NCBI GenBank assembly: GCA_016873755.1
Contig: VGWB01000006.1
Location: forward strand, 1-41,764
Origin: Ignavibacteria bacterium
GTDB lineage: Bacteria > Bacteroidota > Ignavibacteria > UBA10030
Reading direction: 5' to 3'
Length of the DNA: 41,764 nt
Under the pieces are notes generated by a model. That model made no database searches and had not been told where the DNA came from. It saw only the letters and a list, made by a program, of their open reading frames with translations. Shown here one piece after another: positions 1-41,764 of this stretch (position 1 is its first letter; each line of letters opens with the position of its first letter). The translations under genes were made by a program, and so were the position numbers.

Positions 1-357
1 TTCCCGGAGCTCGTACGCGTAGCCCGATATCCTGCCAAGAGAATCAAGCGCAGACGTGTGGTCAATCTTCGTGTTGCTCCCTCCGCGGGCATGGTGGAGG
101 CCCTCTGCATAGTAGCTCCACACTTTGGTCACCCTTACGGCGCCGGTAGAGGTTGCCACCGCCGCCTCAACAATTCCATTGCACACCAACGCTTCGTTGA
201 AGTCCTTGCCGGTGTCCGTTTGATGGGAGGGTTGATAGACAACGGTGAATTGGGTACCATTGCGCGGTTCAAGCCCAGAGTGTCTTGTGGCAGTACAGGC
301 AGTAAGCGCAAGGGGCAGGAGGATACAGCTTACTTTCAGAAGCGAATTGACGCTCAT
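1..357 (-). CDS. Putative lipoprotein, N-terminal part (runs off the window)
   Basis: An open frame of 119 codons starts at the ATG at 357 and continues past the window edge without a stop. Residues 1-20 form a signal peptide with a hydrophobic core, ending in the lipobox LTAC with Cys21 as the predicted lipidated residue. The protein is therefore probably exported and membrane-anchored. The visible mature part (about 98 residues) contains FTVVYQPS near residue 40 and VTKVWSYYAEG near residue 80, and I do not recognise a family. It lies 108 bp downstream of dnaX on the same strand. The lipoprotein signal makes the start convincing; function is unknown. Confidence 0.72.
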   Translation of the reverse strand, partial: MSVNSLLKVSCILLPLALTACTATRHSGLEPRNGTQFTVVYQPSHQTDTGKDFNEALVCNGIVEAAVATSTGAVRVTKVWSYYAEGLHHARGGSNTKIDHTSALDSLGRISGYAYELRE

Positions 358-465
358 GGCACATGAAGAAGATCGTTCATGCTGGTCCATTATGGCCACA
401 TCTTGTTGTTGCAGGACGGGGTACGCGTTTCCCCAACGGGCGGTGGTAACGCGGCGGAGTATGCC

Positions 466-2241
466 TTAGTCCACTTGTTCAGCCCCCAACTCCCGCCTGA
501 GGGCAAGGAGGATGGGGTGTTCTTCACCATTCCCGTCGGTTGGCTTCTGTAACGAACGGGTAGGTGGAGGGTGTGTGAGGTGTTGATTCTCGGGTGGCAT
601 TGAAGATGAACGATGTTGCCTTGATCCGCCGTGGAGCACGGGCTCAATGCGAATCTTCCGTCCTGTGACCTTCTCGAATGAATCACCGAGGAACTCCTGG
701 TGACGTCTCAGTGAGGAAAGGTGGTAATCGTCGGGGCAGGCGATGCGCAGCGCTCCGCCGACCAAATCGAGAATACGGCTCTCGCCCAGAATTGTGCCGA
801 CCCCAATCTTCATCTTCCGCACTTCACCAATCCACTGCTGCCACTGCCCGTACGCCTCTTCGACGCTAATGGCTTGCAGGTTACCAAATGAATCGTTCTG
901 TGCGGCCCTCGTTGATCGGTAGGGCTCTGGGCTCTCTTGAACAGGTGTTGGGGTAACAAGATTCGGAGCGGCCGGATATGTGGCAGCACCTCCCAGTCTG
1001 CCGGCGCTCACCTGCCCTACAATCTTGACCTCGGCTGCGTCGCTGACCTGCAGGGGATGGCCGGCCACCGGTCGCTGTTCCCCATCGTTCCCGTTCAAGC
1101 TAGCTTTTTTTTTCAAATCATCTATTTGTCGCAGGAGGGCGTCAATCTGAACTGAGTGCTCAAGCTTGATCATTTGCAGAAGAGCGGCTTCGAGCTTGAA
1201 GCGTGGCTGTGGTGCCCATCGAATGGACTGTTCCAGCTCGTTTACCAACCTGATCAGGCGCAGGATATCGTTTTGCTGAAAGCTCTTTGCCACCTCCTTA
1301 TAGCGTTCGCGGTACATCTCTGACGCCTCGACGAGCTCTGTTGACTCTGTTGCTAACACGACAAGCAAGTTACGAAGATGCTCGGCGAGGCCGCCCAGGA
1401 ATTCCCGCAGATCATATCCATTCCGCACAATCTCGTCCACCAGCTCTATCCCACCCCGGACATCCCGGCTCTTAATCATATCGGTCACTCGGAAGTAGAG
1501 CTCCTGATCAACGGCGTTGAGTACCTTCAGCACATCTGCCGAACCGATTTCGTTGCCGCAGAATGAGCGGGCCTGGTCAAAAATGCTCTGAGCGTCCCGG
1601 AGCGATCCATCCCCTTTCTTTGCAATGATCATCAACGCGCCATCATCAATTGTTACGCCCTCCCCGCGGGAGATCGTGCGAAGGTTGCTTATCGTCTCGT
1701 CGATTGATATTCGGCGAAAATCAAAGCGCTGACAGCGTGAGAGGATCGTCATTGGAACCTTATGCACTTCGGTCGTCGCGAAGATAAAGACAACGTGCGG
1801 GGGCGGCTCTTCCAGGGTCTTCAGGAGCGCGTTGAAGGCTTCCTTGGTGAGCATGTGGACTTCATCGATGATATAGACCTTGTACTTCCCGCGGGTAGGC
1901 GTGTAACGTACCGACTCGCGCAGGTTGCGGATCTCTTCTACACCGCGGTTGGATGCTCCGTCGATCTCGATCACATCCAGGCTTCGTCCCGCGGTGATTT
2001 CCTGACAGACTTCGCAGCGGTTGTCTGGATTGCTCCCCTTAGGAGATTGGCAGTTGATGGCTTTTGCAAGGATGCGGGCCACGGTTGTTTTCCCTGTGCC
2101 ACGCAGACCGCTGAAAATGTACGCATGCGCAAGCCGATTCGAGGAAATGGCATTCCGCAGGGTGCTCGTGATATGGGGCTGACCGATAACCTCTTCGAAA
2201 ACCATCGGCCGCCACTTGCGTGCGGTTACTTGATAGGACAT
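466..2241 (-). CDS. dnaX: DNA polymerase III subunit gamma/tau
   Basis: Clamp-loader ATPase of the replicative polymerase, 591 aa. Seen: N-terminal motif YQVTARKWRP, Walker A GLRGTGKT (45-52), Walker B IIDEVHML (124-131) and sensor-1 SRC (168-170). The AAA+ core and collar reach about residue 370. A polar linker follows, then a C-terminal domain (about 470-560) of the tau type that binds polymerase or helicase. The small zinc module shows only Cys64, Cys76 and Cys79; the ligand at E. coli position 73 is Asp. Codons 377-379 are a run of nine A (1105-1113 on the minus strand), and slipping either way meets a stop within two or three codons, so a gamma-like short form of 380-381 aa may also be made. 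There is no clear ribosome binding site at the ATG. The upstream neighbour on this strand is lon. Confidence 0.97.
   Translation of the reverse strand: MSYQVTARKWRPMVFEEVIGQPHITSTLRNAISSNRLAHAYIFSGLRGTGKTTVARILAKAINCQSPKGSNPDNRCEVCQEITAGRSLDVIEIDGASNRGVEEIRNLRESVRYTPTRGKYKVYIIDEVHMLTKEAFNALLKTLEEPPPHVVFIFATTEVHKVPMTILSRCQRFDFRRISIDETISNLRTISRGEGVTIDDGALMIIAKKGDGSLRDAQSIFDQARSFCGNEIGSADVLKVLNAVDQELYFRVTDMIKSRDVRGGIELVDEIVRNGYDLREFLGGLAEHLRNLLVVLATESTELVEASEMYRERYKEVAKSFQQNDILRLIRLVNELEQSIRWAPQPRFKLEAALLQMIKLEHSVQIDALLRQIDDLKKKASLNGNDGEQRPVAGHPLQVSDAAEVKIVGQVSAGRLGGAATYPAAPNLVTPTPVQESPEPYRSTRAAQNDSFGNLQAISVEEAYGQWQQWIGEVRKMKIGVGTILGESRILDLVGGALRIACPDDYHLSSLRRHQEFLGDSFEKVTGRKIRIEPVLHGGSRQHRSSSMPPENQHLTHPPPTRSLQKPTDGNGEEHPILLALRRELGAEQVD
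1105..1113 (-). promoter_or_regulatory. A9 slippage site inside dnaX
   Basis: Nine consecutive A in the coding strand encode Lys377-Lys379. With one A lost, the frame reads Lys-Lys-Lys-Leu-Ala-stop; with one A gained (or a -1 shift) it reads Lys-Lys-Lys-Ser-stop. Both alternative frames are thus closed at once, just after domain III. In Thermus thermophilus dnaX an A9 run makes gamma by transcriptional slippage, and E. coli uses a -1 ribosomal frameshift at a shorter A run. The function here is inferred from that precedent. Confidence 0.6.
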
Positions 2242-2369
2242 ACAGTCAGAAAGTAAAGATTAAAATCTAAAAAGCAAAATGGGTGGGTTCGGGATTCGTA
2301 AGAATCGGGAGTCTGGGGGTTCGGTGTACACAGGCACTAGGCCCGCCTGCGTTTGGTCTTTACTTCTCT

Positions 2370-4763
2370 CTATTTTCGCTCATGGAAGACGTACGTCGCC
2401 GCTTCTTCAATTGTTTCCACTGCAAGAATCTTGAGCCCCTCTTTCACCTTCTTCGGAATCTCCGCGAGGTCCTTCAGGTTCTCCTTTGGAACAATGACGG
2501 TCTTGATACCGCTTCGTTGTGCAGCAAGCAGCTTTTCGTTCAAGCCACCAACCGCCAGCACGTTTCCGCGAAGTGTGATTTCTCCAGTCATTGCTACGTC
2601 GTTCCGCGCCGGACGGTTACTGGCTACCGAGATGATTGCCATCGCCATGGTAATTCCAGCCGACGGGCCGTCCTTCGGGATCGACCCTTCCGGCAGGTGG
2701 ATGTGGATTTCTTTTTCTTTCGTGAAGTCTGCGTCAATGCCAAATTTCTTGGCGTTCGATCGGATATAGCTGAGGGCCGCCTGTGCGGATTCTTTCATCA
2801 CCTCCCCGAGTTGTCCGGTAAGCGTGAGCTTCTGCGTTCCCTTCATCACTGTCGCATCCACAGTGAGGATATCGCCCCCGACACTGGTCCACGCAAGGCC
2901 CGTCACCGATCCAACGCGCCGCTCGCGCTCTGCTTCCTTTCTCCGGAATTTAGGAACACCGAGGTAGTGCTCAACTTTTTCCTTTGTGACCGCGAGGGAT
3001 TTCCTGCTTTTTCGTTTTCCAGACGACCCGTCTTTCTGCTTGCGAAGCACAATTTCTTTGGCGGCCTTGCGGCAGATCGAGGCGATTTCTCTCTCCACAT
3101 TTCGCACACCCGCTTCACGCGTATACTCCTGAATGATACGCTCAATCGCCGCGTCTTCAAATCGCAGCTCGCTGTCACCAAGACCGTGGGCGAGCAATTG
3201 CTTTCGGATAATGTGGCGCTTGGCGATCTCGCGCTTGTCATAGTCGAGGTAGCCCGGCAGCTCGATGATCTCCATCCGGTCCTGTAACGGCATGGGAATC
3301 GCGTACCGCACGTTGGCTGTGGTAATGAACATTACCTTGGAGAGATCATAGTCGACATCCAAGTAGTGATCATTGAATGTGTTGTTCTGTTCGGGATCGA
3401 GCACCTCAAGCAACGCCGCAGACGGATCACCCCTGAAATCCATGCTCATCTTGTCGACTTCATCCATTAACATTACGGGGTTGGTTACGCCGGCTCGTTT
3501 CATCGATTGGATGATCTTCCCGGGCATCGAGCCGATATACGTACGGCGGTGACCCCGGATCTCCGCCTCATCACGCACACCGCCAAGCGAGATCCGCACC
3601 AGCTTCCGCCCGAGCGCCCGGGCTATCGATTTTGCCAATGAGGTTTTCCCAACGCCCGGCGGCCCGACAAAACAGAGAATCTGCCCCTTCATTTCCTTTA
3701 CGAGGTTGAGTACTGCGATATGCTCGAGGATCCGTTCCTTCGGCTTTTCCAGTCCGAAATGATCTTCATCCAGAATCTGTTTCACGTGCTGAACATCGAG
3801 GTTGTCCTTGGTCTTCTGCGACCAGGGAACTGCAACCAGCCAGTCCAAGTAGTTGCGCGTTACGGTAAACTCGGGTGACATGGGGGGAGTTTTCTTGAGC
3901 TTGTTGAACTCCTCCACGGCCTTCTCCTCCACTTCCTTCGGCATCCTCGCTTTTTGGATCTGCTCCTTGAGCTTTGCCAGTTCGGGGGAGGCTTCGTCCT
4001 CACCGAGCTCGTCCTGGAGTATGCGAATCTGCTCCTGGATGAAAAACTTCCGCTGTGATTTCTGGATATTGTTTTGAACCTTTGTGTCGAGTTCACGCTC
4101 CATTTTAAGAATATCGATCTCTGTTGTCAGGATCTTTGACAACTCATAGAGTTGTTGCCGCAGGTGCTGGGTCTGCAAAATACGTTGTTTGATATCAACG
4201 TTATGCACAAGGTTTGCAGCCATATAAAAGAGCTTGCGGTGAGGCTCTTTGATTCCCTCAAATGCCATCAAGATCTCCGGCGGCACGTTGCGGCTAAGCT
4301 TGACATACTCCTGAAACAACGCAGAGGTGTGCCGAACAAGGGCATCAACTTCATGGCCTGCCTGCAACTCCGATCTGTTGAGAACAATCTCCGCCTCAAG
4401 AAACGCTGGATTCGGAATGAACTTCTTGATGGTAGCCTGCACAACTCCATCGACGAGGATTTTCATAAGCCCGTTCGGCAGCTTCAGCATCTGGATGATC
4501 TTCGCAACCGTGCCATGATGATAAATATCATCGGCGGTTGGTTCCTCAACGGCGGCGTTCTTCTGTGCAACCAAGAAGATGTTCTTGCCACGCTCCAACG
4601 CCTGGTTTGCGGCCTTCAGTGAGCTTTCCCTGCCAACGAGCACCGGGAAGATCATGTATGGAAAAACTACTACATCCCGTAGGGGCAATACTGGCAGCGT
4701 TGTGGGGATATTGTCGATCGTCTCAACCGCCCCGTCCCCCAGCTTGATCGGTGTCTCGCTCAT
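2370..4763 (-). CDS. lon: ATP-dependent protease Lon
   Basis: Cytoplasmic AAA+ serine protease that degrades misfolded and regulatory proteins; 797 aa, close to the usual bacterial length. Seen in order: N-terminal LON substrate-recognition domain starting at LPVLPLRDVVVFP, a coiled middle region, Walker A GPPGVGKTSLAKSI, a Walker B stretch (VMLMDEVDKM), and a C-terminal protease domain with the catalytic-serine motif KDGPSAGITMA. A basic insert (GSSGKRKSRKS) lies between the ATPase and protease domains. It is transcribed divergently from pxpB, with a promoter candidate at 4841-4869 and a leader hairpin at 4805-4822. The start fits the family N-terminus. Confidence 0.98.
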   Translation of the reverse strand: MSETPIKLGDGAVETIDNIPTTLPVLPLRDVVVFPYMIFPVLVGRESSLKAANQALERGKNIFLVAQKNAAVEEPTADDIYHHGTVAKIIQMLKLPNGLMKILVDGVVQATIKKFIPNPAFLEAEIVLNRSELQAGHEVDALVRHTSALFQEYVKLSRNVPPEILMAFEGIKEPHRKLFYMAANLVHNVDIKQRILQTQHLRQQLYELSKILTTEIDILKMERELDTKVQNNIQKSQRKFFIQEQIRILQDELGEDEASPELAKLKEQIQKARMPKEVEEKAVEEFNKLKKTPPMSPEFTVTRNYLDWLVAVPWSQKTKDNLDVQHVKQILDEDHFGLEKPKERILEHIAVLNLVKEMKGQILCFVGPPGVGKTSLAKSIARALGRKLVRISLGGVRDEAEIRGHRRTYIGSMPGKIIQSMKRAGVTNPVMLMDEVDKMSMDFRGDPSAALLEVLDPEQNNTFNDHYLDVDYDLSKVMFITTANVRYAIPMPLQDRMEIIELPGYLDYDKREIAKRHIIRKQLLAHGLGDSELRFEDAAIERIIQEYTREAGVRNVEREIASICRKAAKEIVLRKQKDGSSGKRKSRKSLAVTKEKVEHYLGVPKFRRKEAERERRVGSVTGLAWTSVGGDILTVDATVMKGTQKLTLTGQLGEVMKESAQAALSYIRSNAKKFGIDADFTKEKEIHIHLPEGSIPKDGPSAGITMAMAIISVASNRPARNDVAMTGEITLRGNVLAVGGLNEKLLAAQRSGIKTVIVPKENLKDLAEIPKKVKEGLKILAVETIEEAATYVFHERK

Positions 4764-4804
4764 AGTCCTTGCAGCGACCTCACATCAAGTCCAAAACGAA
4801 AAGC

Positions 4805-4822
4805 GTCCCGTTCTATCGGGAC
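4805..4822 (-). promoter_or_regulatory. Hairpin in the lon leader
   Basis: Perfect 6-bp inverted repeat GTCCCG/CGGGAC around a 6-nt loop. It lies about 12-29 nt after the predicted lon transcription start and about 40 nt before the start codon. It could be an operator for a heat-shock-type repressor or an RNA hairpin. It does not match the CIRCE consensus I know. Function is unproven. Confidence 0.35.
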
Positions 4823-4840
4823 ACCCTGCTGTTTTCAATC

Positions 4841-4869
4841 AATATACCCACAAAAGCCAGCAGAAGCAA
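4841..4869 (-). promoter_or_regulatory. Candidate lon promoter
   Basis: On the minus strand TTGCTT (4864-4869) and TATATT (4841-4846) are separated by 17 bp, a sigma70-like arrangement. The expected start is near 4834, giving a leader of about 70 nt before the lon ATG. Confidence 0.45.
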
Positions 4870-4967
4870 GAAAGCTTCCGGCACCACCCGTAAGTGGTAC
4901 GCCTCTACACTCACACCGTTGAATCATCCTCCAAAATTACTTATCGTGAACAACAATTGTGAACGCC

Positions 4968-5690
4968 ATGTTCTCCGAGGTGCTCCGGTACCCACGCTTG
5001 CAGCTTGCGAGCGATTGCTCGGTGCTGGTGACGTTTGGCATCAACATCTCGCGCGAACATCACCGAGATGTTGTTCGACTATTCACGCTCCTGCTTTCTG
5101 AGCGCCATCCGGCTATTCGAAATCTGCACCCGGCATACTGCTCGCTGCTTATCACGTTTGATCCGCTTGTAGCAGATCCACATCATTTTCGGGATTTCAT
5201 CCACGGCCTGGTTGAACGCATCGATTCGGTGCTCTTACCGATGTCGCGCGTCGTTGAGATTCCTGTATGCTATGATACCGCCCTCGGTCCCGACCTCCAA
5301 TTTGTCGCATCTCATAACCATATTAGCGTGGCAGAGGTGATCCGCTACCACTCCTCAACCGAATATCTTGTATACTTCCTCGGATTCTCTCCCGGTTTTC
5401 CATATCTCGGTGAACTCCCGAAGCAGCTTTTCGCTCCACGTTTACCAACGCCGCGTGTGAAGGTTCCCGCCGGCAGCGTTGCAATAGGAGGAAATCAAAC
5501 CGGAATCTACCCTGCAGATTCCCCGGGAGGCTGGCGAATCATTGGACGGACCCCTTTGAAGCTCTTCCGGGCAGAGCGTTCAGAACCAGCGTTGCTCCAT
5601 ATGGGCGACATCGTGCGTTTTGTCCCCATCACGAGAAGGGAGTTCAATGAAATGGCTCTCCTGAGTATGAATCAATGGAGGGTTGCTTGA
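4968..5690 (+). CDS. pxpB: 5-oxoprolinase subunit PxpB (KipI family)
   Basis: Subunit of the bacterial ATP-dependent 5-oxoprolinase PxpABC, which opens pyroglutamate to glutamate. Seen: the family motif FSPGFPYLGEL, then PRVKVPAGSVAIGGNQTGIY and SPGGWRIIGRTPLKLF in the C-terminal cyclophilin-like half. The protein is about 240 aa, as usual. The start could be the ATG at 4968 or a GTG at 4959; neither has a clear ribosome binding site. A weak promoter (TTGAAT, 17 bp, TATCGT at 4919-4947) would give a very short leader. It is the first gene of a four-gene plus-strand operon and overlaps pxpC by 4 nt. The older KipI name reflects a sporulation-kinase inhibitor role in Bacillus that need not apply here. 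Confidence 0.93.
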   Translation: MFSEVLRYPRLQLASDCSVLVTFGINISREHHRDVVRLFTLLLSERHPAIRNLHPAYCSLLITFDPLVADPHHFRDFIHGLVERIDSVLLPMSRVVEIPVCYDTALGPDLQFVASHNHISVAEVIRYHSSTEYLVYFLGFSPGFPYLGELPKQLFAPRLPTPRVKVPAGSVAIGGNQTGIYPADSPGGWRIIGRTPLKLFRAERSEPALLHMGDIVRFVPITRREFNEMALLSMNQWRVA

Positions 5691-6643
5691 ACGAGATATC
5701 CTACATTAACGTCATATCTCCGGGTTTTCAGACTACCGTTCAAGACCTCGGCAGGTATGGGTTTGCTCATCTAGGAGTGTCTGCGTCCGGCGCGGCTGAC
5801 CCTGTTTCGCTTCGGATCGGGAATTTGCTTCTCGGCAATCCACAAAATGCCGCAGCATTGGAATTAACACTTGTGGGTGGGGAATATCAATTCGAATCCG
5901 GCTGTGTTTTTGCCCTGACAGGATCTGATTTTGGCGCAACGCTTGATGGGCAAGAAATCCCCTTGTGGTCATCCGTCAAGGCACAGGCGGGGCAAATATT
6001 GCGGTCCGGTTCAACCAGGTCGGGGGCACGATGTTATCTCTGCATCGGGGGCGGCATTAACACCAGGCGAGTGCTGGGAAGTTTTTCAACGCACGTGATG
6101 ACCTCAATCGGTGGCTTTTCCGGCAGGCCCTTAAGAGGTGGCGATCGGGTCCGGTTTCTCGGCCAGGTGGGTGATGCTCCGTTTAGACCACAGCGCCTCA
6201 AAAAGGCCGTTATTCATCAGCTTATGCACAGGTCGGTTATTCGAGTCACGCATGGTCCCCAAGCCGATTTGTTTTCTGATGAAGTGACGGCGCTTTTTAC
6301 CACGGCGGTGTATCATGTGACCGAGGAGACAAATCGCATGGGCCTCCGTCTCACGGGTTCGGTCCTAAAGCAAGAAAGAGCTGCAGAGATGGTAACTGAG
6401 GGTGTGGCACTGGGGGCTGTCCAGATTCCACCCAGCGGAGAACCTATTCTCTTGTTCGTGGAGCACCAAACAACGGGCGGGTATCCAAAAATCGCCAATG
6501 TTGTTTCCGCTGATATCCACATCTTGGGGCAGCTACGTCCTCGAGACTCTGTTCGCTTCGAATTCATCTCCTTCGAGCGCGCCCATGAACTGCTCCTCCG
6601 CCAGGAGGCCATGATTTCAACTCAATTCCTTGAGTTCGTATGA
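5687..6643 (+). CDS. pxpC: 5-oxoprolinase subunit PxpC (KipA family)
   Basis: Partner of PxpB in the 5-oxoprolinase complex, 318 aa from the chosen start. Seen: the N-terminal signature ISPGFQTTVQDLGRYG, then GVSASGAADPVSLRIGN, GGGINTRRVLGS in the middle, and EHQTTGGYPKIANV near the C-terminus, all typical of the carboxyltransferase-like KipA domain. I chose the TTG at 5687 because GGAGGG lies 4 nt upstream and the codon overlaps the pxpB stop as TTGA. An ATG at 5675 would add four residues. The stop overlaps the start of the transporter gene as ATGA, so translational coupling along the operon is likely. Confidence 0.94.
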   Translation: MNEISYINVISPGFQTTVQDLGRYGFAHLGVSASGAADPVSLRIGNLLLGNPQNAAALELTLVGGEYQFESGCVFALTGSDFGATLDGQEIPLWSSVKAQAGQILRSGSTRSGARCYLCIGGGINTRRVLGSFSTHVMTSIGGFSGRPLRGGDRVRFLGQVGDAPFRPQRLKKAVIHQLMHRSVIRVTHGPQADLFSDEVTALFTTAVYHVTEETNRMGLRLTGSVLKQERAAEMVTEGVALGAVQIPPSGEPILLFVEHQTTGGYPKIANVVSADIHILGQLRPRDSVRFEFISFERAHELLLRQEAMISTQFLEFV

Positions 6644-7875
6644 GTTTCATCTCTCAGTTCGGCTCAATAACCCGTGAGCAGTGGAAGACCCTCGTCGCGG
6701 CGCAACTCGGCTGGATGTTGGATGCTATGGATATCATGCTTTATGCTTTTGCGCTGACAACCATCCAGAGAGAGTTCGGCCTCTCTTCTGCCGAGGCGGG
6801 AGCTCTCGCCTCTGCAACACTTATTGCCTCCTCGGCTGGTGGGGTTCTCTTCGGAATCCTTGCCGATAGAATCGGGAGGGCAAGATCGCTCATGTTGTCC
6901 ATTCTGGTCTATTCCATCTTCACCGCACTTACTGCTACGGCCGGCTCGCTTGCTGAACTTGTACTCTGGCGCTGTCTTGTCGGTCTTGGTATGGGTGGAG
7001 AGTGGTCTGCCGGCTCCGTCTTGGTTTCAGAAACCTGGCCAGCCGAGCATCGTGGCAAAGCGATCGGCCTGATGCAATCGGGCTGGGCGGTCGGTTACAT
7101 CTTCGCCGCCCTCTTGGCAGCAGTTATTCTGCCTGATCTTGGATGGCGGGTCTTGTTTCTCGTGGGCATTGCACCGGCGTTTCTTACGCTCTGGATTCGA
7201 AAGCACGTGCAGGAACCCGCGATTTGGATCGACCGTGCGCGGCGTCCTCGGGTTAGTAAGGATAATGCAATTGGGGAGATCCTGCGGCCACCGCTGTTAC
7301 AGAAGACTCTTCTTGGCACCCTTGTTACCATGTCTGTGTTATTTGCCTACTGGGGTTTGTTTACATGGATGCCTTCATTTCTCGCACGGCCGTTTGACCA
7401 AGGCGGCGCCGGCCTCGGCATCGTGAAGAGCTCAACGTGGATTATCCCCATGCAAATCGGGGCATTCTTCGGCTACGTACTGTTTGGTTTCCTTGCCGAC
7501 CGCTTTGGACGACGGCCGGTCTTTCTGTTCTTCTTGCTCTGCGCAGCGCTTCTTGTTCCTATCTACGGTCAGCTTGCTCGCCATGAGGTTGTTCTCCTTC
7601 TTCTCGGTCCTTGCATTGGCTTCTTCGGTCATGGGTATTTCAGTGTTTTCGGCGCAATGCTCTCCGAGCTATTTCCAACGCACATTCGCGCCACAGCACA
7701 GGGCTTAGTCTACAATGGTGGCCGGGCCTTTAGTGCCTTGGCGCCATATACCGTCGGTGCTCTTGCCGACCAATATGGAGTGGGGAGTGCGCTTGCCGTT
7801 ACAGCCGCGTTCTTTCTCGCCGGGGCCGGACTGATGTTTCTGCTACCAGAAACTCGCGGTCAACACCTACAATAG
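6640..7875 (+). CDS. MFS transporter within the 5-oxoprolinase operon
   Basis: Inner-membrane major facilitator superfamily permease, 411 aa, with about 12 hydrophobic segments. Seen: WMLDAMDIMLYAFALTTI in helix 1, the loop 2-3 motif GILADRIGRARSL and its counterpart GFLADRFGRRPVFL in the second half. WSAGSVLVSETWPAEHRGKA resembles the sialate/aromatic-acid/H+ symporter branch. The gene overlaps pxpC by 4 nt and precedes pxpA by 48 nt, so it is embedded in the operon. The likely cargo is 5-oxoproline or a related small acid; this is inferred from context only. Confidence 0.9.
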   Translation: MSFISQFGSITREQWKTLVAAQLGWMLDAMDIMLYAFALTTIQREFGLSSAEAGALASATLIASSAGGVLFGILADRIGRARSLMLSILVYSIFTALTATAGSLAELVLWRCLVGLGMGGEWSAGSVLVSETWPAEHRGKAIGLMQSGWAVGYIFAALLAAVILPDLGWRVLFLVGIAPAFLTLWIRKHVQEPAIWIDRARRPRVSKDNAIGEILRPPLLQKTLLGTLVTMSVLFAYWGLFTWMPSFLARPFDQGGAGLGIVKSSTWIIPMQIGAFFGYVLFGFLADRFGRRPVFLFFLLCAALLVPIYGQLARHEVVLLLLGPCIGFFGHGYFSVFGAMLSELFPTHIRATAQGLVYNGGRAFSALAPYTVGALADQYGVGSALAVTAAFFLAGAGLMFLLPETRGQHLQ

Positions 7876-7923
7876 AAATGACGCCGGCTCAACAATCGCG
7901 TAGATCTCGACAGACAATCAACC

Positions 7924-8682
7924 ATGAAGAAAATCATCGACATCAATTCGGACCTCGGCGAGCGGCCTGAGGCGCTCGCCAATGGCAGTGAGGAAGAACT
8001 GATCTGGCACATCTCTTCTGCAAATATCGCGTGTGGCGGACATGCCGGTGATGCGCAGACGATGATGAAAGCAATTGAACTTTGCGCGAAGTATGGCGTT
8101 GCAATCGGGGCACATCCAGGTTACCCCGATCGTGAAAATTTTGGACGAGTTGAAATGAACCTCTCCGCCCAGGAGATCGAACTGTCTGTTCTTGCGCAGG
8201 TGAGAACGCTTGTTGATCTCGCCCAGAGTGTTAGCTGCACGGTGCGGCATGTCAAGCCCCACGGAGCGCTGTACAATTCGGCAGCAAGCAACCCTGCGAC
8301 CGCGCGCGCAATTGCGAGGGCTGTGTGTGGTGTAGATAAGTCGTTGATTTTAATTGGCTTGGCTGGGTCGAGGATGCTTGAGGTGTGGAAAAATCAGGGA
8401 TGTCACGCCGCTGCCGAGGCTTTTGCAGACCGGCGCTATGAACCTGATGGCTCTCTACGCTCCCGCGCATTTGCGGATGCGCTTATCACCGATCCTGCAG
8501 ATGCTGCACTGCAGGCGGTCCAAATAGCCAGGGATGGTTATGCGGTTGCTGCAGATGGTGCTCGGGTTCCAATTGACGCGCGGACCCTTTCCATTCACAG
8601 CGACACACCGAACGCGATTGCGATCGCCGGAGCCGTTCGTGATCGGCTTCTCCGGGAGGGAGTCAAGATCGCTCCGCCCTAA
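7924..8682 (+). CDS. pxpA: 5-oxoprolinase subunit PxpA (LamB/YcsF family)
   Basis: Third subunit of the PxpABC 5-oxoprolinase, 252 aa, the usual length. Seen: the opening motif IDINSDLGE, SSANIACGGHAGD (residues about 36-48), GAHPGYPDRENFGR and VKPHGALYN, all characteristic of the YcsF family (deacetylase-like beta/alpha barrel). It is the last gene of the operon and its 3' end overlaps the convergent DUF2461 gene by 4 nt. All three catalytic subunits are present, so the enzyme should be complete. Confidence 0.95.
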   Translation: MKKIIDINSDLGERPEALANGSEEELIWHISSANIACGGHAGDAQTMMKAIELCAKYGVAIGAHPGYPDRENFGRVEMNLSAQEIELSVLAQVRTLVDLAQSVSCTVRHVKPHGALYNSAASNPATARAIARAVCGVDKSLILIGLAGSRMLEVWKNQGCHAAAEAFADRRYEPDGSLRSRAFADALITDPADAALQAVQIARDGYAVAADGARVPIDARTLSIHSDTPNAIAIAGAVRDRLLREGVKIAPP

Positions 8683-9395
8683 CCCATTGCTTCGTTCAGG
8701 AACCGTACCAGTGGGGTTGCTTCTTTAAAGGTTTCTGCCACATCATTGAGAAACCGTCGCGCGTGGCACTTCGACTCCGGCCATTCAACCCACACGAAGA
8801 ATTGTTTCTGCTTCAGCCATTCTGCCATCCGGTGGTTCTGTTCGAATCCCTGTGGTATGCGCTGTAGCTTGTCCCCCTCGAGCTTCCCAAACCACCTCTT
8901 GAACCGCCTGCTTTCTATGATTGAGAGAAACCGCTCCGGCTGGTCTGCAATGGCTCTGCGGATCCTTTTGATCTGGTCGCTATCCGGCATGTAGATACCC
9001 CCGCCAATGAATACGTTCCCGGGCTCGATGTGAAGGTAGTACCCGGAACCCTCAACTCCTTTTGGCTTTGTGCGCAGGACAATGTGTGCCGCGACATGCG
9101 TCTTGTACGGTGTCTTGTCTTTGCTGAAGCGAATATCTCTGTATACCCGGAACAGGGACCGTTTGGGGTTTACATCAAACTCCGGTGCGAATTGATCAAA
9201 GTGTGGCTTCAGCGCGGCAATGAGAGATTGCATCGGTAGTTTCACGCATGACTCATACTTGTCTCTGTGCTTTTCAAACCATGGACGATTGTTGTTCCGC
9301 TTCAGCCGTTTGAGAAAGGCTATTCCGTCCTTGGGGAACCCATTGAACGGGGGGAAGAAATCGAGATCGGCAACCAAGATTTTCTGTGTGCGCAC
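8679..9395 (-). CDS. DUF2461 (TIGR02453) family protein
   Basis: Cytoplasmic-looking protein of 238 aa. Family landmarks: FNGFPKDGIAFLKRLKRNNN near the start, NRPWFEKHRDKYE, then SLFRVYRDIRFSKDKTPYKT and YYLHIEPGNVFIGGG. Family function is not established. The frame opens with GTG at 9395, 18 bp after the murQ stop, so it is probably cotranscribed with murQ. An in-frame TTG a few codons in is an alternative start, since there is no obvious ribosome binding site. Confidence 0.9.
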   Translation of the reverse strand: MRTQKILVADLDFFPPFNGFPKDGIAFLKRLKRNNNRPWFEKHRDKYESCVKLPMQSLIAALKPHFDQFAPEFDVNPKRSLFRVYRDIRFSKDKTPYKTHVAAHIVLRTKPKGVEGSGYYLHIEPGNVFIGGGIYMPDSDQIKRIRRAIADQPERFLSIIESRRFKRWFGKLEGDKLQRIPQGFEQNHRMAEWLKQKQFFVWVEWPESKCHARRFLNDVAETFKEATPLVRFLNEAMG

Positions 9396-9413
9396 GGTAA
9401 TCAGTCGTCGGAT

Positions 9414-10373
9414 TCAGAGAGCTCGATATTCCCTTCCCTCAATTGCCGCCCGCACAAAGCCGTCGGCACGCTGCAATCGCTGCCGGGCTTCCTCCTTGCT
9501 AACGCCGGCTTTGATCATTACCAGCGCTGTCTTTACGTGCCATCCACTGCGTTCCAAGTAGTCGGTGGCGTCCTCGTAGGTCAACCCTGTGATTGTCATG
9601 ACCACTCGCTTTGCTCGCTCGCGCAGCTTCTGATTTGTCATCTGTAGATCGATCATCATGTTTTCGTACACCTTGCCGAGCCGAATCATCGCGGTTGTTG
9701 TGATCATGTTTAGCACAAGCTTCTGCGCTGTGCCCGATTTCATCCGCGTCGATCCCATGATAACCTCCGGTCCTACCTCCGGGCAGATTGCCATATCGAT
9801 TGCAGCGGCTAGTTCCGCAAATTCCGACGAATACAGCCTGCTCCTCGGATTTGTAGTCACATACAGGGTCTTCGCGCCACGCTCCTTTGCTCTCTTTACA
9901 GCGCCGACGACGTACGGTGTTCTCAGGCTGGCGGCGATGCCGCACACCACATCTTTATCTGAAACAGCTTCCGCATCGATGTCGCGGGCTCCATTCTCCT
10001 CTTTATCCTCTGCTCCCTCCTGCGCTCGAAACATCGCTTTCTCTCCACCCGCAATTTTCCCTTGCACCATCTCATGTGGGGTGCCATATGTCGGCGGACA
10101 CTCAACAGCGTCCAACACGCCGAGTCGCCCGCTCGTTCCGGCACCGGCGTAAATGAGTCTTCCTCCGTTTTTGAAGGCGCGAACAACAACTTCCACCGCC
10201 TTTGTGATATACGCAATTTCGCTCTCGACGGCGAGCGCAACGCGCTTATCCTCGGTGTTGATGATGTACAGGGTTTCCTCAATGGGGCGCGCGTCGATGT
10301 CCATGCTTGCTGGATTGCGCTGCTCCGTGCTGAGGCGCGTAAGCTGCTCAAAGAGCTTCTTCTGATCGGTCAA
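9414..10373 (-). CDS. murQ: N-acetylmuramic acid 6-phosphate etherase
   Basis: Cleaves the lactyl ether of MurNAc-6-phosphate, giving GlcNAc-6-phosphate and D-lactate during recycling of cell-wall sugars. 319 aa against about 300 for the family. Seen: TEQRNPASMDID at the N-terminus, the SIS sugar-phosphate site GRLIYAGAGTSGRLGVLDA, the following ECPPTYG with the catalytic-acid region, and a second SIS motif ending in MKSGTAQKLVLNMITT. The start is TTG: AAGGAG lies 6 nt upstream and the codon overlaps the rsmG stop. It occupies the place where parA/parB often follow rsmG in other bacteria. Confidence 0.96.
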   Translation of the reverse strand: MTDQKKLFEQLTRLSTEQRNPASMDIDARPIEETLYIINTEDKRVALAVESEIAYITKAVEVVVRAFKNGGRLIYAGAGTSGRLGVLDAVECPPTYGTPHEMVQGKIAGGEKAMFRAQEGAEDKEENGARDIDAEAVSDKDVVCGIAASLRTPYVVGAVKRAKERGAKTLYVTTNPRSRLYSSEFAELAAAIDMAICPEVGPEVIMGSTRMKSGTAQKLVLNMITTTAMIRLGKVYENMMIDLQMTNQKLRERAKRVVMTITGLTYEDATDYLERSGWHVKTALVMIKAGVSKEEARQRLQRADGFVRAAIEGREYRAL

Positions 10374-11137
10374 AATGTGCTCCTTTGCTCTTCCTGAGGG
10401 GTGTTTCCAAATTCAATCAGTACGATCTTTTTTTCTCCTTCTTCAAGCTCTGCTGAGCCCTTGAGTGCCAGATCAATGACACGAATAAAAAGATTGCCCG
10501 TTGGGCCGGTCAACGAGCCCAACTCACCCTGAAGATCTCCACCTTTGAGCGCTATCAACGCGGGAGGTTTAACAGCTATCCGCTCCTTCGCGTTGCCCCG
10601 CACTGTTTCTGCCTGCTGCTCCGTTGGCCGGTTTGTTTCTCTCAGCAGGGGCTTTGACCACCGGACAAGGTTACTGAGTCGGCCAACTGCACGTGCAACC
10701 ACGACATCATACCGCTTATGGTGGTCTGGCTTCCTTCCAACATCCTCGGCTCTGCCCCACACAGCTAGTGCTCTTTTGAGGCCGAGATTTTTGATGATAT
10801 CGGCTACAACTTTGATCTTTTTCTGAGCAGAGTCAAGCAGAGTGATAGATATGTCGGGAGCAAGGATCTTCAACGGTATCCCGGGCAGCCCACCCCCGGT
10901 CCCAAGATCAAGCACGCGGGCGTGAGGAGGAAGACTAAGCCTGAAGAGTATTGCTGCAGAGTGTAAGAAGTGGGTGGTCCAGAGATTCTCTTCGTCCTTT
11001 CGCGAGATCAGGTTAATACTCCTGTTCCACTCAAGAAGGATGTCTGCATACTGGCTGAGCTTCCGGATCTGTTCGTCGCTTATCTCAACCCCGTTTTGAC
11101 GACAGACGGTTCTGAACCAACATTTTCTGTCCAGCAT
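10370..11137 (-). CDS. rsmG: 16S rRNA (guanine-N7)-methyltransferase RsmG
   Basis: Methylates G527 of 16S rRNA with S-adenosylmethionine (older name GidB). 255 aa, longer than the usual 210-240. Seen: LLEWNRSINLISRKDEENLW, the SAM-binding loop VLDLGTGGGLPGIPLKI, and VVARAVGRLSNLVRWSKPLL. The extra length includes an insert of about 25 residues (starting NRPTEQQAETVRGN) between the catalytic core and the final ALKGGDLQ segment. A parS-like site lies in the gap to the upstream mnmG, and the stop overlaps the murQ start. Confidence 0.95.
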   Translation of the reverse strand: MLDRKCWFRTVCRQNGVEISDEQIRKLSQYADILLEWNRSINLISRKDEENLWTTHFLHSAAILFRLSLPPHARVLDLGTGGGLPGIPLKILAPDISITLLDSAQKKIKVVADIIKNLGLKRALAVWGRAEDVGRKPDHHKRYDVVVARAVGRLSNLVRWSKPLLRETNRPTEQQAETVRGNAKERIAVKPPALIALKGGDLQGELGSLTGPTGNLFIRVIDLALKGSAELEEGEKKIVLIEFGNTPQEEQRSTF

Positions 11138-11176
11138 GATCTGCTAAGCTGTTGATATATAATCGGTTGGTGCTGT

Positions 11177-11192
11177 TGTTCCACGTGAAACC
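11177..11192 (+). promoter_or_regulatory. parS-like site (mnmG-rsmG gap)
   Basis: TGTTCCACGTGAAACC matches the ParB-binding parS sequence TGTTCCACGTGAAACA at 15 of 16 positions, including the whole central palindromic core. It is intergenic and about 6 kb from the origin, the usual zone for parS. No parA/parB genes are in the window. Confidence 0.8.
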
Positions 11193-11194
11193 GC

Positions 11195-13111
11195 CTACCG
11201 TTTTAGATATACCATCAGCACGGAGATATCGGATGCCGTTATCCCGCTGATCCGGGATGCCTGTCCCATAGACTCGGGCTTCACCTTGCTGAGCTTTTCT
11301 CTGCCTTCGGTTGAAAGTGACCTAATTCTGGAGTAGTCAAAGTCGACCGGTATCCGTTGGTCCTCGAACCTGTCAAACATCTTCACTTGATCAGCTTGCC
11401 TCTGGATATAACCTTCGTACTTCACTTCTATCTCAATTTGCTCCAGGATTTCTCCTCTGAGTTTTTCGTCGCGAAGATTCAAGATCCCGGCAATTGCGGG
11501 TTCCGCACTCAGCGTGTCTATGTTGATCAACTCGGCTAGGGTTGTCGCCGGGCGCTTCAGGAGCTTTGCGAGCTTTTCCTTCTCGTTGACCCGGTCTGAC
11601 GAGATTCTCTCTAGGTACGGATTTACAAGCTCGGGCGGCAGTGCGCGCTCGTTCACCGCTTTCAAGCCTGCAATAATCAACTCTTCCTTCGTGGCGAGTC
11701 TGCTGGCAATATCATCTGGAATGAGGCCGAGAGCGTAACCCTTAGCCATCAAGCGCCTGTCAGCGTTGTCCTGTCGTAAGAGGAGACGGTACTCGGCCCG
11801 AGATGTGAAGATCCTGTACGGTTCGTCTGTGCTCTTATTGACAAGATCGTCCACGAGAACACCTATGTACGCCTCTGATCGTTTCAGCGTGAATGGCTCT
11901 TCTCCCCTCACCTTCCTCGCCGCGTTAATCCCAGCGATCAGACCCTGAGCCGCCGCCTCTTCATACCCAGACGTTCCGTTGATCTGACCCGCGAAAAAGA
12001 GTCCGTCCACAAGTTTCGTTTCCAGGCTCAGCTTTACCTGATGGGGTGGAAAAAAATCATACTCGACTGCGTACCCTGGCCGTAACATCTTCACCCCTTC
12101 CAGGCCCTCAATGGATTTAAGGCCCTCAAGCTGGATTTCCTCTGGGAGACTTGTCGAGAAGCCGTTTACATAGACCACATTTGTGTCGTAGCCTTCGGGC
12201 TCTAAGAAAATCTGATGCCTTTCTTTTTCCTCAAACCTTTGGATTTTGTCTTCAATTGAGGGGCAATAGCGGGGCCCCACGCCCTTGATAATGCCGGTGA
12301 ACAACGGAGAGCGATCGAAGCCCTTCCTGAGAATTGCGTGAGTTTCTCGATTCGTATGTGTGAGGTACATCGGAATTAGCCTATTGTCAATTTCTGTTGT
12401 CGAAAATGAAAATGGCTTCGGCGGCTCATCGCTGTGCTGCTCCTCAAGTCTATGGAAATCGATACTTCTCCCGTCAATCCTAGGCGGCGTTCCTGTCTTA
12501 AGCCGTCCGCATACGAAGCCTAGTCGCTCTAGCCCTTGGGTCAATCCTCCCGCTGCCGGCTCACCAAACCGCCCACCCTGCATTTTCTTCAACCCCGTAT
12601 GCATCAGGCCTCGAAGGAACGTTCCAGCACTCAAGATCGCAGACTTGCAGTGGATCATCATGCCTCTTGCCGTAGCAACCCCGACCACAAGCTTTTGCCC
12701 ACGCTGGTTGGTCTCCTCCACCGCAATATCCACTACCGAATCCTCCAGGACGGTGACCCCCGCTTGCATCTCAACCCGCTTTCTTGCTTCCCGTGAATAC
12801 CACTCGCGGTCATTCTGGCATCGAGGTGACCAGACAGCCGGTCCTTTTGACTTGTTCAGCAGCCGGAACTGAATGCCTGTTGAATCCGCAATCTTCGCCA
12901 TTTCGCCACCGAGCGCGTCAATCTCCCGCACCAAATGCCCTTTCGCGGTGCCCCCTATTGCTGGATTGCACGACATTCTGCCGATCGCCCTCTTGTCCAT
13001 TGTGACCATCAGGACGTTGCAGCCGATCCGCGCAGCAGCGAGTGCGGCCTCGATGCCGGCATGGCCCCCGCCAACAACTACAACATCATAGTATTCCTTC
13101 ACGTCCACCAT
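11195..13111 (-). CDS. mnmG: tRNA uridine-5-carboxymethylaminomethyl modification enzyme MnmG
   Basis: FAD-dependent partner of MnmE that modifies wobble uridine 34 in several tRNAs (older name GidA). 638 aa, near the usual 620-630. Seen: FAD-binding [20 protein letters not shown] near the start, [47 protein letters not shown] and the C-terminal helical domain with [17 protein letters not shown]. It lies 50 bp after mnmE on the same strand. A parS-like site sits in each flanking gap. Confidence 0.98.
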
Positions 13112-13135
13112 CTATTTCAAGCCCGCTGGGGTGAG

Positions 13136-13151
13136 TGTTTCACGTGGAACG
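13136..13151 (-). promoter_or_regulatory. parS-like site (mnmE-mnmG gap)
   Basis: Read on the minus strand, CGTTCCACGTGAAACA differs from TGTTCCACGTGAAACA only at its first base. It shares the 14-base core with the site at 11177-11192 but is in the opposite orientation. It is intergenic. Confidence 0.8.
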
Positions 13152-13161
13152 CCTCGCGAGT

Positions 13162-14580
13162 CTATTTCCCCACACAAAATCGTGAAAATATTGAGTCTAG
13201 GATGTCATCCGTTGTAACCACACCGGTTATTGTTCCCAAAGCATCCAGAGCGGCCCTGAGGTCGAGGACTATGAATTCTCCGCTCTCTTTCGCAGCAAGA
13301 GATTGCAGAGAAAGCTCAAGGCTCTCCTTGGCGTTGAGTAGAGTTGCGTAATGCCTTGAATTTGTGATGGTTACGCATCCTTCCGATGAGATGTGCTTCC
13401 CTTTCAAGACCGTATCAACAATCGCATCCTTCAGTTCACCAAGCCCTTCTCCCGTCTTTGCTGAGATATTCACCGTCCGAAGTCCCTTTGTCAACGATCC
13501 TGCCGCTGATAGACCTGCTTCGTCTGCCCTCTTCAGATCAATCTTGTTGATCGCCGCTATACAGGTTTCTCGGCTCATTTTGTGATCGTTGATAAGCCTT
13601 CCGATATGGGTACCTTCCCGCTCCGTGATCCCCTGCGAGCAGTCAAGCACAAGTATCACTAGGTCACAATTTGAAAGTTGCTCTTCGGTCCTCCGAACTC
13701 CCTCTATTTCCACAAGATCGGTCGTCTCCCGGAGGCCCGCCGTATCCGTCACAGTGAATAACAGACCCCCGATCGTAAGCGATTCCTCAATCGTGTCCCT
13801 TGTCGTCCCCGCAATATCTGTTACGATTGCCCGGTCATGGCTCAGAAGAGCGTTCAGTAGGCTTGATTTCCCGACATTGGGTGCACCCGCAATTACGACC
13901 CTTACACCGTCGCGGTAGACTCTCCCAATCTGATACGATGATATGAGCTCATCGATCTGTCCTACGATCTCGTTGACCTGGCCTACCAGCGCTGACTTGT
14001 CGGCGAACTCGTAACCCTCGTCCACGAAATCCAGTTCTAGCTCGAGCAGGCCGATCGCGTCGGTTAGGCGATCGCGGATGGCGTTGATCTTCTCGGAGAG
14101 ATCTCCACGCAGTTGACATAGTGATGCTCGGTGGGCCTTCTCTGAGCGCGCATAGATAAGGTCGGCAACTGCCTCGGCCTGTGTGAGATCCATTCGGCCG
14201 TTGAGAAATGCTCGTTTGGTAAACTCCCCTGGCTCTGCGGGCCGGGCACCATACGCAATTGTCGCCTCCAACACCTCTCTTGTCACCAACATCCCGCCGT
14301 GACAACTAACCTCAACGACATCCTCGCCGGTGTAGGAGTGTGGCCCTTTGAAGAGCAGTACAACAACGTCATCGATAGGGGTTCCAGCTGCGTTTAGGAA
14401 TGTCCCAAAATGAGCCGTTTGTGATGGAACTAAGGCAAGGTCGGCCCTCCCACGGAATCCACGCGCTGCAATCTCAATCGCGCTCGGTCCGCTGACTCGG
14501 ATAACAGAAATACCCCCTCCTCCAAGCGGCGTGCTTATCGCGCTGATTGTATCGCTTTCGATCACCAATGCCACCGACAT
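13162..14580 (-). CDS. mnmE: tRNA modification GTPase MnmE
   Basis: GTPase that works with MnmG on wobble uridine 34; 472 aa. Seen: the N-terminal formyl-tetrahydrofolate domain beginning DTISAISTPLGGGGISVIR, a helical domain, and an inserted G domain with G1 GAPNVGKSSLLNAL, the switch DIAGTTRDT, DTAGLRET and NKID. It ends in the diagnostic FCVGK, whose Cys is the family C-terminal residue. The ATG at 14580 matches the family start. The frame stays open 54 nt further up, but that stretch contains the promoter candidate at 14606-14634. It probably heads the mnmE-mnmG-rsmG-murQ unit. Confidence 0.97.
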   Translation of the reverse strand: MSVALVIESDTISAISTPLGGGGISVIRVSGPSAIEIAARGFRGRADLALVPSQTAHFGTFLNAAGTPIDDVVVLLFKGPHSYTGEDVVEVSCHGGMLVTREVLEATIAYGARPAEPGEFTKRAFLNGRMDLTQAEAVADLIYARSEKAHRASLCQLRGDLSEKINAIRDRLTDAIGLLELELDFVDEGYEFADKSALVGQVNEIVGQIDELISSYQIGRVYRDGVRVVIAGAPNVGKSSLLNALLSHDRAIVTDIAGTTRDTIEESLTIGGLLFTVTDTAGLRETTDLVEIEGVRRTEEQLSNCDLVILVLDCSQGITEREGTHIGRLINDHKMSRETCIAAINKIDLKRADEAGLSAAGSLTKGLRTVNISAKTGEGLGELKDAIVDTVLKGKHISSEGCVTITNSRHYATLLNAKESLELSLQSLAAKESGEFIVLDLRAALDALGTITGVVTTDDILDSIFSRFCVGK

Positions 14581-14605
14581 ATCCCTTCTTGGTTGCCCGG
14601 CGCAA

Positions 14606-14634
14606 AATGTACGAAAACGCAGGACGATTTTCAA
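14606..14634 (-). promoter_or_regulatory. Candidate mnmE promoter
   Basis: TTGAAA (14629-14634) and TACATT (14606-14611) on the minus strand are separated by 17 bp. The expected start is near 14599, about 19 nt before the mnmE ATG and directly after the yidC terminator. Confidence 0.55.
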
Positions 14635-14651
14635 ACCGCTGCCTCCAAACG

Positions 14652-14678
14652 AAAAACCCCGTCCTTTCGAGACAGGGG
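14652..14678 (-). terminator. Rho-independent terminator after yidC
   Basis: On the minus strand CCCC-T-GTC pairs with GACGGGG (one bulged T) around a 7-nt loop and is followed directly by TTTTT. It lies 33 nt after the yidC stop and ends the rpmH-to-yidC transcript before the mnmE promoter. Confidence 0.75.
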
Positions 14679-14710
14679 CAAGCTTTGGGGCTTCGATTGA
14701 CTTCCTTTTG

Positions 14711-16501
14711 CTATTTTTTCAGCCTGGGAAGGTCCTTGGTGATCTTTCCGAATATTCCCCCGCGTCGTCTCTTCTTCGGGTCTACTTTTCGGAGTGGCTC
14801 TTCATCCGCTTGACGGTTAACGATGATCTGTTGACCGATGGAAAGGAGGTTAAAAACGAAGTAGTACAGGTTCAAGCCTGAAGGGAAACCGTTGAAGAGA
14901 AGCGTCATCAAGATTGGCATCAACCAGACCATTGCTTTCTGCCGTGGATCCTTCACGGTCATCTTCTGTTGAATGAACATGGTAATGCCCATCAACAATG
15001 CCAGTCCACTTACATCCTTAACGCCGAAGAGCGGGATTTCAAACGGTAGACTCACGATCCTGTCTGGAATTGAGAGATCCGTGATCCACCAGACAAAGCC
15101 TGCTTGTCGCAGCTCAATTGCTGCGCGAAACACGTTATACAGCGCGATCAAAATCGGCAGCTGGAGCAAGATTGGGAAGCATCCGCCTGCCGGATTGACC
15201 CCGTATTCTTTGTACAGATTAAGGATCTGCTGGTTCATCTTCTGCGGATCGTCCTTGTACTTCTCTCGGATCTCGTTCATCATCGGCTGCAACGCCTGCA
15301 TCCTCTTCATCGACCGCATGCTGCTCTTGCTTAATGGATGCAGAGCAATTTTGATGATGATCGAGAAGAGGATAATAACCACTCCCCAGTTGGGCACGAC
15401 ATAATGCAGAGCGCTCATCAGTGGGAGCATGATGTACTCTGATATCGGCCGGATCAACCAGGCCCAACCGAGGCTAACAATTTGCTCAAGGTCAATCTCA
15501 TAGGATTTCAGAAGGTCGTAGTCAACCGGGCCAAGATACACCCTTATCGTCGCCGCCTCCTCTACCCCACCCTTAAATGGCATCTTTATGGCAATGTTGT
15601 ACGACTCTATGGCTCCCCTGTCGGGCGCCTGCTGCCGAGCCCCCTCTAGGTAAGCACCCTCGCTTGATCCCTTGCTTGGTATCAGAGCCAGCGCGAAGTA
15701 CTTGGTTCGCATCGCAACCCAGTCCACCGTGCCCGAAAGGACCTTCTCGGGTCGTTCATCAAGATTTGGCGCGTCAATTTCCGTCAACTCCTTTCCCGCG
15801 TACGCATACGCAGCTGCAAAACCTGACTCGTCGATGCTGTTTTCCTCCGCGTACCGAAGCCCGCTTTCCCACACGACCTGGTATTCAAAGTTCGCGATGA
15901 CATCAGCTACCCGGTTGAACTTAAGCTCAGCCTCAAGGTCGTATTCACCGTTCTTGAACTTTAACCGCTTCACAATCCGACCGCCGGTTGTTGTCGGCAG
16001 AAGAAGGTCGATGCTGAATTCGTCATCTCCACTGAGCGTGACCGTCTGCGACCCGAAATGTTGCAGGTCAAAGTATAGGTCACGCGTATTGATGAGGCGG
16101 CCATCCGTCGTTGTAAATAAAAGACTAAAATCTCCTTTTTTCTCGTAGTTGACCAGTTGCAGTGGATGGCCATTCCATGTCATGTACTTCTTCAGCACCC
16201 ATTCTTTGACCATGCCACCGCGCGTCGTAATCTCCGCCCGGTAGAGGTCCGTCTCAATCGTTACGATCCTCTCTGGTCCGGTCTCCCGCCCAGCGAAGAA
16301 TTTCCCAAGGGGCTCAATGCGCGTAACTCTTTCTTGTAACTCCGGCGTCTGCCTGCGTTGTAGTGTATCCTTGGCTTGCGTCTGAACTTGGGCGTCCTGT
16401 GCTGGTGCCTCTTGCCTGCTAGCCGGTGGTGCATTCAACCACAACCAGACAACAAGAACGACGAAAATAAGAACGTAGCCGAGAATGGCCTGGCGGTCCA
16501 T
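14711..16501 (-). CDS. yidC: Membrane protein insertase YidC
   Basis: Inner-membrane insertase acting alone or with SecYEG; 596 aa, the long Gram-negative type. Seen: an N-terminal transmembrane anchor (residues 1-25), a large periplasmic domain to about residue 350, then the conserved 60KD_IMP core with WGVVIILFSIIIKIALHPL, MQALQPMMNEIREKYKDD and NPAGGCFPILLQLPILIALY. The last residues are strongly basic (PKKRRRGG...PRLKK), as expected for the ribosome-facing tail. It lies 34 bp after yidD and is followed by a terminator. Confidence 0.98.
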   Translation of the reverse strand: MDRQAILGYVLIFVVLVVWLWLNAPPASRQEAPAQDAQVQTQAKDTLQRRQTPELQERVTRIEPLGKFFAGRETGPERIVTIETDLYRAEITTRGGMVKEWVLKKYMTWNGHPLQLVNYEKKGDFSLLFTTTDGRLINTRDLYFDLQHFGSQTVTLSGDDEFSIDLLLPTTTGGRIVKRLKFKNGEYDLEAELKFNRVADVIANFEYQVVWESGLRYAEENSIDESGFAAAYAYAGKELTEIDAPNLDERPEKVLSGTVDWVAMRTKYFALALIPSKGSSEGAYLEGARQQAPDRGAIESYNIAIKMPFKGGVEEAATIRVYLGPVDYDLLKSYEIDLEQIVSLGWAWLIRPISEYIMLPLMSALHYVVPNWGVVIILFSIIIKIALHPLSKSSMRSMKRMQALQPMMNEIREKYKDDPQKMNQQILNLYKEYGVNPAGGCFPILLQLPILIALYNVFRAAIELRQAGFVWWITDLSIPDRIVSLPFEIPLFGVKDVSGLALLMGITMFIQQKMTVKDPRQKAMVWLMPILMTLLFNGFPSGLNLYYFVFNLLSIGQQIIVNRQADEEPLRKVDPKKRRRGGIFGKITKDLPRLKK

Positions 16502-16536
16502 GGAATCCTTTGAAGCACGCTTGAAGTAATTAAACG

Positions 16537-16752
16537 CTACGGTACCGGGTCGTACACATCATGCTTGTGAAATGGGTGACACCTTAGAACCCTTCGCACG
16601 GAAAGGAAGATTCCCCGCATCGCTCCATGTTTTTCCACGGCCTCGGCTGCGTAATCTGAACACGATGGCACAAAACGGCAGTGGTTGAATGGAAGAGCCG
16701 GTGAAATCAGCGTCTGATAGAAACGCGCTATGAAAAGCAGCACTAACCTCAT
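16537..16752 (-). CDS. yidD: Membrane protein insertion efficiency factor YidD
   Basis: Small membrane-associated protein of 71 aa that helps insertion through YidC. Seen: FYQTLISPALP, CRFVPSCSDYAAEAVEKHG with the conserved Cys pair, and RRVLRCHPFHKHDVYDPVP at the end, all hallmarks of the family. Its start overlaps the rnpA stop by 4 nt, the usual arrangement, and yidC follows on the same strand. Confidence 0.97.
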   Translation of the reverse strand: MRLVLLFIARFYQTLISPALPFNHCRFVPSCSDYAAEAVEKHGAMRGIFLSVRRVLRCHPFHKHDVYDPVP

Positions 16753-17171
16753 TGGCGGCCAGCCACCCGTCGGTAGAGCTCCTCTAAGAGATGGGCAATT
16801 GCTCGCTCAATTGATTCGTGGGTCTGCTCTGCTTTCGTTTGTCCAGCACCCGGAATATACATGAATACAAGATCTATCGATCCTCGGGGATCCGCTCTTC
16901 GCCTTGCGAGAAAATGATTCCTGTTCAACCGGTAGGCTTCCCTCATGAGGCGACGCAGCCGATTTCTTTTGGTTGCTTTCCGGACGGCTCGGCTTACCCC
17001 AAACCCAGCCCTCAAATCTGCGGGTTCTCCTAAGTTCACCAGAAAGTAACATCGAATACTACCTGATCTGAGGCATTCTCCACTCGAAAGAACAGTAGAA
17101 AATGAACGAAAACCCCTTAGAATTTCATCTTTTTTCAAAGTCAACCGCAACGCTTCCCCCGCCCGGCTCAT
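16749..17171 (-). CDS. rnpA: Ribonuclease P protein component
   Basis: Protein subunit of RNase P, which trims the 5' ends of pre-tRNAs; about 140 aa. Seen: LTLKKDEILRG near the start, GFGVSRAVRKATKRNRLRR containing the RNR motif that contacts RNA, then LMREAYRLNR. I chose the ATG at 17171, 4 nt after the rpmH stop; a GTG at 17189 overlapping rpmH would add six residues. It lies between rpmH and yidD, as in most bacteria. Confidence 0.95.
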   Translation of the reverse strand: MSRAGEALRLTLKKDEILRGFRSFSTVLSSGECLRSGSIRCYFLVNLGEPADLRAGFGVSRAVRKATKRNRLRRLMREAYRLNRNHFLARRRADPRGSIDLVFMYIPGAGQTKAEQTHESIERAIAHLLEELYRRVAGRQ

Positions 17172-17175
17172 TACC

Positions 17176-17322
17176 CTATTTTTCGTCACTTACGGTAAGG
17201 TGATGTCGACCCCTGCCACGACGGCGCGCCAGCACCTTCCGGCCGCTCCGACTGGCCATTCGAGCCCTGAAGCCATGTTTATTCCGCCGCTTCCGCAAAT
17301 GAGGCTGAAACGTTCGTTTCAT
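17176..17322 (-). CDS. rpmH: 50S ribosomal protein L34
   Basis: Large-subunit ribosomal protein of 48 aa, read directly from the minus strand. It begins [18 protein letters not shown], continues with [20 protein letters not shown] and ends in a short tail, so the whole family signature is present. Normal length is 44-50. It is the first gene of the minus-strand unit leading away from the origin and is followed by rnpA after a few bases. A well-placed promoter lies at 17359-17387. Confidence 0.97.
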
Positions 17323-17358
17323 TACTGCTCTCCCGGTCCCTTTTGTGAGAATCTATTC

Positions 17359-17387
17359 AATGTACAAAGAAATCTTCCTGTTTCCAA
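17359..17387 (-). promoter_or_regulatory. Candidate rpmH promoter
   Basis: TTGGAA (17382-17387) and TACATT (17359-17364) on the minus strand are 17 bp apart. The expected start is near 17352, about 30 nt before the rpmH ATG. Confidence 0.55.
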
Positions 17388-17587
17388 GGATCACCCACCC
17401 CTTGACAACCATTAGCGTTTCTCTCCCAGATACCCCCTTCAACGCGCTACCCCTCTCCATCCATTATGCAAACAGATCTTCACCCCTTCAACCCACATCC
17501 AATTTTGTAATTTTTCTTCTTGCATCCAGCCGCTCCCAGTGTTATACTCATGGCCCTTCAAGCGGGCCGCTCTGTGTGTTTACATCT

Positions 17588-17596
17588 TGTGGATAA
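17588..17596 (-). promoter_or_regulatory. DnaA box (perfect)
   Basis: Reads TTATCCACA on the minus strand, identical to the E. coli consensus high-affinity box, about 240 bp upstream of dnaA. Confidence 0.8.
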
Positions 17597-17730
17597 CTTT
17601 GCGATACTCCGCTGATGTACTCGCAGCCGCATTTGCAACACTTTTTCGTTTCTCAACCTCAATGTTAATAACTCTGTTACTAAGTGTGTGACCTGCTCAT
17701 TTTTCTGGGGCTTATAGCGTTCATGTCATG

Positions 17731-17758
17731 TTGACAAGTCTCTGTCTTCCATTAATGC
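17731..17758 (+). promoter_or_regulatory. Candidate dnaA promoter
   Basis: TTGACA (17731-17736) is a perfect -35 hexamer. TAATGC follows after 16 bp as a weak -10. The start would fall about 70 nt before the dnaA ATG, upstream of the DnaA box at 17805. Confidence 0.4.
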
Positions 17759-17804
17759 CGTGTAATTTGGTGCTTCCACATTGTTACTTTTTGTGTGAAG
17801 TATT

Positions 17805-17813
17805 TGTTGATAA
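17805..17813 (-). promoter_or_regulatory. DnaA-box variant near the dnaA start
   Basis: TTATCAACA on the minus strand differs from consensus at one base and is identical to the box at 19634-19642. It lies 21 nt before the dnaA ATG, a good position for autoregulation of dnaA. Confidence 0.6.
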
Positions 17814-17834
17814 CCTACACCCTATTTCGCTAAT

Positions 17835-19325
17835 ATGCGCATGCCCACTGACAGCGCGCACGTAGGCCCTTCCATCGACCGCGTCCCCGAAGACGCCGTC
17901 GGTATTGAGACTGATGCCCGCCGCGTATGGGATGCATGTCTTGAGAGGATCGAAGAGCGCGTTACAAGCTTGAGTTTTAAGACCTGGTTTCAGCCTATTG
18001 TCCCACAGAAACTCGTTGGCAGCAAGCTGACAGTGCAGGTTCCCAGCCAGTTTTTCTACGATTGGGTCGAGCAACACTACAATTCACTCATTCGTGAGAC
18101 AATTGGCGAGGTTCTTGGCGAGAACGCTCATCTCTACTATGCCATTGCAGCAGATGACCATGCTCCCGCCGATACTGATCATAACAACTTCATCAACAGC
18201 AACCGCCAGAACGCGGAGTCTGCTACCACGATGCTGGGTTCCGCTGCGTTTGCTCCCCGTGCGGCGTTTCGTCAGCTCGATGCTCTCCTCGCACAAAGCA
18301 ACTTGAATCCCAGGTACACCTTCGAGAACTTCATCAAGGGTGACAGTAACCAGTTGGCGCGCGCGGCCGCCCTTGCCGTCGCCAACAATCCGGGTGGTAC
18401 TTCTTTCAATCCGCTTGTTGTATATGGTGGGACTGGCTTGGGGAAGACGCACCTTATGCATGCCCTCGGTAACCAGGCAATTGCAATTGGAAAGGCCAAG
18501 CGCGTTGTCTATGTTTCAAGCGAAAAATTCACAATTGAGTTCGTCGACGCCATCCAGGCCGATCGAGTCAACGAATTCTCCCATTTCTACCGTAGCGTTG
18601 ATCTTCTCATTGTCGATGATATTCAGTTCTTCTCCGGAAAGGAAAAAACGCAAGACAATTTCTTCCACACCTTCAACACTTTGTACCAGTTGGGCAAACA
18701 GATCGTTCTTTCATCTGATGTTCCTCCAAAAGAATTAAAGGGTTTGGATGAAAGGCTAATCTCCCGTTTCCAGTCGGGTTTGACTGCTGACATTCAGCCA
18801 CCCGACCTTGAGACCCGGATTGCCATCCTGAGGAGAAAGAGTGAAGATAATGGCTTTGAACTGCCCCCCGATGTTATTGATTTTATTGCTGTAAACGTAA
18901 CGAGCAACATCCGCGAGCTTGAGGGGTGCCTCATAAGTCTTATTGCCCGGGCATCGCTGGATAACCGAGACGTCAATCTCGACCTCGCTCGTGATGTTCT
19001 GCGAGTAGTGGTTAGTGAGCTTAAGTCTCCCATAAACATCGACCAGATACAGCGCACCGTTTGTGAATTTTTCGATATTCCGGATGACCTTCTCCGCGCG
19101 AAAACACGGAAACAGGAAATCGTCGGTGCGCGGCAGGTCGCAATGTATCTGGCGAAAGAGTTGACACATTCTTCTTTGAAAACCATTGGCCTTCACTTCG
19201 GTGGGCGTGACCACAGTACCGTCATCCATGCATTCCAGACCGTTCACGATCGTATCAAGAATGACCCTGTTTTCCGCCAGAATGTGGAGCAGCTGCGAAA
19301 ACGAATCGAGATGAGCAGCCACTAG
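17835..19325 (+). CDS. dnaA: Chromosomal replication initiator protein DnaA
   Basis: AAA+ ATPase that binds DnaA boxes and opens the origin; 496 aa. Seen: domain I (about 28-100, with SFKTWFQPIVP), a linker, domain III with YTFENFIKGDSNQLARAAA, Walker A GGTGLGKT (198-205) and Walker B LLIVDDIQFF, and domain IV with the DNA-binding signature GGRDHSTVIHA (Asp459-His460). The ATG at 17835 has no strong ribosome binding site; a second ATG lies two codons on. The 20-residue segment before the core has no clear family match. Intergenic regions with DnaA boxes flank the gene on both sides. Confidence 0.98.
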   Translation: MRMPTDSAHVGPSIDRVPEDAVGIETDARRVWDACLERIEERVTSLSFKTWFQPIVPQKLVGSKLTVQVPSQFFYDWVEQHYNSLIRETIGEVLGENAHLYYAIAADDHAPADTDHNNFINSNRQNAESATTMLGSAAFAPRAAFRQLDALLAQSNLNPRYTFENFIKGDSNQLARAAALAVANNPGGTSFNPLVVYGGTGLGKTHLMHALGNQAIAIGKAKRVVYVSSEKFTIEFVDAIQADRVNEFSHFYRSVDLLIVDDIQFFSGKEKTQDNFFHTFNTLYQLGKQIVLSSDVPPKELKGLDERLISRFQSGLTADIQPPDLETRIAILRRKSEDNGFELPPDVIDFIAVNVTSNIRELEGCLISLIARASLDNRDVNLDLARDVLRVVVSELKSPINIDQIQRTVCEFFDIPDDLLRAKTRKQEIVGARQVAMYLAKELTHSSLKTIGLHFGGRDHSTVIHAFQTVHDRIKNDPVFRQNVEQLRKRIEMSSH

Positions 19326-19517
19326 TCCTCGGTGTTCTCTTTCTCATCTTACATCCCGCAAAGCATTACCGTCTTCGGTTTACGCAGTCAGGTATCGATC
19401 ATAGCGCCTATCGTGGGTGCTTCGTGTTAACAACATCTTGAAGATTATGTGGATTCTTGCGGACTGAATGTTGGCTACGCCGCCGAGGACGGTCTTATTG
19501 ACCATACAGAAGTCGAG

Positions 19518-19526
19518 TGTTTATAA
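19518..19526 (-). promoter_or_regulatory. DnaA-box-like site
   Basis: TTATAAACA on the minus strand, one mismatch to TTATNCACA. Confidence 0.4.
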
Positions 19527-19546
19527 GCCCCTCATTCCTTAACTCA

Positions 19547-19555
19547 TTTTCCACA
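19547..19555 (+). promoter_or_regulatory. DnaA-box-like site
   Basis: TTTTCCACA on the plus strand, one mismatch to TTATCCACA. Confidence 0.4.
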
Positions 19556-19633
19556 CTCTCCATCTGTGAACACTGGTGCTTCCTTTGCTGGATCATGTGA
19601 GGACTACGAAATCATGTGTAGTTCATATTTGTG

Positions 19634-19642
19634 TTATCAACA
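19634..19642 (+). promoter_or_regulatory. DnaA-box variant beside the AT-rich stretch
   Basis: TTATCAACA, the same nine bases as the box before dnaA, directly precedes the AT-rich stretch in the dnaA-dnaN gap. Confidence 0.55.
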
Positions 19643-19724
19643 GCTTAAGAAATACTATTCACTTTCTTTTTACTCATAATAATACTAGAGGATGGCGCTC
19701 GCAGTACTTTACAGGGGAAGAAGT

Positions 19725-19753
19725 TTGTAAATAGCCAAAAAAATTGGTATTTT
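19725..19753 (+). promoter_or_regulatory. Candidate dnaN promoter
   Basis: TTGTAA (19725-19730), 17 bp, then TATTTT (19748-19753). The expected start is near 19760, about 40 nt before the dnaN ATG. AAGGAG lies 8 bp before that ATG. Confidence 0.5.
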
Positions 19754-19800
19754 TTATTGAAGAGACGAATCTAAACAATTCCCTTCCCAAGGAGATGTGA

Positions 19801-20916
19801 ATGAAATTCACCGTTGCTAGCAGCGATCTCCAAAAAGCGTTAAGCAGAATCAGCGGTGTGGTTCCTTCGAAATCAACTCTCCCCATCCTCGAAAATATCC
19901 TGTTTCAGCTCTCCAAGAATTCTCTGCACCTTGTAGCAACAGATCTTGAGATATCTATGTCGACAACGTTAGAGTTAAAAGGTGCAGAGGACGGATCCAT
20001 CGCAGTTCCCGCGAAACGGCTTATGGAAACAATTCGAGCTTTGCCTGAAGTGCAACTAATCTTCCATGCAGATGTACCGACTAGCAAGGTGAAGATGATA
20101 ACGGAGATAGGAGAGTACGTTATCATGGGAGACTCGAGTGAGGAATTTCCGACAACACCACAATTCAAAGCGGAGGAAAGAATCGTTCTTGACGGAGAGT
20201 TACTTCGAAAGCTTATTCACAGAACCATTTTTTCAGTGAGTACCGATGAACTGCGACCGGCAATGACAGGAGTACTCCTCCAAGTGAAGGAAGACGAGCT
20301 AAGGGCCGTCTCAACTGATGGGCATAGACTCGTGAGGATTCACTACACAGGCTTCAAGCATTCAAAACTGAAGAGGGAGATTATCATACCGGCGAAAGCG
20401 TTGAGCTTAGTCGGTCGATCGGTCGAGGAGGGTGAAAATACGCTGGCAATTGACTCATCGCATGTGCAGTTCAGTTTTGGCGCAACAACGCTGACATCGC
20501 GCGTGATCGAAGAAAGCTACCCAAATTATGAATCTGTTATTCCACTTGATAACGACAAAACACTTACCGTCAGTCGCGACCTCATCCTTGCATCAGTGCG
20601 GCGCGTGGCACTCTATTCGAGCACGACGACACACCAGGTTCGCTGCTCCATGAAAAAGAACGAGTTAAAAATCATGGCAGAGGATGTCGATTTTGGAGGC
20701 GAGGCGAAGGAGAAAATTCCATGCGACTACGCAGGGGAAGAGCTGGAGATCGGTTTTAACGCGACGTATCTTGTCGATATTCTTTCACATATTGACACGG
20801 ATGAGGTGCAATTCAAACTGGGGAGTCCGGTTCGCGCGGCGATCATAACGCCGGCGAAGCAAAAAGCGAATGAGGATCTCCTCATGTTGGTAATGCCGAT
20901 GCGGCTGAATGCATAA
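19801..20916 (+). CDS. dnaN: DNA polymerase III beta subunit (sliding clamp)
   Basis: Ring clamp that tethers the replicative polymerase to DNA; 371 aa, the normal length. Seen: MKFTVASSDLQKALSRISGV at the N-terminus, SKSTLPILENILFQ, ATDLEISMS, FSVSTDELRPAMTGVLLQ at the start of the second domain, the DGHRLVR motif, and a C-terminal VMPMRLNA matching the family's PMR ending. The ribosome binding site AAGGAG is well placed. It begins the dnaN-recF-DUF721-gyrB cluster, and a strong hairpin separates it from recF. Confidence 0.98.
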   Translation: MKFTVASSDLQKALSRISGVVPSKSTLPILENILFQLSKNSLHLVATDLEISMSTTLELKGAEDGSIAVPAKRLMETIRALPEVQLIFHADVPTSKVKMITEIGEYVIMGDSSEEFPTTPQFKAEERIVLDGELLRKLIHRTIFSVSTDELRPAMTGVLLQVKEDELRAVSTDGHRLVRIHYTGFKHSKLKREIIIPAKALSLVGRSVEEGENTLAIDSSHVQFSFGATTLTSRVIEESYPNYESVIPLDNDKTLTVSRDLILASVRRVALYSSTTTHQVRCSMKKNELKIMAEDVDFGGEAKEKIPCDYAGEELEIGFNATYLVDILSHIDTDEVQFKLGSPVRAAIITPAKQKANEDLLMLVMPMRLNA

Positions 20917-20946
20917 CTGGAGAAGCAGTGGTGGTGTATCTGAGCA

Positions 20947-20982
20947 GATAGCCCCATCTCGCGCGGCGGGAGTGGGGCTATC
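20947..20982 (+). terminator. Strong hairpin between dnaN and recF
   Basis: A perfect 10-bp stem GATAGCCCCA/TGGGGCTATC encloses a 16-nt GC-rich loop that can pair further (CTC/GAG). It is followed by GCTTTG, a poor U-tract. It could be a partial terminator or attenuator lowering recF expression relative to dnaN, or an RNA-stability element. It ends 24 nt before recF. Confidence 0.55.
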
Positions 20983-21006
20983 GCTTTGTAAGTGCTGGCA
21001 GGACGG

Positions 21007-22132
21007 ATGAGGTTGCGGACCCTTGAAATCGTTAACTTCCGGAACCACACGCATACGGTGGTGCGGTGTGGGCAGGAAGTGAACGGATTGATTGGGGAGA
21101 ACGGTCAAGGGAAGACGAACGTGCTTGAAGCAATCTCATATGTGTGCCTTACCAAAAGTTTTTGCGGAACGGCCGACAGCGTAGCTGTGCAGGTGGGGCA
21201 AAATCAGTTCGCGGTGAGTGGAGAGCTTGTCGGCGACAGCGGTGTTCGATACAGTGTTGGGGTAACGTATGACAGCGAAATCAGGGAGAAACGATACGCG
21301 ATCAACGGGTCGGCCATTGAACGATTCGCAGACGTAGTGGGCGAGTTTCCGGTGGTCGTTCTTTCTGCGGAGAGCGGATCGATCACACTGGGGGGTCCGG
21401 TAGACCGTCGCAAGTTCATGGATTTTGTGATAGCGCAATCAAGCAGGTCGTACCTGGAGGATCTGCTTGAGTATCGCCGGGTGTTAAGGCAACGAAACAA
21501 GGTGCTGATGGATGCAAAGCTGACTCGGCGCGATTATGCTGATCTCCTTGCAATCTGGAGCGGTGAGTTGATAGCACGCGGTGTGAGGATCATGATGAAG
21601 AGGAGGATATTCGTAAATGAGCTCCAAGCGCTGGTTCAGGATTCGTACAGAAAGCTAGCGGGTGATCGTGAGACGCCGGGGATCAGGTATAGGCCGTCAG
21701 TAGAAGCTGATGAGCAGGAGAACGAGGAAGCTGTACGACTGAGGTTCGGTGAGGAGTTGGAACGAAAGAAGGAGGAGGAGCAGCGGAGCGCGGCAACGGT
21801 GGTAGGGCCTCACCGAGATGAGCTCGAAATGCTCATAAATGGGCTGAATGCACGGAAATATGCTTCGCAAGGTCAACACAAGACACTTCTCATAGCGCTG
21901 AAGATCGCTGAGTTTGCGTATCTACGTGAGCGGCGGAACGAGAAGCCGATCTTGTTGCTGGATGATATCTTTGGTGAACTGGACACCCATAGGTCAGAGC
22001 ATTTGCTGGACCTCATTAGTCCACTTGGGCAGGCGTTTCTGACCGCGACATCGGAGAAGGTTCTACCACCAGACATCAACTGGGGCAAGGCAAACAGGAA
22101 GTTCCTGGTTCGGGACGGGGCCGTAACGTACA

Positions 22133-22158
<26 letters not shown>
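21007..22158 (+). CDS. recF: DNA replication and repair protein RecF
   Basis: SMC-like ATPase that helps load RecA at gaps; 383 aa. Seen: MRLRTLEIVNFRNH at the N-terminus, Walker A GENGQGKTNVLEAISY, LTKSF, the signature segment ASQGQHKTLLIALKIAEF and Walker B/D-loop LLLDDIFGELD. I chose the ATG at 21007, which gives the family N-terminus; the frame is open 15 nt further up. It overlaps the next gene by 26 nt. Confidence 0.96.
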
Positions 22159-24555
<2,397 letters not shown>

Positions 24556-24632
24556 GACAATACCAGGCCCGGGGAGCAGCAGGTTTCCGGACAGCGTTTG
24601 GCAAAAGAGACAGGAAGAGAAAGCGACGCCTC

Positions 24633-27218
24633 ATGGCAACGGTGAGTGAAAAAGTCATCCCGGTAGACATCGAAGAAGAAATGAAGGGATCGTACATCGA
24701 TTACTCGATGTCGGTGATCGTTGCGCGCGCGCTGCCCGATGTACGCGACGGTCTCAAGCCTGTTCACCGGAGGGTTCTGTACGGCATGCAGGATCTTGGC
24801 TTGGCGAGCAATCGGCCGTACAAGAAGAGCGCACGAATCGTCGGTGAGGTGCTTGGAAAGTATCATCCACACGGGGACGCCGCAGTATATGACAGCATGG
24901 TTCGCATGGTCCAGGATTTTTCGCTGCGGTACCCGCTGGTTGATGGACAAGGAAACTTCGGGTCGGTTGATGGGGACTCCCCGGCGGCCATGCGATATAC
25001 AGAGGCTCGCCTTGCACGGATTGCCGAGGAGATACTCCGGGACCTGGAGAAGAACACTGTTGACTTCGTCGCCAACTTTGATGATACCCTCAAGGAACCC
25101 GTGGTTCTGCCGACGCTCTTTCCGAATCTGCTCTGCAACGGGGCAAGCGGAATCGCTGTCGGGATGGCAACAAACATTCCGCCGCACAATCTGAATGAGG
25201 TAATCAACGGCTGCATTGCATACATCAAGGACCAGGGCATCGGCGACGCGCAGTTGATGAAACACATTGTAGCACCCGACTTTCCCACGGGTGGAATTAT
25301 TTACGGCTATGAGGGCGTAAAGGACGCGTATACAACAGGCCGAGGTCGCGTTCTCGTGAGAGCTAAAGCGACCATTCAGACGGCCAAAGGGGATCGGCAA
25401 CGGATCATCGTTTCCGAGCTTCCGTACATGGTAAACAAGGCCGCGCTGGTTGAAAAGATTGCAGATCTCGTCAACGAGAAGAAGATCGATGACATTACTG
25501 ATATCCGAGACGAGTCAGACCGTGATGGTCTTCGGGTCGTAATCGAAGTGCGGAGGGATGCAAACGCCGAGGTGGTGCTCAACAACCTGTACATGCATAC
25601 GCACATGCAAACCACCTTCGGCATCAACATGCTGGCGCTGGTCGACGGTCGGCCGCGCGTCCTAACGTTGCGGGAGATCATCCAGCAATTTGTTGAGCAT
25701 CGAAACGATATTGTCGTGCGCCGTTCGCAATTCGAACTCGATGAAGCGGAGAGGCGTGCCCACATCCTTGAGGGGTACATCATCGCGCTTGAGAACATTG
25801 ATGCTGTTATTCGACTTATCAAGCAATCGAAGGACGTGGAAAGCGCGAAGTCGGGCCTGATGAAGAAATTCAAGCTTTCGGATATCCAGGCAAAGGCGAT
25901 TCTCGATATGCGGTTGCAGAAGCTGACAGGGCTGGAGCGGAAGAAGGTTGAAGAGGAATACCGGGACACCATCAAACTGATTGAGAAACTGAAAGCTATC
26001 CTCAAGAGCAAGCAGCTCCAGCTGAAGATTATTGAAGAGGAGCTGGTGGAGGTGAAGAAGAAGTATGGTGACGACCGGCGGACACAGATTGTCTATAAGG
26101 CCGAGGAGTTCAGCATCGAAGATATTATCGCCGAGGAAGAAGTCGTTATTACGATCAGCCACCAAGGCTTCATCAAGCGGTTCCCAGTCTCCGGCTATCG
26201 CAGGCAATCACGAGGGGGTAAGGGCGTGACCGGCGCCGCGACGAAGGAGGATGATTTCCTGGAACACATGTTCATTGCCAGCACACACAACTACATTCTC
26301 TTCTTCACAAACACAGGTCGTTGTTACTGGCTGAAGGTTTTCGAGATTCCCGAGGCGGGCCGCATGGCCAAGGGAAAACCGATCAACGCGCTGCTTGCGA
26401 AAGGAGCAGAAGAGGCAATCTCAGCCTTTATTGCAGTCAAAGAGTTCGACGAGAAACACTATGTGTTCATGGTAACGCAACAGGGCTTGGTCAAGAAGGT
26501 CCTCCTCTCAGAGTTCAGCAATCCGCGGCGAAGTGGCATCACCGCAACAACGTTGCGCAAAGGGGATTCGCTCAAAGATGTGAAGCTTACGGACGGCAGC
26601 CAGCACATCATTATTGGAACGCGCGATGGTGTCGCAATTCGGTTTCACGAGAGCGAGGTGCGCCCGATGGGAAGAACAGCGACCGGTGTTCGCGGCATTA
26701 GCCTGGGCAAAGGTGACAAGGTCGTCGGTGCGGTGAATTTGCGGCGCAAAGGGACCACTATCCTTGTCGCAACAGACAGAGGATATGGCAAGCGGAGCGA
26801 GGAAGGAGAATACCGGCTCAGCCACCGCGGCGGTAAGGGCATCATCACCGTGAAGACATCGGACAAGACCGGGAACATGGTAGGCATTAAGGAGGCGGTA
26901 GATACTGATGATGTGGTCGTCGTGACGTCAAACGGCATGGTGATTCGGCAGCATGCGGCAGACATCCGCATTGCTGGTCGGAATACACAGGGCGTGAGGT
27001 TAATTCGTCTTGCCGAAATGGATGAAGTGGCAGACGTTGCAATCGTTGTGGGTGAGGAAGAGGAAGAAAAGCGGTTGTCGGGGAAGGAACCAGCCGGGAA
27101 GAGCAAGACAAGTGAGTCGACCGACGCCGGTGAACCGGAGCAGAAAGAACAACGAACAGAACAATCGGGCGGCAAAAGGGGCGAAGCGCCCAAGAAAGAC
27201 TCGAAGAGAAACAAATAA
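24633..27218 (+). CDS. gyrA: DNA gyrase subunit A
   Basis: DNA-cleaving subunit of gyrase, 861 aa. Seen: [30 protein letters not shown] in the quinolone-resistance region, catalytic Tyr122 in MRYTEAR (same number as E. coli), and the GyrA-box QSRGGKG in the C-terminal beta-pinwheel, which marks it as gyrase rather than topoisomerase IV. Position 83 is Ala where E. coli has Ser; Asp87 is kept. The last 50 or so residues are a charged Lys/Glu-rich tail. A weak hairpin (27217-27231) follows the stop. Confidence 0.98.
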
Positions 27219-27231
27219 CACGTTTCGTGTT
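27217..27231 (-). terminator. Possible terminator in the gyrA / DUF192 convergent gap
   Basis: AACACG and CGTGTT form a 6-bp stem with a 3-nt loop, starting on the gyrA stop codon. Read on the minus strand it is followed by the U-rich ATTTGTTTC, so it suits the DUF192 transcript better than gyrA. Confidence 0.4.
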
Positions 27232-27255
27232 GTTGCTGCGGGTATATGACGTAGC

Positions 27256-27834
27256 TTAGAAGAATCCTCGCCAATCGATAAAATCACCCACGCGGATTCC
27301 ATGCTTGTCGGTGAATCCCGAGTTGACCTCAACGGCAAACTGAGCGGGACTTGTGGAAGGATACGATTCCTCCGAATAAGGTTTCGTGTACTTGTGGATG
27401 GTCACAATGCGGTTCTCGGCGTCGACAAACAGGATATCAAGAGACAAAATGGTGTTCTTCATCCAGAAAGACCGAGGGGCAGCCGTGTCAAAAACAAACA
27501 ACATCCCCTGATTTTCCCCCATTCTGTCCCTATACATCAGACCAAGTTCGCGAGTCTGCTCGTCTAATGCCAACTCGATGTCGATAGCAACGATCAACTT
27601 CCGCTGAGCATCGAGGAAACGGAGGTCGCCCTGTTTTTTGAACTCGTACGCAGTCGGAACAGGCGATGCCTCGCGGGGCCGTCCTTCGGGTGTCTTTCTC
27701 TCAGTGGGTCTGGTCATAATGAGAACAGTAGCCCCCACGACAATCAGAATCATCACCACTGCCGCAATCCGGTTCAACGGGCGTTTGCGAGGCTGTGGTT
27801 GACTCTCTTCTACCTTCCGGCGGTTCTTTCCCAT
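27256..27834 (-). CDS. DUF192 family protein with membrane anchor
   Basis: A 192-aa protein with a basic N-terminus, one transmembrane segment (about 23-40, IAAVVMILIVVGATVLI) and a C-terminal DUF192 domain. Domain landmarks: IDIELALDEQTRELGLMYRD, GMLFVFDTAAPRSFWMKNT, LSLDILFVD and a final GIRVGDFIDW. The domain should lie outside the inner membrane. Family function is not established. It follows the TIGR03545 gene by 2 bp and ends the three-gene unit. Confidence 0.9.
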   Translation of the reverse strand: MGKNRRKVEESQPQPRKRPLNRIAAVVMILIVVGATVLIMTRPTERKTPEGRPREASPVPTAYEFKKQGDLRFLDAQRKLIVAIDIELALDEQTRELGLMYRDRMGENQGMLFVFDTAAPRSFWMKNTILSLDILFVDAENRIVTIHKYTKPYSEESYPSTSPAQFAVEVNSGFTDKHGIRVGDFIDWRGFF

Positions 27835-27836
27835 GG

Positions 27837-29714
27837 TTACTGTTTCTTGAAGAGTCCTTTGACCGCGTCCTCAAGCTTCTTCTTCGCAGCATCTGTCTGC
27901 TTCTTCTTTTCCTCGTCGATTCGGGCCTCAAGTTCCCTCTTCTTTGTTTCAACCATAGCGAACTTCTCGCCAACAAGGTTCTCATACGCACGGATGCGGG
28001 TGAGCGCTTCTTCCTTTTTCTGGTTGAAAACCTTCTCGAACTCCGCCCTCCTTTCCGCAATCCGTTGATGTACCTTACCGCGAATCTCGTTCTGCAAGCG
28101 CGCAAGCTCATCACCAATGACCTTTCGGGCCCTTGCTGCAAGTTGATCGTCAAGGTCGGTTGTCAAAGCAATGTTAAGAGATCCCCCTGTGTTCCATAGG
28201 CGAAGTTGGACGCTGAACGCGGATACGGCAGCGAGCACATCACGGGCGATGCGCTCGACGTCATTACGAGGTTGCCGGTCGAACATAAGGGTAAGGTCGC
28301 GAAAATCGAGTCGCAGGTTGGAATCAAAGCGATCTCCGGGCACGGAGACGCGTGCGGAGATGTCTGCAGATGCTTGAGTGATCTTCGACGGAACGAAGTC
28401 GGTCTGGCCGAATTCAACCTCACCGGTGCGAAGGCGGCGGACCGTAAGGCTGTAGTCATCAGCAGGAATTTCCGGGCGTCGGTCAAAGGAGGCATCGAAA
28501 GTAAACGATGCACCCTGTGCCCTGGAGCCGGACAAGGCAATCGTCATGGGATAGCCGGTGACCCGCTGGTTGTTGGTGATGTTGCGGATCTCACCCGTTG
28601 CGTAGAAATAGTCAGAGTATTGAGACTTGTCGTCGCCGCCCGATATAAGGATCTTCTTGATCCACCACTTGGGATATGCTCTCTCGGCAGGGAAGTAGAT
28701 GTCCTGGCCTTGAAAGCGTTCTGGCTTCTTATATTCGGGCTCAGGTATGTATTTCGGGATCGTTGTTCGTGCAAGATCAATCCAAGACAAATAGCTATTG
28801 ACCTTCTGCAAGATTTCCCTCCCAAGCAGCAGGGTGGCTATTCCACGCGTGCTCAGATCTGGCAGTTGAGCGAGACCCCGCACCATGTCATAATCAGCGC
28901 GGGCCAGATCATCGATGGCACCGACCGACGAGGAGAGGCGATTGATTTGATCGGTGATTGCTGTGCGGCGATTCTTGAATGTTTGGTTCAGCTCGTCGAT
29001 GTTCTTATACGCGTTATTTACACGGGCGACAGCCGCAGTAATACCCTCAACCGTCTTAAGCTCATTCAGATTGACGGACGTGACATCAGCCTCAATTTGA
29101 GCTACGCGCTGTTTCGAGGCCTCAATATCTGCCAGCGTTGCCTGCCACTGCTGACTGGCGATCTGTACTTGCTGTCTCAAGGAATCCAGAGGCTGGACGC
29201 TCCGGAGGGTTCGCACATTCAGCAGGCTGTCGATCTTCAAACCCGCTCTGAGCTTTGCAAGATCAAATACGGGGACGCGCTTTGCTTCGCGGGCTATTGC
29301 TGCAGTTGCCTCTGATATGATTGATGGGCCCCCCTCGGATTCGTCGGCGGTTTTCGGCAAGGATCCATCCGTCGAGCGCTTTGTGCCGACGAGCAGGTCA
29401 TTCACCTCCATAGTTTCAACAATGTATTTGTTGCGGAGCAGCTGGTTAAGATCCAGGGCAAACCGCACTCTGCCCGTTTCAAATATGTTCTTCCACGGAT
29501 CTTTCGGGTTGGCTACTTGAAGGCGGGAGAACTCCAGCGCGATCGGAGAGAGCGTGAGCTTCAGGTTGTCAATTTCCACTCTTGCACCCACTATACCCTC
29601 GCCCGCCCGCTCCAATCCAGATTCGATCCAGCGCTCAGCAAACAGGTAAACAACGATGGCAACGAGTACGGCCGGGATGAGAACAACGAAGACGAACTTT
29701 TTCCGCATGGTCAT
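27837..29714 (-). CDS. TIGR03545 family protein
   Basis: A protein of 625 aa with an N-terminal transmembrane helix (KFVFVVLIPAVLVAIVVYLF) and a long exported part. Early residues (GEGIVGARVEIDNLKLTLSP, then LEFSRLQVANP) resemble AsmA-type periplasmic proteins. The middle (about 190-300) and the end (about 540-630) are rich in heptad-like Lys/Glu/Ala and probably coiled coil. I recognise the pairing with the next gene as TIGR03545/TIGR03546, of unknown function. The start overlaps the TIGR03546 stop as ATGA; an ATG two codons on is an alternative. Confidence 0.85.
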   Translation of the reverse strand: MTMRKKFVFVVLIPAVLVAIVVYLFAERWIESGLERAGEGIVGARVEIDNLKLTLSPIALEFSRLQVANPKDPWKNIFETGRVRFALDLNQLLRNKYIVETMEVNDLLVGTKRSTDGSLPKTADESEGGPSIISEATAAIAREAKRVPVFDLAKLRAGLKIDSLLNVRTLRSVQPLDSLRQQVQIASQQWQATLADIEASKQRVAQIEADVTSVNLNELKTVEGITAAVARVNNAYKNIDELNQTFKNRRTAITDQINRLSSSVGAIDDLARADYDMVRGLAQLPDLSTRGIATLLLGREILQKVNSYLSWIDLARTTIPKYIPEPEYKKPERFQGQDIYFPAERAYPKWWIKKILISGGDDKSQYSDYFYATGEIRNITNNQRVTGYPMTIALSGSRAQGASFTFDASFDRRPEIPADDYSLTVRRLRTGEVEFGQTDFVPSKITQASADISARVSVPGDRFDSNLRLDFRDLTLMFDRQPRNDVERIARDVLAAVSAFSVQLRLWNTGGSLNIALTTDLDDQLAARARKVIGDELARLQNEIRGKVHQRIAERRAEFEKVFNQKKEEALTRIRAYENLVGEKFAMVETKKRELEARIDEEKKKQTDAAKKKLEDAVKGLFKKQ

Positions 29715-30235
29715 TCCCCCATACGTCGAATTTTCCCGTACCACCGCACGAGAGCGCTTTTGCTGATAATCTGGTATACCCTCCAGCGCTCTATCCGGGC
29801 ACCGATGTGTGTCCGATAGGCAACAACAAAGCGCTTCATTCCAATGTAGAGCGGAATAAACATTATGAATCCGGCTACAAAGCTCCCCAGCACAACGGTG
29901 TTATTAAAGCGAGTCAGCGGTGCAACGGGCGCGTTGTACAGCGACGTCCAGAGTCCGTGAAGGGACGAAGCATCAACGAGGAGATAGAAACCGAGCGTGT
30001 GGAGCAGGGGGTCGAAGATGTATGCGATAAGGGTGAAGAGTGTAAACGATAAGATGGCGGCAGAGAGATTCACGTTGAGGACCAAAATGACAAGCCAGAG
30101 AATCAGGCTCTGCAGCGTGAAAACCGGTGAAATGCCCGCCATAGCGCCAAGTGCAAAGCCCCCGGCAATTTGAGCCGGCGTCTGGCCCGCTCGGAGGATC
30201 TTGATGAAGTTCTTAATGATTTGAAGCCAGAACAT
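29711..30235 (-). CDS. TIGR03546 / DUF2062-type membrane protein
   Basis: A 174-aa inner-membrane protein with three or four hydrophobic segments. Landmarks are GQTPAQIAGGFALGAMAGIS near residue 20, LQSLILWLVILVLNVNLSAA and AYIFDPLLHTLGFYLL. It is the first gene of a tight unit with TIGR03545 and DUF192, coupled by ATGA. A promoter candidate lies 44 bp upstream. The pair is conserved together in other bacteria, suggesting a common envelope role, but no function is known to me. Confidence 0.87.
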   Translation of the reverse strand: MFWLQIIKNFIKILRAGQTPAQIAGGFALGAMAGISPVFTLQSLILWLVILVLNVNLSAAILSFTLFTLIAYIFDPLLHTLGFYLLVDASSLHGLWTSLYNAPVAPLTRFNNTVVLGSFVAGFIMFIPLYIGMKRFVVAYRTHIGARIERWRVYQIISKSALVRWYGKIRRMGE

Positions 30236-30278
30236 ACGTGCCCGAAGTTGGTATATAGACGGCCGCGAATTTCAGGGT

Positions 30279-30307
30279 AAGATACGGGAAGGGAGGAAGG
30301 GATTCAA
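30279..30307 (-). promoter_or_regulatory. Candidate promoter of the TIGR03546 unit
   Basis: TTGAAT (30302-30307) and TATCTT (30279-30284) on the minus strand are 17 bp apart. The expected start is near 30272, about 37 nt before the ATG. Confidence 0.42.
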
Positions 30308-30377
30308 GGGCAGCGCAGGGGAAGGCCCGCTTCTCTCTTCAGATCATCGGGGACAGCAATAGTTGGTTCCAGTGCTT

Positions 30378-31139
30378 TCATATGCGTTCGCAATCGCGGG
30401 ACTGAATCCACCCCACCTTCCCATCGGCGAGCACAATCTTCACCCACTCGCCCACCGAATCGGTGAGCGTCACCTTTAATCCCTCATGTATCACAAACGC
30501 ATCGATGCTCTGTGTATCGGGTGAACTTTTTGCTGTCACAGAGGAAGCGGTGACGATGGCGTCGCTCCGGGAACGGCTCTCAATCACTTGTGTTACCAGC
30601 AGAAAGCCGAGCGGCACAAGCGCCACAAGGGACGTAAGGCTGATCACTCGGAGAGAGCGGAGGAACGTCGGGCGTGCAAAAGCGAACATCGTAGCGAGGG
30701 CGCCAAAGAGGACGATCCAGCATGCAGCAAACAACCAGGCGGCCGTACGGAGAGGGAGAACCGCCGAGAGAGCGTGGAGCCACTCGACAAAGAAAAGCTT
30801 GGGCAGCGGCTCGATGCGATCCACCGTCCCGAGGTTGGCGAGCTCCAGGTTGTGTTTAATATCGGGGTCGTTTGGGTCGAGAAGCAGCCCCCGCTCGTAT
30901 GCAAGGATAGCCGGGGCAAGTTTGCCCAGCCGATAGTACGCATTACCGAGGTTGTAATAGAGCGCGGCGCTTACCTGGCCCTGCTCGAGGATTGCCTCGT
31001 ACGCTTCAACAGCCTTCTGGAATTCGCCTTCCCTGTAAAACGCATTGCCTCGTTCAAACACATCAAGGGCCGTCTGGGATGCGGTTGGCGCAGCGAAGGA
31101 GGCGGTAAGAAATACAAGGATGCTAACGTGCAGCTTCAT
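30378..31139 (-). CDS. batE: BatE-like TPR and SH3 protein
   Basis: A 253-aa exported protein. Seen: a signal peptide (1-22), two or three TPR motifs (about 25-105, including SAALYYNLGNAYYRLGKLAP and DPNDPDIKHNLELAN), two transmembrane segments (about 135-180), and a C-terminal bacterial SH3 domain (VTLTDSVGEWVKIVLADGK with WIQS). This is the BatE layout. It is the last gene of the Bat operon and its start overlaps the batD stop by 4 nt. Bat proteins are linked to aerotolerance and envelope stress; biochemistry is unclear. Confidence 0.87.
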   Translation of the reverse strand: MKLHVSILVFLTASFAAPTASQTALDVFERGNAFYREGEFQKAVEAYEAILEQGQVSAALYYNLGNAYYRLGKLAPAILAYERGLLLDPNDPDIKHNLELANLGTVDRIEPLPKLFFVEWLHALSAVLPLRTAAWLFAACWIVLFGALATMFAFARPTFLRSLRVISLTSLVALVPLGFLLVTQVIESRSRSDAIVTASSVTAKSSPDTQSIDAFVIHEGLKVTLTDSVGEWVKIVLADGKVGWIQSRDCERI

Positions 31140-32950
31140 CGTCGTCTGGCAAGAGATCTTTCCGTCTCAGCTATTGCGTGGGCGACGGTGTCGAGGAGTT
31201 CTGCGCGGGCCTCACGCGTGTCGGCTGCCGGGGCAAACCGAGCAAATTCTGCCCTGTCCATGCACGATCGCAGTGATTGTGTTGCGTCGGTTGGCACACC
31301 ACGTTGCTCAAGCAGAGCGATCGCAGCATCAACTGTTAAGTAAGCTTTTGATATGTGCAGCTTGTCTTCGAGGTACATCATGATCGTATTGGAAATCTCG
31401 GCGTTGTAGCTTTCGGTGTTTCCCTGAGCCAGCAGTCTTCTCGCTCGTTTCAATCGCCTGCTGACCTCCTTGCTCGCTTTCTGGAAACGTAGCTGGAGGA
31501 GGTTTGCGGAGAGCCTCTCCTGGTGTTTGCGGTAAAGCAGGGCACCGACAAACGCAAGAGGAGGCAGGATCAGGACAACAGCGAACAGCGTGCTGTCAAA
31601 CAGTGACGACCCCGTGCGGCGGAGCGGGCCGAGTGCAAGTTTCAGGAATCGTATGTCTTTGCCGAGCAGGCGGATGTCGGACTTTGAGGCGACCGTTGCA
31701 GCCGCGGTGATCTCTTTACCGGGAGCAATGGTAAACTCAAAGCGGGGCGACCGAATAGTGCTGTAGGTGTTCTTATCAAGGTCGAAGTATGTGAAGGACA
31801 TCGGCTCGATGACTCTGCGACCAGCATTGCGTGGAATAACCAGATACTCCACCGTCTTTCTCCCGCGTATGACGCCTGCCTCCCGCGTGATCTCGTCTGA
31901 GATCTTCGGCTCGTAAGCCTCGAAGTCAGCCGGAAGTACGGGCTTTGGGAGTGTGAGGAGCTTGACATTGCCCGAGCCGGAGACGGACAACCGTAACGTT
32001 ATGGGATCGCCGGCTTTGGCCTCTTTCTTGTCGACGCTTGCCGTGAAACTGAATCTACCAACCGCTCCGCTGAAACCTGCCGGGACGGTGCCCGGGAGTG
32101 GATTAACGGTAATAGTCAGAGGGTTGGAGCGGAATTCCCTCTCGACGGTCTGGCGTCGAGAGAAGAATGGATCATTGAAGAAGGAATCGAACGGGTCGTT
32201 GCTTCTCCGGCGGGACGGGAGCTGCACCGCGCATCGGACTTCCAGCGGCGACACGGTGAGCTTTCCCGTCTGAGTAGGGAACAGGGCCGTCCTGCGAATC
32301 GTTGCGACCCGATACTGCTTCCCCTCATACACCTCCGTTGTGAGCGTGGGTTGCTTCGGCTGCTCAATCTCCTCAGACCAGAATCCCTGATACACCGGGG
32401 CCCGAGCGATATCATATCCTTCTACCTGAACACGCGTGTAGAGTTTATATGTAACGGTTACCTGCTCACTCTGCTTGATCTGTAGTCTGTCGGCTGTCGC
32501 GCGGATCAGCAGGTTGTTAGCCAGATCCTCGGCATCGTCGGGCGCTTTTTGCTGAGACTGTGGTTTGCCCTGAACCACCTCAATCTGCAGCGGCTGGGTG
32601 CGGAGTGTTGTTCCCTTGATATCTATTGTTGCCGCGCCTACGGTATACTTGCCGGGTTGCCGCGCGTACAGACCGTAGGAATACGTCACCGTTGCAGAGC
32701 CGCGCCCGTCGATGTATTGCACGCTGGTTGACTGGAAAGGTCCTCCTAGTACTACAAACTGCTTGAAATCCGGTGGCCGGAAATTCTCGACCCCATCGAT
32801 GTCGGGCGCCGACAGCGCAAACGAGATCTGAAATTGCTGTCCAGCGGCGATCGTTGTCTGATCCAGTGTGGCGACAAAGGTCGCGTTCTGGCCGAGCGCG
32901 CCCGTTATAGTGAACAGCAAAACCGGAATGAAGATCGCAAGAGCTTTCAT
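31136..32950 (-). CDS. batD: BatD-like oxygen-tolerance protein
   Basis: A 604-aa envelope protein. Seen: a signal peptide (about 1-20, ending ALGQ), several Ig-like beta-rich repeats with SYGLYARQPGKYTVG and VTYKLYTRVQVEGYD, a transmembrane helix near residue 460 (FAVVLILPPLAFVGALLY) and a cytoplasmic helical tail. This is the BatD layout. The ATG at 32950 overlaps the upstream stop (TGATG), so translational coupling is likely; TTG and GTG codons just upstream are unlikely starts. batE follows. Confidence 0.9.
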   Translation of the reverse strand: MKALAIFIPVLLFTITGALGQNATFVATLDQTTIAAGQQFQISFALSAPDIDGVENFRPPDFKQFVVLGGPFQSTSVQYIDGRGSATVTYSYGLYARQPGKYTVGAATIDIKGTTLRTQPLQIEVVQGKPQSQQKAPDDAEDLANNLLIRATADRLQIKQSEQVTVTYKLYTRVQVEGYDIARAPVYQGFWSEEIEQPKQPTLTTEVYEGKQYRVATIRRTALFPTQTGKLTVSPLEVRCAVQLPSRRRSNDPFDSFFNDPFFSRRQTVEREFRSNPLTITVNPLPGTVPAGFSGAVGRFSFTASVDKKEAKAGDPITLRLSVSGSGNVKLLTLPKPVLPADFEAYEPKISDEITREAGVIRGRKTVEYLVIPRNAGRRVIEPMSFTYFDLDKNTYSTIRSPRFEFTIAPGKEITAAATVASKSDIRLLGKDIRFLKLALGPLRRTGSSLFDSTLFAVVLILPPLAFVGALLYRKHQERLSANLLQLRFQKASKEVSRRLKRARRLLAQGNTESYNAEISNTIMMYLEDKLHISKAYLTVDAAIALLEQRGVPTDATQSLRSCMDRAEFARFAPAADTREARAELLDTVAHAIAETERSLARRR

Positions 32951-34707
32951 CACCAATCCTTTTCGATGTGGACTCGTGCAGCTTCCCGTTTGCGAAGTTG
33001 CTTCTGCAGTTCTCTTTCGCTATTGCGCAACGCCTCCAGTATGCGCTCGGCCTCTTCTTTTGGCATCTGGTTCTTCTGCGGCTGAGCCTGCAGTTGCTGC
33101 TGTTGCATCCGATCCTGGTTCGCCTGCTCGGGTTGAGGTTGCTGTCGATTTTGCTGATCCTGCTGCTGATTTCTGTCTTGCTGCTGTTGATCCTGTTTGT
33201 CTTGACGCTGGTCGTCTTGCTTGTTCCGGTCGCTTTGTTGTGATTGCTTCTGTTGCTTCAGGCGATCCTTGGCGAGCAAGTAATTGTATCGCGCGTCGTC
33301 ATCGTTCGGGTTCAAACGCAATGCCTGTTTGTACGCTTCAATGCTCTCCTGGAGCTTATCCGATTGGAACAACGCGTTGCCAAGGTTGTAGTAGCCCATC
33401 GACTGATCGTGGGGGGTGTTTGACGCCGCGATGCTCGTGTTGTAGCTGCGCTGCGACTCATCGAGGCGACGCTGTTTATAGTATGCATTTCCCAGGTTGA
33501 AGTGTGCGACGCGGGAGGCGGGATCAAGCTCAAGAGCCTTCTTGTACTCAGCCTCCGCATCGGCATATTTAGCCTTTTCGTAGGCCTCGTTTCCACTCGC
33601 AATGTGTGAGCGGACGGTCTGGCCGTACACCGACGAGGCGATAGGCAGAAGCATAAAAGGTATAACTCGTGCAATCGGGACAAGACGCGTTAATTTCATG
33701 AGTATCTTCCCCCGCCTCTCCGAAAGAAGATGTTCTGCAACCAAAAGCAAAATGGCAAGTAGCAGCGGGTACTGGAACTGGTCTTCGAATCCCGTCACCT
33801 GCATGCTCCCCAGTTCGGTCTTCTCGAGCGCTGAGAGCTCCTTGTACACGTCATCGATTTCATTGCCACCACTGGTTGCACGACGATAACTACCACCGGT
33901 GGACAATGCGATCTGTTGCAGAGTGGTTTCTTCAAGGCGGGAGAGCACAATACTGCCCGAGCGATCACGCTTGTAATCTACACGCGCACCTGCGTTGTTG
34001 TACAGCGGAATGGGTGCACCCTCAGTGGTTCCTGTGCCGATCGAGTAGATGCGGATACCCTGCTCTGAGGCTTGCTGGACAGCGCCGGCTACATCTCCCT
34101 CGGTGTTTTCGCCGTCACTGACGATAATGATCGCCTTCTGGGTGGGAAGATCGGTTCGGAACGACTGAAGCGCGAGCTGAATTGCGTTGCCGATCATTGT
34201 TCCCGGAGTAGGCACAGCATCGACGTCGACGGCATTAAGAAACAGGTCGGCAGCGGAGTAATCCGCTGTGAGCGGGAATTGCACATATGCACCGCCCGCG
34301 AAAACAATGAGACCCACGCGATCGCCACGAAGCCTCCGCAGAAGATCCGATACATCACGCTTGGCTTTCTCGAGACGGCTCGGCGGGATGTCCTCTGCTT
34401 TCATGCTGAGCGATACGTCAAGAACGACAAAGAGATCGATTCCCTCGCGTTTCACCTCTTCAAGTCTGGTTCCAACCTGCGGATTTGCCAGCGCTAGAAC
34501 AAGAAAAGCAATTGCTAAGAGAAGTGTGCTGTATTTCACAAACCTCTTTGCAGTGCTCATCTCCGGTGCTAGCTGAGGTAACAATAATTCAGAGACGAAC
34601 CGCCGAAGAAGCCGCATCTTCCAACGATGCAGGACAAACAGTCCTATTCCCATCACCGGGAGAACCCAGAGGATCCAGAGATACTCAGGATGTGCGAAGC
34701 GAAGCAT
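32950..34707 (-). CDS. batB: Fused BatB-BatC (vWA domain plus TPR)
   Basis: One open frame of 585 aa joins two normally separate Bat proteins. Residues 1-336 are BatB: two N-terminal transmembrane helices, a vWA domain with the metal site DVSLS (Asp97, Ser99, Ser101), TPGTMIGNA and VSDGENTEGD, then a closing helix FQYPLLLAILLLVAEHLL. Residue 337 is a Met followed by a typical signal peptide (VIPFMLLPIASSVYGQ), then three TPRs and a Gln/Asp/Asn-rich tail (about 450-545), which is BatC. GGGGGAAG lies before Met337, so BatC could also be made alone. No stop separates them. It lies between batA and batD. Confidence 0.88.
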   Translation of the reverse strand: MLRFAHPEYLWILWVLPVMGIGLFVLHRWKMRLLRRFVSELLLPQLAPEMSTAKRFVKYSTLLLAIAFLVLALANPQVGTRLEEVKREGIDLFVVLDVSLSMKAEDIPPSRLEKAKRDVSDLLRRLRGDRVGLIVFAGGAYVQFPLTADYSAADLFLNAVDVDAVPTPGTMIGNAIQLALQSFRTDLPTQKAIIIVSDGENTEGDVAGAVQQASEQGIRIYSIGTGTTEGAPIPLYNNAGARVDYKRDRSGSIVLSRLEETTLQQIALSTGGSYRRATSGGNEIDDVYKELSALEKTELGSMQVTGFEDQFQYPLLLAILLLVAEHLLSERRGKILMKLTRLVPIARVIPFMLLPIASSVYGQTVRSHIASGNEAYEKAKYADAEAEYKKALELDPASRVAHFNLGNAYYKQRRLDESQRSYNTSIAASNTPHDQSMGYYNLGNALFQSDKLQESIEAYKQALRLNPNDDDARYNYLLAKDRLKQQKQSQQSDRNKQDDQRQDKQDQQQQDRNQQQDQQNRQQPQPEQANQDRMQQQQLQAQPQKNQMPKEEAERILEALRNSERELQKQLRKREAARVHIEKDW

Positions 34708-34756
34708 AGCAGCTGTACATTGTTCAGTTTTCGAAAGGGCAGAGTCGACAAGTGCT

Positions 34757-35749
34757 TTAGGGTATCTTCCTTAACACCGTCGAAACCAGCCCCACCTCGA
34801 GAAGCAGCACAATCAGGCCGCCCGCAAGCCAGCCGTAGAACAATTCGGAGTATCGCTTGTAGGCTGTGACTTCGATCTTTGTGCGCTCGAGCTGATCGAT
34901 TTCTCGGTAAATGGCCTTGAGTTTTTGGTTGTCCGTCGCTCGGTAATACTTACCACCGGTCATTTCTGCGACGGTGGTGAGGGTCTTTTCATCCAAGTCT
35001 ACAGGAATGAGTCGCCGCTGAATGCCGAAAGGGGTTTGAACAGGATAAGGCGCTTCACCCCGAGCGCCCACGCCGACGGTATAAACCCGGATCCCATATG
35101 TCGTCGCGACCTTTGCAGCAGTGATCGGATCGATCTCGCCGCGGTTATTCACACCATCTGTCAGCAAGACCATCACCTTGCTCTTGGCCTCGCTTTCCTT
35201 CAGTCTATTCACACCATTAGCGAGAGCAAGACCAATCGCGGTTCCATCGGCGATCATTCCATTATTAACCTCCCGCAGCAGAGTCCTCAGAACGGGATAG
35301 TCTGTTGTCAGCGGGCACTGTGTGAAGCTCTCTGCGGAGAAGATCACCAGCCCGATTCGGTCGTTGCGGCGGCCCCCGATGAACTCATCTGCCACCTCCT
35401 TTGCAGCCACCAGGCGATTAGGGCTGAAGTCCTCTGCGAGCATGCTTCCCGAGATATCGAGGACAAGGACAATGTCGATTCCTTCGGTGGTGATATTCTC
35501 CCCGCTTGAGACAGACTGCGGTCGGGCCAGCGCAACAATAAACAGCGTGAGCGCAGCGAGCCGAAGAGCTATAGGGAGATCGCGTAGCCTCTCGCGAAGC
35601 GCGCGCGGCGCATGAGCAAACGGCCGAACGGAGGAAAACGTTACTTCGCTTACCATCCTCTGTCTGCGTCTCCAATAGAAGAACGCAAGCACGGGGATTA
35701 CGAGAAGAGCCCAAAGGACCCATGGATATGCAAAAGCATCACCCAACAT
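34757..35749 (-). CDS. batA: BatA-like vWA protein
   Basis: A 330-aa membrane protein. Seen: two N-terminal transmembrane helices (about 8-25 and 58-77), a vWA domain with the metal-binding motif DISGSMLAEDF, DGTAIGLALANGVNRL and LLTDGVNNRGEIDP, and a C-terminal helix GWLAGGLIVLLLEVGLV. It resembles the BatB half of the next gene, as BatA and BatB usually do. Its start overlaps the preceding gene by 11 bp and the batB-batC fusion follows after 49 bp. Confidence 0.92.
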   Translation of the reverse strand: MLGDAFAYPWVLWALLVIPVLAFFYWRRRQRMVSEVTFSSVRPFAHAPRALRERLRDLPIALRLAALTLFIVALARPQSVSSGENITTEGIDIVLVLDISGSMLAEDFSPNRLVAAKEVADEFIGGRRNDRIGLVIFSAESFTQCPLTTDYPVLRTLLREVNNGMIADGTAIGLALANGVNRLKESEAKSKVMVLLTDGVNNRGEIDPITAAKVATTYGIRVYTVGVGARGEAPYPVQTPFGIQRRLIPVDLDEKTLTTVAEMTGGKYYRATDNQKLKAIYREIDQLERTKIEVTAYKRYSELFYGWLAGGLIVLLLEVGLVSTVLRKIP

Positions 35750-36689
35750 TGACAGCTTCCTCTTTGATTTCAGCCGGTTGCATCAGGCGAGGCATCATGG
35801 CGCGGACGATTTCGTACGCCCAACGCAGCTCCTCCTCATGCTCTGCAAGCGTTGGTTGGTACTTGGCGAACTTTACCAGATCCGCAGTTGTAAAGAACGA
35901 ACGGAACTGCTTGAGCATCGGCTCGGCGGGAGGCAGGGATTTGAGCTGCTGCAGGATCTCGTCGGAAGTTGACTCGAGAGCGAGAATCCCGAATTGGTCC
36001 TCCAGGAACCGCCGCACAATTTCCGTCACCTCCGAGTAATACTCCTTAATCCTGCCCTGCTGCCAGAGATGCTTTTCCTCAAGTATCCTCAATGCCATAA
36101 GAGCAGCGTGCGCCGGCGGAATGGCCGGTTTCAGTGGAGCAGCGGGCTCTTCGCGCCGCTTCCTCCACCGACGGTAATAGAGATAAGCCAGCGCGGCAAC
36201 AATCAGGATAACAAGCGCGATCAAGTAAGGGAGGACATCCTCGAACCTCCATGGTGCGTCCAGCGGAGGCTTGATGTCTCTGATGTCGCCCTGTGGGTCT
36301 ATCTCAACGCCGACGATGGACAGGAAGACCGGGTTCGTATATGCTATTCTTGGGAGCGTATCGCTTGTCGTTTCATAGACAAAGGGAAGGGGAGGAACAA
36401 ACACCCTGCCTGTGTCAAAGGTGGTGAGCCGAAAGATCCACGACCAACGCTGCTGATCCAGTCCACGCTCTACTGTATCGATCTTTAAAACCTCAAAAGC
36501 TCCAGCGCTATCCTTGACAACATGACCGAGCAGTTTCACTCCGCTCGGTAACTCTGCCTGAACGTGAAGGAGTATCCACTCTCCGATCTTGTACGAAGAT
36601 GAATCGGTCCGGGCGGAGAGCTTGGGTTGCTGAGCCACCGCCGTGGAGGCCAGAAGAATGATGAGTATGAAGAGGTTGAATTTGCTCAT
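35739..36689 (-). CDS. Bat-operon membrane protein of unknown function
   Basis: About 316 aa from the ATG at 36689. Seen: a signal peptide (MSKFNLFILIILLASTAVAQ), a beta-rich exported part of about 130 residues, a transmembrane helix near residue 160 (VLPYLIALVILIVAALAYLY) and a cytoplasmic helical domain with EEKHLWQQGRIKEYYSEVTE. The overall layout recalls BatD C-termini and the small hypothetical gene often found between DUF58 and batA. I chose the later ATG because it gives a clean signal peptide and avoids overlap with DUF58; the frame is open 45 nt upstream. Confidence 0.82.
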   Translation of the reverse strand: MSKFNLFILIILLASTAVAQQPKLSARTDSSSYKIGEWILLHVQAELPSGVKLLGHVVKDSAGAFEVLKIDTVERGLDQQRWSWIFRLTTFDTGRVFVPPLPFVYETTSDTLPRIAYTNPVFLSIVGVEIDPQGDIRDIKPPLDAPWRFEDVLPYLIALVILIVAALAYLYYRRWRKRREEPAAPLKPAIPPAHAALMALRILEEKHLWQQGRIKEYYSEVTEIVRRFLEDQFGILALESTSDEILQQLKSLPPAEPMLKQFRSFFTTADLVKFAKYQPTLAEHEEELRWAYEIVRAMMPRLMQPAEIKEEAVNVG

Positions 36690-36699
36690 GGCAGACTCT

Positions 36700-37575
36700 T
36701 TACCATCGTCGCTCCCTGAGTCTGAAGAAATCAATAAGAGGCTTCATATACGGCTGGTCGAGCCGGATCTCGATACCGTCAAGTTTTGCCTTGATGAACA
36801 TGGAACGCCGCTCGGTTTCAATGGACTGCCGATACGCACGGTAGGCGGTTGCTACGTGCACGGCCGATGTATCGACCCACTGTTGAGTACCCGTTTCTGC
36901 ATCACGGAACGTTATCAAACCGACCCTCGGCAGTTCATGCTCGCGGGGATCAAGTAAGATGACACCGATCACATCGTGGCGCTTGCCGGCGATGCGGAGT
37001 GCCGTCTCGTATCCCGAATCCATGAAATCTGATATGAGGAATACAATGCTCCGTTTCTTGAGCACGTGGTTCAGGTATTCCAGCGCGGTTTTCAGGCTCG
37101 TTAGGGATCGTCGCGGCTCGAAGGAAATCAATTCACGAACGATGCGCAGCGCGTGCGATCGACCCTTTCGAGGGGGAACAAACTTCTCAATCTGATCTGA
37201 GAACAGGATCGCACCCACCTTGTCATTATTCTTCATTGCAGAAAACGCGAGGATGGTGCTTAGTTCCACAGCGATATCGCGCTTGAGTTGCCCCTGTGAA
37301 CCGAAGAACTGGGACCCGCTCATGTCCACCAGCAGCATTACAGTAAGCTCCCGCTCCTCTTCGAAGATCTTGACGAAGGGATGGTCGAAGCGCGCGGTGA
37401 CATTCCAGTCGATCAAACGAACGTCGTCGCCGAGTTGGTACTCGCGCACCTCGGAAAAGGCCATTCCACGACCTTTGAACACGGAGTGGTATTCGCCCGA
37501 AAACACCTGGTTCACCAGGCCGCGGGTCCGAAGCTCCAGTTGTCGTACTTTCTTGAGGAGTTCCTTGGTCTCCAT
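36700..37575 (-). CDS. DUF58 domain protein
   Basis: A 291-aa cytoplasmic protein. Seen: VFSGEYHSVFKGRGMAFSEV, REYQLGDDVRLIDWNVTARF (the DUF58 signature), then a vWA-like stretch LLVDMSGSQFFG with DxSxS, and VFLISDFMDSGYE. DUF58 proteins almost always accompany MoxR ATPases and may act as their vWA partner. It lies 41 bp after moxR in the same unit. No catalytic role is known. Confidence 0.93.
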   Translation of the reverse strand: METKELLKKVRQLELRTRGLVNQVFSGEYHSVFKGRGMAFSEVREYQLGDDVRLIDWNVTARFDHPFVKIFEEERELTVMLLVDMSGSQFFGSQGQLKRDIAVELSTILAFSAMKNNDKVGAILFSDQIEKFVPPRKGRSHALRIVRELISFEPRRSLTSLKTALEYLNHVLKKRSIVFLISDFMDSGYETALRIAGKRHDVIGVILLDPREHELPRVGLITFRDAETGTQQWVDTSAVHVATAYRAYRQSIETERRSMFIKAKLDGIEIRLDQPYMKPLIDFFRLRERRW

Positions 37576-37616
37576 TCTCCACCGATTGTCAGGCGGGCAT
37601 TGGCAGCCGCCGGTTG

Positions 37617-38600
37617 CTAGGGTACCTCCACGTGGTTTAGTATCTCGTGCACAATGTGTTCCGAGGTGACCTCCTCTGCTTCCGCCTCGTACGTCACCGC
37701 AACGCGGTGTCGGAGTACGTCAAGGCTGATTGCCCGTACGTCCTCAGGGATTACATACCCACGCCTTTTGATGAATGCATGTGCTTTGGCCGCGAGAGCA
37801 AGATAGATTGATGCACGCGGGGAGGCACCATAGCTGATCATTGGGCCGATCTTGTCAAGCTTGAAGTCGGCTGGCTGGCGTGTTGCAAAGACGATGTCGA
37901 GGATGTAGCGCTCGATCTTTTCGTCCATGTAAACGTTCTTCATGACCTCGCGCGCCGCAAGGATATCTTTCGGTGATACAACAGACTTCGTTTCCCTCTG
38001 GTCACCAATGATATTTTGTCGCATGATAGCTAACTCCTCCTCACGCGAAGGATATCCAATCTTTATCTTCAACATGAAACGATCAACCTGGGCCTCAGGC
38101 AGAGGATATGTTCCCTCCTGTTCAATAGGATTTTGCGTGGCGAGCACGAGGAAGGGCTCGTCAAGCCTGAATGTTTCTTCGCCGATGGTGACCTGCCGTT
38201 CCTGCATAGCTTCAAGCAGCGCGCTCTGAACTTTTGCTGGCGCGCGGTTTATCTCGTCGGCAAGGATGAAATTGGCAAAAAGCGGACCCTTCCGCGTGAA
38301 AAACTTTCCCTCCCTCTGGTTGTAGATCATCGTGCCAATCAGGTCGGCAGGGAGGAGGTCGGGGGTAAACTGAATACGCTGGAACTTTGCGCTGATCGCG
38401 GCAGCAAGCGTTTTAACCGTGAGAGTCTTGGCTAAGCCGGGCACGCCCTCGAGTAAGATGTGACCATTGCAAAGAAGGCCGATGAGAAGTCTATCCACCA
38501 TTTGTTTCTGGCCGACAATCACCTTACCTACCTCTGTGCACAGAGTATCAACGAATGCGCTTTCGCGCTGGATCATCTCATTAATGGTCTTAATATCCAC
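37617..38600 (-). CDS. moxR: MoxR family AAA+ ATPase
   Basis: About 327 aa. Seen: Walker A GVPGLAKTLTVK, the MoxR pattern FQRIQFTPDLLPADLIGTM, Walker B ILADEINRAPAKVQSALLEA, MQERQVTIG, ATQNPIEQEGTYPLPEAQVD and sensor RFMLKIKIGYP, followed by a helical lid. MoxR proteins act as chaperone-like remodellers for vWA proteins, here probably the DUF58, BatA and BatB proteins encoded just downstream. I chose the GTG at 38600 because AGGAGG lies 4 nt before it; an ATG at 38630 would add ten residues. A promoter candidate lies at 38768-38796. Confidence 0.95.
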   Translation of the reverse strand: MDIKTINEMIQRESAFVDTLCTEVGKVIVGQKQMVDRLLIGLLCNGHILLEGVPGLAKTLTVKTLAAAISAKFQRIQFTPDLLPADLIGTMIYNQREGKFFTRKGPLFANFILADEINRAPAKVQSALLEAMQERQVTIGEETFRLDEPFLVLATQNPIEQEGTYPLPEAQVDRFMLKIKIGYPSREEELAIMRQNIIGDQRETKSVVSPKDILAAREVMKNVYMDEKIERYILDIVFATRQPADFKLDKIGPMISYGASPRASIYLALAAKAHAFIKRRGYVIPEDVRAISLDVLRHRVAVTYEAEAEEVTSEHIVHEILNHVEVP

Positions 38601-38741
38601 AATTCCTCCTTGTTGGGCTACTGACTGCATCTTGTTTTGACGGCGGACCGGCGGTCAGGGTTCCACCGGAAACGAATCGAGCCACACACAAATCCGCAGA
38701 GAACCTGGGAGTGGCTCAATGGACAACGGAAAAACTCCGTG

Positions 38742-38770
38742 TTGCATCTATCCGCGATCTCAGGTAAAAT
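38742..38770 (+). promoter_or_regulatory. Candidate ldh promoter
   Basis: TTGCAT (38742-38747), 17 bp, TAAAAT (38765-38770). The start would be near 38777. Its -10 overlaps that of the divergent moxR promoter. Confidence 0.38.
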
Positions 38771-38796
38771 GTAGCAATAAGAGATAAACGATGCAA
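38768..38796 (-). promoter_or_regulatory. Candidate moxR promoter
   Basis: On the minus strand TTGCAT (38791-38796) and TACATT (38768-38773) are 17 bp apart. The leader to the GTG start would be about 160 nt. Confidence 0.42.
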
Positions 38797-38935
38797 TCGC
38801 CGCCTCGTCGGTGATGGGTCTACCCTCGGAGCCGGACGAAAGCTTCTACAGCGCCATCGCGATTACGGGGCCTGCATCAACAGCAGTGTGAGACAATATC
38901 TACCAACGACCTCACTGTCTTTGAGGAGATAGAGC

Positions 38936-39889
38936 ATGCAAAGCGAATTACGCACAAGGAAAGTTGGAGTTGTGGGAGCAGGAATGGTCGGATCGTCGTT
39001 TGCTTATGGGCTCATGATCCGGGGTGTTGCAGCAGAGCTGGTTCTCGTTGACAATAACCACGAGAAGGCAATTGGCGAGATGATGGATTTCAACCATGGG
39101 CTTTCGTTTGTCAGGCCGCTCAAAATCACGGCAGGCTCGTATGGCGACTTGAAAGGGGCTCACGTTGTGGTCATTACTGCGGGGGCAGCACAGAAGCCCG
39201 GCGAGACGCGCCTTGAGCTCCTGGGGCGCAACGCGAAGATCCTCCGCTCGATTGTATCACAAGTGGTCACCCACTGCCCGGATGCCATATTGCTTATCGC
39301 AACGAATCCTGTCGATATTCTGACGTACATCGCGCTGCAGGAATCGAAGCTTCCTCCATCCCGGGTGATCGGGTCGGGGACGATTCTTGACACCTCGCGG
39401 TTCCGCCACCTCCTGGGCCAGTATTACAACGTGGATGCGCGAAGCGTGCATGCATATATCGTCGGCGAACACGGCGACAGCGAAATCGCACTCTGGAGCC
39501 TTGCAAATATCGGAGGTGTCCGATTGCAGCAATTCGCGCCGTTGCAGAACAAGCAGTACAATCAGGAGGAGATGGATAAAATATTTATCGGCGTGCGGGA
39601 TGCAGCATACGAGATCATCAAGAGAAAGGGGGCTACGTACTACGCTATCGGACTTGGCCTGCTCTCAATTGCCGAGGCAATCCTTGGCGACCACCGCACC
39701 GTTCTGTCGGTCTCGAGCCTGATGATGGGTCAATACGGCGTGTCGGATATCTGCCTGAGCCTACCGTGCGTTGTGGGGGCAAACGGTATAGAGGAAGTCT
39801 TGACGGTGAACATGACCGCCGACGAGGAAAACGGATTTCGAGCTTCAGCGAACAAGCTCAAAGCAACGCTGAGCTCATTGAGTAGCTGA
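38936..39889 (+). CDS. ldh: L-lactate dehydrogenase
   Basis: NAD-dependent enzyme interconverting pyruvate and L-lactate; 317 aa, typical. Seen: the NAD site GAGMVG (14-19), AAQKPGETRLELLGRN, with Gln86 at the position that separates lactate (Gln) from malate (Arg) dehydrogenases, Arg92 on the mobile loop, NPVD, Asp152/Arg155 in LDTSRFR, and the catalytic His179 in GEHGDSE. Gln86 favours lactate over malate. It has a good ribosome binding site and its own strong terminator, so it is probably a single-gene unit. Confidence 0.93.
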   Translation: MQSELRTRKVGVVGAGMVGSSFAYGLMIRGVAAELVLVDNNHEKAIGEMMDFNHGLSFVRPLKITAGSYGDLKGAHVVVITAGAAQKPGETRLELLGRNAKILRSIVSQVVTHCPDAILLIATNPVDILTYIALQESKLPPSRVIGSGTILDTSRFRHLLGQYYNVDARSVHAYIVGEHGDSEIALWSLANIGGVRLQQFAPLQNKQYNQEEMDKIFIGVRDAAYEIIKRKGATYYAIGLGLLSIAEAILGDHRTVLSVSSLMMGQYGVSDICLSLPCVVGANGIEEVLTVNMTADEENGFRASANKLKATLSSLSS

Positions 39890-39908
39890 GCTGACAACGC
39901 TTGTGCTT

Positions 39909-39942
39909 ACAACAAAGCCCGGTCGATGCCGGGCTTTGTTGT
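39909..39942 (+). terminator. Strong, probably bidirectional terminator
   Basis: A 14-bp perfect stem (ACAACAAAGCCCGG/CCGGGCTTTGTTGT) with a 6-nt loop. It lies 19 nt after the ldh stop and 22 nt after the stop of the convergent minus-strand gene; T-rich arms on both sides suit both transcripts. Confidence 0.85.
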
Positions 39943-39964
39943 GTTCTTCTCTGTCGGAGGGCTC

Positions 39965-40339
39965 TTACGCTGGAGTTGCTTCAGGCGCAGGCTTCTTCTT
40001 GAACACCAGAGCGAGAAGAATGCCGAAGATGATGTATTGGATGACCCCATAGATGAACCATTGGAGAGCAAGAGAGTACGGAATCGCGATCATCGCGTAG
40101 GTGCCGTAGGCCATCCCGGTACTCAACCAGACGCCGATGTAGAACCCGTAGCGAACGCCCTCCACGATTCCCTTTCCTTCATATCCCTTTGAGAAGACGA
40201 AAGAGAAAAAGAAGGCCCCGATGAGCATGGCGACGTGATAGATCCACATCTTCGACTCTATATCGGGCCGCGACACGTCCTTGAGCGATTCGTAAGTCGG
40301 GGCCGAGAATCCACCAGTCCACAGCTCATCCGTGGGCAC
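39965..40339 (-). CDS. Small membrane protein, possibly 5'-truncated
   Basis: An open frame of 124 aa with three or four transmembrane segments: WIYHVAMLIGAFFFSFVF, a stretch after the conserved-looking SKGYEGKGIVEGVRYGFYIG, and LQWFIYGVIQYIIFGILLAL. I recognise the type (short membrane proteins with a KGYEGKG motif) but not a function. The frame could start at the GTG at 40339 or at the ATG at 40249 (94 aa); neither has a clear ribosome binding site. Relatives as I recall them carry another N-terminal helix, which is absent here because a tRNA gene lies 28 bp upstream. It ends at the shared terminator. Confidence 0.65.
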   Translation of the reverse strand: MPTDELWTGGFSAPTYESLKDVSRPDIESKMWIYHVAMLIGAFFFSFVFSKGYEGKGIVEGVRYGFYIGVWLSTGMAYGTYAMIAIPYSLALQWFIYGVIQYIIFGILLALVFKKKPAPEATPA

Positions 40340-40350
40340 CGGATGAGCTG
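40322..40350. repeat. 11-bp inverted repeat between tRNA-Gly and the membrane gene
   Basis: CAGCTCATCCG and CGGATGAGCTG form a perfect stem with a 7-nt loop. It lies 17 nt after the 3' end of the tRNA and contains the GTG start of the membrane gene in its loop. There is no U-tract, so it may aid tRNA 3' processing rather than termination. Confidence 0.55.
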
Positions 40351-40366
40351 ATCGCCTTTCTATCAG

Positions 40367-40438
<72 letters not shown>

Positions 40439-40531
40439 ACATCGTAACTCTTTGTAGCCTAAGCGCTTGTTGTACTCTCTCCTTTTTCGTGCACCATATA
40501 TGCACCATAACCCGCTGTCGCGCTGGGATGC

Positions 40532-40559
40532 AATATAATCAATTCTCGGACAGTTTCAA
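40532..40559 (-). promoter_or_regulatory. Candidate tRNA-Gly promoter
   Basis: TTGAAA (40554-40559) and TATATT (40532-40537) on the minus strand are 16 bp apart. The tRNA precursor would carry a leader of about 87 nt, which is long. Confidence 0.35.
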
Positions 40560-40642
40560 GCAGGAGGGTGTACCTGCGTTGCCTCATAATCTATGTAACC
40601 CTTGCAGCGGAGCCGTCCGTCCTGCCCGGGATTCCTGATTTC

Positions 40643-40675
40643 AAGTACAAAAGTACTCTGTACTATAGCGTACAA
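40643..40675. repeat. Cluster of GTAC-centred palindromes
   Basis: Within 33 bp the tetramer GTAC occurs four times, forming the nested inverted repeats AGTAC-AAAA-GTACT, AGTAC-TCT-GTACT and GTAC-TATAGC-GTAC. It looks like a multi-site operator or a folded DNA element, but nothing around it tells which. Confidence 0.4.
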
Positions 40676-41070
40676 GAAGTGCTCCATAGGAGTACGAATT
40701 GACTTTGGCGGCAGAGTGCTATAGATTTGCACTGCGTACCGTGGCCGCCTCTGATGAACCTGCCCGAACCCGTGTTCCGCGCCCGCGTGGCCATGCTTTG
40801 CACTCCGGAGTCGGGCAGGGGATTGAGAGCTTCTGGATATCGGACGGCAATCCTAGTTCGGTAAGCACTTTCCGGAAATTCGGCGATGTGCGGGTACGAA
40901 CAAGTCACTGTACCGGATCGGAGGTTTCGCTCACAGAAAAGTAGCGAGTTTTTTGAGCGGGCGATTCGGGCAGAAGTGCGTTGAATTTCCTGGTGAACAA
41001 CAAAGCACTGCGTCATTCCACGAGTTAGGCACCTTCTCGGCAATCAAGTAGTGGGAAGGAGGCTCATCGC

Positions 41071-41529
41071 ATGACTCACATCAAACATAGCATCACGATC
41101 GAAGCACCCGTTGACCAAGTTTTCAACTATGCGGCCGACTACCGAAAATGGAGCGAGTGGTTCGAGGGCGTCTCGGACTTCAAGCTGACGACACAGATCA
41201 CTCAGGGTAACGGTGCTCGATATGCTTACAAAGCTCGCGTCATGGGTCTGTCTGCTCCAGTCGAAACTGAGATTCACGATTTTGTGCAAAACAGAGGTTG
41301 GACAGGTATTTCCACTAAGGGCCTGGCTCACCGAACTCGTTGGAGCTTTGAGCCAAGCGGTAATGGTACCAAATTCACCTACGCGATGGAATACCAACTG
41401 CCAGTCCCCTTGCTGGGCTCCCTGCTTGATTCCCTGTTTGCTAGACCTCAATGGCGGAAAATTCTTGAACGGTCACTCAACAACCTAAGGCAGCATTTTG
41501 TCAGTTCGAGCGGCACACCTGCTCACTGA
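41071..41529 (+). CDS. SRPBCC family protein
   Basis: A 152-aa cytoplasmic protein of the START/SRPBCC (polyketide cyclase-like) fold. It begins HIKHSITIEAPVDQVFNYAA and shows YRKWSEWFEGVSDFK and FEPSGNGTKFTYAMEYQLP, giving a helix-grip ligand pocket. Family members bind hydrophobic ligands; the ligand here is unknown. GGAGG about 11 nt before the ATG is a good ribosome binding site. It is a lone plus-strand gene in a gene-poor stretch. Confidence 0.88.
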   Translation: MTHIKHSITIEAPVDQVFNYAADYRKWSEWFEGVSDFKLTTQITQGNGARYAYKARVMGLSAPVETEIHDFVQNRGWTGISTKGLAHRTRWSFEPSGNGTKFTYAMEYQLPVPLLGSLLDSLFARPQWRKILERSLNNLRQHFVSSSGTPAH

Positions 41530-41687
41530 ACGAATGACGAAAGTGTCCAACCAGCCTTGCATCAAACGGAGGCAGATCGCTGCGCCCAACAAAGGGCACC
41601 GCCGCATCATTTAGAAGAGCGGCAAAAACAACGGCGTAGTACCGCGACCATTATGCGCAATTCGCTTTCCACATATGAGGACGATTT

Positions 41688-41764
41688 ATGTCTATTATCA
41701 CCATTGAGATTCTCTTCATCTTCCTGCTGACAACACTCAACGGGATCTTTGCGATGTCTGAGAT
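41688..41764 (+). CDS. CNNM/HlyC-type membrane protein, N-terminal part (runs off the window)
   Basis: The ATG at 41688 opens a frame to the window end (25 full codons). It begins with the hydrophobic segment IEILFIFLLTTLNGIFAMSE. The NGxFxMSE motif is diagnostic of the first helix of the CNNM (DUF21) domain of CorC/HlyC-type transporters, linked to magnesium and other cation export. Too little is present to say more. Confidence 0.75.
   Translation, partial: MSIITIEILFIFLLTTLNGIFAMSE

What the first reader, a model, noticed from the sequence alone, without database searches (positions are those of the whole stretch)
1095..1113. dnaX carries an A9 slippage run with stops ready in both other frames
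Codons 377-379 are nine A in a row, at the domain III/IV boundary. Losing one A gives Lys-Lys-Lys-Leu-Ala-stop; gaining one gives Lys-Lys-Lys-Ser-stop. Either product would be about 380 aa, a gamma-like clamp-loader subunit lacking the tau tail, beside the 591-aa tau. The same layout makes gamma in Thermus thermophilus by transcriptional slippage. Having a stop two or three codons away in both frames is unlikely to be accidental.
Basis: partly seen in the sequence, partly recalled or inferred. Interest (0 to 1): 0.7.

Follow-up and report, generated by a model that had tools for sequence, protein, structure and literature searches.

The report
Conserved dnaX A-run makes two subunits
This bacterium's gene for the DNA-replication clamp loader contains a run of nine A's, kept by evolution in most relatives examined, at which RNA polymerase probably stutters so that one gene yields both a long and a short subunit, as is known from Thermus thermophilus.

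Summary
dnaX (window 466-2241, minus strand, 591 codons) has AAA AAA AAA at codons 377-379, five residues after domain III. One extra A gives a 380-aa product and one A fewer gives 381 aa.

The run is not chance. A run of A>=9 lies at this boundary in 93 of 132 homologs, against 23 expected from their own codon usage. It is kept in three reading phases and at several positions, with compensating changes next to it. Codons 1-365 of these genes never hold such a run. There is no downstream hairpin or Shine-Dalgarno enrichment.

The stop claim is half right. The -1-frame stop (reached by gaining one A) is strongly conserved. The +1-frame stop is at chance level in the window's own family.

Across the phylum sample, dnaX occurs in two arrangements around an A9-A11 run: tau in the zero frame, or gamma in the zero frame with the tau tail always in the -1 frame. 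They interchange on the tree, in one close comparison by a single A.

Best reading: programmed transcriptional slippage as in T. thermophilus, giving tau plus gamma. A contribution from -1 ribosomal frameshifting is not excluded. RNA and protein evidence is missing. New member of a known kind.

The parts
466..2241 (-). dnaX, DNA polymerase III gamma/tau (full-length tau, 591 aa)
   Evidence: TIGR02397 dnaX_nterm E 1e-139; Pfam domains I-III; weak DnaX_C (PF20964, E 3e-4, below its cut-off)
1105..1113 (-). A9 slippage run, codons 377-379 (AAA AAA AAA)
   Evidence: run of A>=9 kept in 93/132 homologs, 32/51 non-redundant
1100..1102 (-). TAG stop in the -1 frame (reached when the mRNA gains one A, or by -1 ribosomal frameshift); gamma-like product 380 aa
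   Evidence: stop within 3 codons in 67/92 run-bearing genes versus 17 (rest of gene) or 31 (synonymous) expected
1095..1097 (-). TGA stop in the +1 frame (reached when the mRNA loses one A or gains two); product 381-382 aa
   Evidence: present here but not conserved in the family
1126..1542 (-). domain III of DnaX (residues 234-372), the last domain kept in the short product
   Evidence: PF12169 E 9e-14
469..1104 (-). tau-specific tail (residues 380-591), absent from the short product
   Evidence: alignable to residue 590-591 in family relatives; PF20964 at residues 461-559

Best explanation
The A9 run is a programmed transcriptional slippage site. RNA polymerase sometimes adds (less often drops) A's while copying the run. 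Transcripts with nine A's are translated into tau (591 aa). Transcripts whose A count is off by one meet a stop a few codons later and give a gamma-like clamp-loader subunit of about 380 aa (domains I-III only). The commonest slip in A/T runs, gain of one A, leads into the -1 frame, and that is the frame whose early stop is conserved. Shown: the run, its selective maintenance, the conserved -1-frame stop, and the absence of E. coli-type stimulators. Inferred: that slippage occurs in this organism, at what rate, and that gamma is made and used.
For: Run length rather than codon or peptide is conserved. Longest A run at codons 366-426 in 132 homologs: 75 A9, 17 A10, 1 A11, only 5 A7/A8, the rest <=6. 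In codons 1-365 of the same genes no run reaches 9. Synonymous resampling predicts 23 genes with >=9, observed 93 (own family 4.3 vs 22); 51 non-redundant genes: 32 vs 7.9. The run occurs in all three codon phases and at many positions in LKKK, LKKN, EKKK and QKKS contexts; the tree needs at least 12 phase changes. When the third codon is AAG or AAC, the codon before the run ends in A in 33/33 genes; when it is AAA, it mostly does not (40 of 46) (non-redundant Fisher p 6e-6). -1-frame stop within 3 codons: 67/92 vs 17-31 expected. No hairpin (mean z -0.28 vs -0.07 at control sites) and no Shine-Dalgarno excess (0.21 vs 0.21); no Rfam dnaX element. In 23 gamma-first dnaX genes from the same phylum group the tau tail always lies in the -1 frame past an A9-A11 run; near-identical Chlorobiaceae genes differ by one A in the run and so swap the default product (L279/L283 A10 tau-first, L282 A9 gamma-first). 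Literature: T. thermophilus A9 slippage gives about 50% gamma (PMC1088944, PMC5009743); single-base insertions dominate slips in A/T runs (PMC5574713).
Against: No RNA reads or protein bands were available. Six of 28 family relatives have a broken (L012, L024, L026, L027) or A8 (L013, L015) run, so gamma is dispensable in some lineages. All gamma-first genes use the -1 frame only, which -1 ribosomal frameshifting would also give. The +1-frame stop is not conserved in the family, although slippage should also populate that frame. Homologs are related by descent; the paired test on starred branches had only 5 pairs and could not reach significance.
Confidence: 0.72

Rival explanations
1. -1 programmed ribosomal frameshifting, as in E. 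coli dnaX: the mRNA keeps nine A's and ribosomes slip back one base on A_AAA_AAA, reaching the same TAG.
For: Any A9 contains an A_AAA_AAN heptamer; the conserved stop is in the -1 frame; 23/23 gamma-first genes use the -1 frame.
Against: The E. coli site needs only A6G; runs of 7-8 are almost absent and AAG-ended runs are always re-extended to nine by the preceding codon. The heptamer differs with phase while length >=9 stays. No hairpin or Shine-Dalgarno enrichment, no Rfam element. The +1 frame is also closed within 5 codons in 21/23 gamma-first genes.
Confidence: 0.1
2. Both processes contribute in comparable measure: transcriptional slippage at A9 plus -1 ribosomal slipping on the same run.
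For: Both lead to the same conserved stop; the T. thermophilus gene is also said to carry a translational frameshift signature (PMC4320859).
Against: No stimulatory element found; not separable here.
Confidence: 0.12
3. The run is there only for the peptide (a Lys-rich linker) or through base composition.
For: LKKK/LKKN is itself common at this position.
Against: Synonymous nulls that keep the peptide fail by a factor of about four; the focal gene prefers AAG 20:3; the run is kept in families at 50-58% GC and in different peptides.
Confidence: 0.02
4. A replication-slippage (phase-variation) contingency locus that switches tau on and off genetically.
For: Long A runs are mutable; single-A differences between close Chlorobiaceae exist; two assemblies break at the run.
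Against: The tau tail is intact in-frame or in the -1 frame in nearly all homologs; a clamp-loader gene expected to be essential is an unlikely contingency gene; stops are arranged to truncate neatly after domain III.
Confidence: 0.04

Closest known systems
Thermus thermophilus dnaX (transcriptional slippage, Larsen et al. 2000, as described in PMC1088944, PMC5009743, PMC4320859)
   Same: A9 in the sense strand inside a single tau-length ORF; stops downstream in both other frames; short product ends after the clamp-loader domains.
   Different: Unrelated phylum; in T. thermophilus the run lies seven-eighths through the coding sequence (PMC1088944), here at 64%; its stops are 2 and 16 codons away, here both within four codons; slippage proven there, inferred here.
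Two-ORF (gamma-first) dnaX with poly-A, e.g. Chloroherpeton and Chlorobium (GeneTack, PMC3711429)
   Same: A7-A10 run after domain III, gamma and tau in frames that differ by one base; same phylum group.
   Different: There the zero frame gives gamma and recoding gives tau; in the window the zero frame gives tau.
E. coli dnaX -1 ribosomal frameshift
   Same: Same outcome: gamma plus tau from one gene.
   Different: E. coli uses A_AAA_AAG with an upstream Shine-Dalgarno and a downstream hairpin; none of the stimulators was found here.

Membership tests
T. thermophilus-type slippage dnaX | A run of >=9 A (sense strand) inside the tau ORF after the clamp-loader domains | tested here: met
   A9 at codons 377-379, domain III ends at 372
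T. thermophilus-type slippage dnaX | Nearby stops in both alternative frames | tested here: met
   products of 380 and 381 aa; but the +1 stop is not conserved in the family
T. thermophilus-type slippage dnaX | Run maintained by selection | tested here: met
T. thermophilus-type slippage dnaX | mRNA heterogeneous in A number | not testable with these tools
   no RNA reads available
T. thermophilus-type slippage dnaX | Both tau and gamma proteins in cells | not testable with these tools
   no protein data
E. coli-type dnaX -1 PRF | Slippery heptamer A_AAA_AAG in the zero frame | tested here: not met
   focal heptamer is A_AAA_AAA
E. coli-type dnaX -1 PRF | Upstream Shine-Dalgarno and downstream hairpin | tested here: not met
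   focal downstream fold z +1.0, no SD-like word just upstream; no enrichment in 92 homologs
Gamma-first (two-ORF) dnaX | Zero frame ends shortly after the run, tau tail in -1 frame | tested here: not met
   focal zero frame runs to residue 591

The most novel reading that the evidence does not exclude
In the Bacteroidota-type bacteria (the window's Ignavibacteria-like class, Chlorobiaceae and many Bacteroidetes) an ancient A9-A11 slippage switch in dnaX makes tau and gamma. Because mRNA length is already mixed, the gene can drift between tau-first and gamma-first by gaining or losing a single A, so which subunit is 'encoded' is nearly neutral.
Probability: 0.65. Interest if true: 0.65.

Novelty: new member of a known kind. 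Interest (0 to 1): 0.55.

Why it matters
Whether gamma is an important product has long been disputed. A tau-first slippage run kept across most of a class of bacteria, and a phylum-wide sample in which the two arrangements swap, says that making two DnaX lengths is under selection there, and makes it testable by run-breaking synonymous changes. Truncating slippage sites were called hard to predict by comparison (PMC1088944); here run length, phase shifts and compensating codons give a usable signature.

Tried and rejected
Rfam search for the dnaX frameshift element: nothing credible. Hairpin and Shine-Dalgarno search in 92 homologs: no enrichment. Alternative homopolymers in run-less genes: no T run of 9; a few G runs up to 9 in high-GC relatives, not pursued. 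Synonymous permutation of about 430 kb of the same genome does not show A9 as significantly avoided in coding DNA (2 seen, 1.5 expected), so I do not rest the case on genome-wide avoidance; the evidence comes from homologs. The Larsen 2000 paper is not held. A contig break in G221 that seemed to lie at the run turned out to be in a gene without one.

Full report
OBSERVATION. dnaX lies at window 466-2241 on the minus strand and encodes 591 aa (dnaX_nterm E 1e-139). Codons 377-379 are AAA AAA AAA at 1105-1113, five residues after the end of the domain III match (residue 372). In silico, A10 gives 380 aa ending KKKS and A8 gives 381 aa ending KKKLA; A11 gives 382 and A7 379.

WHO IT IS. The genome (3.97 Mb, 376 contigs, 97% complete) is unnamed. 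Two relatives could be matched by contig and coordinates to named records: G031 in the same family equals VGVZ01000002.1, 'Ignavibacteria bacterium', and G081 in the same order equals JAJYOK010000009.1, 'Bacteroidetes bacterium'. Family f37 of the same phylum is Chlorobiaceae (L285 has the contig length of CAIRXW010000021.1). So the window is from an Ignavibacteria-like member of the Bacteroidota/Chlorobi group (inference).

IS THE RUN CHANCE? I fetched 132 dnaX homologs from the family, order and class. The longest A run in codons 366-426 is 9 in 75, 10 in 17, 11 in one, 7-8 in five and <=6 in the rest. In codons 1-365 of the same genes it never reaches 9. Resampling synonymous codons from each gene's own usage predicts 23 genes with >=9 against 93 seen; in the window's family 4.3 against 22; for the window gene itself P = 0.0035, as it uses AAG 20 times and AAA 3 times elsewhere. 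With 51 representatives under 75% identity the numbers are 32 against 7.9.

LENGTH, NOT CODON. The run sits in all three phases and at several positions; the tree needs at least 12 changes of phase among run-bearing genes and 34 changes of configuration. The clearest sign is compensation: where the last codon is AAG or AAC, the preceding codon always ends in A (33 of 33), restoring nine A's; where it is AAA, the preceding codon ends in another base in 40 of 46 (non-redundant Fisher p 6e-6). The phylogenetic pair test went the same way in every informative pair but had only 5 pairs on supported branches, too few for significance.

THE STOPS. In the -1 frame (gain of one A) a stop follows within 3 codons in 67 of 92 run-bearing genes, against 17 expected from the rest of the genes and 31 from synonymous resampling. 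In the +1 frame the counts are 27 against 16-18 overall, and near chance in the window's family (7 against 5.5 synonymous). The closest genus has the +1 stop 26-33 codons away. So the near +1 stop in the window is probably incidental. Thermus thermophilus has a similar asymmetry: stops 2 and 16 codons away (PMC4320859). Transcription errors in A/T runs are mostly single-base insertions (PMC5574713), which would lead to the -1 frame.

SLIPPAGE OR FRAMESHIFTING? The 50 nt downstream are no more structured than control positions (mean z -0.28 vs -0.07, p 0.07) and Shine-Dalgarno-like words upstream are not enriched (0.21 vs 0.21). No Rfam element matches. The E. coli-type site needs A6G only, yet A7 and A8 are nearly absent. 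These favour transcriptional slippage. Against a clean verdict: the conserved stop and all gamma-first genes use the -1 frame, which ribosomal slipping would also reach.

THE WIDER PICTURE. A phylum sample plus named relatives gave 263 usable genes: 123 tau-first with a run, 23 gamma-first with a run, the rest without or cut short. Outside the Bacteroidota group only one of about 50 genes, from Verrucomicrobiota, has a run; 0 of 26 Bacillota. In all 23 gamma-first genes the tau tail continues in the -1 frame for 115 codons or more (one is cut by its contig end), and in 21 the +1 frame closes within 5 codons. The two arrangements interchange at least 8 times on the tree. In Chlorobiaceae L279 and L283 (A10, tau-first) and L282 (A9, gamma-first) are nearly identical around the run and differ by one A there. 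Homopolymer sequencing error cannot be excluded for that single case. Gamma-first dnaX is already published (PMC3711429); tau-first runs escape such scans, and I found no report of them in this group in the papers searched.

LOSSES. Four family members (L012, L024, L026, L027) have no run and two (L013, L015) have A8.

GENOME CONTEXT. Only 8 A9/T9 runs occur in the genome. L116, L119, L120 and L122 look like terminators, L118 and L121 look intergenic, and L123 falls in a ccmF-like N-terminus (my reading of the sequences). A permutation test on 430 kb did not show significant avoidance in coding DNA.

VERDICT. A real, selected slippage site; T. thermophilus-type tau-first dnaX in a new and large group. 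Transcriptional slippage as the main mechanism is about 0.72 likely; direct RNA and protein evidence is the missing step.

Noticed in passing
L279, L283 versus L282 (Chlorobiaceae, family f37): Near-identical dnaX sites differ by one A (A10 vs A9), which switches the zero-frame product from tau to gamma.
   Followed up: partly
L302 (G007:C144 start) and L303 (G094:C435 end): Two assemblies break exactly at the dnaX A run, perhaps from run-length variation in the sampled population.
   Followed up: partly
L123:1501-1509 (own genome, contig C260): A T9 run within the N-terminal codons of an ORF that resembles a cytochrome c biogenesis (ccmF-like) protein, possibly a second coding slippage site or a misplaced start.
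   Followed up: no
L074 (Verrucomicrobiota): Only run-bearing dnaX found outside the Bacteroidota group (A9 about 58 codons after residue 366).
   Followed up: no
L168, L177, L217 (dnaX linkers or tails without an A run): G runs of 8-9 in high-GC relatives that lack the A run; may be chance.
   Followed up: no
window 466-4763: A lon-like ATP-dependent protease gene lies immediately upstream of dnaX on the same strand; no ybaB-recR pair follows dnaX before the contig ends.
   Followed up: no
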